Part shown: positions 1 through 64,000 of the stretch, one piece after another
How the letters are laid out: every line of letters begins with the position of its first letter
How positions within the stretch are numbered: the stretch's first letter is position 1
DNA from: Exiguobacterium sp.
GTDB taxonomy: Bacteria > Bacillota > Bacilli > Exiguobacteriales > Exiguobacteriaceae
Assembly: GCF_020832205.1 (NCBI RefSeq)
Contig: NZ_JAFIFD010000042.1
Coordinates: 1-64,000 of the forward strand
DNA length: 64,000 nucleotides
Direction of reading: 5' to 3'
Notes under the pieces: generated by a model
The model's input: the letters and a program-made list of their open reading frames with translations, nothing else
The model's database searches: none
What the model was told of the DNA's origin: nothing
Made by a program: the position numbers and the translations under genes

Positions 1-282
1 GGCTCATTATCGTATTTTGGCGTGAACCAAGCGCAACAAGCTGCAGAAGGTCCGGCTATGACTGAGATGAATCCGGAAGAACTGTATGCTGCCCAAGGCT
101 GCACCGGTTGCCACGGCGGGAACCTTGAAGGTGGCGTCGGCCCGGCACTTACGGGTGTAGGGGAACGCTTGTCGGCAGACGAGATCACGAACATCATCGT
201 GAACGGTAAAGGTTCGATGCCAGGCGGACTCGCGTCGGCCGAAGAGGCAGACATCCTTACGACGTGGTTGCTCGAGCAATAA
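1..282 (+). CDS. cccA: Cytochrome c-550-type protein, C-terminal part (5' end outside window)
   Basis: Membrane-attached small c-type cytochrome that carries electrons on the outer face of the cytoplasmic membrane. The frame is open from base 1, so the start and the expected N-terminal anchor lie upstream. The haem-binding CTGCH motif is at 100-114 and a likely axial methionine is in GSMPGG near 211-228. In B. subtilis cccA sits between sigA and trmK, and trmK follows here too. The visible domain length and motif order fit the CccA family. A well-formed terminator follows the stop. Confidence 0.9.
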   Translation, partial: GSLSYFGVNQAQQAAEGPAMTEMNPEELYAAQGCTGCHGGNLEGGVGPALTGVGERLSADEITNIIVNGKGSMPGGLASAEEADILTTWLLEQ

Positions 283-290
283 TAAAGTGA

Positions 291-322
291 CGTACTCTCG
301 CGCAAGCGAGGGTACGTTTTTT
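291..322 (+). terminator. Rho-independent terminator after cccA
   Basis: The stem CGTACTCTCG pairs with CGAGGGTACG across a short loop and is followed by six T. It separates cccA from trmK. Confidence 0.85.
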
Positions 323-384
323 GTTGTCCGCCTCTTCAATTTTCGTTAACCTAAGAGAGAAGTAGTCAAAAAGGAGTTGTCCCC

Positions 385-1101
385 ATGCAAGAACAAGTAA
401 CGTTAGACCGTCGACTCAAACAAGTCGTCGACTTTATCCCGAAAGGTAGCATTATCGCCGATATCGGCTCCGATCATGCGTACGTCCCGTGTTATCTCGT
501 CCAGCACGGGATCGTCGACCGTGCCATCGCCGGTGAGGTGAACCGAGGTCCGATGGAAGCGGCCAAGGCGCAAGTCGCGTTAATTGGAGCGACGGACAAG
601 ATTGACGTCCGGCTCGGTGACGGGCTAGCCGTCCTCGAAGCCGACGAGGCCACGTGCATCTCGATTTGCGGGATGGGCGGCAGTTTGATCCGTTCGATTC
701 TTGAAGCCGGACGAAGCAAGCTAGGTGCGGTCGAGCGCCTCGTCTTACAACCGAACGTCGATGGTGAACACGTTCGGGAATGGTTGCTCGCGGCAGGATA
801 TGTGTTGGTCGATGAACGAATCGTGGAAGAAAACGATAAAGTGTATGAGATTTTAGTCGGAGAGCGCGGGACAGAGACACGCTATAGCGAAGACGAGACC
901 GAGCGCAAATGGCAACTGTTATTCGGTCCTTTCCTGCTTAAGCATCGCCCGGAGCCGTTCAAATTGAAGTGGGGCCGTGAAGCGGACAAGTTGGACTACG
1001 TGCTCGGACAGATGGCCGCAGGTGAACAGACGCCAGCATTACTTGAAAAACAACGGACGTTCGAGACGTTGCGCGACAAGATGAGAGAGGTGAGCGAATA
1101 A
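385..1101 (+). CDS. trmK: tRNA (adenine(22)-N(1))-methyltransferase TrmK
   Basis: Methylates N1 of adenine 22 in the D-loop of bacterial tRNAs, using S-adenosylmethionine. The 238-residue protein has the SAM-binding motif IADIGSDHAYVP at about residues 24-35, followed by the Rossmann-like methyltransferase fold and a C-terminal helical part, as in the YqfN/TrmK family. An AAAGGAG ribosome site lies upstream of the ATG. Its stop overlaps the start of the Nif3-like gene by one base, so the two are translationally coupled, as in B. subtilis yqfN-yqfO. Confidence 0.93.
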   Translation: MQEQVTLDRRLKQVVDFIPKGSIIADIGSDHAYVPCYLVQHGIVDRAIAGEVNRGPMEAAKAQVALIGATDKIDVRLGDGLAVLEADEATCISICGMGGSLIRSILEAGRSKLGAVERLVLQPNVDGEHVREWLLAAGYVLVDERIVEENDKVYEILVGERGTETRYSEDETERKWQLLFGPFLLKHRPEPFKLKWGREADKLDYVLGQMAAGEQTPALLEKQRTFETLRDKMREVSE

Positions 1102-2213
1102 TGGCAAACGGTAACCATATCATTCAACTGTTCGAACAGTTCGCGCCAAAGCATTTGGCGGTTGAAGGCGATAAGATCGGTCTGCAAATCGGCTCGCTCA
1201 ATAAGCAAGTCCGCCGTGTCATGGTCACGCTCGATGTGTTGGAGCCGGTCGTCGACGAGGCGATCGACAAAGACATCGATTTAATTATCGCCCATCATCC
1301 GCCGATCTTCAGTGCGCTCGATCAAGTGAACGACCGCAGCGCAGCTGGCCGCATCGTCATGAAATGTATCCAACACGACATCGCCGTCTATGTCGCGCAC
1401 ACAAATCTAGACGTATGCGAGGGCGGAGTCAACGATTGGATGAGCGAGGCACTCGGACTGCTTGAGCCCGAAGTGCTCGTCCCGACGTATGAAGAACCGG
1501 TCTACAAGTTGTCGGTCTTCGTCCCGGAGACGCACGAGGCCGCAGTGTCTGAAGTGTTAGGGAAAGCCGGGGCCGGCCGCATCGGGAACTATGGTGATTG
1601 CCAATTCACGGTGACCGGAAAAGGGCAGTTCACGCCGCTCGACGGATCTGACCCATACCTCGGTCAAACCGGTAAAACGGAACGAGTCGATGAAGTGAAA
1701 ATCGAGACGGTCGTGACCGAAAGTAAAAAGAAGCGTGTCATCAAAGCGATGACGGAAGCACACCCGTACGAAGAAGTGGCTCATGACGTGATTCGGGATG
1801 AGATTGCCGGGCACACGTTCGGCCTCGGTCGAATCGGTCGACTCGAGCGCCCGATGACGCTCGCCGAGTTTTCGGAACACGTCAAGGCGAGCTTTCATGT
1901 CGAAGCGGTCCGTGTCGTCGGCGACTTGGAGCGTAAAATTGAAAAAGTCGCCGTCCTCGGCGGCGACGGGAATAAATACGTCTCGGCCGCTCACTTCAAG
2001 GGCGCGGATGCTTACGTGACCGGGGACCTTTATTTCCATGTCGCCCACGATGCGATGGCACTTGGTCTTTCCGTCGTCGATCCAGGCCATCACGTCGAGA
2101 GCGTCATGAAACAAGGGGTCGTCGACGTGCTGCGTCAGAAGTTTGAAGACGCGAAACTTGATGTTGAGTTGGTCGTATCGACGGCGAACACGAACCCGTT
2201 CCGGTTTAAATAA
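1101..2213 (+). CDS. yqfO: Nif3-like dinuclear metal centre protein (YqfO family)
   Basis: Member of the NIF3/GTP cyclohydrolase I type 2-like family, whose biochemical role is not settled. It has 370 residues, the long form: two NIF3 halves flank an inserted PII/CutA-like domain at roughly residues 130-230. Metal-binding signatures are visible as IIAHHPPIF, the AHTNLDV segment and DLYFHVAHDA with GHHVES near the C-terminus. It directly follows trmK with a one-base overlap. The family assignment is firm; the function is not. Confidence 0.9.
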   Translation: MANGNHIIQLFEQFAPKHLAVEGDKIGLQIGSLNKQVRRVMVTLDVLEPVVDEAIDKDIDLIIAHHPPIFSALDQVNDRSAAGRIVMKCIQHDIAVYVAHTNLDVCEGGVNDWMSEALGLLEPEVLVPTYEEPVYKLSVFVPETHEAAVSEVLGKAGAGRIGNYGDCQFTVTGKGQFTPLDGSDPYLGQTGKTERVDEVKIETVVTESKKKRVIKAMTEAHPYEEVAHDVIRDEIAGHTFGLGRIGRLERPMTLAEFSEHVKASFHVEAVRVVGDLERKIEKVAVLGGDGNKYVSAAHFKGADAYVTGDLYFHVAHDAMALGLSVVDPGHHVESVMKQGVVDVLRQKFEDAKLDVELVVSTANTNPFRFK

Positions 2214-2218
2214 ACAAA

Positions 2219-2250
2219 CAATCCCCGACCTGTTCCTAGGCCGGGGATTG
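2219..2250 (-). terminator. Terminator of ispH
   Basis: CAATCCCCG pairs with CGGGGATTG around a 14-base loop. Read on the minus strand it is followed by a T-rich run, so it fits termination of ispH; it may also slow transcription leaving yqfO. Confidence 0.7.
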
Positions 2251-2253
2251 TCG

Positions 2254-3207
2254 TCACTTGCGAAGCGCCTTCACTTTAGGAAGGATGCTGCGCAACTCGA
2301 GATACGGTGTCTTGTCGTGTGTGCTCAAATCGAGCGGGTCATACTGGGTCAAAAAGTCGATCACTTTCTTTGTGATCGGGGTCGGAGTCGAGGCTCCGGA
2401 CGTGACGGCGACCGTCTCTACTCCTTCGAGCCAAGCGAGGTCGAGTTCACTCAAGTCGCCGATGCGATAGGCGTTCGTCCCGGCAATTTCTTTCGACACT
2501 TGGGCGAGCCGGTTCGAGTTGTTCGATTTCGGATCGCCGACGACGATGAGCAGCTCACAGTCACCGGCCTGTTCCGCGACCGCCTCTTGGCGGACTTGGG
2601 TGGCGTTACAAATCTCATTGTGCACTTCGACGTGCGGGTATCGTTCTTGAATTTGTTCAATCAACGCCGAGACGTCCCATTGGCTCATCGTCGTCTGGTT
2701 CGTGACGAGAATGTTCGTCTCGTACAAGCGGTCCGGTAAGACTTCGAGGTCACGCTCGTATTGGACGAGATGGACTTTCCCGGGAGCGACGCCCATGGCG
2801 CCTTCCGGTTCGGGATGCCCGTGTTTGCCGATGTAGATGACTTCGTACCCGACCGCCGTCTTCTCGCGAATCAAGTCATGAGTGACGAGGACGTCCGGAC
2901 ACGACGCGTCGACGATCGTCAGTCCTTTCTCGATCGCGCGTTTGCGCACGAGAGGCGAAATGCCGTGTGCGGTGAAGACGACCGTGCCTTCATCAATCGT
3001 TTCAAGCGCCTGCATGCGGTCGTCCCCGTCGACCGTCTTGACGCCGAGGTCTTCGAACGCCTGAGTGACGTGACGGTTATGGACGATCATACCGAGTATA
3101 TGGATTGGCCGTGGTAAATCAGGGTTGGCCACAGCCTCGTTCGCTAATTTCATGGCATCGACGACACCATAACAATATCCGCGTGGGCTGATCTTTTTAA
3201 TTTTCAT
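2254..3207 (-). CDS. ispH: 4-hydroxy-3-methylbut-2-enyl diphosphate reductase IspH
   Basis: Last enzyme of the MEP isoprenoid pathway; a [4Fe-4S] enzyme that reduces HMBPP to IPP and DMAPP. The 317 residues show the three cluster cysteines in [12 protein letters not shown] and EICNATQ, plus the conserved [19 protein letters not shown] and SNNSNRL motifs. Another MEP gene, ispG, lies 15 kb further on, also on the minus strand. The gene position matches yqfP of B. subtilis but the orientation is opposite to its neighbours here. Confidence 0.95.
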
Positions 3208-3293
3208 TATGCGATGAACGCTCCTTTCGCGATGCTTTCATACGTATAAGTCTAACATTGTTTCGAAAATACGAAAAGAATTGCGTGTATTCA

Positions 3294-3302
3294 TGCTATA
3301 AT
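3294..3302 (+). promoter_or_regulatory. Extended -10 promoter of the histidine kinase operon
   Basis: TGC followed by a perfect TATAAT lies 26 bases upstream of the proposed GTG start. No good -35 is present at 17 bases, which suits an extended -10 promoter. Confidence 0.5.
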
Positions 3303-3327
3303 CTTAAGGTTGGAAAGGAGGGACACC

Positions 3328-5091
3328 GTGGAACGCTTGAGAACATTGCTTGAAGTTCGAAAATCGTACTTCTTTCAAATTACGTTTATCATCTTCATCA
3401 TTTTAGGGCTCGTCATCTCATCTTTAGCGTTTTCGGCCGATCGTGTGACGGTGTCCCGTGCCGAAGAGTTGGCGCAAGAACAGTTCGACTATGCGATAGA
3501 CGGCAGTATCGAGAACATGGAAACGCGTCTCGGAAAGTTATATGAAGACCTTGTCTATCTCGGTGCCTATCTTGGCAATGAACCGTGGATCGAGGAACGG
3601 ATTCGGACCGGGTATTTGAACCAACGTACCGGGTTCACGTCCATATTTTATTATAACCTTCAAGACGAAGCGTTCACCTGGTACTCGCAACGCCAAGTGC
3701 CTGCGATGACGTTGAAGGCGGACCCGAAGTTCACGGACGTCATCACGTCAGGCGGTAATGACATCTATATGAGCGATCCGATTTCCATCTCAGGGGACGT
3801 CGGTACGTATTTATATGTGCCGGTGTTTGAAGATAACCGGCCGGTCGGTTTGTTCGGCGGCAGTATCAGCGTACTCAACTCTGACCTGTACCGGCGTGTC
3901 CTCGAGTCGGCGAACGATAACATGATCTTATATTTGTTGAACGAGCGCGGTGAAGTGTTATCGACTTCGTTCAACCTCGTTACGGACGCTGAACGGCGCC
4001 TGTCGCGTGAGGTCGTGGCAGCGGCGAGAGACAAAGACGTTCGCTCGATTATGAGCACGGACTCGGACGTCTATATGTATGAACCTGACGCCCGTGTCAA
4101 CGGATGGAGCGTGCTCGCCAAACATAGCACCGATTCCGTGTACGAGGCCGTGTACGCGACACGATGGCAATATTTGCTCATCACGCTCGTCACATTTTTC
4201 TTGAGCATCCTCGTCGGGTTGCTCTTGTCGAAAACGTTGACGAGTCCGCTCACCGAACTCGTTCAAAGCATTAAACGACAACAGTCACTTGAACCGATCC
4301 AACTCGAACGGACGGGCTCAAAAGAAGTGCAGACGTTGCTCGACACGTACAACGATTACTCGAGAAGGATGGAGACGTCGCGACGCGAACAGTTGAGCCA
4401 ACAACAGCTGTTGCTTCAGCAAGAAAAACTCGCTTCGCTCGGTCAGCTCGCCGCCGGTATCGCCCACGAGATCCGCAACCCGCTCACCCCGGTCCAGATC
4501 ACGTTGCAAATGGTGAAAGAAGGGCATAGCAGTCAAGAGATGCTCGACCTCGCCCTTTCGGAACTCGATCGGGCCAATCATTTGATCTCGACGATGCTCA
4601 CGCTCGCGAAGCCAGAGCAGTCAAGACGGGACGAGGAGTGGATCGACATGGACGAGTTTGCGAGCCGGCTCGAATTTTTACTCGATGCCGAGTGTTACAA
4701 ACGCGTCACGAACTGGGAATTGATCGTGCCAAACGAGATGCCCCCGTTTTATTGCTCGAACGACATGCTCGTCCAAATCATCTATAATCTGTTTAAAAAT
4801 GCAGTCGAAGCGGTCGATTCGAAAGGGGCCGACGGCAGTGTCACCGTGACGATCCTCTTCACGGAACGTGATTATCGCTTCTTGATCGAGGATAACGGTG
4901 TCGGCATGACGAAGTCTCAAGTACAAGCGATCGGTTCGGCATTTTACACGACGAAAGAGAACGGGAACGGGCTTGGTCTTTATATGATCCGGGAGTACTT
5001 GAAAGCTGTGAACGGTCAAATGGAGATCGAGAGTGTCGAAGGAGAAGGAACGGCCATGATGATTAAGATCCCAAGGCGGTCAGGCGTATGA
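3328..5091 (+). CDS. Sensor histidine kinase with extracellular sensor domain
   Basis: Membrane histidine kinase of 587 residues. I chose the GTG at 3328 because a strong AAAGGAGG site precedes it; the upstream TTG at 3310 lies before that site. Order of parts: a transmembrane helix at about 16-36, an extracellular sensor region (Cache-like, inferred) to about 280, a second helix near 285-305, a linker with coiled-coil character (QQQLLLQQE), HisKA with phospho-acceptor His380 in AHEIRNPL, then HATPase with N, G1 (DNGVGM) and G2 (GNGLGLY) boxes. Its stop overlaps the next gene by four bases (ATGA). No response regulator is adjacent. Confidence 0.88.
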   Translation: MERLRTLLEVRKSYFFQITFIIFIILGLVISSLAFSADRVTVSRAEELAQEQFDYAIDGSIENMETRLGKLYEDLVYLGAYLGNEPWIEERIRTGYLNQRTGFTSIFYYNLQDEAFTWYSQRQVPAMTLKADPKFTDVITSGGNDIYMSDPISISGDVGTYLYVPVFEDNRPVGLFGGSISVLNSDLYRRVLESANDNMILYLLNERGEVLSTSFNLVTDAERRLSREVVAAARDKDVRSIMSTDSDVYMYEPDARVNGWSVLAKHSTDSVYEAVYATRWQYLLITLVTFFLSILVGLLLSKTLTSPLTELVQSIKRQQSLEPIQLERTGSKEVQTLLDTYNDYSRRMETSRREQLSQQQLLLQQEKLASLGQLAAGIAHEIRNPLTPVQITLQMVKEGHSSQEMLDLALSELDRANHLISTMLTLAKPEQSRRDEEWIDMDEFASRLEFLLDAECYKRVTNWELIVPNEMPPFYCSNDMLVQIIYNLFKNAVEAVDSKGADGSVTVTILFTERDYRFLIEDNGVGMTKSQVQAIGSAFYTTKENGNGLGLYMIREYLKAVNGQMEIESVEGEGTAMMIKIPRRSGV

Positions 5092-6023
5092 AAGGATTTC
5101 GCCATTATTGGCTTTGGTTACCGGTCGTTTGGGCGATGGCGATTTTACTGATCACATCGATCCAGTTGCCGGAGCCAAAGTCAAAAGACAATGAAGTCGG
5201 TTTCGTATTCGTCAGCGACAAGCACGAACACGCCAACAAGCTGTTGGCGGCTTTCGTCAGAACGGCGAACCAAAAAGGATTCATCCCTGTTCCGACGACG
5301 AGTGAAGATTCCCGTGTCCTTGAAAAAGAAAAACTTGATTCGCTGATCGACCGCGACGTCGAAGCGATTTTTGTGACGACACTCGATGAGACGTTCATCC
5401 GTCCATCGCTCGAACGGGCCGAGCGCGAAGGGATTCCGATCATTGCCATCGACCGGATGATCGACCACGAGAGTGTGATCACGTCCGTCGTCTCCGACAA
5501 CATTGACATCGGCCGGATGGCCGCGAACCATATCGCGGCCAAACACGCGACGCTGCAACGACCGATTCGTGTCGTCGAGGTGCGAGGAACGGCGAAAGTC
5601 CGGTCGACGATTGACCGCAGCCTCGGCTTGACTGAATACGACAAGGCTCATGACGATTTAGAAGTCGTCGCATCTTTGACCGGCAACTTCGACACGTTCC
5701 AAGCCGAAATCGAGATGTCGCGCTGGTTGAAAGAAGATATCCCGTTCGATGCCGTGTTCTCGCATAACGATGACAACACGTTCGGCGTCGTTCGTGCACT
5801 TGAGAGTCGTGGACTGACGGAGAAGACGATCGTATCGGTCGATGGCGTGACGGAGATTTATCCGCTCATCCATAGCGGCAAAGTTGACGCGACCGTCGTG
5901 CAGTCACCGAACGAAATGATCGAGGTCGGCTTTAAAGCGCTCGAACAACATTTAAACGGGAAAAAGATTTCCCGGTACTACTATTCGTCGAGCTATTTAT
6001 ATGAAGGGCTCGTAAAAGATTAA
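5088..6023 (+). CDS. Membrane-anchored periplasmic-binding-type protein (sugar-binding/LacI fold)
   Basis: The 311-residue protein starts with an uncleaved-looking hydrophobic helix (about residues 8-26, no lipobox cysteine), followed by a type I periplasmic-binding fold like that of ribose- or galactose-binding proteins. Visible features include the hinge-type segments IPIIAIDR, SDNIDIGRMAA and FSHNDDNTFG, and VSVDGV near the end. It is coupled to the kinase gene by an ATGA overlap, and no ABC permease or ATPase is nearby. I therefore infer a ligand-binding co-receptor for the kinase rather than a transporter part. The ligand is unknown. Confidence 0.75.
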   Translation: MKGFRHYWLWLPVVWAMAILLITSIQLPEPKSKDNEVGFVFVSDKHEHANKLLAAFVRTANQKGFIPVPTTSEDSRVLEKEKLDSLIDRDVEAIFVTTLDETFIRPSLERAEREGIPIIAIDRMIDHESVITSVVSDNIDIGRMAANHIAAKHATLQRPIRVVEVRGTAKVRSTIDRSLGLTEYDKAHDDLEVVASLTGNFDTFQAEIEMSRWLKEDIPFDAVFSHNDDNTFGVVRALESRGLTEKTIVSVDGVTEIYPLIHSGKVDATVVQSPNEMIEVGFKALEQHLNGKKISRYYYSSSYLYEGLVKD

Positions 6024-6051
6024 TTGACAAATGATTAGATTCCGCTATGCT
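6024..6051 (+). promoter_or_regulatory. Sigma-A type promoter of cshB
   Basis: TTGACA and TATGCT are separated by 16 bases. The element covers the upstream ATG at 6031, so that codon would lie inside the promoter, which supports the downstream TTG start. Confidence 0.65.
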
Positions 6052-6084
6052 AGGAAAAGTGGAAAGAAACAGGAGGTGTATCGA

Positions 6085-7428
6085 TTGAACAGCTTCCAAC
6101 AGTTCAAATTGTTACCGTTTATCGTCGATGCCTTGACAGAAAAGCGCATCACTAAGCCAACCGACATTCAATCACGGATTATTCCAGCCGCGATGAATGG
6201 TCGTGACATCATCGGAAAATCACAGACCGGTACAGGGAAGACGCTCGCGTTTCTCTTGCCTATTTTAGAAGCAATCGATCCAAAAGAACAATCGGTCCAA
6301 GCAATCGTCGTCGCCCCGACGCGCGAACTCGCTTGGCAGATTCACGAAGAGCTGAAGTCGCTCCTCGTCAAACAACCGGAGTATATCAAATCGAGCTTGA
6401 TCGTCGGCGGTACCGACCGCGAACGTCAAATCGACAAGATGAAAAATCCACCGCATATCATTATCGGGACGCCGGGACGTCTGCTCGACTTGATGAAAGT
6501 TCAAGCGCTGTTCCCGCACAAGGTCAGTCATTTCGTCGTCGATGAAGCCGATCAAATGCTCGACATGGGCTTCTTGCCTGAAGTCGACCGTATCGCTCAA
6601 TCGTTGCCGGAAAAACTTCAGACGATGGTCTTCTCAGCTACGATCCCTGAGAAACTCGAACCGTTCTTGAAGAAGTATTTGCATGACCCGCGCTACGCCG
6701 AAGCGAGCGCCGAGCATCGGGTCGCACCGAAGATCAAGCACCATACGATCCCGGTCCGCCACCGTGATCGCAAAGCGTTGACGGTCGAAGTCGCCAAGGC
6801 GATCAACCCGTTCGTCTGTCTCGTGTTCACGAACACGAAACAAGAGGCGGACGAGCTTGAGGCGACGTTCCGTGAAGCTGGTCTCAACGTCGGGACGCTT
6901 CATGGCGACATGCAAGCCCGTCGTCGGAAACAAGCCATCAAAGATATTAACGATGCGAAGTATCAATACGTCATCGCGACTGACTTGGCGGCACGCGGGA
7001 TCGATATCTCGGGTGTATCGCACGTCATCAACTTCGGCATTCCGAAAGATCTCGACTTCTACACGCACCGCGTCGGACGTACGGGACGTGCCGGAGCGAC
7101 AGGTGAAGCGTATACGCTCTATGAAGATCATGAGAACGGGCCGATCAACCGCCTCGAAGAGCGTGGGTTCACGTTCACGCACGTCGATGTGAAGAACGGG
7201 ACGCTTCAACCGATCAAAACGCGTAAACGCCGCACGACCGACCGGAAGATGAAAGTCTCGCAGACGGCTCACAGCCGTATGGCTGGTGAGATCAAGAAGG
7301 CGAAGAAAAAAGTCAAACCGGGCTATAAGAAAAAGTTCAAGTATAAGTTGAAAGAGACGGCTTCACGTGAGCACATGCAGAGTCAACGCCAAGAGCGCCG
7401 TGAAATCCGTAAGAAAAATAAACGTTAA
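6085..7428 (+). CDS. cshB: DEAD-box ATP-dependent RNA helicase CshB
   Basis: Cytoplasmic RNA helicase, of the type involved in cold adaptation and ribosome assembly. It has 447 residues from a TTG at 6085, chosen because AGGAGGTG precedes it and a promoter lies at 6024-6051. Motifs in order: Q-motif region, SQTGTGKT, PTRELA, TPGRL, DEAD, SAT, then in the second RecA domain HGDMQ and HRVGRTGRAG. The C-terminus is rich in lysine and arginine, typical of RNA contact tails. The position matches yqfR of B. subtilis. A terminator follows. Confidence 0.93.
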   Translation: MNSFQQFKLLPFIVDALTEKRITKPTDIQSRIIPAAMNGRDIIGKSQTGTGKTLAFLLPILEAIDPKEQSVQAIVVAPTRELAWQIHEELKSLLVKQPEYIKSSLIVGGTDRERQIDKMKNPPHIIIGTPGRLLDLMKVQALFPHKVSHFVVDEADQMLDMGFLPEVDRIAQSLPEKLQTMVFSATIPEKLEPFLKKYLHDPRYAEASAEHRVAPKIKHHTIPVRHRDRKALTVEVAKAINPFVCLVFTNTKQEADELEATFREAGLNVGTLHGDMQARRRKQAIKDINDAKYQYVIATDLAARGIDISGVSHVINFGIPKDLDFYTHRVGRTGRAGATGEAYTLYEDHENGPINRLEERGFTFTHVDVKNGTLQPIKTRKRRTTDRKMKVSQTAHSRMAGEIKKAKKKVKPGYKKKFKYKLKETASREHMQSQRQERREIRKKNKR

Positions 7429-7430
7429 GT

Positions 7431-7471
7431 AAAAAGAAGAATCGACTTCGTGGAGTCGGTTCTTCTTTTTG
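7431..7471 (+). terminator. Terminator after cshB
   Basis: AAAAAGAAGAATCGACT pairs with AGTCGGTTCTTCTTTTT around a 6-base loop, ending in T. Confidence 0.85.
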
Positions 7472-7509
7472 TGTACACTGAAAAGAGAAGATAGGAAGGG
7501 AAGATGACT

Positions 7510-8412
7510 ATGTTAAAAATTGGTTCACACGTTTCGGTTTCCGGAAAAAAGATGCTCTTAGCCGGCAGTGAAGAGGCTGTCTCGTACGGGGCGACAACGA
7601 TGATGGTATATACGGGTGCGCCCCAAAACACGCGGCGTAAACCGATTGAAGATTTAAATATCGAAGCCGCGCTCGCGCATATGGCTGCGCACGACATCGA
7701 AGAAATCGTCGTCCACGCCCCTTACATCATTAATTTGGGCAACACGACGAAACCGGAGACGTTCGAACTCGCCGTCTCATTTTTGGCTCAGGAAATCAAA
7801 CGAGCCGAGGCGCTCAAAGTCGCCCGACACGTCGTCTTGCACCCGGGCGCCCATGTCGGGGCTGGGGAAGAAGTGGGGCTCGCCCGCATCATTGAAGGAT
7901 TGAACGAAGTGCTCACGGGCGACGAGACGGTCAACATCGCACTCGAGACGATGGCCGGTAAAGGAAGTGAGCTCGGCAAGACGTTTGAAGAACTCGCGAC
8001 AATCATCGACGGCGTCACGCATAACGATCGTTTGTCGGTCTGTTTCGACACGTGTCACGTCCACGACGCCGGCTACGACCTCGTCGGTGATTTGGACGGT
8101 GTCATCGAACAGTTCGACCGCGTCGTTGGACTCGACCGACTTGGCGTCATTCACGTCAACGATTCGAAAAACGTACGCGGCGCGAAAAAAGATCGTCACG
8201 AGAACATCGGTTATGGTGAGATCGGGTTTGACGTCTTGAACCGAATCATCCACCACGAGGCGTTCGCGCATTTGCCGAAGATTTTAGAGACACCTTATAT
8301 CCCGGTGAGCGAGAAGACGAAAGTCGCACCGTACAAACAAGAAATTGACATGTTCCGGGCAGGCGCATTCGATGCCGAATGGCGGGAGCGTTTCACGCTC
8401 GCCCATCAGTAA
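7510..8412 (+). CDS. nfo: Deoxyribonuclease IV (AP endonuclease Nfo)
   Basis: Zinc-dependent apurinic/apyrimidinic endonuclease of base excision repair. I start it at the second ATG (7510), which has a GGAAGGG site at a good distance and gives the usual [10 protein letters not shown]-terminus; 300 residues. Conserved metal-site segments include [39 protein letters not shown] and DRHENIG. It is the orthologue of yqfS, next to cshB as in B. subtilis. An HNH-like gene begins three bases after its stop and is probably co-transcribed. Confidence 0.95.
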
Positions 8413-8415
8413 ACG

Positions 8416-8982
8416 ATGAACTGGCTCCGGATTGATTTAGAAACGTATGACGCCTGGTCCGCGCTTCCCGTTTATTATCGCGAGCAGAGCCCGATCTATA
8501 TCGAAGGGGAAGTGAGAACGCCGACCGCGTTCATCGAAATCATCGGACACGGCATCGTCGCCGAGGCGGACGTTTTGCTCGTCGAGACGACGACGCGTCC
8601 CGCCGACCGCTATTGGCTTGAACCGTCCGCTGCGATTGGAGTGTACAGCCTTGTCGACCTGCTCGCCCTTGATTTTCATCATCCGTTCCTTCAAGTCGGG
8701 ACGTATGACGAGACGACGGATTATGACACGTTAAAACGCCTGTGGGACGAAGGGTATCGTGTCCCGTCTAAACGGTGGAGCCGGTCTGCGTATGAGGCAC
8801 ATCTCACGCGTGAACGACAATTTGAGCATCAGGTGTCACCGACGACCGTATGCGCCTATTGTGCTTCTGATTTGTCATTCTTTTACGGGCAACTCGCCAA
8901 TCGATTGATGGAATACCACATCGATGCTGACGAGGAGGTCTGGGTCTGTCCGACTTGCCATAAAGCGTTACACTACAATTAA
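8416..8982 (+). CDS. Unrecognised protein with C-terminal HNH-like zinc motif
   Basis: 188 residues, starting three bases after nfo. I do not recognise the first 135 or so residues. The C-terminus reads CAYC, then MEYHI, then VCPTCHKALH, which has the cysteine pairs and spacing style of an HNH nuclease (CxxC, ExHH, CxxCHxxxH). The stretch between the first His and the second Cys pair is short, and the second His of the HH pair is Ile, so activity is uncertain. Its coupling to an AP endonuclease suggests a DNA repair or processing role; this is inference. No strong ribosome site is visible, so translation is likely coupled. Confidence 0.6.
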   Translation: MNWLRIDLETYDAWSALPVYYREQSPIYIEGEVRTPTAFIEIIGHGIVAEADVLLVETTTRPADRYWLEPSAAIGVYSLVDLLALDFHHPFLQVGTYDETTDYDTLKRLWDEGYRVPSKRWSRSAYEAHLTRERQFEHQVSPTTVCAYCASDLSFFYGQLANRLMEYHIDADEEVWVCPTCHKALHYN

Positions 8983-9017
8983 AAAGGAACGATGTCCGCG
9001 GACATCGTTCCTTTTTA
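8981..9017. terminator. Bidirectional terminator between nfo operon and XapX gene
   Basis: A perfect stem AAAAAGGAACGATGTCC / GGACATCGTTCCTTTTT with a two-base loop has A and T runs on both sides, so it can end transcription from either side. Confidence 0.85.
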
Positions 9018-9189
9018 TTAAAATGGCCAGTTCGCGAGAGCGAATTGGTATACCTTCATGCCGAGGAAAACACCGAAAATCCCGACGACCCCTGGGAGAA
9101 CCGGTGGGGCCGGCAACGGTAACTTCAAGGCCGTGAAAATCATGCCACAAATCAGACCGGCGAGTAATGAGAGTAAAAGTTCTTGCATG
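9018..9189 (-). pseudogene. XapX-domain small membrane protein with apparent single-base frameshift
   Basis: On the minus strand a GGAGG site and ATG (9187-9189) start a reading frame that goes wrong after three codons. One frame over, and ending at TAA 9018-9020, the sequence encodes a two-helix protein with SLLAGLICGMIF and LPLPAPPVLPGVVGIFG, the signature of the XapX family (about 55 residues). The two parts would join if the AAA at 9180-9182 had one A fewer. No start codon exists in the XapX frame upstream. It may be a true frameshift, a recoding site or a sequencing error. Confidence 0.6.
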
Positions 9190-9278
9190 ATGATTCCTCC
9201 GTATAATGAAATGAAAACGTTTTAACAGCGTGACCGAATTAATTATACAACGTTCTTTCTTCTTTGAGAAGTCTAACA

Positions 9279-11444
9279 TCAGTCATCTGTCATTTTCTCG
9301 TTTTCAGCTCGCAAACGGAGAACTTCGCGTTCCGCCCAGTTCGAAGGTTCCCGTTCGAACACGCTCGGAATGTTGTTCCAACGGCCGCCGGTGTATTGGT
9401 GGATGATGATTTGAGACTGGATCCGCTCTTGGCCCGGCTCTTGTTTGATATAGACGTACTTGCCGTCGGGCCGTTGAATGCGCGCTTTGACGTTATCGAC
9501 GAGTTGGAGGGCAAGCATGTCTTTAATGTACGACTTATGGCCTGTGTCGAGGATCGGGAACAAGATTTCGATCCGTTTTTTCATGTTACGCGTCATCCAA
9601 TCGGCCGATGAGCAGTACAAGTCTTCTTTTCCGTTCTGATAGAAGTAAAAGATACGGGAATGCTCCAAGTAGCGGTCGATGATCGAGATGACCCGGATGT
9701 TGTCGGATACCCCTTTTATACCAGGGCGGAGACAACAGATGCCACGGATGATCAAATCGATTTTGACACCGGCTTGGGAGGCGTCATACAGCTTTGTGAT
9801 GATCGACTTGTCGGTGAGTGAGTTCATCTTCGCGACGATGCGGCCGTTCCCGTACTTCTCGTGCAATTTGATCTCGTCTTGGATCTTTTGCAAGAAAAAG
9901 TCGAGCATGTCGTCCGGTGATGTCTCGAACTCGTGCCACGACGGTCGCTCTCCGTAACCGGACAGCCAGTTGAAGAAATTCGTCGCATCCTCGGCGAGTT
10001 CTTCGTTCGTCGTCAACAGCCCGATGTCGGTGTACAGTTTTGCCGTCGAGTCGTTATAGTTTCCCGTGCCGAGATGAACGAAACGTTGGAGAACACCACC
10101 TTCTAAAATACGGACGACGAGAGTGATTTTCGAGTGCGTCTTCAACTCTTTATAGCCGTAGATGACGTGGGCGCCAGCTTTCTCGAGCTGTTTCGCCCAT
10201 TGGATGTTTTTCTCTTCATCAAATCGAGCTTTCAGTTCGACGAGCACCGTCACTTGTTTCCCGCTTTCGGCGGCGTCCGTGAGCGCTTTGATGATCGGCG
10301 AATCGCCCGACACGCGGTACAGCGTCTGTTTGATGGCGAGGACGTTCGGGTCTTTCGCGGCTTGGGCGATGAAGCGGACGACCGGGTCGAACGAGTGGTA
10401 CGGATGGTGGAGCAAATAGTCGCGTTTGAGCAGACTTTTGAATAAGTCTTTCCCCGACTCAAGGCCTTCCGGGATGAACGGGATCAACGTCTCGTTGATC
10501 ATCTCATCATATTCGATCCCAATCTTATTGTAGACACCGAACAAGAACGTCAAATCGATCGGCCCATCGACGATGAAGATGTCGCGGTCGTGCAAGTCGA
10601 GTACGTCTTGTAACATGAACAACAGCTCTTTGCTCAATGAGCGTTGTTGCACTTCAAGCCGGATGGCGACCCCGTAGCGTCGCTTCTTCAACTCTTTCTC
10701 GATTTGCTTCAACACGTCCGGGCTGCCTTCTTCGTGGAACGGCATATCGGCGTTACGGGTGATCCGGAACGGCATCGTCGATTCGACTTCAAACCCTTTG
10801 AATAACGAGTCGACGAATTGAATGATCACGTCTTCGAGCAGCATGAGGTCGGTATGATCTTCATCATCTGTCGGTAACTCGAGATAACGAGGCAGCACGG
10901 CTGGCACTTGGACGAGAGCGAGCCGTTTTTTTCCTTCTTCTTTCGATGCGATCTCGACGGCGATGTTGAGTGATTTCGACAACAGCATCGGGAATGGGCG
11001 ATACGCATCGACGGCGATAGGCGTCAGCACCGGAAACACGTGGGTTCGGAAGTACAACTTGACGAAGTCGAGTTGCTCTTTGTTCAAATGCTTCGGCCGT
11101 AAAAAACGGACGTTGTTCGTCGCAAGTTGTTTCGTGATTTTTTTATAGGCCGCATATTGCATCTCGACGAGTTCTTGCGCTTTGATTGAGATCGCCTTGA
11201 TTTGTTGTTTCGGTGTCAATCCGGCCTTGTCCTCAGGACGGTTGAAACCGGCGAGCACTTCGTCCTTCAAACCGCCGAAGCGGACCATGTAGAACTCATC
11301 GAGGTTCGAGCTGAAAATGCCGAGAAATTTCAAGCGTTCCATGAGCGGATTGCGCTCGTCCATCGCTTCTTCTAAAACACGTTCGTTGAAGCTGAGCCAG
11401 CTGAGCTCTCGGTTGTTGAAGTGTTCGGGTAAGTAGGTCGTCAT
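9279..11444 (-). CDS. ppk: Polyphosphate kinase 1
   Basis: Makes inorganic polyphosphate from the gamma-phosphate of ATP, reversibly. At 721 residues it has the normal PPK1 length: N domain, head domain and two PLD-like C-terminal domains. The two catalytic histidine motifs are visible as LKTHSKI and LEHSRIF. An AGAGGAGAGGAT ribosome site precedes the ATG. The start overlaps the ppx stop (ATGA), so making and breaking of polyphosphate are encoded in one transcript. Confidence 0.95.
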   Translation of the reverse strand: MTTYLPEHFNNRELSWLSFNERVLEEAMDERNPLMERLKFLGIFSSNLDEFYMVRFGGLKDEVLAGFNRPEDKAGLTPKQQIKAISIKAQELVEMQYAAYKKITKQLATNNVRFLRPKHLNKEQLDFVKLYFRTHVFPVLTPIAVDAYRPFPMLLSKSLNIAVEIASKEEGKKRLALVQVPAVLPRYLELPTDDEDHTDLMLLEDVIIQFVDSLFKGFEVESTMPFRITRNADMPFHEEGSPDVLKQIEKELKKRRYGVAIRLEVQQRSLSKELLFMLQDVLDLHDRDIFIVDGPIDLTFLFGVYNKIGIEYDEMINETLIPFIPEGLESGKDLFKSLLKRDYLLHHPYHSFDPVVRFIAQAAKDPNVLAIKQTLYRVSGDSPIIKALTDAAESGKQVTVLVELKARFDEEKNIQWAKQLEKAGAHVIYGYKELKTHSKITLVVRILEGGVLQRFVHLGTGNYNDSTAKLYTDIGLLTTNEELAEDATNFFNWLSGYGERPSWHEFETSPDDMLDFFLQKIQDEIKLHEKYGNGRIVAKMNSLTDKSIITKLYDASQAGVKIDLIIRGICCLRPGIKGVSDNIRVISIIDRYLEHSRIFYFYQNGKEDLYCSSADWMTRNMKKRIEILFPILDTGHKSYIKDMLALQLVDNVKARIQRPDGKYVYIKQEPGQERIQSQIIIHQYTGGRWNNIPSVFEREPSNWAEREVLRLRAENEKMTDD

Positions 11445-12976
11445 GAAGTGATCCTCTCCTCTATGCGTAACTCGATCGACATCTCGATCACCCGCTCTAA
11501 ATGTTTCTTATGACGGATGCCGCGCTGCAGTTCAAACCGTGGGGACGTGGCCGTATGAAGGATGAATACGAGTCCGTCGTCTTCGGCTTCGACATCGATG
11601 TTTTCGACGACTTGTCGCTCAGTCAAATCGAAGGCGTCGACGAGTTTGACGATCGAACCGAGCAGTTCGAGACTTTTTAACATCTTCGAGTCGAACCATT
11701 CCGGGAATCCTTCGATATGTTGGTCAAGCAGGCGGCGCGACTTATACGATGAGACTAAGGCAAGCGCGAGCCGATCCTCATTGTTTAACCCTTTGAAGTC
11801 ACTCGTCGTGATCAAGTGAAACGTGTGATCGCTCTTGTTGTTATGGTCGATGTATTCCCCGACATAGGCGAGTCGGCACGCGCCTTCTAATAATCCCGGC
11901 TCGTACGGTTTCGGTTTGATCGCTTTCGCCTCGATCAGTCCGGTATAGATTTGGCGGGCCAAATGAATGAGGTGGCGATGCCGGGTCGGGTCGACGTCGT
12001 ACTGCTTCTCGAAGTGACGGAAGCTCTCTTCTTTCACGTCGGCGAAGCGGACCTCGTCGTTCGCTTTCAAGTAATATTCGTAAAACAAGCCTTCCCGCAA
12101 TCCGTTGTTGCTCATCGTGAACTCGGGTACTTTCAAATAACGGGCCAGCTCCGCGATGGCGGTCACGGCAGGGCCAATGATGTCGACCCGGTCTTTCGAT
12201 AAACCGTCGAGCCGTCCGAGTTGTTTACTCGACATGGCGACAAGTTCTTCGACGACTTCATCAAGCCGCTCGGCATCGATCGTGTATTGATGAATGCCTT
12301 CAAGCGGGAAATGCGACATCGACTGTTCGACGCGGACCAAGTTTCGAGCCGTCCCGCCGACACCGACGAGCGGCACTCCGTGCGGCTCGAGCCAGTCGAG
12401 TTGTTTGAATGATTTTTTTAAGAACGAGACGAGTTGTTTGCGTTCTTCTTTCGTCATCACATCGCCTTTCATGAAGTCGTTCGTCAGCGTGACGGCGCCG
12501 AACGGGAAGCTATGATAAAAGACGAGCTCACGGTTTTTGAAGTACGTCACTTCCATCGAACCGCCGCCGATATCGACCGAGTACCCGTCCTCGATGTAGG
12601 TCGAGTTGACGATGGCCGAATATCCGTAAAACGCTTCTTCATAATCGCTCAACAACCGGATCTCGATGCCGGTCGCTTGACGCACTTCTTCTAAAATGGC
12701 GTCCGAGTTGTCGGCGTTACGAATCGCGGCCGTCGCCACCGGCAACGTCTCTTTGACGTGATGATGGTCATTCAGGCTGACGAAGTGTTGCAACGTCTCG
12801 ATCAACGAGGCGATGCCGTCCGAAGACAACTCATTTTCCTCCGTAATATGGCTCGACAAGCGCGCCACTTCTTTTACGTTCAATCGTTCAAAATATTGTC
12901 CGTGTTCGTTCACTTCGAAAATGACGTTACGAATCGAGTTCGAACCGATATCAATGACTGCTAATTTTTTCTCCAC
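11441..12976 (-). CDS. ppx: Exopolyphosphatase (Ppx/GppA family)
   Basis: Releases phosphate from polyphosphate ends, or acts on pppGpp; the two activities are related in this family. I start it at the GTG at 12976, after an AGAGGGGG site, giving 511 residues. The ASKHA phosphate-binding motifs are VIDIGSNSIRN and SVDIGGGSMEV; an HD-like C-terminal region follows (HRHLIHLA, DHNNKSDHTFH). It is first in a ppx-ppk operon. The gene diverges from znuC, with a 185-bp shared upstream region. Confidence 0.93.
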   Translation of the reverse strand: MEKKLAVIDIGSNSIRNVIFEVNEHGQYFERLNVKEVARLSSHITEENELSSDGIASLIETLQHFVSLNDHHHVKETLPVATAAIRNADNSDAILEEVRQATGIEIRLLSDYEEAFYGYSAIVNSTYIEDGYSVDIGGGSMEVTYFKNRELVFYHSFPFGAVTLTNDFMKGDVMTKEERKQLVSFLKKSFKQLDWLEPHGVPLVGVGGTARNLVRVEQSMSHFPLEGIHQYTIDAERLDEVVEELVAMSSKQLGRLDGLSKDRVDIIGPAVTAIAELARYLKVPEFTMSNNGLREGLFYEYYLKANDEVRFADVKEESFRHFEKQYDVDPTRHRHLIHLARQIYTGLIEAKAIKPKPYEPGLLEGACRLAYVGEYIDHNNKSDHTFHLITTSDFKGLNNEDRLALALVSSYKSRRLLDQHIEGFPEWFDSKMLKSLELLGSIVKLVDAFDLTERQVVENIDVEAEDDGLVFILHTATSPRFELQRGIRHKKHLERVIEMSIELRIEERITS

Positions 12977-13029
12977 GATAAAGCCCCCTCTGTGCGTTAC
13001 TATCAGTTTACAACGAATCCGCCTCAAAC

Positions 13030-13066
13030 TCACATGGATTTCATGTGAAGACGTGTTTTACACGTC
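13030..13066. repeat. Two adjacent inverted repeats in the ppx-znuC intergenic region
   Basis: TCACATG-gattt-CATGTGA (13030-13048) is followed one base later by GACGTGT-ttt-ACACGTC (13050-13066). They lie upstream of both divergent genes and do not have terminator T runs in a useful place. They look like operators, but I do not recognise the regulator. Confidence 0.55.
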
Positions 13067-13075
13067 AGCTCGAAC

Positions 13076-13104
13076 TTGAAGCGATGCTTAATATTCTGTA
13101 TAAT
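13076..13104 (+). promoter_or_regulatory. Sigma-A promoter of the zinc uptake operon
   Basis: TTGAAG and TATAAT are separated by exactly 17 bases, just upstream of the Zur-type operator. Confidence 0.75.
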
Positions 13105-13117
13105 ACAGACGCCAAGC

Positions 13118-13138
13118 AAGTAGAAATGATTACGATTT
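13118..13138 (+). promoter_or_regulatory. Zur operator
   Basis: A 21-bp near-palindrome with a perfect right half ATTACGATTT and a left half AAGTAGAAAT around a central G. It matches 17 of 20 positions of the Bacillus Zur box (AAATCGTAAT-N-ATTACGATTT). Its place 14-34 bases after the -10 suits repression, and the operon encodes Zur itself. Confidence 0.75.
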
Positions 13139-13161
13139 ATTTAATGAGAGAAGGGTATCTT

Positions 13162-13920
13162 ATGACGACATCTGTCGTAAAACTAGACCGCGTTTCATAT
13201 TATTATGACGGTACGGCCGCCTTGCAGGATGTGTCGATCGATATTAAGCAAGGCGATTTCGTCGCCGTCGTCGGGGAGAACGGTTCCGGTAAATCGACGT
13301 TGATCCGGTCGATCCTTGGGTTGTTGACGCCACAAACCGGTTCTGTCGAGCTGTTCGGTCGTCCGCAAGCCCAGTTTAAAGATAAGTCCCGTATCAGTTA
13401 CGTTTCCCAAAAAGCCGCGTCCTTTAACTCGGGGTTCCCGGTGACGGTCGAAGAAGTCGTCGCCATGGGCCGGTATGGACGGCTCGGCTTGTTCAAGCGT
13501 CTCAACATGGAGGACCGGGCCGCGATTCAAAACGCGCTCGAGACGGTGAACATGTGGCAATATCGAGATAAAAAGATCGGCAGCCTGTCCGGTGGGCAGC
13601 AACAGCGGGTATTTATCGCCCGCGCCATCGTCAACCAACCGGACTTGCTCATCTTAGATGAGCCGACCGTCGGGGTCGACCAGAAACATTTGCGTGACTT
13701 TTACGAAGTGCTCCACTTGTTGCGCGAGCATACGACGTGCACGTTCATCTTGGTGACGCACGACTTGAACGTCGTGACCGACCTCGTGACGAAAGTCGTC
13801 CATCTCGACCGCGGACGAATGGCGTGTAACTGCGGATTGAAAGAATATAGCGAACTGAGTGAATTGAAGTCGATTAAGCCGTATCCCGTCAAACTGCTCG
13901 TTCATGAGGGTACGTCATGA
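13162..13920 (+). CDS. znuC: Zinc ABC transporter ATP-binding protein
   Basis: ATPase of a high-affinity zinc importer. I start it at the ATG at 13162 (after GAGAGAAGGG), which removes 39 codons of upstream open frame that would cover the promoter and Zur box; 252 residues. Walker A GENGSGKST is at 38-46, the signature LSGGQQQR and Walker B LLILDEPT follow, and the H-loop is VTHD. It overlaps znuB by four bases and is followed by zur, so the metal is very likely zinc. The usual solute-binding partner ZnuA is not in this operon. Confidence 0.88.
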   Translation: MTTSVVKLDRVSYYYDGTAALQDVSIDIKQGDFVAVVGENGSGKSTLIRSILGLLTPQTGSVELFGRPQAQFKDKSRISYVSQKAASFNSGFPVTVEEVVAMGRYGRLGLFKRLNMEDRAAIQNALETVNMWQYRDKKIGSLSGGQQQRVFIARAIVNQPDLLILDEPTVGVDQKHLRDFYEVLHLLREHTTCTFILVTHDLNVVTDLVTKVVHLDRGRMACNCGLKEYSELSELKSIKPYPVKLLVHEGTS

Positions 13921-14774
13921 TCGCGGATTTGTTCCAGTACAGCTTTTTACGCTACGCGTTCGTCGCAGCCGTCGTGATCGGGTTTACGGCCCCGCTCATC
14001 GGCTCGTTCGTCGTCGTGCGCCGCATGAGTCTGATCGCCGACGCCTTGTCGCACGTGACGCTTGCCGGTATCTCGCTCAGCCTGTTCCTTGGGCAATACG
14101 TGTTGTTGTTCTCAGACTTGAACCCGCTGTACCTCGGGACGCTCGTCTCGGTGTTAGCGGCGCTCGGTCTCGATTGGCTCCGCAATAAGTACGTCCACTT
14201 CCAAGAGCTGTCGATCCCGATCATGATGTCGGCGGGGATGGGGTTGAGCGCGATTTTCATTTCCTTGTCCCGCGGCTTCTCGGTCGACTTGTCGACGCTG
14301 TTGTTCGGCTCGATTTCGGCGGTCAGCCCGTCTGATATCGTTTTGATCCTTGCGGTGTCGTTCGTCACACTGCTCGTCATCACGGTGTTTTATAAACAGT
14401 TATTGTTTTTATCGTTCGACGAAGAACAAGCGAAAGTGTCGGGACTGCCGAGTACGTTGCTCCACATGCTGTTCATGTTCGTCGTCGCGCTCGTCATCGC
14501 TGTCAGTATGCGCATCGTCGGCACGTTGCTCGTCTCAAGTTTGATCACGCTGCCCGTCGCGGCGGCGCTCCGGTTTACAAAGAGCTTCAAACAGACGATC
14601 CTGTGGGCCATCGTCTTCGGTGAGGTCGCGACGATTGGCGGGCTCGTCCTCGCATACGAACTCGACGTCGCACCAGGGGGCGTCATCGTGCTGCTCGCGG
14701 TGCTCATTTTAGCGGTCGTCATGGGGATCGAGAAAGTCGGTACGTTGCAGAAGAAGGAGGCCACACATGAATGA
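13917..14774 (+). CDS. znuB: Zinc ABC transporter permease
   Basis: Integral membrane permease of the ABC-3 family (285 residues, about eight helices) that forms the zinc channel with ZnuC. Family features include SFVVVRRMSLIADALSHVTL near the N-terminus and GTLLVSSLITLPVAAAL in the second half. It overlaps znuC by four bases and zur by eight, so it is part of a tightly coupled three-gene unit. Manganese-type permeases belong to the same family; the Zur box and the zur gene favour zinc. Confidence 0.88.
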   Translation: MIADLFQYSFLRYAFVAAVVIGFTAPLIGSFVVVRRMSLIADALSHVTLAGISLSLFLGQYVLLFSDLNPLYLGTLVSVLAALGLDWLRNKYVHFQELSIPIMMSAGMGLSAIFISLSRGFSVDLSTLLFGSISAVSPSDIVLILAVSFVTLLVITVFYKQLLFLSFDEEQAKVSGLPSTLLHMLFMFVVALVIAVSMRIVGTLLVSSLITLPVAAALRFTKSFKQTILWAIVFGEVATIGGLVLAYELDVAPGGVIVLLAVLILAVVMGIEKVGTLQKKEATHE

Positions 14775-15189
14775 GACGGAACAATTGACTCGTTTGCAAT
14801 CGTCGTCGCTCAAAGTGACGCCGAAACGAATTGAGATGTACGCCTACTTGGCGAACGAAGAACGGTACGTCAGCGCTAAGGACGTCTTGGATTATATGCG
14901 TTCGAAACATCCAACGATGAGTTTTGACACGGTGTACCGCAATTTGAAGTCGTTCGCCGAAGAAGGGTTGCTCGAGGCGACAGAATTGAGCGGAGAGAAG
15001 GCGTTCCGTGTCACGTGCGGGGCGTCGCACCACCACCACCACTTGATTTGCCGCGGGTGCGGCAAGACGAAACTGCTCGACTTATGTCCGATGCGCTACG
15101 TCGAGGCACTTGATCCCGACTTTGAAGTCGTGGATCATAAGTTCGAGATTTACGGGTATTGTAAACAATGTAAGGCGGAAAGGGATTGA
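14767..15189 (+). CDS. zur: Fur-family zinc uptake regulator Zur
   Basis: Zinc-responsive repressor of 140 residues. The N-terminal winged helix includes TPKRIEMYAYL and FDTVYRNLK, the Fur-family recognition helix. The C-terminal half has two CxxC pairs (CRGCG and CKQCK) for structural zinc and a histidine-rich HHHHH stretch at the sensing region. It lies last in znuC-znuB-zur behind a Zur box, so it should repress its own operon. Fur and PerR paralogues are less likely given this context. Confidence 0.88.
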   Translation: MNETEQLTRLQSSSLKVTPKRIEMYAYLANEERYVSAKDVLDYMRSKHPTMSFDTVYRNLKSFAEEGLLEATELSGEKAFRVTCGASHHHHHLICRGCGKTKLLDLCPMRYVEALDPDFEVVDHKFEIYGYCKQCKAERD

Positions 15190-15208
15190 CGAAGTCGATC
15201 CCTTTTTT
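15179..15208 (+). terminator. Terminator overlapping the zur stop
   Basis: GGGATTGAC pairs with GTCGATCCC across GAA, then six T follow. The zur stop codon is inside the stem. Confidence 0.75.
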
Positions 15209-15236
15209 GCTACATAGGAAGAAAGGGGCGGATGAG

Positions 15237-16634
15237 GTGATTTATACGGCGAAAGAGATCAGACAGGCCGATGAGACGGCAGCGAGGCAAGGGATGCCAG
15301 AAGACGTGTTGATGGAACGGGCGGCTTCCGCGGTCGCGAGTCGACTCGCTGTGCCGCCGTCTGCGTCCATCCTCGTCGTCTGCGGCACTGGCAACAACGG
15401 CGGAGACGGCTGGGTCGTCGCCCGTGAACTTGTGCAGCGCGGTCACGACGTGTTCGTTTGGACGCCGCTCGGGGAACCAAAATCCAGAACCGCAGCGGCG
15501 CACGCCGCTTATGCGAGACGTTTCGTCACCGTCGTGTCGGACCCGAGACCGACCGATCTCATCATCGATGCCTTGTTCGGGATCGGGCTTAAAGGTCCTG
15601 TCACCGGACAAGCCCGAACGGTGATTTCATGGCTCCAAAGTCAAGACACGCCGATTATTTCGATTGATATCCCGTCCGGTGTGACGAGTGACACGGCGAG
15701 CGGATTCGACGGTCATGCCGTCAAAGCGACGGCGACGTATACGTTGCACGGTTATAAACGAAGCGCGTTTTTACCGAAAACGGCTCCTTATTATGGGAAA
15801 GTCGAACGAGTCGATATCGGCTTGCCGCACACGTCTTCGTGGCGTGTTCTGACGGCGGACGATTTTGACGAGACGTTGTTTTGGCGCGACCCGTTCAGCC
15901 ATAAAGCGACGTACGGGCACGGCTTGTTGATCGGGGGGAGCGCGCATTTGATTGGGGCGCCGTTTCTAGCGGCCAAGGCTTCCCTCCGTACCGGGATCGG
16001 CTTGCTCGACGTGGCGATTCCGGACGCGGCATCCCCGTTGAAAGCGACGTTGCCGGAAGCGATGTACTATTGTATCGAGGCGATCCCAGAGACAGATTAT
16101 GCGGCGACGGCGATTGGTCCCGGCATGACCGAAGGGGGGACGTTAGAGCGCGTCTGGGAATCGGTCCGATCGAGGGAAAGTCCGTTGATCGTGGATGCAG
16201 GTGCGTTGACGACGCGTCATCTCGAAGCGTCCGGTCCCGTCACCCTTACCCCTCACCCCGGGGAATTGGCCCGCTTGACCGGGAAAACGGTCGAAGCGAT
16301 CGAAGCTGACCGCTTCGAGGTGGCACGTCAGTTCGCGATGAAGCACGGTGTCCATCTTATTTTGAAAGGAACGTATACGTTGATCGTCTCGCCGGACGGT
16401 AGCGGTGCAGTCAATACGGTCGAAGCGCCGGCTTTGGCAAAAGGCGGTAGCGGGGACGTCTTGACCGGTATTGCGCTCGCGCTATGGGCACGCAGTCGAC
16501 GCATCGAGCCTCGGAATAACCCGAACGAACAAGCGGTGCTCTGGCACGCCCTCGCTGCCAAACGGGCGGGCGAGACGATTCACCCGGCGAGCGTTCTCGC
16601 GAGTGACGTCATCGAGGCGATCGGCTGCATATAA
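15237..16634 (+). CDS. nnr: Bifunctional NAD(P)HX epimerase / ADP-dependent NAD(P)HX dehydratase
   Basis: Repairs hydrated NADH and NADPH. I start it at the GTG at 15237 because GAAAGGGG precedes it and the upstream open frame runs back through the zur terminator; 465 residues. The N-terminal YjeF domain has GTGNNGGDGWVVAR; the C-terminal ribokinase-like domain has LTPHPGELARLTG and GGSGDVLTGIA with the catalytic Asp. Both halves are complete. It stands alone between two terminators. Confidence 0.92.
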   Translation: MIYTAKEIRQADETAARQGMPEDVLMERAASAVASRLAVPPSASILVVCGTGNNGGDGWVVARELVQRGHDVFVWTPLGEPKSRTAAAHAAYARRFVTVVSDPRPTDLIIDALFGIGLKGPVTGQARTVISWLQSQDTPIISIDIPSGVTSDTASGFDGHAVKATATYTLHGYKRSAFLPKTAPYYGKVERVDIGLPHTSSWRVLTADDFDETLFWRDPFSHKATYGHGLLIGGSAHLIGAPFLAAKASLRTGIGLLDVAIPDAASPLKATLPEAMYYCIEAIPETDYAATAIGPGMTEGGTLERVWESVRSRESPLIVDAGALTTRHLEASGPVTLTPHPGELARLTGKTVEAIEADRFEVARQFAMKHGVHLILKGTYTLIVSPDGSGAVNTVEAPALAKGGSGDVLTGIALALWARSRRIEPRNNPNEQAVLWHALAAKRAGETIHPASVLASDVIEAIGCI

Positions 16635-16675
16635 AAAGAGGAATCGGCGCTGCTCGGCGCCGATTCCTCTTTTTT
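16633..16675. terminator. Bidirectional terminator between nnr and yqfW
   Basis: An 18-bp stem (AAAAAGAGGAATCGGCGC and its complement, with a short loop) has A/T runs at both ends and lies between two convergent genes. Confidence 0.88.
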
Positions 16676-17258
16676 AGCGAACTCGAGTCGATTGCGTCGT
16701 CTCGAAATGGTTGACGAGGTGGAGCGCCTCGTTCCATGAGTTGATGCGACGGACTCCGTCCGGCAGCGGTTTACGATTGTAAGGTGCATCGAACAAAAGC
16801 ACCGGGATCGTCGTCTGTTCATGGATCGAGATGGCGTTCTCGTACCGGTCCTCCATGAATAAGTCGAGCGAGAGCTCTTTGACGACACCGACTTTATCAT
16901 GGCTCCCCGTCATGATGAGCGAGTCGAGCGGAAGCGTTTGTTGCTTGATCCAGTCTTCTGTGACTGAACGGACGGCCTCGCTTCGGGCCGTAACGTAATG
17001 AAGACGGTGGGACTCACGCATACGCCACAAGACGTCGCTCACTTCCGTATGGGGGAGCGAGCGGCGATAAATCTCTTCCTCGTGTCCGTGCTCGATCATA
17101 AATTTCCAAAAATCATGTTGGGTCATATTCGTATACGTGTGCAGCTCATACTCGGTCGCCTGATGATAGTCGATGGCGTAACCGAGAGCGTCATTCATAT
17201 AGTGAAAACAGCTTTGCGGGTCCGTGACGGTCCCGTCGAGATCGATGCCGATATGCAT
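16674..17258 (-). CDS. yqfW: HAD-superfamily putative 5'-nucleotidase (YqfW-like)
   Basis: 194 residues with the HAD motif I IGIDLDGTVTDP, motif II YVTARSE, and motif III/IV region FMEDRYENA. It matches the deoxyribonucleotidase type C/YqfW group by length and motif layout. The substrate is not known from sequence; a nucleoside monophosphate is likely for the family. Its place between zur and ispG equals that of yqfW in B. subtilis. It is convergent with nnr and follows ispG on the minus strand behind a terminator. Confidence 0.8.
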   Translation of the reverse strand: MHIGIDLDGTVTDPQSCFHYMNDALGYAIDYHQATEYELHTYTNMTQHDFWKFMIEHGHEEEIYRRSLPHTEVSDVLWRMRESHRLHYVTARSEAVRSVTEDWIKQQTLPLDSLIMTGSHDKVGVVKELSLDLFMEDRYENAISIHEQTTIPVLLFDAPYNRKPLPDGVRRINSWNEALHLVNHFETTQSTRVR

Positions 17259-17292
17259 GTTGCTCCCTCCTAACTCATAACGTCTATTGTAT

Positions 17293-17322
17293 CAAAAACC
17301 CGCTCGGTTGCAACCGAGCGGG
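17293..17322 (-). terminator. Terminator of ispG
   Basis: CCCGCTCGGTTG pairs perfectly with CAACCGAGCGGG; on the minus strand five T follow. It lies just after the ispG stop. Confidence 0.88.
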
Positions 17323-17329
17323 TGACGTG

Positions 17330-18451
17330 TTATTTCGATTGATTGGCCAGTTCTTGTTCTTCGAGTTCACGTGCGGCGAGTTTTTCGGCGACGATGGCAT
17401 CGATTTCTTTTTTCAACTCTTCGACCATAGTCGCTTCCGGCACTTTCCGGATGATCTTTCCGTGACGGAAGAGCAACCCTTCGTTACGAGCACCGGCGAT
17501 TCCGATATCAGCTTCGCGCGCTTCTCCTGGTCCGTTGACCGCACATCCGAGCACGGCCACTTTAATGTTGACGTTGATGTTTTGGATGTACTCTTCAACT
17601 TCTTTCGCGATCGAAATCAAATCGATTTCGATGCGGCCACATGTCGGACAAGAGATCAATGTCGCGGCGTTAGCGGCCAGTCCGAACGACTTGAGCACTT
17701 CTTTCGCGACTTTGACTTCTTCGACCGGGTCATCTGATAGAGAGACACGGACCGTTGAGCCGATCCCGAGCGAGAGGATCGCGCCGAGGCCGGCAGCTGA
17801 CTTGAGTGATCCCGAGAAGAGCGGGCCCGATTCGGTGATCCCGACGTGAAGCGGATAGTCGAACGTCTTCGCGGCGAGCGTGTACGCCTCGAGGGCGAGG
17901 TTCACGTCTGACGCTTTAAGCGAGATGATCGTGTTATAGAAACCAAGGTCTTCAAGGATTTTAACGTGGTGCATCGCACTTTCGACCATTCCTTGAGCCG
18001 TCGGATAGCCATATTTCTCGAGGAATTGCTTCTCGAGCGAGCCGGCGTTGACCCCGATACGGATCGGGATGCCTTTTGCTTTCGCTGCGTTGACGACAGC
18101 TTCAACTTTTTCACGGCGGCCGATGTTGCCCGGGTTGATCCGGATTTTATCGACACCGCTCTCGATCGCCTTGAGCGCTAATTTGTAGTCGAAATGGATG
18201 TCGACGACGAGCGGGATGTTGATGCGGCTCTTGATTTCGGCGAGGGCGTCTGCGGCCCGTTCGTCCGGACAAGCGACACGGACGACTTGGCAACCCGCTT
18301 CTTCGAGACGCAAAATCTCGGCGACGGTCGCTTCGACATCGTGTGTTTTTGTCGTCGTCATCGATTGGATGACGACTTCGTCTGAACCTCCGATGATGAG
18401 GTTGCCGACACGGATCGGCCGCGTTAATGAACGGTGTAAAATTTCTGACAT
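17330..18451 (-). CDS. ispG: Flavodoxin/ferredoxin-dependent HMB-PP synthase IspG
   Basis: [4Fe-4S] enzyme of the MEP isoprenoid pathway, making HMBPP from MEcPP. I start it at the ATG at 18451: AAGGAG is nine bases upstream, whereas the ATG two codons earlier is too close. This gives 373 residues. Cluster residues are in SCPTCGR and [11 protein letters not shown]; the TIM-barrel part contains VIQSMTTT and [10 protein letters not shown]. With ispH at 2.2 kb, the two iron-sulfur enzymes of the pathway are both in this window. Confidence 0.95.
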
Positions 18452-18603
18452 ATACATGATCTCCTTCTTTTGGAAAGGTTCCAATCGATATAAGATGATA
18501 GGTTTCCTATTTATCATAACGAAATGTTTGTGAAAAAGCACCCAGCAAGCGTTCACCAGATGTGCTCTTTACAAAGTCTAACGTTATCTTAACAGATGCT
18601 TCA

Positions 18604-18631
18604 TAATTTTCCACCGTCTCAAGACCGATAT
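18604..18631 (+). promoter_or_regulatory. Possible sigma-D (motility) promoter of the chemoreceptor gene
   Basis: TAAT and ACCGATAT are separated by 16 bases, near the Bacillus sigma-D pattern TAAA-N15-GCCGATAT. It lies about 45 bases upstream of a chemoreceptor gene, a usual sigma-D target. The match is imperfect. Confidence 0.4.
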
Positions 18632-18675
18632 ATCGGGCGTAGAGAAAGAGTGGAAAGGTGTGGAGCGGATTGAAG

Positions 18676-20343
18676 ATGTTGAAAAGAAGGGAAAGACAGA
18701 AAGGGAAGATCGAACGGAGGTTGCAGTGGACGCTCATGCCGATCGTCATCGTGTTATTTTTAACGACGTTCGGATGGTTTGCCCTGCAGGCAGAACAACA
18801 ATTGACGGCTGAAGTCGAGAAACGGTTATATCGCGAAGCGACCGTCGTACGTGAGACAGTCAAAGCGACATATGGCGCTTACGTCTCTAATGAGAAACTG
18901 CTCGCCCGCTCGTTGAAATCGACCTATATGCAGCAAGCGTCCATCTTATCGGCGGACGGCCTCGAGGCAAGTCAATATTTGTGGAGAGAAGGAGAAGCGG
19001 AACGGTTGACCGGGAAAGAGGTTCGGTCGATCGCGGACGGGCTCGTTGCGTATTCAGGCACAGGTCCACGAGTCGTTGAGCAAAAAGAAACGTTTTTGTC
19101 GATTGTGCCGATTCCCGAGCTGAAAGCAGATTACGTCCTGATCGTCTCCAAGCAATCCGTTCTCGGGCCGATGTGGTCGCTTCGGAAACTTGTCACGTTC
19201 ATGATCTTGACCTCCATGGCGGGAATCATCTTATTGTTCAGCCGGATGATTCGACGGGAACTGAGACCGGTGACGGTGTTTGTCGAACACTTACGAGATG
19301 CCGTCAAGCGCCGAACGTTCACACCGGTTGACTTACGAGCGAAATCGTTCGAGATGCGTCAACTCGAAGGCGAATACAATACGTTGATCGGGCTGTGGAA
19401 CACGTCGATCGACACGATGACCGAAACATCAATGGCGTTTCAGTCGAGCTTGCCGACTTTTATGAGTCAGTTAGAACGAAACGCCGAACAACTCGCCGGT
19501 TTTCAAGAAGTGGCGAGCGCCGTTGAACAGACGAGTGCCTCTTATCAATCCTACACGCGTGAGACGACGCACCGTTTTTCTGACGTTGCGGCTCGAATTA
19601 ACGAGTTACAGGGCGATATCGAAGTCGTCGATCAGCAGGCGGTGCGATTGAAGACGACGCTCCTCGAGGAACGGTCGTCGTTTCGTTCGCTGCAAGGAGT
19701 GAGCAGTCAGTTCGAGCAACAAGCGTCGGCAATCCGTCAGCGGTTGCTTGAAAGTGAAGCAATCTCTGCCGAGGCCGAGCGGGCGCTACAGACAATCTTA
19801 TCGGTCGCCGCAGCCACGAAAATGTTGGCGCTAAACGCCTCGATCGAAGCGGCACGCGCGGGTGAGCACGGGAAAGGATTTGCTGTCGTGGCCCATGAAG
19901 TCGGTCAACTTGCAAAAGTGACGAACGAATCTTCGCTCTCAGCCGTTTCAGCCATGGAGGCGATTCGTCACGAACGGGATGTGACGCTGACGGAGATGGA
20001 ACGATTAAGTGAAGACATTTTACAAGTTGGAGAGCAATTACATCGACTCGAGGCAGGGATTGAGACGATCGATCAAGGGATGCGTCATCAAATCGGATCG
20101 TATCAAACAATCGGTGACGAGACGGCGGCGACCGGGCGTGAACTGTTACAGATGGCAGAGGCGGTCAAACCGCTTCAAGCGATCGGACAACAGCTCGATG
20201 ACAAATTGAGAGGGCTGTATGAAGGCGTGTCGGGGTTCACAGATGCGCAAGGGAAGCTGAAACATACGGGTACGGAGTTAGGAAATCAAAGTCAGCGGCT
20301 CCATCATGTGCTCGATGAACTCGTTCCGATGAAGGAGTCGTAA
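18676..20343 (+). CDS. Methyl-accepting chemotaxis protein
   Basis: Transmembrane chemoreceptor of about 555 residues. The start is uncertain: ATG 18676 is chosen, TTG 18670 or GTG 18658 are possible. A first helix ([16 protein letters not shown]) is followed by an extracellular sensor of about 120 residues, a second helix ([14 protein letters not shown]), a divergent HAMP-like part and a long cytoplasmic coiled coil. The conserved signalling tip reads [20 protein letters not shown]. The sensor is short and its ligand is unknown. No other che genes are nearby. Confidence 0.85.
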
Positions 20344-20344
20344 A

Positions 20345-20380
20345 ACAAAGTCGAAACCGTCAATCCGGTTTCGACTTTGT
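20345..20380. terminator. Bidirectional hairpin between the chemoreceptor and the membrane protein gene
   Basis: ACAAAGTCGAAACCG pairs perfectly with CGGTTTCGACTTTGT. The minus-strand gene's stop lies inside it. Confidence 0.7.
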
Positions 20381-20827
20381 TGCGTGTATCTTCTTTATAG
20401 GGGCAAGCGTGAGCGGCACCGTCAAGTAAACGACGATCAAACCGATGCCGGCGTAAAGAAACGCCGGGAACAGGTGATACAAGACGACGAGGATGAACAT
20501 CGGGACGACCGTCATCGCCACGGCGTACGGCCAAGCTTGACGGTAAGGCCACATCTGCCGCTGACGCAACTTTGTGACGAGTTGTACGTAAAGGGCGGCG
20601 ATGGCGACCGAGACGAGGTAGAAGAAAAAGACGGCAAATCCGTGAAGGAACAACCACATTGGTACGAAAAAGTCAGGTCGTAATATTATGTAATCGAATA
20701 AAGTGACGAGAATCGTAAAAACGAGGCTAGCCAGCATATAGGCGTGAAGCGGGGCTAGACGCAGGCGCAGTGCTTGTTTCGTCGGAAGTAAACTATGCCG
20801 TAAAAAAAGAGTGGTCGTCTTGAACAT
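20360..20827 (-). CDS. Unrecognised four-helix membrane protein
   Basis: About 155 residues from the ATG at 20827, chosen because GGAG lies at a good distance; ten more codons are open upstream. Four hydrophobic segments are visible (MLASLVFTILVTLF, MWLFLHGFAVFFFYLV, AMTVVPMFILVVLY, AGIGLIVVYLTVPL), with a basic C-terminal tail. I do not recognise a family. It is convergent with the chemoreceptor and diverges from the Na/Pi cotransporter. Confidence 0.6.
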   Translation of the reverse strand: MFKTTTLFLRHSLLPTKQALRLRLAPLHAYMLASLVFTILVTLFDYIILRPDFFVPMWLFLHGFAVFFFYLVSVAIAALYVQLVTKLRQRQMWPYRQAWPYAVAMTVVPMFILVVLYHLFPAFLYAGIGLIVVYLTVPLTLAPIKKIHATKSKPD

Positions 20828-20868
20828 AATGCGTTGCTCCAATCTGTTATAGTACAAACCGATAAAAA

Positions 20869-20907
20869 ATCATAAAAATCATACAGCCATTTAATAAAAC
20901 CTTAACA
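20869..20907 (+). promoter_or_regulatory. PhoP-type box array upstream of the Na/Pi cotransporter
   Basis: Hexamers start every 11 bp: ATCATA (20869), CATACA (20880), TTAATA (20891) and TTAACA (20902). The last two fit the Bacillus PhoP pattern TT(A/C/T)A(C/T)A fully; the first two match 5/6 and 4/6. A candidate promoter TTTACA-N18-CATAAT (20917-20946) follows. The downstream gene's role makes PhoP control plausible. Confidence 0.5.
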
Positions 20908-21008
20908 TTAAACGTGTTTACATTCGAGAGGGGAAGAAGGCATAATGAGTAAGGCATTAAAAACCAAGTAAACACAACCAATTCACAATTAAAAGGAGTA
21001 CAAAAATC

Positions 21009-22655
21009 GTGGAATACAATTTGCAAGAAATGTTATTCATGTTTTTTGGAGGATTAGGAATCTTCCTCTTCGGTATCAAATCGATGGGAGACGGCCTCCA
21101 AAAGTCAGCAGGAAATCGTCTGCGTGACATCCTTGATAAGTATACAACGAATCCATTCCTCGGGGTACTGGCCGGGATTATCGTTACCGTATTAATTCAA
21201 TCGTCGTCAGGAACGACCGTCATCACAGTCGGACTCGTTAGTGCTGGATTTATGACGCTCCGTCAAGCGATCGGTGTCATTATGGGAGCGAATATCGGGA
21301 CGACGGTAACGGCGTTCATCATTGGATTTGACGTCGGCGCTTACGCGCTCCCGATGATTGCTGCCGGTGCGGTGCTCTTGTTCTTCTTTAAGAAAGAACG
21401 TTTCCAACACTTGGGCCAAGTCGTCTTCGGACTTGGAGCTCTCTTTTACGGTCTTGAACTTATGGGTGATGGGATGCGACCACTCCGCTCAAGCGAGTAC
21501 TTCATCGACTTAACTCAATCGATGAGTGACAACCCATTCCTTGGTGTCATCGTCGGTACAGTTTTCACTGTTCTCGTTCAATCATCGTCAGCGACGATTG
21601 GGATTTTGCAGGAACTTTATGCTGGTGGCTCAATTGAACTCGATGCGGCTCTCCCTGTTCTTTTCGGAGATAACATCGGAACGACCATCACAGCGATTCT
21701 TGCATCGATTGGGGCATCAGTCGCGGCACGTCGAACTGCTGCGGCCCACGTTATCTTTAACTTGGTCGGTACGTTCATTTTCTTGATCATCTTGCCACTG
21801 TTCACACAATATATTTTCTGGATTACAGATCTTCTTGCAATCGAATCGAAGATGCAAATCGCTTTCGCGCATGGGACGTTCAACGTCGCCAACACGTTCA
21901 TCCAGTTCTGGTTTATCGGAGCGATTGCTTGGATGGTCACGAAAATCGTGCCGGGCGAAGATTCAATCGTCGACACGAAAGCGCAACACTTGGATCCAAT
22001 CTTCATCCAACAGTCGCCTTCGATCGCTGTCGAACAAGCGAAATATGAAGTGATTCGGATGGGTGACTTTGCGAAGCTCGGGCTCGATGAGGCCCGCTCG
22101 TATCTCGAAACAGGGGACAAGAAGCACTCTGAAAAATCAGCCCACATTGAAGAGGCGCTTAACTCACTCAATGCTAAAATCACGGACTATCTTGTTAAAC
22201 TTGCTGCTGTTGATTTGACGGAGCAGGAATCTCAAGAGCATAAGACACTTATGCACGCGATCAACGACATCGAGCGCATCGGAGACCACGTCGAAAATAT
22301 CATCGAGTTGATTGACTACAAGACGGCGACACGTGTGACACTATCAGTCGATGCTCAAAAGGAATTGACTGAAATGTACGATTTGACAAGAGAGACACTT
22401 GAGAAGTCACTTCAAACACTTGCGAGCGGGGATATGAACGAAGCTCGTCAAGTCATTGAGATGGAAGCGAAACTTGATATGCTCGAGCGTCAATTCCGTA
22501 AGAACCACGTCGTCCGCCTGAATACAGGCGCGTGTGACGGTCAAGCCGGTATGTTCTTCGTCGATATGCTCTCAAACTTGGAGCGGATCGGTGACCATGC
22601 GATGAACATCACGGAAATCACACTTGAAGATACGAATAACGAAGTTTCTGTATAA
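21009..22655 (+). CDS. Na/Pi cotransporter family protein with PhoU-like C-terminus
   Basis: Sodium-phosphate symporter-type membrane protein, 548 residues from a GTG start with AAAAGGAG upstream. Two inverted transport repeats carry the QSSSGTTV and QSSSATIG signatures typical of the NPT2/YjbB family, each followed by GxNIGTT motifs. From about residue 345 a cytoplasmic PhoU-like helical domain contains two ERIGDH motifs. Likely low-affinity phosphate uptake or export; the direction cannot be told from sequence. PhoP-type boxes lie upstream and a terminator downstream. Confidence 0.9.
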   Translation: MEYNLQEMLFMFFGGLGIFLFGIKSMGDGLQKSAGNRLRDILDKYTTNPFLGVLAGIIVTVLIQSSSGTTVITVGLVSAGFMTLRQAIGVIMGANIGTTVTAFIIGFDVGAYALPMIAAGAVLLFFFKKERFQHLGQVVFGLGALFYGLELMGDGMRPLRSSEYFIDLTQSMSDNPFLGVIVGTVFTVLVQSSSATIGILQELYAGGSIELDAALPVLFGDNIGTTITAILASIGASVAARRTAAAHVIFNLVGTFIFLIILPLFTQYIFWITDLLAIESKMQIAFAHGTFNVANTFIQFWFIGAIAWMVTKIVPGEDSIVDTKAQHLDPIFIQQSPSIAVEQAKYEVIRMGDFAKLGLDEARSYLETGDKKHSEKSAHIEEALNSLNAKITDYLVKLAAVDLTEQESQEHKTLMHAINDIERIGDHVENIIELIDYKTATRVTLSVDAQKELTEMYDLTRETLEKSLQTLASGDMNEARQVIEMEAKLDMLERQFRKNHVVRLNTGACDGQAGMFFVDMLSNLERIGDHAMNITEITLEDTNNEVSV

Positions 22656-22664
22656 GTGAGTCAA

Positions 22665-22699
22665 ACCTTCACCTTGTGTAATCGGGTGAAGGTTTTTTA
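22665..22699 (+). terminator. Terminator after the Na/Pi cotransporter
   Basis: ACCTTCACC pairs with GGTGAAGGT and is followed by six T. Confidence 0.85.
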
Positions 22700-22719
22700 T
22701 TGGCTTTCGTTGCTTTTCA

Positions 22720-22748
22720 TTGACAGAGATGACAGCATTCAGTATATT
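22720..22748 (+). promoter_or_regulatory. Strong sigma-A promoter of the tRNA pair
   Basis: A perfect TTGACA and a TATATT are separated by 17 bases, ending 18 bases before the first tRNA gene. Confidence 0.85.
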
Positions 22749-22766
22749 ATTACTGTATAACAACAT

Positions 22767-22840
22767 GGCGGTGTAGCTCAGCTGGCTAGAGCGTACGGTT
22801 CATACCCGTGAGGTCGTGGGTTCGACTCCCTCCGCCGCTA
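22767..22840 (+). tRNA. tRNA-Met (CAT), elongator type
   Basis: 74 bases with full cloverleaf: acceptor GGCGGTG/CGCCGCT, D-arm with AGCTCAGCTGGCTAGAGC, anticodon loop TTCATAC, T-loop TTCGACT. It matches the elongator tRNA-Met type of Bacillus. The T-stem GTGGG/CCCTC contains a U-U mismatch at positions 50-64. CCA is not encoded. Confidence 0.92.
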
Positions 22841-22847
22841 TTTATAA

Positions 22848-22921
22848 GGACCCTTAGCTCAGCTGGTTAGAGCAGACGGCTCATAACCGTCCGGTCGTAG
22901 GTTCAAGTCCTACAGGGTCCA
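22848..22921 (+). tRNA. tRNA with CAT anticodon, probably tRNA-Ile2 (lysidine type)
   Basis: 74 bases with clean stems (GGACCCT/AGGGTCC, GTAGG/CCTAC) and anticodon loop CTCATAA. It resembles the second CAT tRNA of Bacillus, thought to be tRNA-Ile2 whose C34 becomes lysidine to read AUA. tRNA-Met cannot be excluded by eye. CCA is not encoded. It is co-transcribed with the preceding tRNA. Confidence 0.88.
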
Positions 22922-22926
22922 TTCGT

Positions 22927-22960
22927 GACAGCTTTCTTGTGAAAGCTGTCTTTTTTGTTT
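22927..22960 (+). terminator. Terminator of the tRNA operon
   Basis: GACAGCTTTC-ttgt-GAAAGCTGTC followed by a T run. Confidence 0.9.
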
Positions 22961-23032
22961 TCAATCGCCAAGACGGGGGTAAATATCCGTTAGCATTTTG
23001 TTTTTTGAAAAATATGAAATGAGGCGAATGAG

Positions 23033-24502
23033 ATGGAACGAAATCATACGATGATGCAATTTTTTGAATGGCACGTCCCGGCTGACCAAAAGCATTGGAA
23101 ACGGTTAAAAGAGCGAGCGGAAAGTTTGAAGGAAGCGGGCATCACCGCCCTTTGGCTCCCACCGGTCACGAAAGGTCAGAGTAATGAGGACACAGGCTAT
23201 GGCATTTATGATTTGTATGATTTAGGCGAGTTTGATCAAAAAGGAACGGTCGCCACGAAATACGGGACGAAACGAGAGCTGCTCGAAGCGACTGAACATG
23301 CGCAACAGCTCGGCATGCAAGTATACATGGACGTCGTCTTGAACCATAAAGCCGGTGCGGACGCGACGGAGAAGTTCGACGTATTAGAAGTCGACCCGGA
23401 TGATCGGACGAAAGTGCTGTCAGAAGAGCCGTTCGAGATCGAAGGATGGACAAAGTTTGATTACAAGGGCAGAAACAATAAATATTCGTCGTTCAAATGG
23501 AACTTCCATCACTTCAACGGCACCGACTATGATGCTGCGACGGAGCATAGCGGCATTTTCTTCATCCTCGGGGAAAATAAAAAATGGAACGACAACGTCG
23601 ATGACGAGTTCGGCGTCTATGACTATTTGATGTTCGCCAACATTGATTACCATCATCCAGAGGTGAAAGAAGAAGTACTCAATTGGGGCAAGTGGTTTAT
23701 CGAAGAAACGAAATGTGACGGTTTCCGTCTCGACGCGATCAAGCACATCAATTACGACTTCGTCAAAGAGTTCAGTCAGAAGATGAAAGACGAGAAAGGG
23801 GAGAACTTTTATCTCGTCGGTGAATTTTGGAAGTCAGAACTCGAGGATTGCCGGGCATTTTTAGACAACATCGACTATCATGTCGACTTGTTCGATGTCC
23901 CGCTTCATTACAACTTGCAACGGGCCTCGGTCGAAGGTGAATCGTTCGATATGCGGACGATCCTTGATGACACGCTCGTCCAGTCCCACCCGCTTCATGC
24001 GGTCACGTTCGTGGACAACCATGACTCTCAGCCGGCCGAGGCGCTCGAGTCTTGGGTCGAGGACTGGTTCAAACAAATCGCCTACGGTTTGATCTTATTG
24101 CGTCAAGACGGCTATCCATGCGTCTTTTACGGCGATTACTACGGCATCAACGGGCCACACCCGTCAGAAGGGAAACAAGCGGCGATCGATCCCCTCCTTT
24201 ACGCGAGACGAGAGAAGGCTTATGGACAACAAGATGATTACTTCGACGATGAGCACGTCATCGGCTGGGTCCGGCACGGTGTCGAAGAAATCGAACGCTC
24301 AGGCTGTGCTGTCCTCATCTCGAATTCTGACGAGGCCGTGAAGACGATGTTCGTCGGAGAACATCGGGCTGGTGAGAAATGGGTCGATTTGACGAACACG
24401 GTCGATGAGGCCATCGAGATTGATGAAGACGGAAATGGGGTATTTAAAGTGGCGGCGGGATCCATCTCAGTTTGGGCGTTGCCGGAAACGGATGTCGAAT
24501 GA
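23033..24502 (+). CDS. Alpha-amylase (GH13, liquefying type), no signal peptide
   Basis: Hydrolyses internal alpha-1,4 bonds of starch, glycogen or maltodextrins. The 489 residues resemble the B. licheniformis-type amylase core: Asp234 in DGFRLDAIKH (nucleophile), Glu264 in LVGEFW (acid/base) and Asp331 in VDNHDSQ. The protein begins directly with the catalytic domain (NHTMMQFFEWH) and has no signal peptide, so it should act inside the cell, for example on imported dextrins or glycogen. It stands alone between the tRNA terminator and sodA. Confidence 0.92.
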   Translation: MERNHTMMQFFEWHVPADQKHWKRLKERAESLKEAGITALWLPPVTKGQSNEDTGYGIYDLYDLGEFDQKGTVATKYGTKRELLEATEHAQQLGMQVYMDVVLNHKAGADATEKFDVLEVDPDDRTKVLSEEPFEIEGWTKFDYKGRNNKYSSFKWNFHHFNGTDYDAATEHSGIFFILGENKKWNDNVDDEFGVYDYLMFANIDYHHPEVKEEVLNWGKWFIEETKCDGFRLDAIKHINYDFVKEFSQKMKDEKGENFYLVGEFWKSELEDCRAFLDNIDYHVDLFDVPLHYNLQRASVEGESFDMRTILDDTLVQSHPLHAVTFVDNHDSQPAEALESWVEDWFKQIAYGLILLRQDGYPCVFYGDYYGINGPHPSEGKQAAIDPLLYARREKAYGQQDDYFDDEHVIGWVRHGVEEIERSGCAVLISNSDEAVKTMFVGEHRAGEKWVDLTNTVDEAIEIDEDGNGVFKVAAGSISVWALPETDVE

Positions 24503-24586
24503 AGCGTTACAATTGAGAATCGCGTCACAAATCTGTTACATTTAAAACGAACGTTGTTCAAACCAAATTTAAGGGGGATTTTAGTT

Positions 24587-25195
24587 ATGGCTAAATTTGA
24601 ATTAACACAACTTGATTACGCATACGATGCACTCGAACCACACATTGACGCACGCACGATGGAAATCCACCACTCGAAACACCACAACACATACGTCACG
24701 AACGTAAACAATGCACTCGAAGGAAAAGATGTTGAGTACTCTTCACTCGAAGAGTTGCTCCAAAACCTCGATTCACTTCCTGCTGACATTCAAACGGCCG
24801 TTCGCAACAACGGTGGCGGACATTGGAACCACTCGTTCTTCTGGAAACTACTCAAGAAAAATGAGAACGGGACGCCATCTGGTGAGCTTGCTACAGCGAT
24901 CGACGAAGCGTTCGGCAGCTTCGACGCATTCAAAGACGAGTTCGCGAAAGCAGCGGCTGGCCGCTTCGGTTCAGGTTGGGCATGGCTTGTCGTGAAAAAC
25001 GGCAAACACGAAGTGACGTCGACACCGAACCAAGATTCACCGATCATGGAAGGCGTGACGCCGATCCTCGGACTCGACGTCTGGGAACATGCGTACTACT
25101 TGAACTACCAAAACCGTCGTCCTGACTACATTCAAGCGTTCTTCCACGTCATCGACTGGGATTACGTCGCGAAGCTTTACGCTGACGCTAAATAA
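24587..25195 (+). CDS. sodA: Manganese superoxide dismutase
   Basis: Converts superoxide to oxygen and peroxide in the cytoplasm. The ATG at 24587 gives the usual [16 protein letters not shown] start; 202 residues. Metal ligands are in [16 protein letters not shown] and [15 protein letters not shown]. The GGGHWNH and QDSP segments favour manganese over iron. A TTGAGA-N17-TTACAT promoter candidate lies at 24513-24541. It is followed by a terminator and pbpA, the same order as in B. subtilis. Confidence 0.95.
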
Positions 25196-25200
25196 TCATC

Positions 25201-25235
25201 AATCCCGAGATTCCATCGAATCTCGGGATTTTTTC
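25201..25235 (+). terminator. Terminator after sodA
   Basis: AATCCCGAGATTC-catc-GAATCTCGGGATT with a T run. Confidence 0.9.
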
Positions 25236-25349
25236 TACAAGTCATTAATTTGTAAACAAATTATGATATAGTGAAAATCGAGTCGAAAAATAGAACATAT
25301 CGAAAAACATTATTATAGAAGCAAGTGATTAAGGGAGGAGACAATTGAA

Positions 25350-27407
25350 TTGGCTAGACATCGCGTGAAAGTGCCGAAAAAACGGCGCAACCACCTTCCG
25401 TTGCGCTTGAATTTATTATTTTTCATCGTGTTTATGTTATTCGCGACGCTTATTTTCCGCTTAGGGGTCGTTCAAATCGTGAACGGGGAATTGATTGCCC
25501 GAGAAGTCCAAAAGACAGAGTCGAGTAAGATCAAATATGAGGTGCCGCGCGGGAAGATTTACGATCGCAACGGGCAAGTACTCGCCGATACGATTTCGAA
25601 CTATTCGGTCATGTACCGGCGGTCTCAAGTGACGAAGACGGAAGAGCGTCTCGACGTCGCCGTCAAGCTCGCCGAGATTTTAGACGTTCCGGAAAAAGAT
25701 CGCAAAGTGACGGAACGCGACCGGAAGGATTATTGGATCGCCATCGACCCGGACCGGTCGCGGGAACGCGTCCAAACGTTGCTCGCCGATTTATCAGAAG
25801 AAGAGCGGGCTTCGCTTTCGAACCAAGAAGTCGACCAGTTGCTCCTCGATTCTATCAGTGACGAAGACATCACATTCGACGATGCAACGGAAGAAATCAT
25901 CGCCATCAAACATAACATGGAGAGCGGGTATGCATTAGACCCGCAGCTCATCAAAGTCGGCGCGTCTCCTAAAGAAATCGCGTTGATCGAAGAGAACTTA
26001 GAACTGTTGCCTGGTGTCAGCGTCGAACCGTACTATCAGCGTGAATATCCGTTCGGCCAGACGTTCCAAAGCTTCCTCGGCAGCTACCGGCAGATCCCCG
26101 CTGAGCAGCGTGCCTCGTATCAAGCGAAAGGCTACGGGTTGAACGATCGTGTCGGCACGTCATATCTCGAGCAGCAGTACGAGGACGTGTTGCGCGGGAC
26201 TCCGGCCTACGACGTCTTTACGACGTATAAAGGGCAGCCAGTCGGAGAGCCGACCCGTGTCAGCGGGAACCCAGGGAAAGACATCGTCTTGTCGACGGAC
26301 ATCGAATTTCAAAAAGAAGTCGATGAAATCCTGAAAAAAGCGATTCGGGCCGGCCGCTCAGGCAGTCCCCACTTTGACCGGGCGTTCGTCGTCGTCATGA
26401 ACCCGAAGACAGGAGAACTGCTCGCCCTCTCAGGGCAGGAACTCGACCTTGAGACGAACGAGTTTAAAGACGTCTCGACCGGTACGGTGCTTCGGGCGAG
26501 CCAGATCGGATCGACGATCAAAGGAGCGACCGTTGCGTTCGGGCTTGAAGAAGAAGTGATCAAACCGGGCGAGTATATATATGACACACCGATCCGCATC
26601 GGCTCGTCGCTCAAATCATCGTACCGAAATATGGGCAACATCAACGACCTGGATGCCCTCGCCATGTCGTCAAACATCTATATGTTCCAGATCGCGCTTC
26701 GATTGGCCGACTACTATTCGACCGGTCAAATCGTCGGGGAAAACGTGACGGAAGCGTTCAATACGATGGAACACTACTATAAACAGTTCGGGCTCGGGGT
26801 CGAGACGGGCATCGACTTGCCGTATGAGTCAACCGGTTTCCGCAGTGTGCCGGACCGTGTCACGCTCCTCATGGATATGTCGATCGGGCAGTTCATCTCG
26901 TACACGCCGATTCAGCTGGCGCAGTATACGTCGGCGCTTGCTAACGGCGGCTACCGTGTCCAACCGCACTTGTTGAAAGAAATTATCGAACCCGGTTCGC
27001 TCGATGAATCGAACAAACAAGTCGTCAGCACGTTCCAACCAAACGCGCTCAACAAAGTCGACATCCGTGATGAATATATTCAGCGGGCGCGACAAGGATT
27101 CCGTCAAGGGGTCGAGAGCGGAACGTCGCGTATTCTCCAACAGACAGGAATGACGGCGGCCGGGAAGACCGGGACGGCGCAAGCGATCGCGGAAGGACCG
27201 GACGGACAAGCGAAACGGAACGCGAACGGAGAGCCGATCAAGACGTTCAACTCGAACCACGTCGGCTGGGCCCCATACGACGACCCGGAAATCGCTTGGG
27301 CCATCATCATGCCGGGGCTTGAGGCGGAAGGCGTCAACACACGCGTCGCTCACGACATTATGAAAGCCTACTTCAACCTTGAAGACGTTCAAGCTCAACT
27401 CCAATAA
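25350..27407 (+). CDS. pbpA: Class B penicillin-binding protein 2 (elongasome transpeptidase)
   Basis: Peptidoglycan D,D-transpeptidase of the lateral wall machinery. It has 685 residues from a TTG start behind GGGAGGAG. A basic N-terminus and one membrane helix (LLFFIVFMLFATLIF) are followed by the PBP dimerisation domain (GKIYDRNGQVLADT) and the transpeptidase domain with nucleophile Ser388 in STIK, SSN, and KTGT at 606-609. It corresponds to B. subtilis yqgF, between sodA and pst. It ends at a terminator. Confidence 0.92.
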   Translation: MARHRVKVPKKRRNHLPLRLNLLFFIVFMLFATLIFRLGVVQIVNGELIAREVQKTESSKIKYEVPRGKIYDRNGQVLADTISNYSVMYRRSQVTKTEERLDVAVKLAEILDVPEKDRKVTERDRKDYWIAIDPDRSRERVQTLLADLSEEERASLSNQEVDQLLLDSISDEDITFDDATEEIIAIKHNMESGYALDPQLIKVGASPKEIALIEENLELLPGVSVEPYYQREYPFGQTFQSFLGSYRQIPAEQRASYQAKGYGLNDRVGTSYLEQQYEDVLRGTPAYDVFTTYKGQPVGEPTRVSGNPGKDIVLSTDIEFQKEVDEILKKAIRAGRSGSPHFDRAFVVVMNPKTGELLALSGQELDLETNEFKDVSTGTVLRASQIGSTIKGATVAFGLEEEVIKPGEYIYDTPIRIGSSLKSSYRNMGNINDLDALAMSSNIYMFQIALRLADYYSTGQIVGENVTEAFNTMEHYYKQFGLGVETGIDLPYESTGFRSVPDRVTLLMDMSIGQFISYTPIQLAQYTSALANGGYRVQPHLLKEIIEPGSLDESNKQVVSTFQPNALNKVDIRDEYIQRARQGFRQGVESGTSRILQQTGMTAAGKTGTAQAIAEGPDGQAKRNANGEPIKTFNSNHVGWAPYDDPEIAWAIIMPGLEAEGVNTRVAHDIMKAYFNLEDVQAQLQ

Positions 27408-27436
27408 AGAAGTCACTTCGGTGGCTTCTTTTTTTG
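27408..27436 (+). terminator. Terminator after pbpA
   Basis: AGAAGTCAC-ttcg-GTGGCTTCT followed by seven T. Confidence 0.85.
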
Positions 27437-27438
27437 TC

Positions 27439-27477
27439 TTTACAATTCTTTAACGTTCCGTTCATTTCTCGTTAATA
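27439..27477 (+). promoter_or_regulatory. Four phased Pho boxes of the pst operon
   Basis: TTTACA, TTAACG, TTCATT and TTAATA start at 27439, 27450, 27461 and 27472, exactly 11 bp apart with 5-bp spacers. This is the classic PhoP dimer-repeat layout. A -10-like TAGGAT at 27487 would place the boxes at about -60 to -22, where PhoP activates Bacillus pst. Confidence 0.8.
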
Positions 27478-27559
27478 GTAGTTTATTAGGATGTTAATTG
27501 TAGGACAGAACAACAGATCCACAACAAAAATCAAAGCAAACTCAAGGAGGACGTCAGAA

Positions 27560-28501
27560 ATGTCTTGGATGAAAAAATCGGCTTTACTCGCTTCAATCAC
27601 TTCGGTGGCCATCGTCGGTGCCGCGTGTGGGAACAACAACGAAGAAGGAAATGGCGGAGCTGAAGGGGAGTCACTTTCAGGCAAAGTCGTCATGGACGGA
27701 TCGTCAACTGTATTCCCAATCATGGAAGCGGTCGCTGAAGAGTTCTCAGCAGAGCAATCTGACGTTGAAGTGACGGTCGGTGTCTCAGGAACGGGCGGCG
27801 GGTTCAAACGCTTCGTAACAGGCGAGACAGACTTCTCGAACGCATCGCGTGAAATCAAAGAAGAAGAAGCTGCAGAAGCTGAAGCGAACGGCGTCGAGTA
27901 TACACAACTTTCGGTCGCATTAGACGGACTTTCGCTCGTCGTCAACCCAGAAAATGACTGGGCACAAGACATCACGATCGATGAATTAAACAAAATGTGG
28001 ACAGATACGAACGTAAAGACATGGAAAGACGTCCGCTCGGACTGGCCAGATGAGGAAATCACGTTCTTCGCGCCAGGTAAAGACTCAGGAACGTTCGACT
28101 TCTTTAACGAAGCGGTACTCGATGACACGGACATCCGCCAAGACGCACAGTTGTCAGAAGACGACAACGTCCTCGTAACAGGAGTTGCTGGTACGAAAGG
28201 TGCAATCGGGTTCTTCGGATACGCCTACTACGTTGAAAACCAAGACACACTCCGCGCTATGGCAGTTGAAGGCGTGGAACCGAATCAAGAGACGATCAAC
28301 GATTTGTCTTATCCACTCTCACGTGAAATTTACACATACGTGAACAATGCATCATTGAATGATAAGCCGCAAGTCGCAGCATTCGCTCGCTTCTTGAACG
28401 AGAATGCAGCCGAGTTGTCTGAAGAAGTCGGCTATGTAGGAATGGAACAAGCACGCTACGATGAGAACGCCGACATCATCGACGAGCTAGCTGGAGAATA
28501 A
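27560..28501 (+). CDS. pstS: Phosphate-binding lipoprotein PstS
   Basis: Extracellular phosphate-binding part of the Pst importer, tethered to the membrane as a lipoprotein. The ATG at 27560 follows AAGGAGG and gives a signal peptide ending in the lipobox VGAAC; 313 residues. Phosphate-contact segments are DGSSTVFPI, GVSGTGGGFKRF and PGKDSGTFDFF. An 11-bp perfect hairpin follows the gene before pstC. Pho boxes lie upstream. Confidence 0.93.
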   Translation: MSWMKKSALLASITSVAIVGAACGNNNEEGNGGAEGESLSGKVVMDGSSTVFPIMEAVAEEFSAEQSDVEVTVGVSGTGGGFKRFVTGETDFSNASREIKEEEAAEAEANGVEYTQLSVALDGLSLVVNPENDWAQDITIDELNKMWTDTNVKTWKDVRSDWPDEEITFFAPGKDSGTFDFFNEAVLDDTDIRQDAQLSEDDNVLVTGVAGTKGAIGFFGYAYYVENQDTLRAMAVEGVEPNQETINDLSYPLSREIYTYVNNASLNDKPQVAAFARFLNENAAELSEEVGYVGMEQARYDENADIIDELAGE

Positions 28502-28514
28502 TCGGGCAATCGGT

Positions 28515-28541
28515 AGAAGGCGAGAATCGATCTCGCCTTCT
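28515..28541 (+). other. Intercistronic hairpin between pstS and pstC
   Basis: AGAAGGCGAGA-atcga-TCTCGCCTTCT is a perfect 11-bp stem without a T run. It could protect or process the pstS mRNA, raising PstS over the membrane parts. Confidence 0.6.
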
Positions 28542-28584
28542 CGCCGTGCTTTCTAGTATGAAGAGGTAGGGAGCGATAGACGAG

Positions 28585-29529
28585 ATGAATCAACCAAAAA
28601 AAGATTTTTCGATTCGAGAGATGATCGAAGTCAATAAACAAAAAAAATATAGTACGACGAACGTGTTTGATAGAGTCATGCCGTTCTTATTATTCTTGAG
28701 CGCATTCGTGTCGGTCGTCACGACAATCGGCATCGCCTTGACGCTCGGATTTGAACTGTTCAAGTTTTTCGAACGTGTCCCAGTGCGTGAGTTTTTAGGA
28801 TCGACCGAATGGTATCCACTTAGCGCCGACCCACGGTTTGGTGTATGGGCGCTCGTCGCCGGTACGATGAAAATCACGGTCATCGCGATGATGGTGGCAG
28901 TGCCGCTTGGTCTTGCCTCGGCGATTTATTTAAGTGAGTATGCATCTGAACGGGCCCGGACGATTTTAAAACCAATCCTAGAAGTGCTCGCCGGCGTTCC
29001 GACGATCGTTTTTGGATTTTTCGCCTTGTCGTTCGTGACACCGATCTTGCAATCACTCATTCCAGGCCTGAAAATTTATAACGCCCTCAGCCCGGGTATC
29101 GTCGTCGGGATCATGATCATCCCGATGATTGCCTCGATTTCTGAAGACGCGATGAGTGCCGTACCGAAAAAGATTCGTGACGGAGCGCTCGGTCTTGGTG
29201 CGACACGTCTAGAAGTCGCCCTCAAAATCGTCATGCCGGCTGCCTTGTCAGGAATCATCGCCTCAATCGTCCTCGGCATGAGCCGAGCTATCGGAGAGAC
29301 GATGATCGTGACGATCGCGGGTGGGTCGCAACCGAACTTCGAGTTCAACCCGCTCAACGCGATTCAGACGATGACAGCGTATATCGTTCAAATCGCAAAA
29401 GGCGACGCCGGTTACGGGACAATCGAATACTATAGTATCTATGCGGTCGGTGCGCTTCTATTCATCTTCACGCTCGTGATGAACTTATTCGCGAACTGGG
29501 TGACGCGCCGCTTCAGAGAGGAGTACTAA
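28585..29529 (+). CDS. pstC: Phosphate ABC transporter permease PstC
   Basis: One of the two membrane permeases of the Pst system; 314 residues with about six helices. The binding-protein-dependent transport motif is seen in AVPKKIRDGALGLGATRLEV and the following MSRAIGETMIV. The N-terminal 30 residues are hydrophilic and extended. It is two bases upstream of pstA, indicating a single operon. The PstC name rests on gene order and the RAIGET signature. Confidence 0.92.
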   Translation: MNQPKKDFSIREMIEVNKQKKYSTTNVFDRVMPFLLFLSAFVSVVTTIGIALTLGFELFKFFERVPVREFLGSTEWYPLSADPRFGVWALVAGTMKITVIAMMVAVPLGLASAIYLSEYASERARTILKPILEVLAGVPTIVFGFFALSFVTPILQSLIPGLKIYNALSPGIVVGIMIIPMIASISEDAMSAVPKKIRDGALGLGATRLEVALKIVMPAALSGIIASIVLGMSRAIGETMIVTIAGGSQPNFEFNPLNAIQTMTAYIVQIAKGDAGYGTIEYYSIYAVGALLFIFTLVMNLFANWVTRRFREEY

Positions 29530-29530
29530 T

Positions 29531-30442
29531 ATGGCATTTCCGAACAGTGAGTTCAAGAATACGAAGAACTATATTGACCGGGAGACGGTCTCAAAACGAA
29601 TTAAAAGCCGTCTTCAATTAAACGAGGTATTCAAATACATCTTTTTAGCAGGGCTCGTTTTCGCTTTGCTCGTCTTGTCGACGCTCATCTATGACGTCGT
29701 CACAAAAGGTGGCGGTTGGGTCAATCTTGACTTCCTCCGTAACTTCCCGTCACGCCGTGCGGCCCAGGCCGGTCTTTACCCAGCCTTGATCGGGACGCTT
29801 TGGCTCATGATGTTGATCGTACCGATGGTGTTCATCGTCGGAGTCGGTGCAGCGATTTACTTGGAAGAGTATGCACCGAAAAACCGCGTCACTTCGTTTA
29901 TTGAAGTGAACATCTCGAACTTGGCGGGTGTCCCGTCGATCGTGTTCGGTTTGCTCGGATTGACGTTCTTCGTCCGGACGGCCGGATTCGGGAACTCGGT
30001 GTTAACGGGTGCGCTCACGCTCGGTTTGATGAGTTTACCAATTGTCATCGTCGCGTCACAAGAAGCGCTTCGTTCCGTCAAGATGGAACTGCGGCACGCT
30101 TCGCTTGCCCTCGGAGCCTCGAAGTGGCAGACGACGTTCAACGTCGTGTTGCCTTCGGCGCTGCCGGGAATCATTACCGGTATCATCTTGGCAGTGTCCC
30201 GCGCCATCGGGGAAACAGCGCCGCTCATCATGATTGGAGCTGCGACGTTCATTTCGACGACACCGAACAACGTCTTTTCAGACTTCACGGCACTCCCGAT
30301 TCAAATTTATAACTGGACGAGCCGTCCGCAAGCTGAATTCCAAAACTTGGCGGCTGCCGGTATCATCGTCTTGATGACAGTGCTCATCACGATGAACTCG
30401 GCCGCAATTTATATCCGAAACAAGTATACAAATCGACATTAA
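29531..30442 (+). CDS. pstA: Phosphate ABC transporter permease PstA
   Basis: Second permease of the Pst importer, 303 residues, about six helices. Family marks are EEYAPKNRVTSFIEVNISN, AGVPSIVFGLLGL and SRAIGETAPLIMIGA. It starts immediately after pstC behind GAGAGGAG. It pairs with PstC to form the translocation path and is energised by PstB. Confidence 0.92.
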   Translation: MAFPNSEFKNTKNYIDRETVSKRIKSRLQLNEVFKYIFLAGLVFALLVLSTLIYDVVTKGGGWVNLDFLRNFPSRRAAQAGLYPALIGTLWLMMLIVPMVFIVGVGAAIYLEEYAPKNRVTSFIEVNISNLAGVPSIVFGLLGLTFFVRTAGFGNSVLTGALTLGLMSLPIVIVASQEALRSVKMELRHASLALGASKWQTTFNVVLPSALPGIITGIILAVSRAIGETAPLIMIGAATFISTTPNNVFSDFTALPIQIYNWTSRPQAEFQNLAAAGIIVLMTVLITMNSAAIYIRNKYTNRH

Positions 30443-30472
30443 GTCGCAGGAGTAACGAGGAGGATTCTCGAG

Positions 30473-31306
30473 ATGATGAAACAAACAGAACTTAAAGGAG
30501 ACCATGAAGTGAATACAACGACGACACAACCAAACGAGACCGTGATGCAAAAAGACAGCGCCTACGTCGTGAACAACCTGAACTTATGGTATGGCGACGA
30601 TCAAGCGTTGATTGATGTCAACTTGGACATTAAAAAGAATGAAGTGACGGCCATCATCGGTCCGTCGGGTTGTGGGAAGTCGACGTTCATCAAGACGTTG
30701 AACCGGATGGTCGAACTCGTGCCTTCAGTTCGCACGAACGGAGAAATTTTGTATCATGGCCGTAATATCTTTGACCGTGATTATCGGGTCGAAGACCTTC
30801 GTACATCGGTCGGGATGGTGTTCCAACAGCCGAACCCGTTCCCGAAATCAGTATATGATAACGTCGCATATGGCCCGCGCACACACGGGATTAAAAATAA
30901 AAAAGTACTCGATGAGATCGTCGAACGTTCACTTCGCGGTGCTGCGATTTGGGATGAAGTGAAAGACCGGTTGAACGAGAACGCCTACGGACTCTCGGGG
31001 GGTCAGCAACAGCGTCTTTGTATCGCCCGCACACTTGCCATCGAACCTGACGTCATCCTCATGGATGAACCGACGTCGGCGCTTGACCCGATTTCGACGC
31101 TCAAAGTCGAGGAGCTTGTCCAAGAGTTGAAACAACAGTATTCGATCATCATCGTTACACACAACATGCAGCAAGCAGCTCGTGTATCGGACAAGACAGC
31201 GTTCTTCTTGAACGGCGAAGTCGTCGAGTTCGACGAGACTGACAAAATCTTCTCGAATCCAACTGACAAACGGACTGAAGATTACATTTCTGGCCGGTTC
31301 GGTTAA
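30473..31306 (+). CDS. pstB: Phosphate ABC transporter ATP-binding protein PstB
   Basis: ATPase of the Pst phosphate importer, 277 residues. Walker A is GPSGCGKST, the signature LSGGQQQR, Walker [14 protein letters not shown]-loop VTHN. Two starts are possible: ATG 30473 after GAGGAGG, or GTG 30509 after AAAGGAG; both have good ribosome sites and the first 25 residues are outside the core. Only one pstB is present, while B. subtilis has two in tandem. Confidence 0.95.
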
Positions 31307-31321
31307 GAAGGGGAGACAGAC

Positions 31322-31984
31322 ATGGCACAAAATCGCACATTCTTTGATACGAAGTTGATTGAATTAGAAGACAAAGTCGTCCATTTGGCGAACTTGACGA
31401 TGCGTCAAACGGCGACAGCAATCGAGGTGCTCGAAAAACACGACCTCACGCTCGCCCAGACGGTCATCGACAACGACAATGAGCTCGATGACCTCGAGCT
31501 CGCCATTAACGACGAGGCGATCTTGTTGATCGCCAAGCAACAACCGGTCGCTACCGATTTGCGTCGCTTGATCGTGACGATGAAATCGGCGACGGACCTT
31601 GAACGGATCGCCGATTACGCGACGAATATCGCCAAAGCAGTCACGCGTATCGAACACGTGCCTTACGTGCTCGACATTAAGCCGCTCAAGCAGATGGCTG
31701 AACAGTTGATCGATATGCTCGAACTGGCGACGCGCGCGTACCGTAAAGGGGAAGTGAGCCGTGTCCGTGAATTGAACGAGATGGACAAAGTCATCGATGA
31801 TTTGAACTTGCAAGTCATCAAGCAATATATCGGTTATTTGCCGACGATGACGATCGGTACGAACGACGTATATGAGTTTTCGAACATCGCCCGCTATCTC
31901 GAGCGGATGGGAGATCACGTCACCAATTTCGGCGAACATTTGATTTTCCTCGAAAAAGGGAAACATTATGATTTAAATCAGTGA
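31322..31984 (+). CDS. phoU: Phosphate transport regulator PhoU
   Basis: Cytoplasmic three-helix-bundle repeat protein that connects Pst activity to PhoPR signalling and limits phosphate uptake; 220 residues. Two metal-binding helix motifs are visible: TDLERIADYATNIAK and ARYLERMGDHVTNFGE. It begins 15 bases after pstB and ends in a terminator, closing the pstSCAB-phoU operon. No phoPR is in the window. Confidence 0.93.
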   Translation: MAQNRTFFDTKLIELEDKVVHLANLTMRQTATAIEVLEKHDLTLAQTVIDNDNELDDLELAINDEAILLIAKQQPVATDLRRLIVTMKSATDLERIADYATNIAKAVTRIEHVPYVLDIKPLKQMAEQLIDMLELATRAYRKGEVSRVRELNEMDKVIDDLNLQVIKQYIGYLPTMTIGTNDVYEFSNIARYLERMGDHVTNFGEHLIFLEKGKHYDLNQ

Positions 31985-31992
31985 CAAAAGTG

Positions 31993-32029
31993 GTAAAGGA
32001 CAACAGACATGTTGTTCTTTACTTTTTTT
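31993..32029 (+). terminator. Terminator of the pst operon
   Basis: GTAAAGGACAAC pairs with GTTGTTCTTTAC, followed by seven T. Confidence 0.85.
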
Positions 32030-32101
32030 GTGCAGGAATTCACGGGCAGAAGGCGAATAGTAGACTACATGGATTTTTTTTAGGAAGGGAGCCACATATA
32101 T

Positions 32102-32869
32102 ATGGAAGAGAAAATCGTATCCTTGAAACAACAAGGGCTTACGTTAAAACAGATTGCAGAACAATTAGATATGCCAATCGGAAAAGTCCAATACGCCTGG
32201 CGTAAATGGCGGGCTCAACATGGCGAAGTCACGACAGCCGCTGCTGCCCCGAAACGAAAGACCGAAGGGAAGAAATCAATGAAACCAAAACCGAAGGCTA
32301 CACCCGCTACGTCAGTGAAGCAGGTCGCCTCGACGCTTCAACACGATGCAAGTAAACAATCACCGCTCCTCGATCATGCGCCAGACGGCTTCTGGAAGCT
32401 CCCAGACCGCTACGATGCCGATATGATGCACGCGGTCGTCCAATCGCCTAACGCCGTCTACGTGTTCTGGGAAGTGTCTGACGACGTGAAAGAGACGCTT
32501 GCCATGCAGTTCATGCGGCCATGGGAAGATTTGCCGAAGGCGTTCCGTATTCTCGATGTCACGCTCCTAGACTATACGAGCGGTCATGCCAATCGGTCGT
32601 ACTCGTTCGAATTGCCCGAGATGACGAACAGTTGGTTCGTCCGTCCGCTCGACCCGAACACGACGTACGTGTTTGAATTTGGCATTCGTACGATGGAAGG
32701 CGAATTTTTGCCGATCGTCGCTTCGATGCCACTCGACACGCCGCGGGCCGAACCAGCCGGTGTCGGACGATTTGCCGAGCCGGTCCGTCGTTGGCAGTAC
32801 GGTGAAGTCGAGTCACCAGAACTACTCGACACGCTACCAAAATACGCTGCATACCGATTCGTGCGCTGA
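32102..32869 (+). CDS. DUF4912 protein with N-terminal helix-turn-helix-like segment
   Basis: 255 residues. The first 36 residues look like a helix-turn-helix (LKQQGLTLKQIAEQLDMPIG), followed by an Ala/Pro/Lys-rich linker at about 44-75 and then a DUF4912 domain with SPNAVYVFWEVSDD and an Ig-like end. The function of DUF4912 is not known. It is 14 bases upstream of a GH57 enzyme and these families often sit together, so a role in alpha-glucan formation or its control is a fair inference. It is not part of the Bacillus order. Confidence 0.75.
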   Translation: MEEKIVSLKQQGLTLKQIAEQLDMPIGKVQYAWRKWRAQHGEVTTAAAAPKRKTEGKKSMKPKPKATPATSVKQVASTLQHDASKQSPLLDHAPDGFWKLPDRYDADMMHAVVQSPNAVYVFWEVSDDVKETLAMQFMRPWEDLPKAFRILDVTLLDYTSGHANRSYSFELPEMTNSWFVRPLDPNTTYVFEFGIRTMEGEFLPIVASMPLDTPRAEPAGVGRFAEPVRRWQYGEVESPELLDTLPKYAAYRFVR

Positions 32870-32883
32870 GGAGGACTTCCAAG

Positions 32884-35067
32884 ATGAAACCAGGTTACTT
32901 TTCACTCGTCCTTCATGCCCACTTACCGTACGTCCGGCATGAAGAAGAACACCGTTTAGAAGAGAGATGGGTGTACGAGGCCATCTCTGAAACATATATC
33001 CCGATTTTATGGCAAGTCGATCGGCTGAAACGTCCGTTGCACTGGACCGTCAGCATTTCGCCGCCTGTCATCGAAATGCTCGCCGACCCGCTCGTGCAAG
33101 ACCGATACGTGGCCCACTTGGATGAGATGCTCGAACTGATCGCGCTCGAGCTGTCTGAAGGCCGGAGTGAGGCGGAAGTCGGCACGCTTCATTTTTATGA
33201 GCGGCGTTATCAAGACTTAAAGAACACGTTCTTGCACTGGAATAAAAACTTGAATCAGGCGTTCCGTACATACCGCGAACACGGTTATATCGACATGGTC
33301 ACATGTACGGCGACCCACGGCTTCAACCCGCATCTGTTCACAGACCAAGCCGCCCGCGCCGAGATTCGGTCTGGACTAAACTGCTTTGAGCGTCATTATG
33401 GATTCCGTCCAACAGGGATCTGGTTACCGGAATGTGCCTACACGCCTGGTGTGGACCGGATTTTATATGAGGAAGGAGTGCGCTATACGTTCGTCGATGA
33501 GCATGCGCTCCTAGAAGCCGACCCGACTCCGGACAAAGGCATCGGTGCGCCGGTCTACTCACCGAACGGCGTCGCTCTGTTCCCGCGTGACCAAATTATC
33601 TCCGGAAAGATTTGGAGCTCGATGATCGGCTATCCGGGCCATCCGGACTATCGCGAATTTTATCGTGACCTCGCTTATGACCGTGATTGGGAATATATCC
33701 ACTCGTTCATGCACCCGGAAGGGATTCGGTTCGACACTGGATTGAAGATGCACCGCATCACCGGGGATACCGACGAAAAAGATTACTACGTCCGTGACTG
33801 GGCCGAGCACCAGATCCACAACCACGCGACCGATTTCGCCCAGACGCTCGAAGCCCATCTCGAGGCACACGCCGGACAGACGTTCCCGCCTTTCCTTGTC
33901 ACTGCGCCGTTTGATGCCGAACTATTCGGTCACTGGTGGTTTGAGGGCCCAGAATTTTTAGGTCAAGTGGCAGAACGGCTCGAGGAATTCGGGATCGAGA
34001 CGATCACACCGGCCATGTTCCTCGAGCGTCATTTCCAAGACTTGCAGACGGTCCACGTCTCGATGAACACGTGGGGGCGGAAAGGCTACGGCGACGTGTG
34101 GATCAACGAACGGAATGAATGGATGCTCCGTCATTTGCACATGATGGAGACGCAACTCGTCAAAGATGTCGCCGACTACCGCGGGACGTCACCGCTCGTC
34201 GACCGCGCGCTCAAACAATTGATTCGCCATTATGTGCTCGCGGTATCAAGCGACTGGGCGTTCATTTTAGACGGGCAGACGACGGCGCAGTACGCGGCCG
34301 AGCGCTTCCGGGAGCACGCTCGTCTCTTTGCGGAGCTCGAAACGGCGCTCTACGGAGACAAGCTGTCCGATCACTTGCTCGATGAACATTATCGCGCATA
34401 TCCGTTCCTCCAAGACGAAGATGTGGAGATCGATACGTTCCTGTCGCCGCACGACTACTACGTGACGACCGAGCGCGAACCGGAGCAAGCCGCGATTCTC
34501 GTCTTGGCTCCTGAGTTCACAGGGAACCTCGTCGGCGAACTGGGCCATCGCGTCGTCGAAGAAGTCGATGCACGCGCCGCGGAAGGCGAGACGCTTTACG
34601 TGTTGACGCCTCATAAAGAAGGGTTGCCGGAATATGAACGTCATGGCCGTGTCCACGTCTATCGGGTCCGTTTGACGAGTCCGTTCCTTGAACACGTCAT
34701 GAACCAAGTCGCTGCTCAAAACGTCGCCTACGTGAAGCTCGTCCATGAGCTCGTGAACGTCGTCCGTTTCAAAGCGATCCATCATTTCGATTGGATGACG
34801 ATTCCGGCGGCACGTTCACTTGCGAAGTCACTTGCCGTTCCGTTATACTCAACTATGTTGTCATTTGAAACGACGCGCAACCCCCATGGTCATGGCGGCT
34901 TGTTCGACGCGATCCATCGAATTGAGAACAGCGTACTCGCTGATGCCGCCACCGTCTTTGTCGGTGCCGACATCTCAATCGATGAACTCGGCTCTCGCTA
35001 TGCGATCAAAGATAACGTAACACCATGCTTGTCACCCGACGCTTCACCTTACGGGCAGAACGTTTGA
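32884..35067 (+). CDS. GH57 branching-enzyme-like protein fused to half of a GT4-type glycosyltransferase
   Basis: 727 residues. Residues 1 to about 525 form a GH57 1,4-alpha-glucan branching-enzyme-type domain: LHAHLPYVRH at the start, nucleophile Glu183 in WLPECAY, and Asp344 in TAPFDAELFGHWW. From about 540 the protein switches to an N-terminal Rossmann domain of a GT4/GT5 glycosyltransferase (ILVLAPEF, IHHFDWMTIPAARSLAKSL). It ends at SPDASPYGQNV, just where the nucleotide-sugar-binding second domain should begin. That half is missing. Substrate is probably glycogen-like alpha-glucan. GGAGGA precedes the ATG. Confidence 0.82.
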   Translation: MKPGYFSLVLHAHLPYVRHEEEHRLEERWVYEAISETYIPILWQVDRLKRPLHWTVSISPPVIEMLADPLVQDRYVAHLDEMLELIALELSEGRSEAEVGTLHFYERRYQDLKNTFLHWNKNLNQAFRTYREHGYIDMVTCTATHGFNPHLFTDQAARAEIRSGLNCFERHYGFRPTGIWLPECAYTPGVDRILYEEGVRYTFVDEHALLEADPTPDKGIGAPVYSPNGVALFPRDQIISGKIWSSMIGYPGHPDYREFYRDLAYDRDWEYIHSFMHPEGIRFDTGLKMHRITGDTDEKDYYVRDWAEHQIHNHATDFAQTLEAHLEAHAGQTFPPFLVTAPFDAELFGHWWFEGPEFLGQVAERLEEFGIETITPAMFLERHFQDLQTVHVSMNTWGRKGYGDVWINERNEWMLRHLHMMETQLVKDVADYRGTSPLVDRALKQLIRHYVLAVSSDWAFILDGQTTAQYAAERFREHARLFAELETALYGDKLSDHLLDEHYRAYPFLQDEDVEIDTFLSPHDYYVTTEREPEQAAILVLAPEFTGNLVGELGHRVVEEVDARAAEGETLYVLTPHKEGLPEYERHGRVHVYRVRLTSPFLEHVMNQVAAQNVAYVKLVHELVNVVRFKAIHHFDWMTIPAARSLAKSLAVPLYSTMLSFETTRNPHGHGGLFDAIHRIENSVLADAATVFVGADISIDELGSRYAIKDNVTPCLSPDASPYGQNV

Positions 35068-35183
35068 AAAAGAACGTGAAAACACCTTGCTTTTTCAAAA
35101 AAAAATTGGTAGGATAATTGAGTATGCTTAGACTGTAAAGCAAAAGCACTTGATACAACATCAGTAAGATGGGAGTGAAAGAA

Positions 35184-35333
35184 ATGCGCGTTAAAATCAC
35201 ACTAGCTTGCACAGAAACAGGCGATCGCACGTACATCACGAAGAAAAACAAACGTAACAACCCAGAGCGCCTCGAGTTGCGCAAATACAACCCACGTCTC
35301 CGCCGTCACACGCTTTACCGCGAAGTGAAATAA
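35184..35333 (+). CDS. rpmG: 50S ribosomal protein L33, zinc-free type
   Basis: 49 residues ([19 protein letters not shown]...). It is the B. subtilis rpmGA counterpart by position, before 5-FCL. The first CxxC pair is reduced to C9 with ETG, and the second pair is replaced (KYNPR), so it cannot bind zinc. Such C-minus forms usually replace the zinc form under zinc limitation; whether this one is the main copy is unknown. GGGAG lies upstream and a terminator follows. Confidence 0.93.
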
Positions 35334-35340
35334 TGAGACC

Positions 35341-35370
35341 GGCCGTCACTTCTGTGGCGGCCTTTTTTTT
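35341..35370 (+). terminator. Terminator after rpmG
   Basis: GGCCGTCAC-ttct-GTGGCGGCC followed by eight T. Confidence 0.88.
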
Positions 35371-35387
35371 CGAAAGGAGCCATCGAC

Positions 35388-35942
35388 ATGATAGACAAAC
35401 AGACGCTACGAGACGCCGTCCATGAACAAATCGGTCAGCTCGAGAACCGGGCTGTTGCCGACGCATCCATCTTACATACTGTCGCGTCCCTCCCTGAATG
35501 GCGCGACGCCGAAACGGTCGCACTGACTTTATCGTTCGGTCTCGAAGTCGATACTCGCCCGCTCATTCATCTCGCCTGGCAGGCAGGAAAAACAGTGTTC
35601 GTGCCGAAAGTAATGAAAGCGGGACTCACGTTCCATCCCCTAACGTCATTCGATGACGTAGAGCCGGGGGTGATGGGGATTCTCGAGCCGACAACTCCTC
35701 GTGTCGACGCCACCGTCGACCTTTGTATCGTACCGGGCCGCGTGTTCGACCGTTGCGGGTACCGCATCGGCTGGGGGGGCGGGTACTATGACCGCTTTTT
35801 GGCGACATATCCAGGTCGGACGGTGTCGATCGCCTATGACGTGCAAGTGCTGCCCGAAATACCGATCGAATCGCATGACATTCCGGTCGAAATGATCGTG
35901 ACGGAAAGGGAATTGATCCGATGTATGCCATCTTCCTCGTAA
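35388..35942 (+). CDS. 5-formyltetrahydrofolate cyclo-ligase
   Basis: ATP-dependent conversion of 5-formyl-THF to 5,10-methenyl-THF, rescuing the folate pool. 184 residues with VFVPKVMK, IVPGRVFDRCGYRIGWGGGYYD (the phosphate/folate loop around GWGGGYYDRFL) and a short C-terminal tail. It is the yqgN counterpart. It overlaps the DUF92 gene by 22 bases. Another folate gene, folD, lies at 61.8 kb, as does the glycine cleavage set at 50 kb. Confidence 0.92.
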   Translation: MIDKQTLRDAVHEQIGQLENRAVADASILHTVASLPEWRDAETVALTLSFGLEVDTRPLIHLAWQAGKTVFVPKVMKAGLTFHPLTSFDDVEPGVMGILEPTTPRVDATVDLCIVPGRVFDRCGYRIGWGGGYYDRFLATYPGRTVSIAYDVQVLPEIPIESHDIPVEMIVTERELIRCMPSSS

Positions 35943-36691
35943 CATGTATCGTCGCCTACGCCGGTTACCGCTTACGGTCGCTCACGCTCTCCGGGGCCGT
36001 GTTGACGGTCGTGACCGGTACCGTCATCGGCTACGGGTTCGGCTGGTTCGGCCTGTACTTGCTCGGAGTGTTCTTCTCTACCTCCTCGCTCGCCTCCAAA
36101 TACCGCGCCCGCGACAAGGCGCCGGTCGATGATATCGTCGAAAAATCAGGACCGCGTGATTTTGTCCAAGTGCTCGCTAACGGCGGCATCGGAATGCTGA
36201 CGGCGGTCGGCATGGTCGTCACGTCTAACGAGGCGTGGCTCTATGCGTATATCGTCTCGATCGCCGCGGCGACGAGCGATACGTGGGGCTCGGAGTTCGG
36301 TGTGCTCGCCAAACGAAAACCGCGTTCCATCATGACGTTGCGTCCGGTCGAACCGGGAACGAGCGGCGGCGTGTCGCTATTTGGGACGGTCATGTCGATC
36401 GTCGGAGCCGCGACGATCGTCGTAGCGACGTACCCGTTCTTAGGCCTCGAATGGACGACGGCTCTCGTGTTGATTGCGATCGGCTTGAGCGGAAGTGTCG
36501 TCGACACGCTTCTCGGTGCGACCGTGCAACGCAAATACCGCTGCCGTGTGTGCGGAAAGCTGACGGAAAAACGTGTTCATCACGACGAAGCGACCGCGTA
36601 CGTGTCGGGCTGGCATTTCTTAGGGAACGATGCCGTCAACTTCTTGGCGATCGCTGCGGCGGCCGTGATTTGTTTTTTAGTCTTCGCTTGA
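35921..36691 (+). CDS. DUF92 family membrane protein
   Basis: 256 residues, about six helices. Family marks are SSLASKYRARDKA, AAATSDTWGSEFG, TLRPVEPGTSGGVS and GSVVDTLLGATVQ; a CRVCG pair sits in a cytoplasmic loop near residue 207. DUF92 includes phytyl-phosphate and related CTP-dependent prenyl-phosphate kinases of plants and cyanobacteria; the role in Bacillota is not known. It begins inside the end of the 5-FCL gene and is translationally coupled to it. Confidence 0.8.
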   Translation: MYAIFLVTCIVAYAGYRLRSLTLSGAVLTVVTGTVIGYGFGWFGLYLLGVFFSTSSLASKYRARDKAPVDDIVEKSGPRDFVQVLANGGIGMLTAVGMVVTSNEAWLYAYIVSIAAATSDTWGSEFGVLAKRKPRSIMTLRPVEPGTSGGVSLFGTVMSIVGAATIVVATYPFLGLEWTTALVLIAIGLSGSVVDTLLGATVQRKYRCRVCGKLTEKRVHHDEATAYVSGWHFLGNDAVNFLAIAAAAVICFLVFA

Positions 36692-36724
36692 GGGTAGTAC
36701 AGTGAATGAGGATGTTTCAAACGA

Positions 36725-36742
36725 ATGTGAATATTGTCACAA
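36725..36742 (+). promoter_or_regulatory. Rex operator 1 upstream of ldh
   Basis: ATGTGA-N6-TCACAA matches the Rex palindrome TTGTGA-N6-TCACAA in 11 of 12 fixed positions. Confidence 0.7.
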
Positions 36743-36753
36743 TATCGCCAAAG

Positions 36754-36767
36754 TGAAAACGGTTTCT
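36754..36767 (+). promoter_or_regulatory. CcpA (cre) site upstream of ldh
   Basis: TGAAAACGGTTTCT fits the core of the cre pattern WTGNAANCGNWNNCW except for the first base. It lies between two Rex sites. Confidence 0.6.
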
Positions 36768-36781
36768 ATTGTAGTGAGTGT

Positions 36782-36799
36782 TTGTGAATGATGTTACAA
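36782..36799 (+). promoter_or_regulatory. Rex operator 2 upstream of ldh
   Basis: TTGTGA-N6-TTACAA matches the Rex palindrome in 11 of 12 fixed positions and overlaps a -10-like TACAAT at 36795-36800, suiting repression. Confidence 0.7.
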
Positions 36800-36860
36800 T
36801 CTTTATGTAACAGATAAAACTAAAACATGAAACAGATTGTTCGAAGGGTGGAGAATCAAC

Positions 36861-37817
36861 ATGGAAACATTAAATCATGCAAAAGTAACACGCGTCGCGC
36901 TCGTAGGTGCCGGTGCAGTCGGTGCCAGCTTCGCATATCAATTAACGACAGCTAGCCTTTGTGAAGAACTCGTCATCATCGATATCAATAAAGCGAAAGC
37001 CGAAGGGGAAGCGATGGACTTGAACCACGGCGTATCGTTCGCGTCATCACCGATGCGTGTGTGGGCCGGGGACTACACGGACTGTGGCGCTGCTGACATC
37101 GTCGTCATCACGGCGGGAGCTCCGCAAAAGCCGGGCGAGACACGTCTTGACCTTGTCGAGAAGAACGCGAAAATCATGAAATCGATGATCGCGGACATCA
37201 TGGCGTCAGGATTTGACGGAATCATCATCATCGCGTCAAACCCGGTCGACATCATGACGCACTTGGCATGGAAATACTCAGGTCTTCCGAAACACCGCGT
37301 CTTCGGTTCTGGTACGGTGCTCGATACGTCACGTCTCCGTTACATGCTCGGCGACTATTTCAATGTCGACCCGCGCAACTGCCACGCCTACATCATGGGC
37401 GAGCACGGCGATACAGAATTTGCTGCTTGGAGCAACGCCCGGATCTACGGCAAGTCGGTCGAGCAGTTGCTTGAAGAGAACGATGATTATTCGTGGGAAG
37501 ACCTCGAAGACATTTACGTCAACGTCCGTGATGCGGCTTATCACATCATCGAGCGCAAAGGGGCGACGTACTATGCGATCGGTCTCGGTCTCCTCCGTCT
37601 CGTCAAAGCGGTGCTCCGTAACGAGAACACGCTCCTTACGGTCGGCGCGTACTTGGACGGAGAGTATGGCTTGAACGACATCCACATCGGGGTACCGGCC
37701 ATCATTAACCGCCAAGGGGTTCGTCAAGTCGTCGAAATCGAGTTGTCTGAAGAAGAGAAGCAAAAGATGCACCACTCGGCAGACGTCTTGATGAAAACGA
37801 TGGAGCCAGTTTTATAA
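36861..37817 (+). CDS. ldh: L-lactate dehydrogenase
   Basis: Reduces pyruvate to L-lactate with NADH in fermentation. 318 residues from the ATG at 36861 (after AGGGTGGAG). It has [14 protein letters not shown] for [12 protein letters not shown] with Gln at the specificity position (lactate rather than malate) and the catalytic His in [12 protein letters not shown]. Two Rex operators and a cre site upstream indicate control by NADH/NAD ratio and sugar supply. A terminator follows. In B. subtilis ldh is elsewhere, so this placement is specific to this lineage. Confidence 0.94.
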
Positions 37818-37826
37818 GTAGCACGT

Positions 37827-37861
37827 ACCGCGGGAGGCGTTTTGCCGACCGCGGTTTTTTG
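37827..37861 (+). terminator. Terminator after ldh
   Basis: ACCGCGG and CCGCGGT enclose an inner GGC/GCC stem, followed by T. Confidence 0.82.
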
Positions 37862-37942
37862 TCGTGGCATACGTGGCGCACGTCCTTCTTTGTCGTCGGG
37901 CAGAAATTGGATTACAATTATAGATGAAGGGAGGGGATTCAA

Positions 37943-38992
37943 ATGGCGAACTCGTTTTGGGAAGATATATATCACGCGATCGAGGCGGGCGGACGAGTCG
38001 AGGGGATTCTTGAGCCGTCACGGGCGCTCTTGTTGTTCGACACGAAAGCTGGCGACGTCTACAACTTGTACATAAGAACGGATAAAGCGTGGGCCAACCA
38101 CGTCGCCATGGACATCGAGGCGGTCATGAACTCGTTTCGTCTCGCACGTCTTGGAAGAGAGAAGCTTCGCGTTCACGTTTACGGGGAGCCGCTCGTCGAT
38201 GAGGAACGGCTGAAGACGCTGACATTCTCGATTTCGGCCAAAGTGACGATCGAACGGCACTTCGCGACGGAAGACGGAGCCGAACGCTATCGACCTCTCG
38301 CCTTGGAACTCGACAAAGAGCGGAAAGCCGAGTTGAAGCGACGTTTCGCTTTTGGGAAACCCCAAGCCGTCTATTTTTTCATGTTCGCGACGTTTCTCGT
38401 CATGTGGCTCGCCGAATCAATCGGCTCCACGCTCGACCCGGAGACGCTCATCCGGTTCGGGGCGAAAGTCAATCCGCTCATCGACGACGGCGAATGGTGG
38501 CGGCTTGTCACCCCGATGTTTCTTCATATCGGTTGGTTCCATTTTTCCATCAACATGTTCGCGCTCTGGTCGCTCGGCCCACTCGTGGAACGAATGTACG
38601 GCTCGCCGCGTTTTGTCGTCATTTATCTGCTCGCCGGTCTGATTGCCTCGACGGCCTCGTACGCGCTCAGTGACGCCATCTCGGCCGGGGCGTCGGGTGC
38701 GTTGTTCGGGCTTGTCGGAGCGTTGCTTTATTTCGGCCTGCGGGACCGGTCACTTTTCATGAAGACGCTCGGTCCGCCGTTGTTTATTATGTTAGGATTA
38801 AACGTAGGACTCGCCTTCGTCCTTGGCGCGAGCTTGGACCATTCTGCTCACGCTGGAGGTCTGGTCGGTGGGTTTTTGATGGCCGGTGCCGTCGGGTTAC
38901 CAGATGAACATAAGCAAGTGCGCCGGGCAGGTTTTACGATTGCCGCCATCTTGCTTGCGATAGCCTTTTACGCATACGGCTACTATCGATGA
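37943..38992 (+). CDS. Rhomboid family intramembrane serine protease (YqgP-like)
   Basis: Cleaves membrane proteins within the bilayer. 349 residues: an N-terminal cytosolic domain of about 145 residues, then at least six helices. The catalytic dyad is Ser251 in GASGALFG and His303 in DHSAHAGGL; HFSINMFALWSLG carries the oxyanion-type HxxxN element. B. subtilis YqgP is larger because of C-terminal TPR repeats, which are absent here. Position between 5-FCL and yqgQ supports orthology. Confidence 0.92.
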   Translation: MANSFWEDIYHAIEAGGRVEGILEPSRALLLFDTKAGDVYNLYIRTDKAWANHVAMDIEAVMNSFRLARLGREKLRVHVYGEPLVDEERLKTLTFSISAKVTIERHFATEDGAERYRPLALELDKERKAELKRRFAFGKPQAVYFFMFATFLVMWLAESIGSTLDPETLIRFGAKVNPLIDDGEWWRLVTPMFLHIGWFHFSINMFALWSLGPLVERMYGSPRFVVIYLLAGLIASTASYALSDAISAGASGALFGLVGALLYFGLRDRSLFMKTLGPPLFIMLGLNVGLAFVLGASLDHSAHAGGLVGGFLMAGAVGLPDEHKQVRRAGFTIAAILLAIAFYAYGYYR

Positions 38993-39007
38993 CAAAGGAG
39001 TAATGAC

Positions 39008-40030
39008 ATGATTGATACGTTGAAACAACTAGTCGCAATACCGAGTCCGTCCGGGATGACGGACGAAGCGATCGGCTTTGTCGAGCAGCAACTGTCGACG
39101 CTCGGCGTCGAGACGAAACGGTTGCATAAAGGAGCGCTACTTGCGACGTTCCCGGGACGCATCGGTCCTGCCCGTTTGTTGACCGCGCACGTCGACACGC
39201 TCGGGGCGATGGTGAAAGACATCTTGCCGAGCGGACGGCTCCGTCTTTCTCAAGTCGGCGGATATGCGTGGACGGCGATCGAAGGAGAGAACTGTCTCGT
39301 CCATCGGGAGTCAGGGGAGCCGATTGATGGAACGATCTTGGTGCACCAATCGAGCGTTCACGTCTACAAAGACACGAACAGCGCCGAACGGTCGTCGTCG
39401 ACGATCGAAGTACGTCTCGATGCCGATGTGCACAGTGCAGAAGACGTGAGAGGTCTCGGGATCGAAGTGGGAGACTTCGTCTCGTTCGACCCGCGCTTTA
39501 AACAGACGGAAACAGGTTACATTAAGTCGCGCCACCTCGATGACAAGGCTTCGGTCGCCATTTTATTAGATTTGGCCCGGGAGCTCGTGTCCGCAGATTT
39601 ACCGCACCGTGTCCACTATTTGATTTCGAACTACGAAGAGGTCGGTTTCGGTGGCAACGCCGGCATTCCGGATGACGTCGTCGAATACGTCGCCGTCGAT
39701 ATGGGGGCGCTTGGAGACGGCCAGCATTCGGACGAGTATACGGTGTCGATTTGTGCGAAAGACTCGTCGGGTCCGTATGATTTGGAACTGCGCCGCTTGT
39801 TCACATCGCTTTGCCGAAAACATGACATCGCGTTTAAAGTCGATCTTTATCCTTATTATGGCTCCGACGCCTCGGCGGCGGTTCGGGCCGGCTACGATGT
39901 TCGGCACGCGCTCATCGGCCCCGGCATCGAGTCGAGCCACAGTTACGAGCGGACGCACGTCTCGTCGCTCGAGGCGACGCGGGCGCTATTGTACCGTTAC
40001 GTCTTGACGGAGATGGAGGGACGATCGTGA
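39008..40030 (+). CDS. M42 family metallopeptidase (glutamyl/deblocking aminopeptidase-like)
   Basis: Cytoplasmic, two-metal aminopeptidase of 340 residues. Metal ligands and catalytic residues are in TAHVDTLGAMV, RHLDDKASVA, SNYEEVGFGG, VAVDMGALG and GIESSHSYERTH, in the order of the M42 family (TET-forming aminopeptidases). Substrate preference cannot be told from sequence. It overlaps yqgQ by four bases and follows the rhomboid gene closely, so the three are likely one operon. Confidence 0.88.
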   Translation: MIDTLKQLVAIPSPSGMTDEAIGFVEQQLSTLGVETKRLHKGALLATFPGRIGPARLLTAHVDTLGAMVKDILPSGRLRLSQVGGYAWTAIEGENCLVHRESGEPIDGTILVHQSSVHVYKDTNSAERSSSTIEVRLDADVHSAEDVRGLGIEVGDFVSFDPRFKQTETGYIKSRHLDDKASVAILLDLARELVSADLPHRVHYLISNYEEVGFGGNAGIPDDVVEYVAVDMGALGDGQHSDEYTVSICAKDSSGPYDLELRRLFTSLCRKHDIAFKVDLYPYYGSDASAAVRAGYDVRHALIGPGIESSHSYERTHVSSLEATRALLYRYVLTEMEGRS

Positions 40031-40221
40031 AAAACTTTTACGATGTTCAACAGTTTTTGAAATCGTTCGGGACGATCATCTATATCGGGGAGCGGGACGC
40101 CGAGATCGGTCTCATGATGATGGAGCTCGATGAACTGCACGCCGGTGGGATGATCGAACAACGTGAATACGACACGGCGAAAATCATCTTGACGCACGAA
40201 TTAAAAAATTCAATAGATTGA
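40027..40221 (+). CDS. yqgQ: YqgQ family small protein (DUF910)
   Basis: 64 residues, helical, with FYDVQQFLKSFGTIIYIGERDAE (the first part conserved in YqgQ) and an acidic-hydrophobic middle. The family is thought to bind nucleic acid on structural grounds but its function is unknown. It starts with GTG overlapping the end of the M42 peptidase gene and precedes glcK, as in B. subtilis (yqgQ-glcK). Confidence 0.9.
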   Translation: MKNFYDVQQFLKSFGTIIYIGERDAEIGLMMMELDELHAGGMIEQREYDTAKIILTHELKNSID

Positions 40222-40227
40222 CAGAAA

Positions 40228-40259
40228 AACCCCTTGTGCAAATGTTTGCACAAGGGGTT
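40228..40259. other. Perfect 15-bp hairpin between yqgQ and glcK
   Basis: AACCCCTTGTGCAAA-tg-TTTGCACAAGGGGTT. The T run lies on the minus strand although both flanking genes are on the plus strand, so it is not a standard terminator for yqgQ. Confidence 0.6.
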
Positions 40260-40314
40260 GAATAGTGTAAACTATTGGATGAAAGCGATTTAATTGAGAT
40301 GAGGAGTGGACTAG

Positions 40315-41277
40315 ATGAAGTGGTTATTAGGGATCGACATCGGAGGAACGACGGTGAAAATGGCCGTCCTCGATATGAATGGTATCATTTCTGACAAATG
40401 GGAAATCAAGACGGATATTCGTGACAACGGGGTACATATTCCGACGGATATCGCAACTTCCTTCAACGCCTATCTCGCGCAATCGGGCAAGGCGAAGGAA
40501 GACTTTGCCGGCGCCGGAATCGGCGCTCCGGGATTCATCAATTTCTCGGAAGGTGTCGTCGAGTACTCGCCGAACATCGGATGGAAAAACTTTGCGCTCG
40601 TCAGTGAGTTCGAGAAAGCGGTCGGATTGCCGGCCGTATTAGAAAATGACGCCAACGCGGCCGCGCTCGGCGAGATGTGGAAAGGTGCCGGCGAAGGTGC
40701 CTCGGAGTTGCTCGCCATCACGCTCGGCACCGGGGTCGGCGGCGGTGTCATCACGAACGGCAATATCGTACACGGTGCCGCTGGGATGGCCGGAGAAATC
40801 GGTCATATCACGGTCGAGCGCGATGAGACGAAAGCAGTGAAATGCGGCTGCGGCCGGACAGGGTGCATCGAGACGATCGCATCCGCGACAGGTGTCGCTC
40901 GTTTGGCGCTTCAAAAACGGAAAAATCGGACGACTTCGTTGAATGAGTTGAAAGAAGTGACGGCTCGTGACGTTTTCGAAGCGTTCAAAGCGAACGATGA
41001 AGTGGCGACTGAGGTCGTCCGCGAGATGACGGAGTATTTAGGGCTTACAATCTCCAACATCGCCAATACGTTGAACCCGAAAATCATCGTCATCGGCGGC
41101 GGTGTCTCGAAAGCGAGAGAAGCACTGCTTGAACCGCTCGATGAACAGTTCAAACGATTCGCCCTCGAACGCGTCTACACATCGACGACGTTCAAAATCG
41201 CTGAACTTGAGAACGATGCGGGCGTCATCGGGTGCGCATGGCTCGCCCGCAAACATTTCTTGCCGACACGCGTTTAA
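40315..41277 (+). CDS. glcK: Glucokinase (ROK family)
   Basis: Phosphorylates glucose with ATP. 320 residues with the ATP motif GIDIGGTTVK, the sugar-site END segment (LENDANAAALGE) and the ROK zinc motif CGCGRTGCIE. It has its own promoter region after a hairpin and ends at a terminator. With the amylase and the GH57 locus it suggests active glucan and glucose use. Confidence 0.94.
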   Translation: MKWLLGIDIGGTTVKMAVLDMNGIISDKWEIKTDIRDNGVHIPTDIATSFNAYLAQSGKAKEDFAGAGIGAPGFINFSEGVVEYSPNIGWKNFALVSEFEKAVGLPAVLENDANAAALGEMWKGAGEGASELLAITLGTGVGGGVITNGNIVHGAAGMAGEIGHITVERDETKAVKCGCGRTGCIETIASATGVARLALQKRKNRTTSLNELKEVTARDVFEAFKANDEVATEVVREMTEYLGLTISNIANTLNPKIIVIGGGVSKAREALLEPLDEQFKRFALERVYTSTTFKIAELENDAGVIGCAWLARKHFLPTRV

Positions 41278-41293
41278 TCGATCTGACGACCTG

Positions 41294-41325
41294 CACGCCT
41301 ATGCCTCGAGCATAGGCGTGTTTTT
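41294..41325 (+). terminator. Terminator after glcK
   Basis: CACGCCTATG-cctcgag-CATAGGCGTG followed by five T. Confidence 0.88.
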
Positions 41326-41516
41326 AGTATGGAAAGGGTATTGAATAATGTAAATTTTGTAACCCCACGGTTGATTTTTTGTTAAAAAAGGGGTAAGATT
41401 TGAACTTGATACTGGACTAATACCGTTCGTGAAACATAGAACATACTCACCACGGACGAAGTGAAGGCGAGTCGATGGACAACGCCATAAAACTGAAAAG
41501 AGGAGGAGACCGTCAG

Positions 41517-43436
41517 ATGAAGTCATCTCAACGCTTCTCGAAGCTTACAATGCGACTGAATGAAACGGTCCGCGCTTCGTTTCAAGAATATCGTTTATTC
41601 TGGATCTTTACTTTATTGCTTTGGACGAAGACGTACATCGTATATCAATTTTTCTTTAATATCCCGATTGAAAACACCGCGCAAGCATTTATTTTATTGA
41701 TCAGCCCGATCAGTTCAACGCTGTTCCTATTCGCGTTTAGTTTCTTCTTTAAAGGCAGCAAGCAGAAATGGGTGCTCTACACGCTGTATGCGTTCGCCTC
41801 GTTCATCTTGTTCGCCGATGCCGTCTACTACCGTGAGTTCACCGACTACTTGACGATGCCGGTCATCTTGCAACCGTCGAACATGGAGACGTTATCGACA
41901 TCGTTCACGTCGCTGTTGGAATGGAAAGACTTGATCATCCTCGGCGATGTGCTCGTCTTGCCGTTCCTCCTATGGAAAGTGAACACCCGCCAAAACGCGG
42001 CGTCTCATCGCCGTGCGCTCGTCACGTTCGTGGCGGCCGTGGCCGTGTTCCTCTTCAACTTGTCACTCGCTGAGACGGAGCGCCCGGAATTGTTGACGCG
42101 CTCGTTCGACCGTGAACTGCTCGTCAAAAATATCGGGACGTTCAACTTCCACGTATACGACGCGATGCTCCAGACGAAGACGTCTGCCCAAAAGGCGATG
42201 GCCGATGGATCGGAACTTGCCGAGATCGAGCAGTTCACCCGTCAAAACTATGCCGCCCCGAACCCTGATCTGTTCGGCAAGTATAAAGGGAAGAACGTGA
42301 TCGTCGTCTCGTTCGAGTCAGCCCAAAACTTCACGCACAATATGAAAGCCTCGAACGGCGAGTACATCACACCGAACTTGAACAAGTTGATCGAAGAGTC
42401 GCACTACTGGCCGAACTATTATCACACTGTCGGACAAGGGAAGACGTCCGACGCCGAGTTCGCCCTCGACAACTCGCTTTACGGACTTCCGCGAGGTGCG
42501 GTCTACTTTACGAACGCCGACAACGAATATCAGGCGCTTCCGGAATTGATCAAAGACGACAATTACTATTCGACCGTGTTCCACGCGAACAATAAATCGT
42601 TCTGGAATCGCGACCATATGTACAAAAACGTCGGCGTGGACGAGTTTTTCGATGAGAAGAGCTACGACCTCGGTAATCCGGAAGATATGACCGAATGGGG
42701 ACTGCTTGATGACAGTTTCTTCGAACAATCGATTCCGATGCTCGAAGAGTTGCCGCAACCGTTCTACGCGAAGTTCATCACTTTGACGAACCACTTCCCG
42801 TACACGATGCCGAGTGAGGAGTATGAGCTCGTGCCGAAGTTCGAGACGAACTCGACGACGCTCAACAACTTCCCACAGGCGCTCGCATACCAAGATTACG
42901 CGCTCGGACTGTTCATCGACGAGCTGAAGGCGAACGGCATGTGGGACGACACGATTTTCGTCGTCTACGGTGACCATTACGGCATCTCGACGAACCATAA
43001 CGCCGCGATGGCCGACCTTCTTGGAAAAGAAGAGCTGACACCGTACGATGTGGCGAAACTTCAGCAAGTCCCATTTGCGATTCATTTGCCTGGCCAAGAA
43101 AACGGACAAGTCCATGAAACGGTCGGCAGCCATATCGATATGAAACCGACAATCCTGCACTTGCTCGGCATTGACACGTCCGACCTCGTCGGATTCGGCA
43201 ACGACCTCTTCTCTGAAGAGCGTAACAGCCGTGCCATCTTCCGGGATGGAACGGTCGTCACCGATGAATACGTTTGGACACAATCGCTTTGCTATGATGC
43301 CGAGACGGGTGAAGCCGTGGAAGATGCCTCTCTTTGCGGACCGATCAGCGAAGAAGCGGAGAACATTCTTCAAATGAATGATGACTTGATTTACTCAGAC
43401 TTGTTGCGCTTCAAAGAACAGTCGGATAATAAATGA
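41517..43436 (+). CDS. ltaS: Lipoteichoic acid synthase-type membrane sulfatase
   Basis: Polymerises glycerol phosphate from phosphatidylglycerol on the outer membrane face. I start it at the ATG at 41517 behind GAGGAGG; 639 residues. Five N-terminal helices are followed by an extracellular alkaline-phosphatase-like domain with nucleophile Thr310 in GQGKTSDAEF and metal sites VSFESAQNF and YGDHYG. B. subtilis has several paralogues (LtaS, YfnI, YqgS, YvgJ); position equals yqgS, so the exact specificity (synthase or primase) is not certain. Confidence 0.9.
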   Translation: MKSSQRFSKLTMRLNETVRASFQEYRLFWIFTLLLWTKTYIVYQFFFNIPIENTAQAFILLISPISSTLFLFAFSFFFKGSKQKWVLYTLYAFASFILFADAVYYREFTDYLTMPVILQPSNMETLSTSFTSLLEWKDLIILGDVLVLPFLLWKVNTRQNAASHRRALVTFVAAVAVFLFNLSLAETERPELLTRSFDRELLVKNIGTFNFHVYDAMLQTKTSAQKAMADGSELAEIEQFTRQNYAAPNPDLFGKYKGKNVIVVSFESAQNFTHNMKASNGEYITPNLNKLIEESHYWPNYYHTVGQGKTSDAEFALDNSLYGLPRGAVYFTNADNEYQALPELIKDDNYYSTVFHANNKSFWNRDHMYKNVGVDEFFDEKSYDLGNPEDMTEWGLLDDSFFEQSIPMLEELPQPFYAKFITLTNHFPYTMPSEEYELVPKFETNSTTLNNFPQALAYQDYALGLFIDELKANGMWDDTIFVVYGDHYGISTNHNAAMADLLGKEELTPYDVAKLQQVPFAIHLPGQENGQVHETVGSHIDMKPTILHLLGIDTSDLVGFGNDLFSEERNSRAIFRDGTVVTDEYVWTQSLCYDAETGEAVEDASLCGPISEEAENILQMNDDLIYSDLLRFKEQSDNK

Positions 43437-43444
43437 ACGAGCAA

Positions 43445-43472
43445 GCGTCACCCGTTCGGGTGACGCTTTTTT
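43445..43472 (+). terminator. Terminator after ltaS
   Basis: GCGTCACCCG-tt-CGGGTGACGC followed by six T. Confidence 0.88.
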
Positions 43473-43477
43473 GGTAC

Positions 43478-43505
43478 AAAAAAGACGGCCGAGGCCGTCT
43501 TTTTC
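43478..43505. terminator. Bidirectional hairpin between ltaS and the DUF2759 gene
   Basis: AAAAAAGACGGCC-ga-GGCCGTCTTTTT. It serves the minus-strand gene and backs up the ltaS terminator. Confidence 0.8.
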
Positions 43506-43515
43506 AATGCGTGTG

Positions 43516-43695
43516 TTAGCTCGGGATTCCACCGTAAATCAATGTCGCGACGCCGAAAAATCCAAAGACGAGTACAGTAAGCGCGGCGAAGGCGAGTGGA
43601 AAGAATTGACGTTTCTTGAATGAACGGGCCATTCCCCAAATCGCCACAAGTGCGACGATAAGTGAAATCCATCCAAACGGCTCATACAAATGCAT
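43516..43695 (-). CDS. yqgW: DUF2759 small membrane protein (YqgW-like)
   Basis: 59 residues, two membrane helices (GWISLIVALVAIWGMA and LAFAALTVLVFGFFGVATLIY) joined by a basic turn SFKKRQ. GGGGGAACTC precedes the ATG at 43695. The sequence and the place between ltaS/yqgS and the MBL-fold yqgX agree with B. subtilis YqgW. Function unknown. It is short and on the strand opposite to its neighbours, so it is easily missed. Confidence 0.82.
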   Translation of the reverse strand: MHLYEPFGWISLIVALVAIWGMARSFKKRQFFPLAFAALTVLVFGFFGVATLIYGGIPS

Positions 43696-43851
43696 GACGA
43701 GTTCCCCCTTTATTATACGTCATGAAATTCATAAAAATTTCACTGAAATATCATTATTATTTTATCCGAAATAGAGGGCGGTGTCGAGCAAAGAAAGGCG
43801 TCGCTACAATTTTGCCACAATATCGATTAGAATGGGGAAGGAGGTGTTCAT

Positions 43852-44472
43852 ATGAACGTAGTAAAAATCACATCAGGCTTGGCGCAAGAAAACGGGTATG
43901 TCGTGGAACAAGACGGTACGGTCGTCATCATCGACCCGGGAACCGATGACCCGCGCTTCTTTGAAGCGGTAGAACGCTTCGGTGGAGTGCAGGCGATCTT
44001 GTTGACGCATGCCCATTTCGATCATATCGGTGGGATCGATGCGCTTCGCGACCGCTATAACGTCCCGGTCTACATCCACGAGGCCGAACGAACGTGGCTC
44101 ATGGACGATGAAAAGAACGGCGCCGCGAAATTCCATTTGCCTTACGCATCCATGCGGCCGGCCGAGCGAGTCTACCAAGGGAAATCGTTGCAAATCGGTG
44201 CTCTCGAGTTCGGTCTTCATCATACTCCAGGCCACTCGCCAGGAAGCGTCACACTTCACGCGGCGGATGCTGGCGTCGCGTTTTGCGGAGATCTCATTTT
44301 CAAACAGTCGGTCGGGCGGACGGACCTGTACGGAGGGGAGCAAGCGACGCTTCTCGGTTCGATCGACCGCATCCGTCAACTGTTGCCACCCGAGACCGTC
44401 CTTTATTCCGGGCACGGACCAAAAACGACACTTGAAGCTGAAATCCGGTCCAATCCGTTTTTCAGCCGGTAA
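43852..44472 (+). CDS. yqgX: MBL-fold metallohydrolase (YqgX-like)
   Basis: 206 residues, glyoxalase II-like beta-lactamase fold. The zinc motif is THAHFDHIGG, with further ligands in HHTPGHSPGS, FCGDLIF and YSGHGP. Members of this group act on thioesters or have unknown substrates; a bacillithiol-linked role has been suggested for the family in Bacillus. AAGGAGGTG precedes the ATG. The gene order equals yqgX in B. subtilis. Confidence 0.88.
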   Translation: MNVVKITSGLAQENGYVVEQDGTVVIIDPGTDDPRFFEAVERFGGVQAILLTHAHFDHIGGIDALRDRYNVPVYIHEAERTWLMDDEKNGAAKFHLPYASMRPAERVYQGKSLQIGALEFGLHHTPGHSPGSVTLHAADAGVAFCGDLIFKQSVGRTDLYGGEQATLLGSIDRIRQLLPPETVLYSGHGPKTTLEAEIRSNPFFSR

Positions 44473-44518
44473 ATGTAAAAAAAGATTGTCTCTTGGCGAG
44501 ACAATCTTTTTTTACATT
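44473..44518. terminator. Bidirectional terminator between yqgX and yqgY
   Basis: ATGTAAAAAAAGATTGTCTC pairs with its complement around a 5-base loop; the convergent yqgY stop lies at its edge. Confidence 0.88.
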
Positions 44519-44775
44519 TGGAAGTTACTCCAATACGTGAAGACGACGAAGAATACAGTCAAGTAAGCCCCGAACACGTATACATACGTTTTTTCAGTCA
44601 ACTTCAAGTAGCCTAGTGCGACGAAGAAAATAGTTTGAGCTAAAAAGACAAGACCCATTACGACGAAGTCACCAGTATGTTCGCTGCTGCTTTGATCTCC
44701 ACCGAGTGCGCCCACGAAAGCAAGCGCCGCGATCAATCCAGTCCAAAAACCAAGGACACGGTACATTCTCGCCAT
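44512..44775 (-). CDS. yqgY: DUF2626 membrane protein (YqgY-like)
   Basis: 87 residues with three likely helices (FWTGLIAALAFVGALGG, FVVMGLVFLAQTIFFVALGYL, YVYVFGAYLTVFFVVFTYW). The start MARMYRVLGFWTG is typical of DUF2626. Function unknown. It is convergent with yqgX and diverges from the Spx-like gene, as in B. subtilis yqgY and yqgZ. Confidence 0.88.
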   Translation of the reverse strand: MARMYRVLGFWTGLIAALAFVGALGGDQSSSEHTGDFVVMGLVFLAQTIFFVALGYLKLTEKTYVYVFGAYLTVFFVVFTYWSNFQM

Positions 44776-44909
44776 GTTAATCCCCCCATACGTACATTAT
44801 TCCATTCTCATTCACTATTTTACCAACACATTAAAAAAAATGCTATGAAAACGTGTGAATTGAGCAAAATAATCGTGAAAAAAATGTGAAATTTAAGAGT
44901 GGCGAAGGG

Positions 44910-44972
44910 TTGTACAAAAAAATAAAAAAAGTTGTACAAATACTGTACATAATTGTCCAACCGTTGTATAAT
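44910..44972 (+). repeat. Phased TGTACA-type palindromes at the spx-like promoter
   Basis: TGTACA cores start at 44911, 44933 and 44944, then TGTCCA at 44954 and TGTATA at 44965, i.e. steps of 22, 11, 10 and 11 bp. The first two are full TTGTACAA palindromes. The last units make up a possible promoter TGTACA-N17-TATAAT (44944-44972). No known Bacillus operator of this form comes to mind. Confidence 0.6.
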
Positions 44973-45025
44973 CAACTTACACACACTGAACGACCGGGAA
45001 CACATCTCATAAGGAGGCTTTAACA

Positions 45026-45412
45026 ATGGCAAATGAACTGATGTTTTATACGTATCCAAGCTGTACTTCATGCCGGAAGACGAAGGCATTTTTACAAGAC
45101 CAGCAACTCAACGTGAGCGAACGTCATATTTTCCGTGACGCCCCTTCGGTCGACGAACTGTTGACGTTGTTGACACTTTGTGACAACGGAGTCGAATCCC
45201 TTCTCGCCACACGGAGTCAAGCGTTCAAACAGTTGGACGTCGATGTCGATGACTTGAAATTGAGCGAGTTGCTTCAACTCATGAGTGAAAACCCTAAATT
45301 GTTGAAGCGCCCGATCTTGACGGACGGGAAAGAAGTGATTGTCGGTTACGACAAAGTATCGATTGAGACGTATGCCCGCCGCCATGACCTCACAACTTCA
45401 AACGTTTCCTAA
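45026..45412 (+). CDS. ArsC/Spx-family regulator (MgsR-like)
   Basis: 128 residues with the thioredoxin-like redox motif CTSC at about residues 12-15 and KRPILTDGKEVIVGYD near the end. Spx and MgsR bind the RNA polymerase alpha subunit to redirect transcription under thiol or sigma-B stress. The position matches yqgZ (mgsR), between yqgY and comGA. The gene order favours MgsR, but general Spx function is possible. AAGGAGG precedes the ATG; a phased repeat array lies upstream. Confidence 0.82.
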   Translation: MANELMFYTYPSCTSCRKTKAFLQDQQLNVSERHIFRDAPSVDELLTLLTLCDNGVESLLATRSQAFKQLDVDVDDLKLSELLQLMSENPKLLKRPILTDGKEVIVGYDKVSIETYARRHDLTTSNVS

Positions 45413-45415
45413 AAC

Positions 45416-45449
45416 AAGTCCACTTTTCAAAAGGTGGGCTTTTTTTTTA
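45416..45449 (+). terminator. Terminator after the spx-like gene
   Basis: AAGTCCACTTTT-c-AAAAGGTGGGCTT with a run of T. Confidence 0.82.
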
Positions 45450-45480
45450 TGCTTTCTGTGAGGTGGGGGAGATGAAAGTG

Positions 45481-46290
45481 ATGACGGCACGACTCGTCGA
45501 GGCGGCGAGGGCATTACGGGCAAGCGACGTGCATTTCATGCCGGCCGGCGAACAAGTGGCGGTCCACGTTCGCTTTGGGAGCCGTTTACAAGTGATTGAG
45601 ACGATGACGCGGTTCGACTATGAGCGGTTGACGTTACATATGAAATATTGGTGTTCACTCACAGAAACCGACCACCGCGTCCCGCAATCAGGAATGTATG
45701 ACGCGGGTACGGCGGTCGTGCGTGTCACGTTCCTCCCGTCCTTCGAACATGTCCTCATGTCGTGGCGGTTACCAAACGCGTCGTATCAATTACGGGACTT
45801 GGTGACAGAAGAAGACGCGAGACGATTCGAGGCGATGGCCGAGCTTCGTCGCGGCTTGTTCATCATTGGCGGTGCGACCGGTGCCGGGAAGACGACGGTG
45901 CTCTATGCGTTGCTCGAACAGATGAACAACCGGCGCATCGTCACAATTGAAAATCCGCCTGAGCAGCAAGTGCCCGGCGTGATCCAACTTGAAGTGAACG
46001 TGTTGGCCGGTCTTGATCATCGCCAGTTGTTGAAGGAGACGCTCCGGGCCGACCCCGATGTCATCGTCATCGGGGAGGTGAGGACGAGTGAAGAGTTGCA
46101 CGTAGCCCATGATGCGGCACTGAGCGGACATTTGACGATGGTGACGTTTCATACATCGACGATCGAAGACGGCGAACGACGGCTCAAACAGCTCGTCGGA
46201 ACGATGGATGTCGCACGGCATTGGTGCGTGCTCAGCCGAGAAGAAGGAGTGAGTTGTTCATGGTCGATACCCGAGCCAACAATGAACTGA
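45481..46290 (+). CDS. comGA: Competence pseudopilus ATPase ComGA, short form
   Basis: PilB/GspE-type ATPase driving the DNA-uptake pseudopilus. I start it at the ATG at 45481, nine bases after GGGGGAG. Walker A is GGATGAGKTT, the Walker B region is DPDVIVIGEVR, and the His box is SGHLTMVTFHT. The protein has 269 residues where B. subtilis ComGA has about 356: sequence soon after the His box ends, and the reading frame runs 31 bases into comGB. The C-terminal domain is therefore missing or lost by a frameshift. Confidence 0.82.
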   Translation: MTARLVEAARALRASDVHFMPAGEQVAVHVRFGSRLQVIETMTRFDYERLTLHMKYWCSLTETDHRVPQSGMYDAGTAVVRVTFLPSFEHVLMSWRLPNASYQLRDLVTEEDARRFEAMAELRRGLFIIGGATGAGKTTVLYALLEQMNNRRIVTIENPPEQQVPGVIQLEVNVLAGLDHRQLLKETLRADPDVIVIGEVRTSEELHVAHDAALSGHLTMVTFHTSTIEDGERRLKQLVGTMDVARHWCVLSREEGVSCSWSIPEPTMN

Positions 46291-47234
46291 ACACGATCCG
46301 GCGATTCCTGCGGCTCCAGGCCAGGGGTGTCGGATTAAAAAAGACGTTTGAAACGCTTGAATTACATGAACGGGGACGGGACAGACGGACGGTATATGAG
46401 ATGCGGCTGAAGCTTGAAGGCGGGGCCCCTCTATCGGAAGTGTTCGCCGGACTCATCAAAGATGGACGGATGCAGGAACTGCTCGAGACGGCTGAGCGGG
46501 GGCATCACTTCATCGAAGGGCTTGAACAAGTGCTCGCCTTATCGACGATGCGCCGATCGCTCGAGCAAGAATTACGGCAGCTCGCCCGTTATCCGCTCGT
46601 CATTCTGACGATGCTGTTCGGCTTGGGCACGATTTACGCCCTTTATATCTTCCCGAAGCTTCTTGCCATGGTCGAGCTTGAGCAGATGAACGGGATGAAC
46701 GCTGTTTTACTGTCGAAAGGGTTTTTCCCCGGATTGTTTCTTGCCGTCGTCCTGACGGCGGGGGGGCTTTACGCGTCCGGAAAGCGTGGGTGGGTCCGTG
46801 TCCCGATCATCGAACGCGGGCAACGTCTATACGTGACCTACTTGTTCGTCAGTGAACTGTCATTGTTGCGGGAAGGGCAAGCCTCGGTTAGGACCATCGT
46901 GGAACGATTGGCAAACGGCGAAGGGGAAGTAGCCTCGATGGCGAAGCGAATGCACGACCGTATGTCTTCCGGACTCGAGCTAGAGGAGGCGGCGCGGGCG
47001 GAACAGCTCCTTGACCATGAAGTTGTCAGCTTGTTCGGTGTCGGCACGGTGAGCGGCGAGCTCGGGATGATCATGTCGCTACACCGTGACCTCGTCTTCG
47101 AAGAGATGGAGCTGTACTGGAAACAACTTATCGCGAAAACGGAACCGGCGCTATATGGGTTGTTGACGGTCATGGTGACGATGATGTTTTATACGATCTA
47201 TTTGCCGGTCCAGCTGATCATGAACCAATTATGA
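46260..47234 (+). CDS. comGB: Competence pseudopilus membrane platform protein ComGB
   Basis: Inner-membrane PilC/GspF-type platform, 324 residues, the usual length. I start it at the ATG at 46260 behind AGAAGGAG, inside the end of comGA. Helices include YPLVILTMLFGLGTIYALYIF, FFPGLFLAVVLTAGGLYA and LYGLLTVMVTMMFYTIYLP. The second T2SSF repeat is in its C-terminal half. It is followed after 12 bases by comGC. Confidence 0.88.
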   Translation: MVDTRANNELNTIRRFLRLQARGVGLKKTFETLELHERGRDRRTVYEMRLKLEGGAPLSEVFAGLIKDGRMQELLETAERGHHFIEGLEQVLALSTMRRSLEQELRQLARYPLVILTMLFGLGTIYALYIFPKLLAMVELEQMNGMNAVLLSKGFFPGLFLAVVLTAGGLYASGKRGWVRVPIIERGQRLYVTYLFVSELSLLREGQASVRTIVERLANGEGEVASMAKRMHDRMSSGLELEEAARAEQLLDHEVVSLFGVGTVSGELGMIMSLHRDLVFEEMELYWKQLIAKTEPALYGLLTVMVTMMFYTIYLPVQLIMNQL

Positions 47235-47246
47235 GGAGGAATTCAC

Positions 47247-47558
47247 ATGAACCGAATGAAGGCAGAGCAAGGATTCACACTCGTCGAGATGGCGGCGGTG
47301 TTGCTCATCATTTCCGTATTGTTGCTGTTGCTCGTCCCGTCGATGTCGGACGGCAAAAGTCGGGCCGACAGTGTAAGTTGTGAAGGCAGCGTCCGCATCG
47401 TCGAGTCCGAGATCAATTTGTATTACGCCGAGCACAAGGCGTATCCGGAATCACTCGCCGTCATTAAGCGAAACGGTTCCGGCGACCCGCTCACATACAG
47501 CTGTCAGTCGATGACGTATACGTACGCTCCCACGACCGGTACGTTGACGAAGCAATGA
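47247..47558 (+). CDS. comGC: Major competence pseudopilin ComGC
   Basis: Main subunit of the competence pilus, 103 residues. The prepilin peptidase motif is QGFTLVEM with Glu at +5, followed by a hydrophobic helix (AAVLLIISVLLLLLVPS). Two cysteines (SCEG and YSCQ) may form the structural disulfide. AGGAGG precedes the ATG. The stop overlaps comGD by four bases. Confidence 0.92.
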   Translation: MNRMKAEQGFTLVEMAAVLLIISVLLLLLVPSMSDGKSRADSVSCEGSVRIVESEINLYYAEHKAYPESLAVIKRNGSGDPLTYSCQSMTYTYAPTTGTLTKQ

Positions 47559-47989
47559 AAGACGGGTACACGTTCGTCGAGATGGCAGCTGTCCTCGTGA
47601 TCTTGTCGATGCTGTTGCTCATAGCGATGCCGAGCGTCCGTTCTGTCGAGCGCCTCGCCTTGGTCGACTTCACCGAGGCGCTGCTCGCGGACATCGCCGA
47701 AGTCGGACAATACCCGTACGTCGCCTCCGATGAGAAATGTGTGCCTCGTTTGCGTTGGTACATCAAAGAACGGCGTTATCACATCACGTGCGGGTTGACC
47801 TCGATCAAAACGGTGAGAGTACCAGATGGCGTCGACATCAGCCTGCCGACGACGAGTGACATCGTGTTCTCGAAGACGGCAGCGACGTACGCCGGACAAT
47901 GGAAGTTTTCTTCGGGACAGTTGGCTGTCACGCTGAAGTTTCGCATGGGCACTTACGAGCCGGAGGTGATCCGCAGTGAGGGATGGTGA
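47555..47989 (+). CDS. comGD: Minor competence pseudopilin ComGD
   Basis: 144 residues with prepilin motif DGYTFVEM and helix AAVLVILSMLLLIAMPSV directly at the N-terminus. Cysteines are at EKCVP and ITCGL. ATGA overlap with comGC and a short overlap with comGE show a compact operon. The assignment as ComGD is by order and by the pseudopilin motif; sequence similarity among minor pseudopilins is low. Confidence 0.85.
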   Translation: MKDGYTFVEMAAVLVILSMLLLIAMPSVRSVERLALVDFTEALLADIAEVGQYPYVASDEKCVPRLRWYIKERRYHITCGLTSIKTVRVPDGVDISLPTTSDIVFSKTAATYAGQWKFSSGQLAVTLKFRMGTYEPEVIRSEGW

Positions 47990-48212
47990 ACAAGGGGTCA
48001 CGTTTTGGGAAGTTTGTCTCAGTCTGACCCTCCTGCTCGGTTGGGGCGGTGTGCTCGTCCCGTTCGTCGAGGCCGGGAACGAACGCGTCGCCCGTCTTGA
48101 AATGACGGTTCGCATATATGAACGATTGCAAGGGGAGGTGGTGAAGGATGCGGACGAACCGGGCGGACGATTGGCAGTTTGCGAAGGTGACCATTGCCTC
48201 CCGACATTGTGA
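47976..48212 (+). CDS. comGE: Minor competence pseudopilin ComGE
   Basis: 78 residues from a GTG behind GGAGGTG. It has a prepilin-like motif EQGVTFWEV with Glu at +5 and a hydrophobic helix (CLSLTLLLGWGGVLVPF). It overlaps comGD and comGF. The short length and weak motif make the name depend on operon position. Confidence 0.75.
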   Translation: MRDGEQGVTFWEVCLSLTLLLGWGGVLVPFVEAGNERVARLEMTVRIYERLQGEVVKDADEPGGRLAVCEGDHCLPTL

Positions 48213-48642
48213 ATCAGGATTTACGCTGCTCGAGCTGACGTTCACGTTGCTCCTCGTCCCGTTGTTCATTGCTTTGCTCGTCCATATGCTGGCGTTCGGC
48301 GGGGCGCTTTATGAGCAGCCTCGAGGGAACGTGACGATGACGCCGCAGCTGTTCGTTCGAAAAGTCATCGACAGCCGGGACTGCACGGTCAACGACGGAC
48401 GGCTCGCCGGGGTGTATGTGCGGCCCGACAAGACGACGTGGGCGTGGACGTTGAAACAGATTAACGGCAACTTGGTCATGGTCGGAGAGGGAGGAGGGAA
48501 TCTGCTATTTATAAGAGGAATCGATCGCTATCACGTCGAAACGGTAGGGAGCGGTTATCGGGTGCGGTGGGCCGATGCGACCGGGGAACGAGAAAAGTAT
48601 GTCATGTGCATGAGGGCGGCTTCTTTCTCATCTCTTCTTTGA
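48148..48642 (+). CDS. comGF: Minor competence pseudopilin ComGF
   Basis: 164 residues. A 24-residue leader precedes the prepilin motif SGFTLLEL and a helix (TFTLLLVPLFIALLVHML). The C-terminal part is rich in beta structure, with DRYHVE and a Trp-containing segment. The ATG at 48148 has GGGGAGG upstream. It overlaps comGE by 65 bases and comGG by 37, unusually strong overlaps for this operon. Confidence 0.82.
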   Translation: MRTNRADDWQFAKVTIASRHCESGFTLLELTFTLLLVPLFIALLVHMLAFGGALYEQPRGNVTMTPQLFVRKVIDSRDCTVNDGRLAGVYVRPDKTTWAWTLKQINGNLVMVGEGGGNLLFIRGIDRYHVETVGSGYRVRWADATGEREKYVMCMRAASFSSLL

Positions 48643-48908
48643 TCGTCGTGACGTGGATACTCGGTGCGGCTTTATTTTGGTATACTGATATCGAACGAAC
48701 GACGGAGCGTCTCGCGCTCGACGTCCTCGCCATCCGGTTCGAGGCCCATCTGCTCGTGGCGAAAAAGCAGTGCCGGACGGTCCCGCTCACCTTGACGAGA
48801 CCGACCGGCACCGTCACTTGCCGCCCGCTCGGCGCAGGGACAGCAGAAGTCGAGATTTGGCTCGAGACGGGAGAACGCCATAAAGAGGTGATCTATTTTG
48901 ATGAGTAG
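48606..48908 (+). CDS. comGG: Minor competence pseudopilin ComGG
   Basis: About 100 residues from a GTG at 48606, chosen because it leaves a short leader HEGG before the hydrophobic helix FFLISSLIVVTWILGAALFW; an upstream GTG at 48567 would add 13 residues. No Glu at +5, as is usual for ComGG. Two cysteines (QCRT and TCRP) may form a disulfide. It ends inside the start of aroK. Confidence 0.72.
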   Translation: MHEGGFFLISSLIVVTWILGAALFWYTDIERTTERLALDVLAIRFEAHLLVAKKQCRTVPLTLTRPTGTVTCRPLGAGTAEVEIWLETGERHKEVIYFDE

Positions 48909-49386
48909 ACCGTTTTACATCATCGGTTTTATGGGTACAGGTAAATCAAGCTTAAAACGATATTTGGAAACAACGAATCAAGTCATTGATTTGGATGAGG
49001 TGTTTGAGCGGCGCTACGGGACGAACATCGCGACTTATTTCGCCTGTCACGGCGAAGAGGCTTTTCGCCAACGCGAGACCGAGTTACTCCGGACGGTCAG
49101 CGCCGATTTCATCGTGACTGGAGGAGGGGTCGTCGAACGGGCGGAAAATCTCGAGTGGATGCTACATAACGGCACCGTCGTCGCTCTCGACTTGCCGTTT
49201 GAGACGTGCTGGGAGAGGATCCGTCATTCGGACCGTCCGCTCGTCAAACGGGGAAAAGATAGTGTGAAGGCACTCTATGAAAGACGTCGCCCTTTGTACG
49301 CGCAAGCGCATCTCGTAATGGACGCTTCGCTCGGGACAATGGCGATCGCCGATGAACTATATCGCTTGAAGGAGGAAAATAAATGA
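48901..49386 (+). CDS. aroK: Shikimate kinase
   Basis: Phosphorylates shikimate in the chorismate pathway. 161 residues from the ATG at 48901. P-loop GFMGTGKSS, the Asp and Arg of the shikimate site in DLDEVFERR, the Walker B-type VTGGGVV and the lid DRPLV are all present. It overlaps the end of comGG by eight bases. AroQ, another enzyme of this pathway, is at 57.2 kb. Confidence 0.93.
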   Translation: MSRPFYIIGFMGTGKSSLKRYLETTNQVIDLDEVFERRYGTNIATYFACHGEEAFRQRETELLRTVSADFIVTGGGVVERAENLEWMLHNGTVVALDLPFETCWERIRHSDRPLVKRGKDSVKALYERRRPLYAQAHLVMDASLGTMAIADELYRLKEENK

Positions 49387-49721
49387 TTTGGATCAATCTT
49401 GCCATTATCGTGCTCGCACTTCTCGGGCTCGGCCTATACGGCTTTTTACTTTACAAGAAGAAGATGGCGGGTGACGTTCGTCGCGTCAAACGACTGACCG
49501 AGCGGTTTCAAATTCGGATCAATGTGATCCAGCAACTCATCGATGACATCAAGCGTCATGTCGATACGGTTAACAAATCCGTGACTGAGATGAAGCGTCT
49601 GTCGGTCAAAGTGAAGGACGAGTCACTTGAATTGAAAGATGCCTCAATCGGATTGACGAAAGAAATCAAACGGACCGCCGGAATCGAAAGCTCGACCGTT
49701 TCCACCGAGAGTAAAATATGA
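49383..49721 (+). CDS. Small membrane-anchored coiled-coil protein, unknown
   Basis: 112 residues: one N-terminal helix (IWINLAIIVLALLGLGLYGFLLY), then a heptad-rich cytoplasmic part from about residue 35 to 95. It resembles DUF948-type proteins in layout but I cannot confirm this. It overlaps aroK by four bases and is followed by a terminator, so it closes the comG-aroK operon. No function is known to me. Confidence 0.7.
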   Translation: MIWINLAIIVLALLGLGLYGFLLYKKKMAGDVRRVKRLTERFQIRINVIQQLIDDIKRHVDTVNKSVTEMKRLSVKVKDESLELKDASIGLTKEIKRTAGIESSTVSTESKI

Positions 49722-49727
49722 AATAAT

Positions 49728-49772
49728 GAGGATGAAAACGTTTTCGTTTTCCATCCTCTTTCTTTTTGCCCG
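49728..49772 (+). terminator. Terminator of the comG-aroK operon
   Basis: GAGGATGaaAAC pairs with GTTttCCATCCTC, followed by T-rich sequence. Confidence 0.78.
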
Positions 49773-49869
49773 CTTTAGGCTATGCAACGGCGAAGAAAAT
49801 TGATAGAGTGATAGTGAAAACGAAATATTTCACGATATTCTATACTTATGTTCGGGATTGGGGGATATT

Positions 49870-50943
49870 ATGGAGAAAGTTACGTTGAAACGTACGCCTT
49901 TGTATGAATTGATTGCTCCGAAGGCGAAGATGGTGGAGTTTGCGGGGTTTGATATGCCGATCATGTTCTCTTCAATTAAGGAAGAGCATGTCGCCGTGCG
50001 AGAAGACGTCGGCATGTTCGACGTGTCGCATATGGGAGAGATTCGAGTCGAAGGACCGGACGCTTTGGCGGCCGTCCAACGACTCGTGACGAACGATGTA
50101 TCGAAACTTCACATCGGTCAAGCGCAATATAACTTGTTCTGTCTACCGAATGGGGGAGTCGTCGATGACTTGCTCGTCTATCGACTCGATGAGGACGCCT
50201 TCTGGCTCGTCGTCAACGCCTCGAACATTGAAAAAGACGTGGCGCACGTGAACGAGTACGCAACGGGAGACGTCACGGTGACGGATGAGTCGGATGCATA
50301 TGGTCAAATCGCGATTCAAGGACCGAACGCCGAGGCGGTACTCTCGCGGATCACTGATTTGCCGTTGCATGAGATCAAGTTTTTCCGTTTCTTGACGGGC
50401 GACGTGGCCGGTGTGACGACAATCGTCTCAAGAAGCGGTTACACGGGTGAAGACGGGTTCGAACTTTACGCCAAAGCGGAACAGATGCCGCATATCTGGT
50501 CAGCGCTCGAAGCTGAAGGGGTGACGCCGTGTGGGCTCGGTGCCCGTGACACATTACGATTTGAGGCGTGCCTCCCGCTTTACGGCCACGAGCTTGATGA
50601 GACGGTCACTCCGTTTGAGGCGAATTTGAACTTCGCGGTCAAACTTGATACCGACTTCATTGGAAAAGACGCGCTCGTTGAGCAAAAAGAAAATATCCCA
50701 CAACGTCTTATCGGCTTGAAGCTGCTCGGTCGCGGCATCGCGCGCCAAGGGGCGACTGTCGAGTTTGATGGGGAAGCGATTGGGGTCGTGACGACGGGGA
50801 CGATGCCGCCGACAGTGAATGAATCGATCGCCTGGGCACGCGTCGACCGCCGTTATATCGAACAAACGAACTTCGTCGTCGACGTTCGGGGCAAAAAAAT
50901 AGAAGCCGAACGAGTACCGACACCGTTTTATAAACGTAAATGA
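49870..50943 (+). CDS. gcvT: Aminomethyltransferase (glycine cleavage T protein)
   Basis: Transfers the methylene of the H-protein-bound intermediate to tetrahydrofolate, releasing ammonia. 357 residues from the ATG at 49870; the earlier TTG at 49858 only adds four codons. Family motifs: DMPIMFSSIKEEH, DVSHMGE, SRSGYTGEDGFEL and GLGARDTLRFEA. It starts the gcvT-gcvPA-gcvPB operon. The 148-base upstream gap shows no glycine riboswitch. The H protein gene is not in this window. Confidence 0.95.
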   Translation: MEKVTLKRTPLYELIAPKAKMVEFAGFDMPIMFSSIKEEHVAVREDVGMFDVSHMGEIRVEGPDALAAVQRLVTNDVSKLHIGQAQYNLFCLPNGGVVDDLLVYRLDEDAFWLVVNASNIEKDVAHVNEYATGDVTVTDESDAYGQIAIQGPNAEAVLSRITDLPLHEIKFFRFLTGDVAGVTTIVSRSGYTGEDGFELYAKAEQMPHIWSALEAEGVTPCGLGARDTLRFEACLPLYGHELDETVTPFEANLNFAVKLDTDFIGKDALVEQKENIPQRLIGLKLLGRGIARQGATVEFDGEAIGVVTTGTMPPTVNESIAWARVDRRYIEQTNFVVDVRGKKIEAERVPTPFYKRK

Positions 50944-50959
50944 TACAGGGGGATTCAGA

Positions 50960-52306
50960 ATGAACAGAATGGAATTTCGCTATTTACCGATGACGGAGCA
51001 AGATGAGCGTGACATGTTGCAGACCATCGGGGTTGAGTCGATCGAAGAGTTGCTCGAAGACATCCCGGCCTCGCTCCGTGAGACGGCGTCGCTGTCTGCG
51101 ATCGGGGCACCACTGCCGGAAGTTGATCTCGTGCGGCATATGTCGAAGCTCGCGGAGAAGAACTTGCACACGAAGTCGCATCCGAGTTTCCTCGGCGCGG
51201 GCATGTACGACCATTTGTCACCGAGCGTCATGAATCATATGTTGCTCCGCTCTGAATTTTACACGGCATATACACCTTATCAGCCTGAAATCTCACAAGG
51301 AGAATTGCAAGCGATGTTCGAGTTTCAGACGATGATCTGTGAACTGACTGGCATGGACGTCGCCAACTCGTCGATGTACGACGGCATCACGGCGCTGGCC
51401 GAGGCGACATATCTTGCGAGCGCCCATACGAAGAAGAAGCGAGTCATCGTATCGGGAGCCGTCCACCCAGAAGCGAAAGACGTCATCGAGACGTATGCCG
51501 GGGGTCCTGGATTGAACGTCGAGTTCACCCCGGTCGCCGATGGATTGACCGATGTGACGAACCTCGACTTGACCGACGCTTCATGTCTCGTCGTGCAATA
51601 TCCGAACTTCTACGGTCGAATCGAAGACTTGGCCGTGCTCGCCCAAGCGGCGCATGACGCGGGAGCGCTGTTCGTCGTTTCAAGCAACCCGCTCGCGCTC
51701 GGTATTTTGGAGTCACCTGGTGCGCTCGGGGCCGACATCACGGTCGGGGATGCTCAACCGTTCGGGATCCCGCAAAGCTTCGGGGGGCCGTCGTGTGGTT
51801 ACTTCGCCGTGAAACAAGCACTCATGCGCAAACTCCCAGGCCGCCTCGTCGGGCAGACTGTTGATGAAGACGGAAAACGCGGCTTTGTTTTGACGTTACA
51901 GGCCCGTGAACAACATATCCGGCGTGACAAGGCGACGTCGAACATTTGCTCGAACCAGGCGCTCAATGCGCTCGCCGCATCGATCACGATGTCCGCGCTC
52001 GGCAAGTATGGGATTCGCGACATGGCCGTTCGAAACATGCAAACGGCGCATTATATGAAAGAGTCGCTTAAAACGGCTGGATATACGATTGCCGACGAAG
52101 GGCCGATGTTCAATGAGTTCGTCGTCGATTTCAACGTCGATGCCGATGAAGTGTCACGCCATTTGTTAGACAACGGGATCATCGGCGGCTTGCCGCTCGG
52201 AACGTATGAATCAGCTCGCCGCACACACATGCTCGTTTGCGCGACCGAGCTTCGGACGAAAGAAGAGATCGATCGCTTTATCGAAGTCGTTGGGGGGATG
52301 AACTGA
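50960..52306 (+). CDS. gcvPA: Glycine dehydrogenase (decarboxylating) subunit 1
   Basis: N-terminal half of the split P protein, which decarboxylates glycine with PLP. 448 residues with [40 protein letters not shown] and [18 protein letters not shown]. The split form is standard in Bacilli. GGGGG precedes the ATG. Its stop and the gcvPB start overlap in TGATG. Confidence 0.95.
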
Positions 52307-53781
52307 TGCAACACGAACAAACGCTCATTTTTGAAGTGTCACGCGCCGGTCGTACCGGCTACAACTTACCGACGCCGACCGTGCCGGAAGTCGACCTCGA
52401 GACGCTCTTGCCGGCCTCGATGATTCGTCAAGAGGCGGCCGAACTGCCGGAAGTGTCCGAACTTGATGTCGTCCGTCACTACACGTCGTTATCGACTCGC
52501 AACCATGGCGTCGATTCCGGCTTCTATCCGCTCGGGTCTTGCACGATGAAATATAACCCGAAAGTGAATGAAGATATGGCGCGCCTGCCTGGATTTGCCC
52601 ATATTCATCCGCTTCAGCCGCTCGAGTCAGTACAAGGAGCGCTTGAGATGATGGTCGACTTGCAAGACCAACTCGCCGAAATCACCGGGATGGATGAAGT
52701 GACGCTTCAACCGGCAGCCGGAGCCCACGGGGAATGGACGGGGCTCATGTTGATCAAGGCGTTCCATCACCATAACGGCGACACGCATCGGACGAAAGTG
52801 CTCGTACCGGACTCGGCGCACGGGACGAACCCGGCTTCGGCTGTGGTCGCCGGATTCGAGACGGTTACCGTCAAATCCGATGAGCGTGGCCTCGTCGACC
52901 TTGCGGACTTGAAAGCGAAAGTCGGGGAAGACACGGCGGCTCTCATGCTCACGAACCCGAACACGCTCGGGTTGTTTGAAGCGGATATCCTTGAAATCGC
53001 GAAAGTCGTCCACGAAGCAGGCGGCAAGCTTTATTACGACGGTGCCAACTCGAATGCGATTTTAGGCATCGCCCGTCCTGGGGATATGGGCTTTGACGTC
53101 GTCCACTTGAACTTGCACAAGACGTTCACCGGACCGCACGGCGGCGGCGGACCGGGTTCTGGTCCCGTCGGCGTCAAACACGACTTGATTCCGTACTTGC
53201 CGACGCCGATTGTGAAGAAGGCGGATACAGGTTTCACGCTCGACTACGATCGACCGCAGTCGATTGGCCGCATTAAGCCGTTTTACGGCAACTTTGGCAT
53301 CAACGTCCGTGCCTACAGCTACATCAAGACGATGGGGGCGGAAGGATTGACGCGGGTGTCGCGTGAAGCGGTCTTGAACGCCAACTATATGTTCGCTCGT
53401 CTGAAAGACGCGTTCGACGTGCCGTATGACACGTACTGTAAACATGAGTTCGTCTTGTCCGGCAAACGTCAAAAAGCGCTCGGCGTCCGCACGCTCGATA
53501 TCGCTAAACGGCTGCTCGACTTCGGCTATCATCCGCCGACGATTTATTTCCCGCTCAACGTCGAGGAGTGCATCATGGTCGAACCGACCGAGACGGAGTC
53601 GAAAGAGACGCTCGATGCGTTCTGTGACGCGATGCTGCAAATCGTCAAAGAAGCAGAAGAGAATCCGGAGATCGTTCAGACGGCGCCTCATACGACGGTC
53701 GTCAAGCGACTCGATGAGACGCTCGCTGCCCGCAAGCCGGTCTTGAAATATGAACGGCGCCAACCGTCGTCCATCAATTGA
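52306..53781 (+). CDS. gcvPB: Glycine dehydrogenase (decarboxylating) subunit 2
   Basis: C-terminal half of the P protein with the PLP lysine in [21 protein letters not shown]. 491 residues from the ATG at 52306, which overlaps the gcvPA stop; the 23 upstream open codons are inside gcvPA. Other marks are [14 protein letters not shown] and [13 protein letters not shown]. The operon ends here at a terminator. Confidence 0.95.
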
Positions 53782-53786
53782 TCGTG

Positions 53787-53816
53787 ACCCACTCGTTGTG
53801 AACGAGTGGGTTTTTG
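53787..53816 (+). terminator. Terminator of the gcv operon
   Basis: ACCCACTCGTT-gtg-AACGAGTGGGT followed by T. Confidence 0.9.
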
Positions 53817-53912
53817 TAAGGTGCTTCACCTGATTGTAACGAGTCCGTGGGCTAATAAGTTACTGGAAAAGTGTTGACGCCGAAATCAATCATCAAATTG
53901 TTTTGAAGTTAT

Positions 53913-53957
53913 ATGAAAACAAGCGTTGCCTCAACTCTCGTTGGGGCAACGCTTGTT
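53913..53957 (-). terminator. Terminator of yqhL
   Basis: AACAAGCGTTGCC pairs with GGCAACGCTTGTT around an inner CAAC/GTTG stem; on the minus strand GTTTTC follows. Confidence 0.72.
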
Positions 53958-53965
53958 TGTTCAGG

Positions 53966-54346
53966 TCAGCCTTTTTTGACTTTCCCTTTCCATTGTTTGA
54001 ATCCGCCTTCGAGCATGTAAATGTCGGTGAATCCGTTTTTCATGAGCAACTTGGCCGCCTGGTTCGAGCGGGATTTGCCTTGGCAGTACATGAGGATCGG
54101 CTGATCTTTCCGGAGCTCTTTCATGCGGAGCTTCATTTGACCGACCGGGATGTTGCGGGCACCAGTGATATGGCCGCCTTTGTATTCGTTCGGTTCGCGG
54201 ACGTCGATGAGCTGGCCTTTTCTGAGTGAGGCGCGGAATTCTTCTTGCTTCATTTTTTTCAAACCGCGCGCCGGCATAAAGCGCCAGACGATGTATGCGA
54301 TGAGTGCACCCCAAAGGATGATGACGAGGATTGTTTCAATTCCCAT
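53966..54346 (-). CDS. yqhL: Membrane-anchored rhodanese-like protein (YqhL)
   Basis: 126 residues: an N-terminal helix ([19 protein letters not shown]) and a cytoplasmic rhodanese domain with active cysteine in YCQGKSRS and the [10 protein letters not shown] start. Rhodaneses carry persulfide sulfur; the exact partner is unknown. It is placed between gcvPB and mntR as in B. subtilis. GGAAGAAC precedes the ATG on the minus strand. Confidence 0.9.
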
Positions 54347-54510
54347 TGCTGTTCTTCCTTTCTCTACTTAAAGTTACCATCCTCCATTATAAAGAATATG
54401 ACGTCGGGACACAACGACTGACTCATGTATTTCCTGCTGGGACTTCCTGTTTCCTGTCGGTTACGCTAAAATGGAGGTTGGATAACGGAACTGAAGGGGA
54501 GGCCACGCCC

Positions 54511-54939
54511 ATGCCGACACCGAGTATGGAAGATTACTTAGAACGAATTTATTTATTAATGACGGAGAAAGGGTACGCCCGAGTATCCGATATCGCCGAA
54601 CATTTAGGGGTGCACCCTTCCTCAGTCACGAAAATGGTTCAAAAACTCGATCGTGAAGAATATTTGGTCTATGAAAAATATCGAGGGCTCATGCTGACGA
54701 ATAAAGGGCAAAAAATTGGAAAACGACTTGTCGAGCGGCACGCGATGCTCGAGTCGTTTCTGCGGCTCATCGGGGTGGATGAGGCTGACGTGTATGAAGA
54801 TGTCGAGGGAATCGAACACCATTTGAGCTCGAACACGCTCGACTGTATGACCCGGTTCGTGGAGTTTTTTGAGGACAAGCCCGAGTTGATGGAACAGTTC
54901 CATCAGTTTCAACAGATGAAGCGGACGCAAGACGAGTAA
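54511..54939 (+). CDS. mntR: Manganese-responsive transcription regulator MntR
   Basis: DtxR-family repressor of manganese uptake, 142 residues from the ATG at 54511 (60 open codons upstream are discarded; GGGGAGG precedes this ATG and [11 protein letters not shown] is the usual start). [27 protein letters not shown]. Metal residues include Asp8-type DYLE, ERHAMLE and EGIEHHLS. The gene order after yqhL fits B. subtilis, where mntR is close by. No mnt transporter gene is in the window. Confidence 0.95.
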
Positions 54940-54948
54940 GGAACAGGT

Positions 54949-54980
54949 GGCTCCGGTACGCGTATCGGAGCCGCTTTTTT
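54949..54980 (+). terminator. Terminator after mntR
   Basis: GGCTCCGGTAC-gc-GTATCGGAGCC followed by T. Confidence 0.88.
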
Positions 54981-54983
54981 GTC

Positions 54984-55079
54984 GGATACAACATCTAAAA
55001 CCGAACAATAACTGTTGTATCTCGAAAGATGTGTGGTTTTTAACTGGATTTATGATAGAATGGGGGCTGGATACAACAT
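54984..55079 (+). repeat. Three copies of GGATACAACAT around the hpt promoter
   Basis: GGATACAACAT occurs at 54984-54994 and again at 55069-55079; an inverted copy TGTTGTATC is at 55013-55021. The first and the inverted copy enclose a PurBox; the last covers the expected transcription start after the extended -10 TGATAGAAT at 55053-55061. Confidence 0.55.
54997..55009 (+). promoter_or_regulatory. PurR operator half-site (PurBox) upstream of hpt paralogue
   Basis: AAAACCGAACAAT agrees fully with the Bacillus PurBox AWWWCCGAACWWT. A second, inverted box 16-17 bases on is only weakly present (CTCG at 55021). Confidence 0.5.
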
Positions 55080-55112
55080 GGAGGGGGTGACGGCGAACAA
55101 TCGCCGGAAAAC

Positions 55113-55640
55113 ATGGACATACACATTAAAGGAAAATTATTTGATGAGGTTCAAATCAAACAACGAGTGAAAGAGCTTGCGGAGCAGATTGAACAGGACG
55201 CGAACGGAACACCGATCGTCCTCGTCGCCGTGTTGAAAGGATCGATGGTGTTCGCGGCGGACTTGATGCGGCAAATGACGGGAAGTGTTCAACTCGACAC
55301 CGTCGCCGCTTCGTCTTATGGGAAGAAGTCAGTCTCGAGCGGGAACGTTCAACTTCGGAAAGACCTTGACCTCGACGTCGAAGGAAAGTACGTCGTCATC
55401 ATTGAAGATATCATCGACACAGGGCAAACACTTAAATTTTTATGTCAGCATATGACGTTGCACCAGCCTGGGGAGTTAAAAATTTGTACGTTGCTCGATA
55501 AGCCGGCCCGGCGTCTCGTGACGCTTGACGCCGATTATGTCGGTTTTGAGATTCCGGACGAGTTTGTGATCGGTTATGGAATCGATTACGCCGAGCAGTA
55601 TCGGAACTTGCCATATATCGGATTCGTAGAGACGGATTGA
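55113..55640 (+). CDS. Hypoxanthine phosphoribosyltransferase family protein
   Basis: Purine salvage: joins hypoxanthine (or guanine) to PRPP. 175 residues with VAVLKGSMVF (PPi loop), SSYGKKSVSSG (flexible loop) and the PRPP motif VVIIEDIIDTGQTL. Bacilli normally have hpt beside tilS and ftsH, so this may be a second copy. It occupies the place of yqhO. The strong GGAGGGGG site lies far upstream (55079-55086) with a small hairpin between it and the ATG; GGA at 55105 is nearer. Confidence 0.88.
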   Translation: MDIHIKGKLFDEVQIKQRVKELAEQIEQDANGTPIVLVAVLKGSMVFAADLMRQMTGSVQLDTVAASSYGKKSVSSGNVQLRKDLDLDVEGKYVVIIEDIIDTGQTLKFLCQHMTLHQPGELKICTLLDKPARRLVTLDADYVGFEIPDEFVIGYGIDYAEQYRNLPYIGFVETD

Positions 55641-55647
55641 ACAGGAA

Positions 55648-55679
55648 AAGAGGATGACACGGGCCCGTGTCATCCTCTT
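55648..55679. terminator. Bidirectional terminator between hpt and yqhP
   Basis: A perfect 32-bp palindrome, AAGAGGATGACACGGG and its complement, between convergent genes. Confidence 0.82.
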
Positions 55680-55680
55680 G

Positions 55681-56091
55681 TTACATGTTCGCCTTCTTTT
55701 TCTTTTTGCCTTTTTTTCCTTCGATGACGGTGAGGCGAGGTGCGTCCGTCCGGTTCAATGAAGAACGTTTCGAAAGTTTCGTCACGTTCGACCCCGGTTT
55801 GACCTTCGCTTTTTTCTTCGTGGCCGCTGACGGCTTCACTTTAGGGTCGTTTGGCCGTTGCATCCGTCTTTTCGAGGCTTGGGCCGTCTTTCGGTAGCGC
55901 ACATCCTCAGCCGAGATTTTAGGCGCCATGAACACTTTGTAGATGACATAAAAGATTAACCCGAAAATACCGATGAAAAGTAACTGTCTGAACAATCGGC
56001 CCGGTTCTGTCGCGAGCATGTGACCGACACCGATGAACCCTAAGATGAACACGATAATCGCTGCGGTCGAACCGATTCTTTGTCTGATCAT
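55681..56091 (-). CDS. yqhP: YqhP-like small membrane protein (SA1362 family)
   Basis: 136 residues: two N-terminal helices (AAIIVFILGFIGVGHML and LLFIGIFGLIFYVIYKVF) and a very basic cytoplasmic tail rich in Lys, ending in KKGKKKKK. Function unknown; the tail could contact nucleic acid or phospholipid. It lies 15 bases after yqhQ on the minus strand, as the pair in B. subtilis. Confidence 0.82.
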   Translation of the reverse strand: MIRQRIGSTAAIIVFILGFIGVGHMLATEPGRLFRQLLFIGIFGLIFYVIYKVFMAPKISAEDVRYRKTAQASKRRMQRPNDPKVKPSAATKKKAKVKPGSNVTKLSKRSSLNRTDAPRLTVIEGKKGKKKKKANM

Positions 56092-56106
56092 GGCGTTTCC
56101 TCCTCT

Positions 56107-57048
56107 TTAACCCTCTCTGTTGACGGCCGGTTGCAAAGTCTCGGCCCGTTCCCACGTCTCGAACGCTTCGATGGCGACACGGATCTGCTCGTCGTTCGGC
56201 TCACGCGTCGTCAAAAGCTGGAGCGAGAGCCCGGGTTTGCCGAGGGCAGATAAATAACGATGGTCACGGAAGCGGTTCGTAAATTGAAGTACTTCAAACG
56301 AGATCCCGATCACGACCGGTAACAATGCGATACGGCTGACGAGTCGAACCCATAGCGGGTCGATCGGGACGATCATATACACGCCGATGCCGACGAATAC
56401 GGTGAACAAGATGAAACTCGAGCCACAACGGTAATGCAACCGCGAGCTGGCCCGAACGTTCTCGACCGTGATCGGACGACCAGACTCGTAACAGTTGATC
56501 ACTTTATGCTCGGCGCCATGGTATTGAAACACTCGTTTGATTAAAGGCGTCAACGAGATCAAATACAAATAGCTGAGCAGTAATACTAATTTTATTCCCC
56601 CTTCAAGGAGGTTTTGAATCACATGTCCGGATAATGCCGGCACGTTTTGAAACATGGCGGCCAAAAGAGCCGGTGTGACGTTGAAGATCAGCTTTCCGAA
56701 CACGTAAGAGATGACGCCGACGATGGCGATCATGAGCACCATGAACATGTTTTGTTTTTGTTCCGGTTTCTCGACTACATCTTCACTCGGGTCGACGTCA
56801 TAACGGTCGCTCGCGAACGTCATATGGGCCGATCCGTTCTTTAACGATTCGTACAGTGCGACGATCCCGCGCAAGAACGGGACTTTTTTAAGGGATTGGA
56901 CCCACGGGACGAGGATGCGGGGTTGGTTGAACGTTTCAATCGACCCGTCTTTGCGTCGAATCGCCGATGCGCTCTCGGTCCGCCCTTGAAACATCACCCC
57001 TTCGACGAGCGCTTGCCCGCCGACGGGGGTGGATGGTTTAGTTGTCAT
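56107..57048 (-). CDS. yqhQ: DUF1385 membrane protein (YqhQ)
   Basis: 313 residues with GGQALVEGVMFQGRTES near the N-terminus and HGAEHKVINCYESG in the middle, both diagnostic for DUF1385. About five helices (e.g. FMVLMIAIVGVISYVF). Function is not established; a metal-dependent role is suggested by the conserved His/Glu set. It is first in yqhQ-yqhP and diverges from aroQ. Confidence 0.9.
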   Translation of the reverse strand: MTTKPSTPVGGQALVEGVMFQGRTESASAIRRKDGSIETFNQPRILVPWVQSLKKVPFLRGIVALYESLKNGSAHMTFASDRYDVDPSEDVVEKPEQKQNMFMVLMIAIVGVISYVFGKLIFNVTPALLAAMFQNVPALSGHVIQNLLEGGIKLVLLLSYLYLISLTPLIKRVFQYHGAEHKVINCYESGRPITVENVRASSRLHYRCGSSFILFTVFVGIGVYMIVPIDPLWVRLVSRIALLPVVIGISFEVLQFTNRFRDHRYLSALGKPGLSLQLLTTREPNDEQIRVAIEAFETWERAETLQPAVNREG

Positions 57049-57187
57049 ACGTTTTCCTCGATTCTACCAGTAGTATAGTTGAATTATACCGTGATTCGGG
57101 AGAAAAACGAAACCTCAGGCGACACGATTCACGCGCTCTACATAAATTTGTTACAATAGAAGCGACTTGACGAAGGGGGAATGAAGG

Positions 57188-57625
57188 TTGCGTATTCTTG
57201 TATTGAACGGACCGAACTTGAATTTGCTCGGATTACGGGAGCCGGACGTGTATGGAAACGTGTCGCTAAAAGGGCTGGCGAGCACGTTGTTGCTTGCGGC
57301 GCCGGAAGAAGTGGAGCTCACGTTCATCCAATCAAACCATGAAGGTGAGTTGATCGATGCGTTGCACGATGCGTTCGATTATGAAGGCGTCATCTTCAAT
57401 GCCGGTGCCTACACGCACACGTCGATCGCGCTTCGTGACGCGATCGCGGCCATCACCGCCCCTGTCGTCGAAGTACATATCTCGAACGTGCACGCGCGTG
57501 AGCCGTTCCGTCATGAATCTATTCTTGCCGGCGTCTGTCTCGGCGTCATCAGCGGGTTTGGCTTGACGAGTTATACGCTTGCGCTCCAGGCACTGATCGA
57601 ACATTGGAGGAATCGACATGATTGA
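57188..57625 (+). CDS. aroQ: 3-dehydroquinate dehydratase, type II
   Basis: Dehydrates 3-dehydroquinate in the shikimate pathway; forms dodecamers. 145 residues from a TTG behind GGGGGAATGAAGG. Catalytic residues are in LNGPNLNLLGLREPDVYG (Tyr), FNAGAYTHTS and VHISNVHAREPFRHES (His). It is the yqhS counterpart and overlaps the peptidase gene by eight bases. A -10 TACAAT is at 57152-57157. Confidence 0.94.
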   Translation: MRILVLNGPNLNLLGLREPDVYGNVSLKGLASTLLLAAPEEVELTFIQSNHEGELIDALHDAFDYEGVIFNAGAYTHTSIALRDAIAAITAPVVEVHISNVHAREPFRHESILAGVCLGVISGFGLTSYTLALQALIEHWRNRHD

Positions 57626-58688
57626 ACGCGTCAGTAAGTTACAACATGCACTAGCAGCTAACGGGATCGACGGACTTCTCGTGACGAAACGGGAGAACAT
57701 CCGCTATTTATCTGGCTTTACTGGATCGAGCGGTGTCGTACTCATCACGGCCGAGACGGCGAGCTTCATTACCGATTTCCGCTACACCGAGCAAGCGGCG
57801 AGCCAAGTGAAAGGCTATACAATCGTCGAGCTTGACACGTCGCTCGTCAAATCGGTGGGTGACATCGTGACACGTGAAGCGGTGAAGCGCCTCGGGATCG
57901 AACAAGACGACATGACCGTCGGCCTATATCGCACGTATGAAAAAGAAGTGACGGCCGAACTCGTCGAGACGTCGGGAATCGTTGAAAAGCTACGCTTGAT
58001 TAAGGATGAGGCAGAGCTTAAGATAATGAAGGAAGCTGCGGCGATTGCTGATGCGGCTTTCGAACATATCCAAACGTTCATCCGTCCGGGCCGTACCGAG
58101 AAAGAAGTCGCGAACGAACTCGAGATGTTCATGCGCGCTCAAGGGGCAGACTCGTCTTCGTTCGATATGATCGTCGCCTCGGGATGGCGTTCGGCACTTC
58201 CGCACGGCGTGGCCAGTGAGAAAGTAATCGAAGCGGGAGAGCTCGTGACGCTCGACTTCGGAGCATACTATAAAGGATACTGCTCAGATATTACGCGCAC
58301 GCTCGCGATCGGACCGATCTCTGACGAGTTGCAAAACATTTACGATACGGTGCTCCGGGCCCAACTCGCCGGTGTAGCCGGCACGAAGGCCGGTATTTCA
58401 GGTATCGAGGCGGACGCGTTGACGCGTGACGTCATCAAAGAAGCCGGATACGGTGAATACTTCGGACACTCGACCGGACATGGACTCGGCATGGAAGTCC
58501 ATGAGGCGCCAGGACTCTCATTCCGCTCCGAGACGATTTTGGAACCAGGTATGGTCGTCACGATCGAGCCGGGTATCTACATCGCCGGTGTCGGCGGTTG
58601 CCGCATCGAGGATGACGTCGTGATCACAGAAGACGGATGTGTTCGTCTCACGCAATCGCCAAAAGAGTTAATCACGATCGAGGCATAA
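57618..58688 (+). CDS. yqhT: Xaa-Pro aminopeptidase-like M24 metallopeptidase (YqhT)
   Basis: Cytoplasmic two-metal peptidase for peptides with proline at position two. 356 residues: an N-terminal creatinase-like domain (LLVTKRENIRYLSGFTGSSG) and a catalytic pita-bread domain with LDFGAYYKGYCSDITRT, GHSTGHGLGMEVHE and VVTIEPGIY. It lies between aroQ and efp, as in many Bacilli; the pairing with efp is common because EF-P helps at prolines. Confidence 0.93.
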   Translation: MIERVSKLQHALAANGIDGLLVTKRENIRYLSGFTGSSGVVLITAETASFITDFRYTEQAASQVKGYTIVELDTSLVKSVGDIVTREAVKRLGIEQDDMTVGLYRTYEKEVTAELVETSGIVEKLRLIKDEAELKIMKEAAAIADAAFEHIQTFIRPGRTEKEVANELEMFMRAQGADSSSFDMIVASGWRSALPHGVASEKVIEAGELVTLDFGAYYKGYCSDITRTLAIGPISDELQNIYDTVLRAQLAGVAGTKAGISGIEADALTRDVIKEAGYGEYFGHSTGHGLGMEVHEAPGLSFRSETILEPGMVVTIEPGIYIAGVGGCRIEDDVVITEDGCVRLTQSPKELITIEA

Positions 58689-58717
58689 GTCTCGTCTGAA
58701 ACTAGGAGGAAATCAAT

Positions 58718-59284
58718 ATGGTATCAGTTAACGATTTAAAAACAGGTTTAACGGTGAAGACGTCGGACGGATCGATTTGGCAAGTTATCGAGTTCCAACA
58801 CGTCAAACCAGGTAAGGGCGCTGCGTTCGTCCGGACGAAGATGCGCAACTTGCGCACGGGTGCTATCCAGGAGACGACGTTCCGCGGCGGCGAACGCATC
58901 GAGCGTGCCCATATCGAACGTAAACGGATGCAGTACTTGTATCCGATGGGGGACACGTACGTGTTCATGGACAACGAGTCGTACGAGCAACTCGAATTGA
59001 CGAGCGAACAAGTGAAAGCGGCTCTCCCTTACATGCTTGAGAACATGGAAGTGAGCATCGCAGATTACAACGGCGAGATTCTCGGAATCGAACTTCCGAC
59101 GACGGTCGTCTTAACAATCGTGGAAGCCGACCCTGGCGTCAAAGGGGACACGGCTTCGAACGTGAAGAAGAACGCGACAGTCGAAACGGGACATATCATT
59201 CAAGTCCCACTCTTCATCGAGCCAGGTGAAAAAGTCACGGTCGACACACGTACAGGTGAGTTCACGGGACGTTATAACGGGTAA
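58718..59284 (+). CDS. efp: Translation elongation factor P
   Basis: Relieves ribosome stalling at polyproline. 188 residues, three OB-like domains. The conserved loop is [13 protein letters not shown] with Lys at the modification site (5-aminopentanol in B. subtilis). AGGAGG precedes the ATG. It is followed by a terminator and then accB; the spoIIIA genes that come next in spore formers are absent. Confidence 0.96.
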
Positions 59285-59289
59285 TATCG

Positions 59290-59325
59290 AGAGTGTCCAT
59301 TCTGCGGAATGGGCACTCTTTTTTG
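59290..59325 (+). terminator. Terminator after efp
   Basis: AGAGTGTCCATT pairs with AATGGGCACTCT, followed by six T. Confidence 0.88.
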
Positions 59326-59328
59326 TCG

Positions 59329-59357
59329 TTGCATTCACTGGTCTGACCAGTTATAGT
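59329..59357 (+). promoter_or_regulatory. Sigma-A promoter of accBC
   Basis: TTGCAT and TATAGT are separated by 17 bases, just upstream of the FapR-like site. Confidence 0.7.
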
Positions 59358-59367
59358 AGAGTAGAGA

Positions 59368-59384
59368 TTAGTACCAGGTATAAA
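59368..59384 (+). promoter_or_regulatory. FapR-like operator upstream of accBC
   Basis: TTAGTACCAGGTATAAA matches the FapR palindrome TTAGTACCTGGTACTAA in 14 of 17 positions. It lies 11-27 bases after the -10, at about +4 to +20, where a repressor would block initiation. Confidence 0.65.
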
Positions 59385-59398
59385 CAGGGGGTATATTC

Positions 59399-59851
59399 AT
59401 GCAAATCGATCACATTAAAGAGCTGATGGAACTGCTCGACCAGACGTCAATCCACGAGATGGAGCTCGAGACGTCCGAGTTCAAGTTATCATTGAAAAAA
59501 GAGGCGGCCCCGCAAGTCGTCCAGGCGACTGCACCGCTCGCACCGGTAAACCCGATCTCGGCTCCGACGCCGATTGCAGCACCGGACGAAGAGGCGGCTG
59601 TCACGCCGGCCAACGATTATCGGACGATCACATCGCCGATGGTCGGCACGTTTTATTCACGTCCTGCGCCTGACAAAGAAGCGTTCGTCAAAGTCGGAGA
59701 CCGGGTCGAGGCCGGTCAAGTCGTCTGTATTTTAGAGGCGATGAAACTGTTTAACGACGTCGAAGCGGAAATCGGCGGGGAAATCGTCGAGATGCTCGTG
59801 GCCGATGGTGACTTGGTCGAATATGGGCAAGCGCTCTTCAGCGTGAAGTGA
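59399..59851 (+). CDS. accB: Biotin carboxyl carrier protein of acetyl-CoA carboxylase
   Basis: Carries biotin between the two acetyl-CoA carboxylase reactions. 150 residues: an N-terminal helix region, an Ala/Pro-rich linker (residues 42-70) and a biotinyl domain with EAMKLFND (Lys biotinylated). CAGGGGG precedes the ATG. It is seven bases upstream of accC. Expression is probably tied to fatty acid synthesis through the FapR-like site. Confidence 0.95.
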
Positions 59852-59858
59852 GGTCGGC

Positions 59859-61202
59859 ATGAAACTACTAATAGCAAACCGCGGGGAAATCGCGGTACGA
59901 ATCATCCGTGCGGCTAAAGAACTGAACATCCCGACCGTCGCCGTCTTCTCCGAGGCTGACCGGGAAGCGCTCCATGTCAAGCTCGCCGACGAGGCGTACT
60001 GCATCGGTCCGAATCCGTCAAAAGACTCGTATTTGAACATTCCGAACATTTTGTCGGTCGCATGCGCGGTCGATGCGACGATGATTCATCCGGGATATGG
60101 CTTTTTGGCGGAAAATGCCGAGTTCGCCGAGATGAGCGAGGCGTGCGGCATCCAGTTCGTCGGACCGAGCAGTTACGCGATTCGGAAGATGGGCATCAAG
60201 GATGAGGCGAAGCGGACGATGATCGAGTCAGGTGTCCCGGTTGTTCCCGGATCGAGTGGCGTCGTCACAGATGGGGAAGCGATCGAGCTCGCCCGTGAAA
60301 TCGGCTATCCGGTCATCATCAAAGCGACGGCGGGCGGCGGCGGGCGCGGCATCCGTGTCGCGTTCGATGAAGAGGAACTCATCAAAGGACTCGTTGCCAC
60401 ACGTAAAGAAGCGAAGCAAGCGTTCGGAAACGGGGACGTCTATTTAGAGAAATATATCGAATCGTTCCGCCACGTCGAAGTGCAAGTGCTCGCTGACCAG
60501 TACGGCAACGTCATCCATCTCGGAGAGCGCGACTGCACGATTCAACGTCGGATGCAAAAACTCGTGGAAGAAGCGCCGTCCCCGGCGATCGATGAGACGA
60601 CGCGTCGGGCGATGGGAGATGCGGCCGTGAAAGCGGCGAAAGCGATCCAATATTCGGGCGCGGGGACGATCGAGTTCATCTACGTCCCTGAAGTGAACGA
60701 GTTTTATTTCATGGAGATGAACACGCGTATCCAAGTCGAACATCCGGTCACCGAGATGATCACCGGCTTCGACCTCGTCCAAGCCCAGCTCGAAGTCGCG
60801 CTCGGTCATCCGCTCGCGATCTCGCAAGACGATATCGTCTTCTCGGGTCATTCGATCGAATGTCGCATCAATGCGGAAGACCCGTTCGCAGACTTCCGGC
60901 CGATGGCAGGAAGAATCGACCAGTATATCGTTCCGGGTGGGATGGGCGTGCGCGTCGACAGCGGGCTCTATGCCGGAGCGGTCATTCCGCCGTTTTATGA
61001 TTCGATGGTCGCGAAGCTGATCGTTCACGCTCCGACGCGAGAGGAAGCGATTGCGAAGATGCTTCGCGCGCTCGACGAGTTCACGGTGTCAGGGATCCAT
61101 ACGACGATTCCGTTCCATCAACAAGTCATGGCGCACGAGCGCTTCCGGACAGGTACGTTCGACACGAAATTTGTCGAAAAAGAAATGACGCTCTCCAAAT
61201 GA
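59859..61202 (+). CDS. accC: Biotin carboxylase of acetyl-CoA carboxylase
   Basis: ATP-dependent carboxylation of biotin on AccB. 447 residues with the ATP-grasp fold: [15 protein letters not shown] (glycine-rich loop), [31 protein letters not shown]. The end is followed by a terminator, so accBC is a two-gene operon; yqhY, which usually follows, is not present. The carboxyltransferase genes accAD are elsewhere. Confidence 0.95.
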
Positions 61203-61207
61203 CAACG

Positions 61208-61248
61208 ACCAGGAAGCCCGAACATTATTTCGGGTTTCCTGGTTTTTT
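61208..61248 (+). terminator. Terminator after accC
   Basis: ACCAGGAAGCCCGAA pairs with TTCGGGTTTCCTGGT, followed by T. Confidence 0.9.
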
Positions 61249-61315
61249 GTACTGAATTTATGAGTGCTTTATGCTAAACTATCACAATGAAAGCAAGCAA
61301 AAGGAGAGTATCTGA

Positions 61316-61699
61316 ATGAAACGTCATGAAGCACGAGAGAAAGCGATTCAAACGCTTTTTCAAATCGAAGTATCAAACCTTGAGGTAGAGGACGCGATCG
61401 AGTTCGCCCTCGACGGTACGGAATCTGATCCATTTTATGAGCAACTCGTCACGGAGACGCTTGAGAAAAAAGATGAGATCGACGCACTGCTCATCGAAAA
61501 CTTGAAAAACTGGCGCCTCGACCGGCTCGGAAACGTCGAGCGGACGATTCTCCGTATGGCGACGTACGAGTTGCTCTATGTCGAGACAATCCCTGAAAGT
61601 GTCACGATCAACGAGGCGGTTGAACTCGCGAAGTCGTTCGCTGACGAAGAAGCGGCGAAGCTCGTCAACGGCGTACTCGGCAATATCATCAAAGCGTAA
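61316..61699 (+). CDS. nusB: Transcription antitermination factor NusB
   Basis: RNA-binding factor that, with NusE/S10, promotes antitermination of rRNA operons. 127 residues, all-helical, with MKRHEAREKAIQTLFQIE and ILRMATYELLYVETIPESV near the middle and VNGVLGNI at the end. AAAGGAG precedes the ATG. The gene order nusB-folD-xseA-xseB is shared with most Bacilli. Confidence 0.95.
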   Translation: MKRHEAREKAIQTLFQIEVSNLEVEDAIEFALDGTESDPFYEQLVTETLEKKDEIDALLIENLKNWRLDRLGNVERTILRMATYELLYVETIPESVTINEAVELAKSFADEEAAKLVNGVLGNIIKA

Positions 61700-61762
61700 A
61701 CGAACAGAGAGAAGACACCACACCAACTACAGAGAAACCTAACATAACGGGGGATGAGAGAG

Positions 61763-62599
61763 ATGGCAGTAGTGATCGACGGGAAACAAATCGCAACATC
61801 GTATCGGCAAACGTTGAAAGAACGGGTAGCGGAACTTCGGGCTAAAGGAATCGTCCCGAAATTGAAAGTCGTGTTAATCGGGGACGACCCGGCCAGTCAT
61901 AGTTATGTCCGTGGCAAAGAGCGGGCGGCGGCCGAAATCGGCATTGATTCTCAAGTGCTTCGTTTCGACGAGACGGTCACGGAGCGTGAAATTCTCGCCT
62001 TGATCGATTCAATGAACGAAGACGACGACCTGCACGGGATTCTCGTGCAACTGCCGCTGCCGAAACATATCGATGAGAACCGCGTCATCATGCGCATTTC
62101 TCCTGAGAAAGACGTCGACGGGTTCCACCCGGAGAACGTCGGGAAGATGATGCTCGGTCTCGAGACGTTACTGCCTTGCACGCCGCACGGGATTCTTCAT
62201 CTCGCGAAACTGCAGACAGACCTCGTCGGGAAGCACGTCGTCGTCGTTGGCCGCAGCCAAATCGTCGGTAAGCCGGTCGGGATGCTGTTTTTGAACGAGT
62301 CGGCGACCGTCACGTATTGTCATTCGAAGACGGTCGACCTCGGGGCGATGACCCGTCAAGCCGATATTTTGATCGTCGCGGTCGGACGGGCCGGTCTCGT
62401 CACAAAAGACATGGTCAAACCGGGCGCCATCGTCATCGATGTCGGGGTCAATCGCGTCGATAACCGTCTCGTCGGAGATGTGGATTATGAACATGTCAAA
62501 GACGTGGCCGGGGCCATCACGCCTGTTCCGGGCGGTGTCGGTCCGATGACGATCACGATGCTCATGCACAATACGGTCGAGGTCGCGTCGCGTGGCTAA
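61763..62599 (+). CDS. folD: Methylenetetrahydrofolate dehydrogenase/cyclohydrolase FolD
   Basis: NADP-dependent interconversion of 5,10-methylene-THF and 10-formyl-THF. 278 residues from the ATG at 61763; the ATG at 61754 overlaps the GGGGGATGAG ribosome site. The catalytic Lys is in SHSYVRGKERAA; other marks are VQLPLPKHI, KDVDGFHPENVG, VVVGRSQIVGKPVG and TPVPGGVGPMT. It works with the glycine cleavage and 5-FCL enzymes in one-carbon metabolism. It overlaps xseA by eight bases. Confidence 0.95.
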   Translation: MAVVIDGKQIATSYRQTLKERVAELRAKGIVPKLKVVLIGDDPASHSYVRGKERAAAEIGIDSQVLRFDETVTEREILALIDSMNEDDDLHGILVQLPLPKHIDENRVIMRISPEKDVDGFHPENVGKMMLGLETLLPCTPHGILHLAKLQTDLVGKHVVVVGRSQIVGKPVGMLFLNESATVTYCHSKTVDLGAMTRQADILIVAVGRAGLVTKDMVKPGAIVIDVGVNRVDNRLVGDVDYEHVKDVAGAITPVPGGVGPMTITMLMHNTVEVASRG

Positions 62600-63941
62600 T
62601 CCGCTTCCGGTATCCGAGGTCGTCCGTTATGTGAAACGACAGCTCGACGGTGATCCGGTGTTGCAACAAGTCGCTGTGATCGGCGAAATCTCTAACTTTA
62701 AGCGCTACGCTTCCGGGCACTGTTATTTCACGCTCAAAGATGAGTCGTCACGAATGAAGGCGATCATGTTTTCCCGAGATGCGAGGACGTTGACGTTTGA
62801 CCCGACCGACGGTATGAGCGTCATCGTCGTCGCCCGTGTGACGATGTATGAATCGACCGGAGACGTGCAGTTGTACGTCGAGTTGATGCGTCAAGAAGGT
62901 GTTGGTCTCTTATATGAACGCTACGAAGCCCGAAAACGTGAACTCGAGGCGAAAGGGTGGTTCGCCGAGGAGCGCAAACGACCGCTCCCAGCTTTCCCTG
63001 AGCGAATCGGAATCGTCACCTCGCCGAAAGGGGCGGCGCTTCACGATATCGCGACAACGCTCAGACGACGTGCCCCGCACGTCGCGATCACGTTCGCGCC
63101 GGTCGCGGTCCAAGGAGACACCTCGTCCGTGCAAGTGGCGAATGCGATCCGGTGGATGAACGAACGGACTGACTGTGACGTGTTGATCATCGGCCGCGGC
63201 GGCGGCTCGATCGAAGAGTTATGGGCGTTCAATGAAGATGCGGTCGTCGAAGCGATATACGATTCGACGATTCCCGTCATCTCTGCTGTCGGGCATGAGA
63301 CGGACTTCACGCTGTCCGACTTTGTCGCCGACGTCCGGGCAGCGACCCCGACAGCGGCCGCGGAGCTCGCGACGGCGACGATCGAGGCGCAGCGAAAAGA
63401 TGTGGAGCGATTGAGTGCGGCGCTCACGCGTGTCGTGACGACGCAAATGACAACGCTCCGGGAACGGGTCGAACGTATGAAAAACAGTTACGGCTTGAAG
63501 TCACCTCGCTATACGATCATGCAAAAACGCGAGCGGTTCGCCCAGGCCGAGATCCGGCTCGAGCAAGGCGTCGTCAAACAAGTGACGAGCGTCAAGCATC
63601 GTCTTGACGCCTCGGCCCACCGGCTTGACGTCAAGAACTTGATGCAAGTGTTTCGAACGCATGAGGACCGGTTCCGACAATACGAAGGACGGTTCGACCG
63701 CATCAAACCGCTCGAGGGACCGACCGATCAGTTGGCCCGCGCCGCGGGACGACTGCAAGCAGTCAGTCCGCTCGCCGTCCTCGCCCGTGGCTACACGTTC
63801 ATCGAGCAAGACGGCACGTACGTGAAAGATGTCAAACAACTACATGACGGCTTGGTGACGATCCGCTTTCGGGATGGTCACGCTGTCGCGGAAGTGAAGG
63901 AGAGACATGATGGCGAAGAAACAAGAACAACAGACGTTTGA
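62592..63941 (+). CDS. xseA: Exodeoxyribonuclease VII large subunit
   Basis: Large subunit of the single-strand exonuclease VII used in repair. 449 residues from a GTG inside the end of folD. An N-terminal OB fold (VAVIGEISNFKRYASGHCYFTLKDE) precedes the catalytic domain with IIGRGGGSIEELWAFN and ISAVGHETDFTLSDFVAD, then a long coiled coil. It overlaps xseB by 32 bases, keeping the subunits coupled. Confidence 0.95.
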   Translation: MANPLPVSEVVRYVKRQLDGDPVLQQVAVIGEISNFKRYASGHCYFTLKDESSRMKAIMFSRDARTLTFDPTDGMSVIVVARVTMYESTGDVQLYVELMRQEGVGLLYERYEARKRELEAKGWFAEERKRPLPAFPERIGIVTSPKGAALHDIATTLRRRAPHVAITFAPVAVQGDTSSVQVANAIRWMNERTDCDVLIIGRGGGSIEELWAFNEDAVVEAIYDSTIPVISAVGHETDFTLSDFVADVRAATPTAAAELATATIEAQRKDVERLSAALTRVVTTQMTTLRERVERMKNSYGLKSPRYTIMQKRERFAQAEIRLEQGVVKQVTSVKHRLDASAHRLDVKNLMQVFRTHEDRFRQYEGRFDRIKPLEGPTDQLARAAGRLQAVSPLAVLARGYTFIEQDGTYVKDVKQLHDGLVTIRFRDGHAVAEVKERHDGEETRTTDV

Positions 63942-64000
63942 AGCCGCACTAGCCCGACTCGAAGAAATCGTCGCTCAGCTCGAGGCCGGCGACGTCGCGC
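63910..64000 (+). CDS. xseB: Exodeoxyribonuclease VII small subunit, 5' part (runs off the window)
   Basis: The first 30 residues are visible, with FEAALARLEEIVAQLEAGDV, the typical XseB start. GAAGGAGA precedes two adjacent ATG codons (63907 and 63910). The gene begins inside the end of xseA. The rest, and probably ispA after it, lie outside. Confidence 0.92.
   Translation, partial: MAKKQEQQTFEAALARLEEIVAQLEAGDVA

Follow-up and report, generated by a model that had tools for sequence, protein, structure and literature searches.

When bound to AdoCbl, the CarH oligomer blocks σA-dependent promoters in darkness; photolysis of the cofactor by light then releases the promoter (PMC8156234). CarH operators are tandem 11-bp repeats of the form nnnnTnnACAn that overlap the -35 or -10 element, with three repeats in Thermus and four, or three and a pseudorepeat, in B. 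megaterium, and the Cystobacter protein requires adjacent repeats (PMC9304148); the repeat has also been given as nAnnTnnACAn (PMC8156234). Published accounts of class I CarH/LitR treat it chiefly as a regulator that switches carotenoid production (PMC9304148, PMC8156234, PMC9758184), and the class II LitR of Pseudomonas has sites of the form TGTACA-N12-TGTACA (PMC9758184). In B. subtilis, trxB carries two Spx elements, AGCA (-45 to -42) and AGCG (-34 to -31), which lie 11 bp apart with an A-rich link (PMC2801614), and mgsR (yqgZ) has been reported to be induced exclusively by σB and to be positively autoregulated (PMC7235348). A MerR/B12-binding protein of E. antarcticum, encoded near recQ, has been modelled on the CarH structure 5c8a in a paper that also mentions CarH and carotenoids (PMC6016940), and carH appears as a gene name in another (PMC6158405); the available text of these two papers mentions no operator and no link to mgsR.

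The window analysed here, the whole stretch of 64,000 nucleotides, contains a 250-bp intergenic region with a DUF2626 gene (44512-44775, minus strand) on one side and, divergent from it, a gene for a 128-aa RNA-polymerase-binding regulator of the Spx/MgsR family (45026-45412, plus strand) on the other. The regulator scores 113.4 bits against TIGR01617 (cut-off 75.05) and also matches ArsC (PF03960). A metallo-hydrolase-like gene lies upstream and a comGA-like gene downstream, matching an order yqgX-yqgY-yqgZ(mgsR)-comG that we take to be that of B. subtilis. The gene is assigned to mgsR on the family profile, a CxxC motif (CTSC) and the comGA-like gene 3' of it, features that it shares with B. 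subtilis mgsR.

Preceding this gene on the plus strand are a ribosome-binding site (AAGGAGG, 45011-45017), a -10 element (TATAAT, 44967-44972) and, across a 17-bp spacer, a poor -35 hexamer, TGTACA (44944-44949). That hexamer lies within the third of five related boxes, CTGTACAT (44943-44950). Box two, TTGTACAA (44932-44939, about -47 to -40), lies 11 bp 5' of it, and the TGTACA of box one, again TTGTACAA (44910-44917), lies 33 bp 5' of it. Boxes four, TTGTCCAA (44953-44960), and five, TTGTATAA (44964-44971), are look-alikes, at most degenerate repeats in this lineage. The sequence bears out the coordinates of the original prediction, with steps of 22, 11, 10 and 11 bp between the five boxes. 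The prediction had the last boxes forming the -35 and -10; the fifth does overlap the start of the -10, but the -35 is the third box. It also placed all sites on one side of the helix; the first three boxes share an 11-bp grid, and the fourth and fifth are 1 bp off that grid. A second 11-bp direct repeat, of GTGAAA at 44875 and 44886 (44875-44891), is found 5' of the array in a stretch that is strongly conserved in the genus.

TGTACA by itself occurs at about background frequency across the window (eight copies against a shuffle mean of 6.72), so enrichment of the hexamer there was ruled out. Its arrangement is another matter. When the 250-bp intergenic region was subjected to 20,000 dinucleotide shuffles, at least three copies of TGTACA appeared in 13, a pair 11 bp apart in four, and three copies on one 11-bp grid in none. 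The array is real and well above chance, and it is conserved for the first three of its five boxes only.

Conservation was assessed in a family set consisting of 19 genomes of the window's own genus (the window's genome included; genus 1) and 18 genomes of a second genus (genus 2), all with close relatives of the MgsR-like protein; the relatives that bear names are Exiguobacterium (E. alkaliphilum, E. aestuarii, E. profundum, E. aurantiacum and others). Conservation in close relatives, on which the original prediction had staked the array, is complete for the two proximal units: a pair of TnnACA units exactly 11 bp apart lies over the mgsR -35 in 37 of 37 upstream regions, and in none of the 37 read backwards, which supports the prediction that the phased array suits a cooperatively binding regulator. 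The -10 is TATAAT or TATAGT/TATATT in all 37, with a 17-bp spacer in 35 of them and an 18-bp spacer in the other two. Counting offsets from the -35 unit, the 17 genus-1 loci that could be anchored at a 17-bp spacer all have a further unit at -33 or -32, on the grid or 1 bp off it, which is the counterpart of box one, and nine of them have an additional unit at -43 or -42. In genus 2 a third unit is found at -22 (18/18), giving three adjacent units, whereas in genus 1 this slot is empty; the window thus fills three positions of an 11-bp grid and leaves one vacant. With the two genera aligned on the -35 unit, identity between them is 100% in the eight columns that hold T and ACA in the proximal pair of units, 98% in all 12 unit columns, 75% in the -10 and 39% elsewhere, and in the family alignment an A stands without exception three bases 5' of the T in the -11 unit. 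Variation in the units is confined to the free middle bases (TATACA, TGCACA), and deviating units (TATACA, TGCACA, TGGACA, TGAACA) retain T and ACA at the expense of the palindrome. The fourth and fifth of the five related cores are not supported as sites, as TTGTCCAA or TTGTCTAA is found in only 4/37 loci (L001-L004) and the fifth is the beginning of the -10. No TGTACA array was seen at 12 mgsR-like genes of other families, of which one (L080) has a TTGACA/TGAACA pair that fits the loose pattern; three genomes (G043, G047, G048) encode CarH-like proteins and have no such array at their mgsR-like gene.

Comparison with the described systems points to CarH/LitR. As in the operators of T. thermophilus and B. 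megaterium (PMC9304148, PMC8156234), 11-bp repeats with T and ACA fixed lie over a σA -35 in genomes that encode a cognate CarH. Two adjacent units are found in 37/37 family loci and a third at -33/-32 or -22; one unit is the -35 hexamer in 37/37; and CarH/LitR is encoded in 38/38 family genomes. The usual, although not defining, carotenoid target is absent: where those operators serve carotenoid operons, this one lies before the gene for a stress regulator of the Spx family, and carH itself lacks the repeats. The vacant slot also counts against CarH, since the Cystobacter protein needs adjacent repeats (PMC9304148). The Pseudomonas class II LitR sites have an identical hexamer, likewise over the -35, and serve light-responsive genes outside carotenogenesis (phrB, folE, cryB), although their step is 18 bp instead of 11 bp (PMC9758184). 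That LitR is missing one B12 domain and works with LOV proteins (PMC9758184), whereas the Exiguobacterium protein has both B12 domains. The likeness to the Spx/α-CTD element at trxB, with elements at about -44 and -33 (an 11-bp step), an A-rich link and a weak -35, stops at the bases, as GTAC stands at -45 to -42 in the window's mgsR promoter in place of AGCA or AGCG, and at further phased units, which the available account of trxB does not include (PMC2801614).

The cognate protein is encoded, in the window's own genome, by a minus-strand gene on another contig (G000:C55:31699-32553; similar to L198:7697-8554), not adjacent to mgsR and placed by eye between MecA-like and recQ-like genes. One such protein is encoded in each of the 38 family genomes, with at least 58% identity to this copy. 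The own copy and one from another family genome (G036) match MerR_1 (PF13411), B12-binding_2 (PF02607) and B12-binding (PF02310) over cut-off, and the best solved relatives are structures of T. thermophilus CarH (E 8.6e-38 and 1e-37). Both Wx9EH and ExHxxG, the latter presumably the cobalamin motif of class I CarH, are present at 39 of 39 loci from 37 genomes (two each in G002 and G036). By these sequence features, a MerR helix-turn-helix, two B12-binding domains, Wx9EH and ExHxxG, the family protein appears to be a class I CarH. A cobalamin adenosyltransferase was found in the five family genomes asked (5/5).

We then have to ask how far the array is confined to mgsR. The original prediction had suggested a genome search for other phased sites, which gave no excess outside the mgsR locus: TTGTACA-N4-TTGTACA with up to two mismatches has 13 matches in the own genome against 17 in the backward control. 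Four of the 13 make up the mgsR array, and elsewhere just C36:40413, together with its reverse, comes within one mismatch. Among 25 family genomes, exact TGTACA-N5-TGTACA is found at mgsR in 15 of the 19 in genus 1 and all six in genus 2, with single additional matches elsewhere in G007, G015, G022 and G024. Exact TTGTACA pairs at 9–11-bp steps are found in 13 of 19 genus-1 genomes, every one at mgsR; the own genome falls outside these 13 because its third box reads CTGTACA. A whole-promoter pattern allowing three mismatches gave no further conserved mgsR-like promoter; a TTGAAAAA...TATACA match is shared by G002, G005 and G013. A search for three TnnACA units in a row returned a recurrent cluster, TCCACA three times at 11-bp steps (G000:C2:29822-29849 and equivalents, TACACA standing first in one), in 16 of the 16 genus-1 genomes searched; these are probably DnaA boxes, a decoy for searches of this kind, and were dropped. 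A text search of the literature for TTGTACAA gave nothing useful among the matches listed. In the own genome, where few other promoters were examined and weaker sites could exist, no second array of comparable strength was found.

The Exiguobacterium genes that might have been expected to carry the repeats do not. No TnnACA pair at 10–12 bp was found within 200 bp 5' of ORFs of at least 100 aa in the two own crtI-like regions (C41, C53) and one such region of G036, a genus-2 genome, and the 11-bp pair is present upstream of carH at none of the family's 39 loci, so that mgsR stands alone as a strong target among those examined. The carotenoid genes covered in Exiguobacterium, all without CarH-type repeats, are at L313, L314 and L315. 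We put it at slightly better than even that CarH in the Exiguobacterium family left carotenogenesis and became a near-dedicated regulator of an Spx-family redox regulator that binds RNA polymerase, through which light and B12 would feed a thiol or general stress regulon.

Similar arrays are found in other Bacilli, and it was their occurrence at carotenoid and litR genes that pointed to CarH/LitR as the binder. The class survey covered 398 genomes (38 of the family and 360 others), with the palindromic 11-bp form tallied by eye; it is present in 32 of the 38 family genomes and 17 of the 360 others, and a control pattern in nine of the others. An array stands at the start of a carotenoid cluster (PF04240, Caroten_synth) in G310, whose CarH carries both motifs, and another before a phytoene-desaturase-like gene in G344 (some gene names assigned by eye). 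In G038, a genome of another family, arrays precede a crtI-like gene (on the other strand) and the genome's own litR-like gene, as well as genes for a TetR-type and a DUF4397 protein, with five triple TnnACA arrays (L096, L202, L291, L141 and a fifth place at C5:88471) against none in the backward control; these are likely to constitute a LitR regulon. In G189 an array lies divergent from a litR-like gene. In G038 and G189 the CarH-like protein departs from class I, and in G038 it has neither Wx9EH nor ExHxxG. The DUF4397 gene is preceded in three genomes of one genus, g4 (L142, L143, L141), by four TTGTACAA-like boxes at 11, 22 and 11 bp that extend from the -35 to beyond the probable start site.

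Of the 360 non-family genomes, 104 encode a CarH-like protein (E up to 1e-10). Among the 17 that show the array pattern, 11 do so (p = 0.002, uncorrected for relatedness) and six have none; for the control pattern the figure is 2/9. The arrays of three genomes (G176, G186, G205) lie inside an ORF, recF-like in G176, and dropping these coding matches leaves 8/14 (p = 0.02, uncorrected for relatedness). Arrays in G070 and G333 are also within ORFs, and that of G215 is ahead of a dnaA-like gene. A mechanical rule that keeps only arrays outside ORFs of at least 150 aa gives 5/7 with a CarH-like protein (p = 0.02, uncorrected for relatedness), three of the five being of one genus; this rule scores G310 and G189 as inside, a frame being open through the promoter. 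The class-wide association would seem supportive but weak. In a non-random sample of 18 other-family genomes with CarH, chosen as best matches, an 11-bp TnnACA pair is found upstream of carH in ten (4/18 in the backward control), nearly always as TATACAAA[GTA]TTTACACA. This sequence lies directly 5' of carH in several Bacilli families (L248-L261), which suggests CarH autoregulation there, not seen in Exiguobacterium.

The main rival to CarH binding is that MgsR, together with the C-terminal domain of the RNA polymerase α subunit, reads the boxes at -46 and -35 and induces its own gene. The poor -35 of the mgsR promoter would suit this, as would the positive autoregulation of mgsR in B. subtilis (PMC7235348) and the position of the trxB Spx elements, which correspond to the two proximal boxes and are likewise 11 bp apart (PMC2801614). 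The bases at those positions are GTAC, however, neither AGCA nor AGCG, and autoactivation gives no role to the units further upstream (-33 or -22), while the family array holds constant each base that the CarH consensus fixes. Arrays also stand before unrelated genes: in G038 they precede a crtI-like gene and litR, yet the best match there to the MgsR-like protein is an Spx-like paralogue with 39% identity. Disfavoured on all these counts, from the missing AGCA to the base-for-base fit to CarH, autoactivation is in our view unlikely.

Two other kinds of regulator could in principle read repeats of this form. Regulators of the OmpR/PhoB type bind tandem half-sites about 11 bp apart that overlap the -35, and 11-bp direct repeats over a poor -35, kept in 37/37, are what such a response regulator would use as its operator. 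There is no candidate regulator, though, and since the CarH consensus accounts for the invariant bases and like arrays stand at carotenoid and litR genes, we consider this slightly less probable again. The palindromic form found in 32/38 family genomes could be the site of a classical dimeric repressor (TetR, GntR or similar) reading TTGTACA-N5-TGTACAA, which is quite improbable given that deviating units give up the palindrome and hold on to T and ACA, that the six family genomes without the palindromic form still keep the direct repeat, and that additional units extend the 11-bp grid.

The original prediction had left the binder of the phased array as an unknown regulator; CarH/LitR can now be proposed from the unit, the step, the position and the presence of the protein. 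Neither the array nor CarH is missing from any family genome examined, which leaves no losses to compare. Our main reading, with a probability of about 0.72, is that the array is the operator of the CarH/LitR photoreceptor repressor, with CarH-AdoCbl probably repressing mgsR in the dark and light releasing it; we infer the binding, the repression and its relief by light from sequence. The contrast originally drawn with σB control in B. subtilis fits the window, whose mgsR promoter has no GGGTAT in its spacer and is of the σA type under a CarH-like operator, unlike that of B. subtilis; it may not extend to the whole genus. GGGTAT is present in the σA spacer of 13 of 19 genus-1 promoters (L007-L019) and 0 of 18 in genus 2. 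This GGGTAT stands some 14 bp 3' of the GTACAA in the -11 unit and resembles a σB -10. The own genome has a gene for a SigB/F/G-type sigma factor, and mgsR may have a σB input in the relatives.

If CarH is the binder, each TnnACA unit would take one MerR-type DNA-binding domain of the AdoCbl-bound oligomer, the 11-bp spacing placing the units on one face of the helix. Since one unit is the -35, bound CarH would be expected to block σA transcription of mgsR in the dark. On illumination the Co–C bond of AdoCbl would break, CarH would disassemble and come off the operator, and synthesis of MgsR, which partners RNA polymerase and senses redox state, would take place before photo-oxidative stress or in the course of it. 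A shortage of AdoCbl would be expected to derepress mgsR as well. The operator type is already known; the mgsR target and the apparent departure from carotenogenesis were not found in the open-access literature searched. If the reading is right, mgsR should be on in the light, on without B12 and on in a carH mutant, and MgsR would gain an input beside σB. A one-component B12 light sensor would then be tied, across a widespread genus, to a redox regulator that acts on RNA polymerase, and Exiguobacterium may use light to turn on its redox stress regulator.
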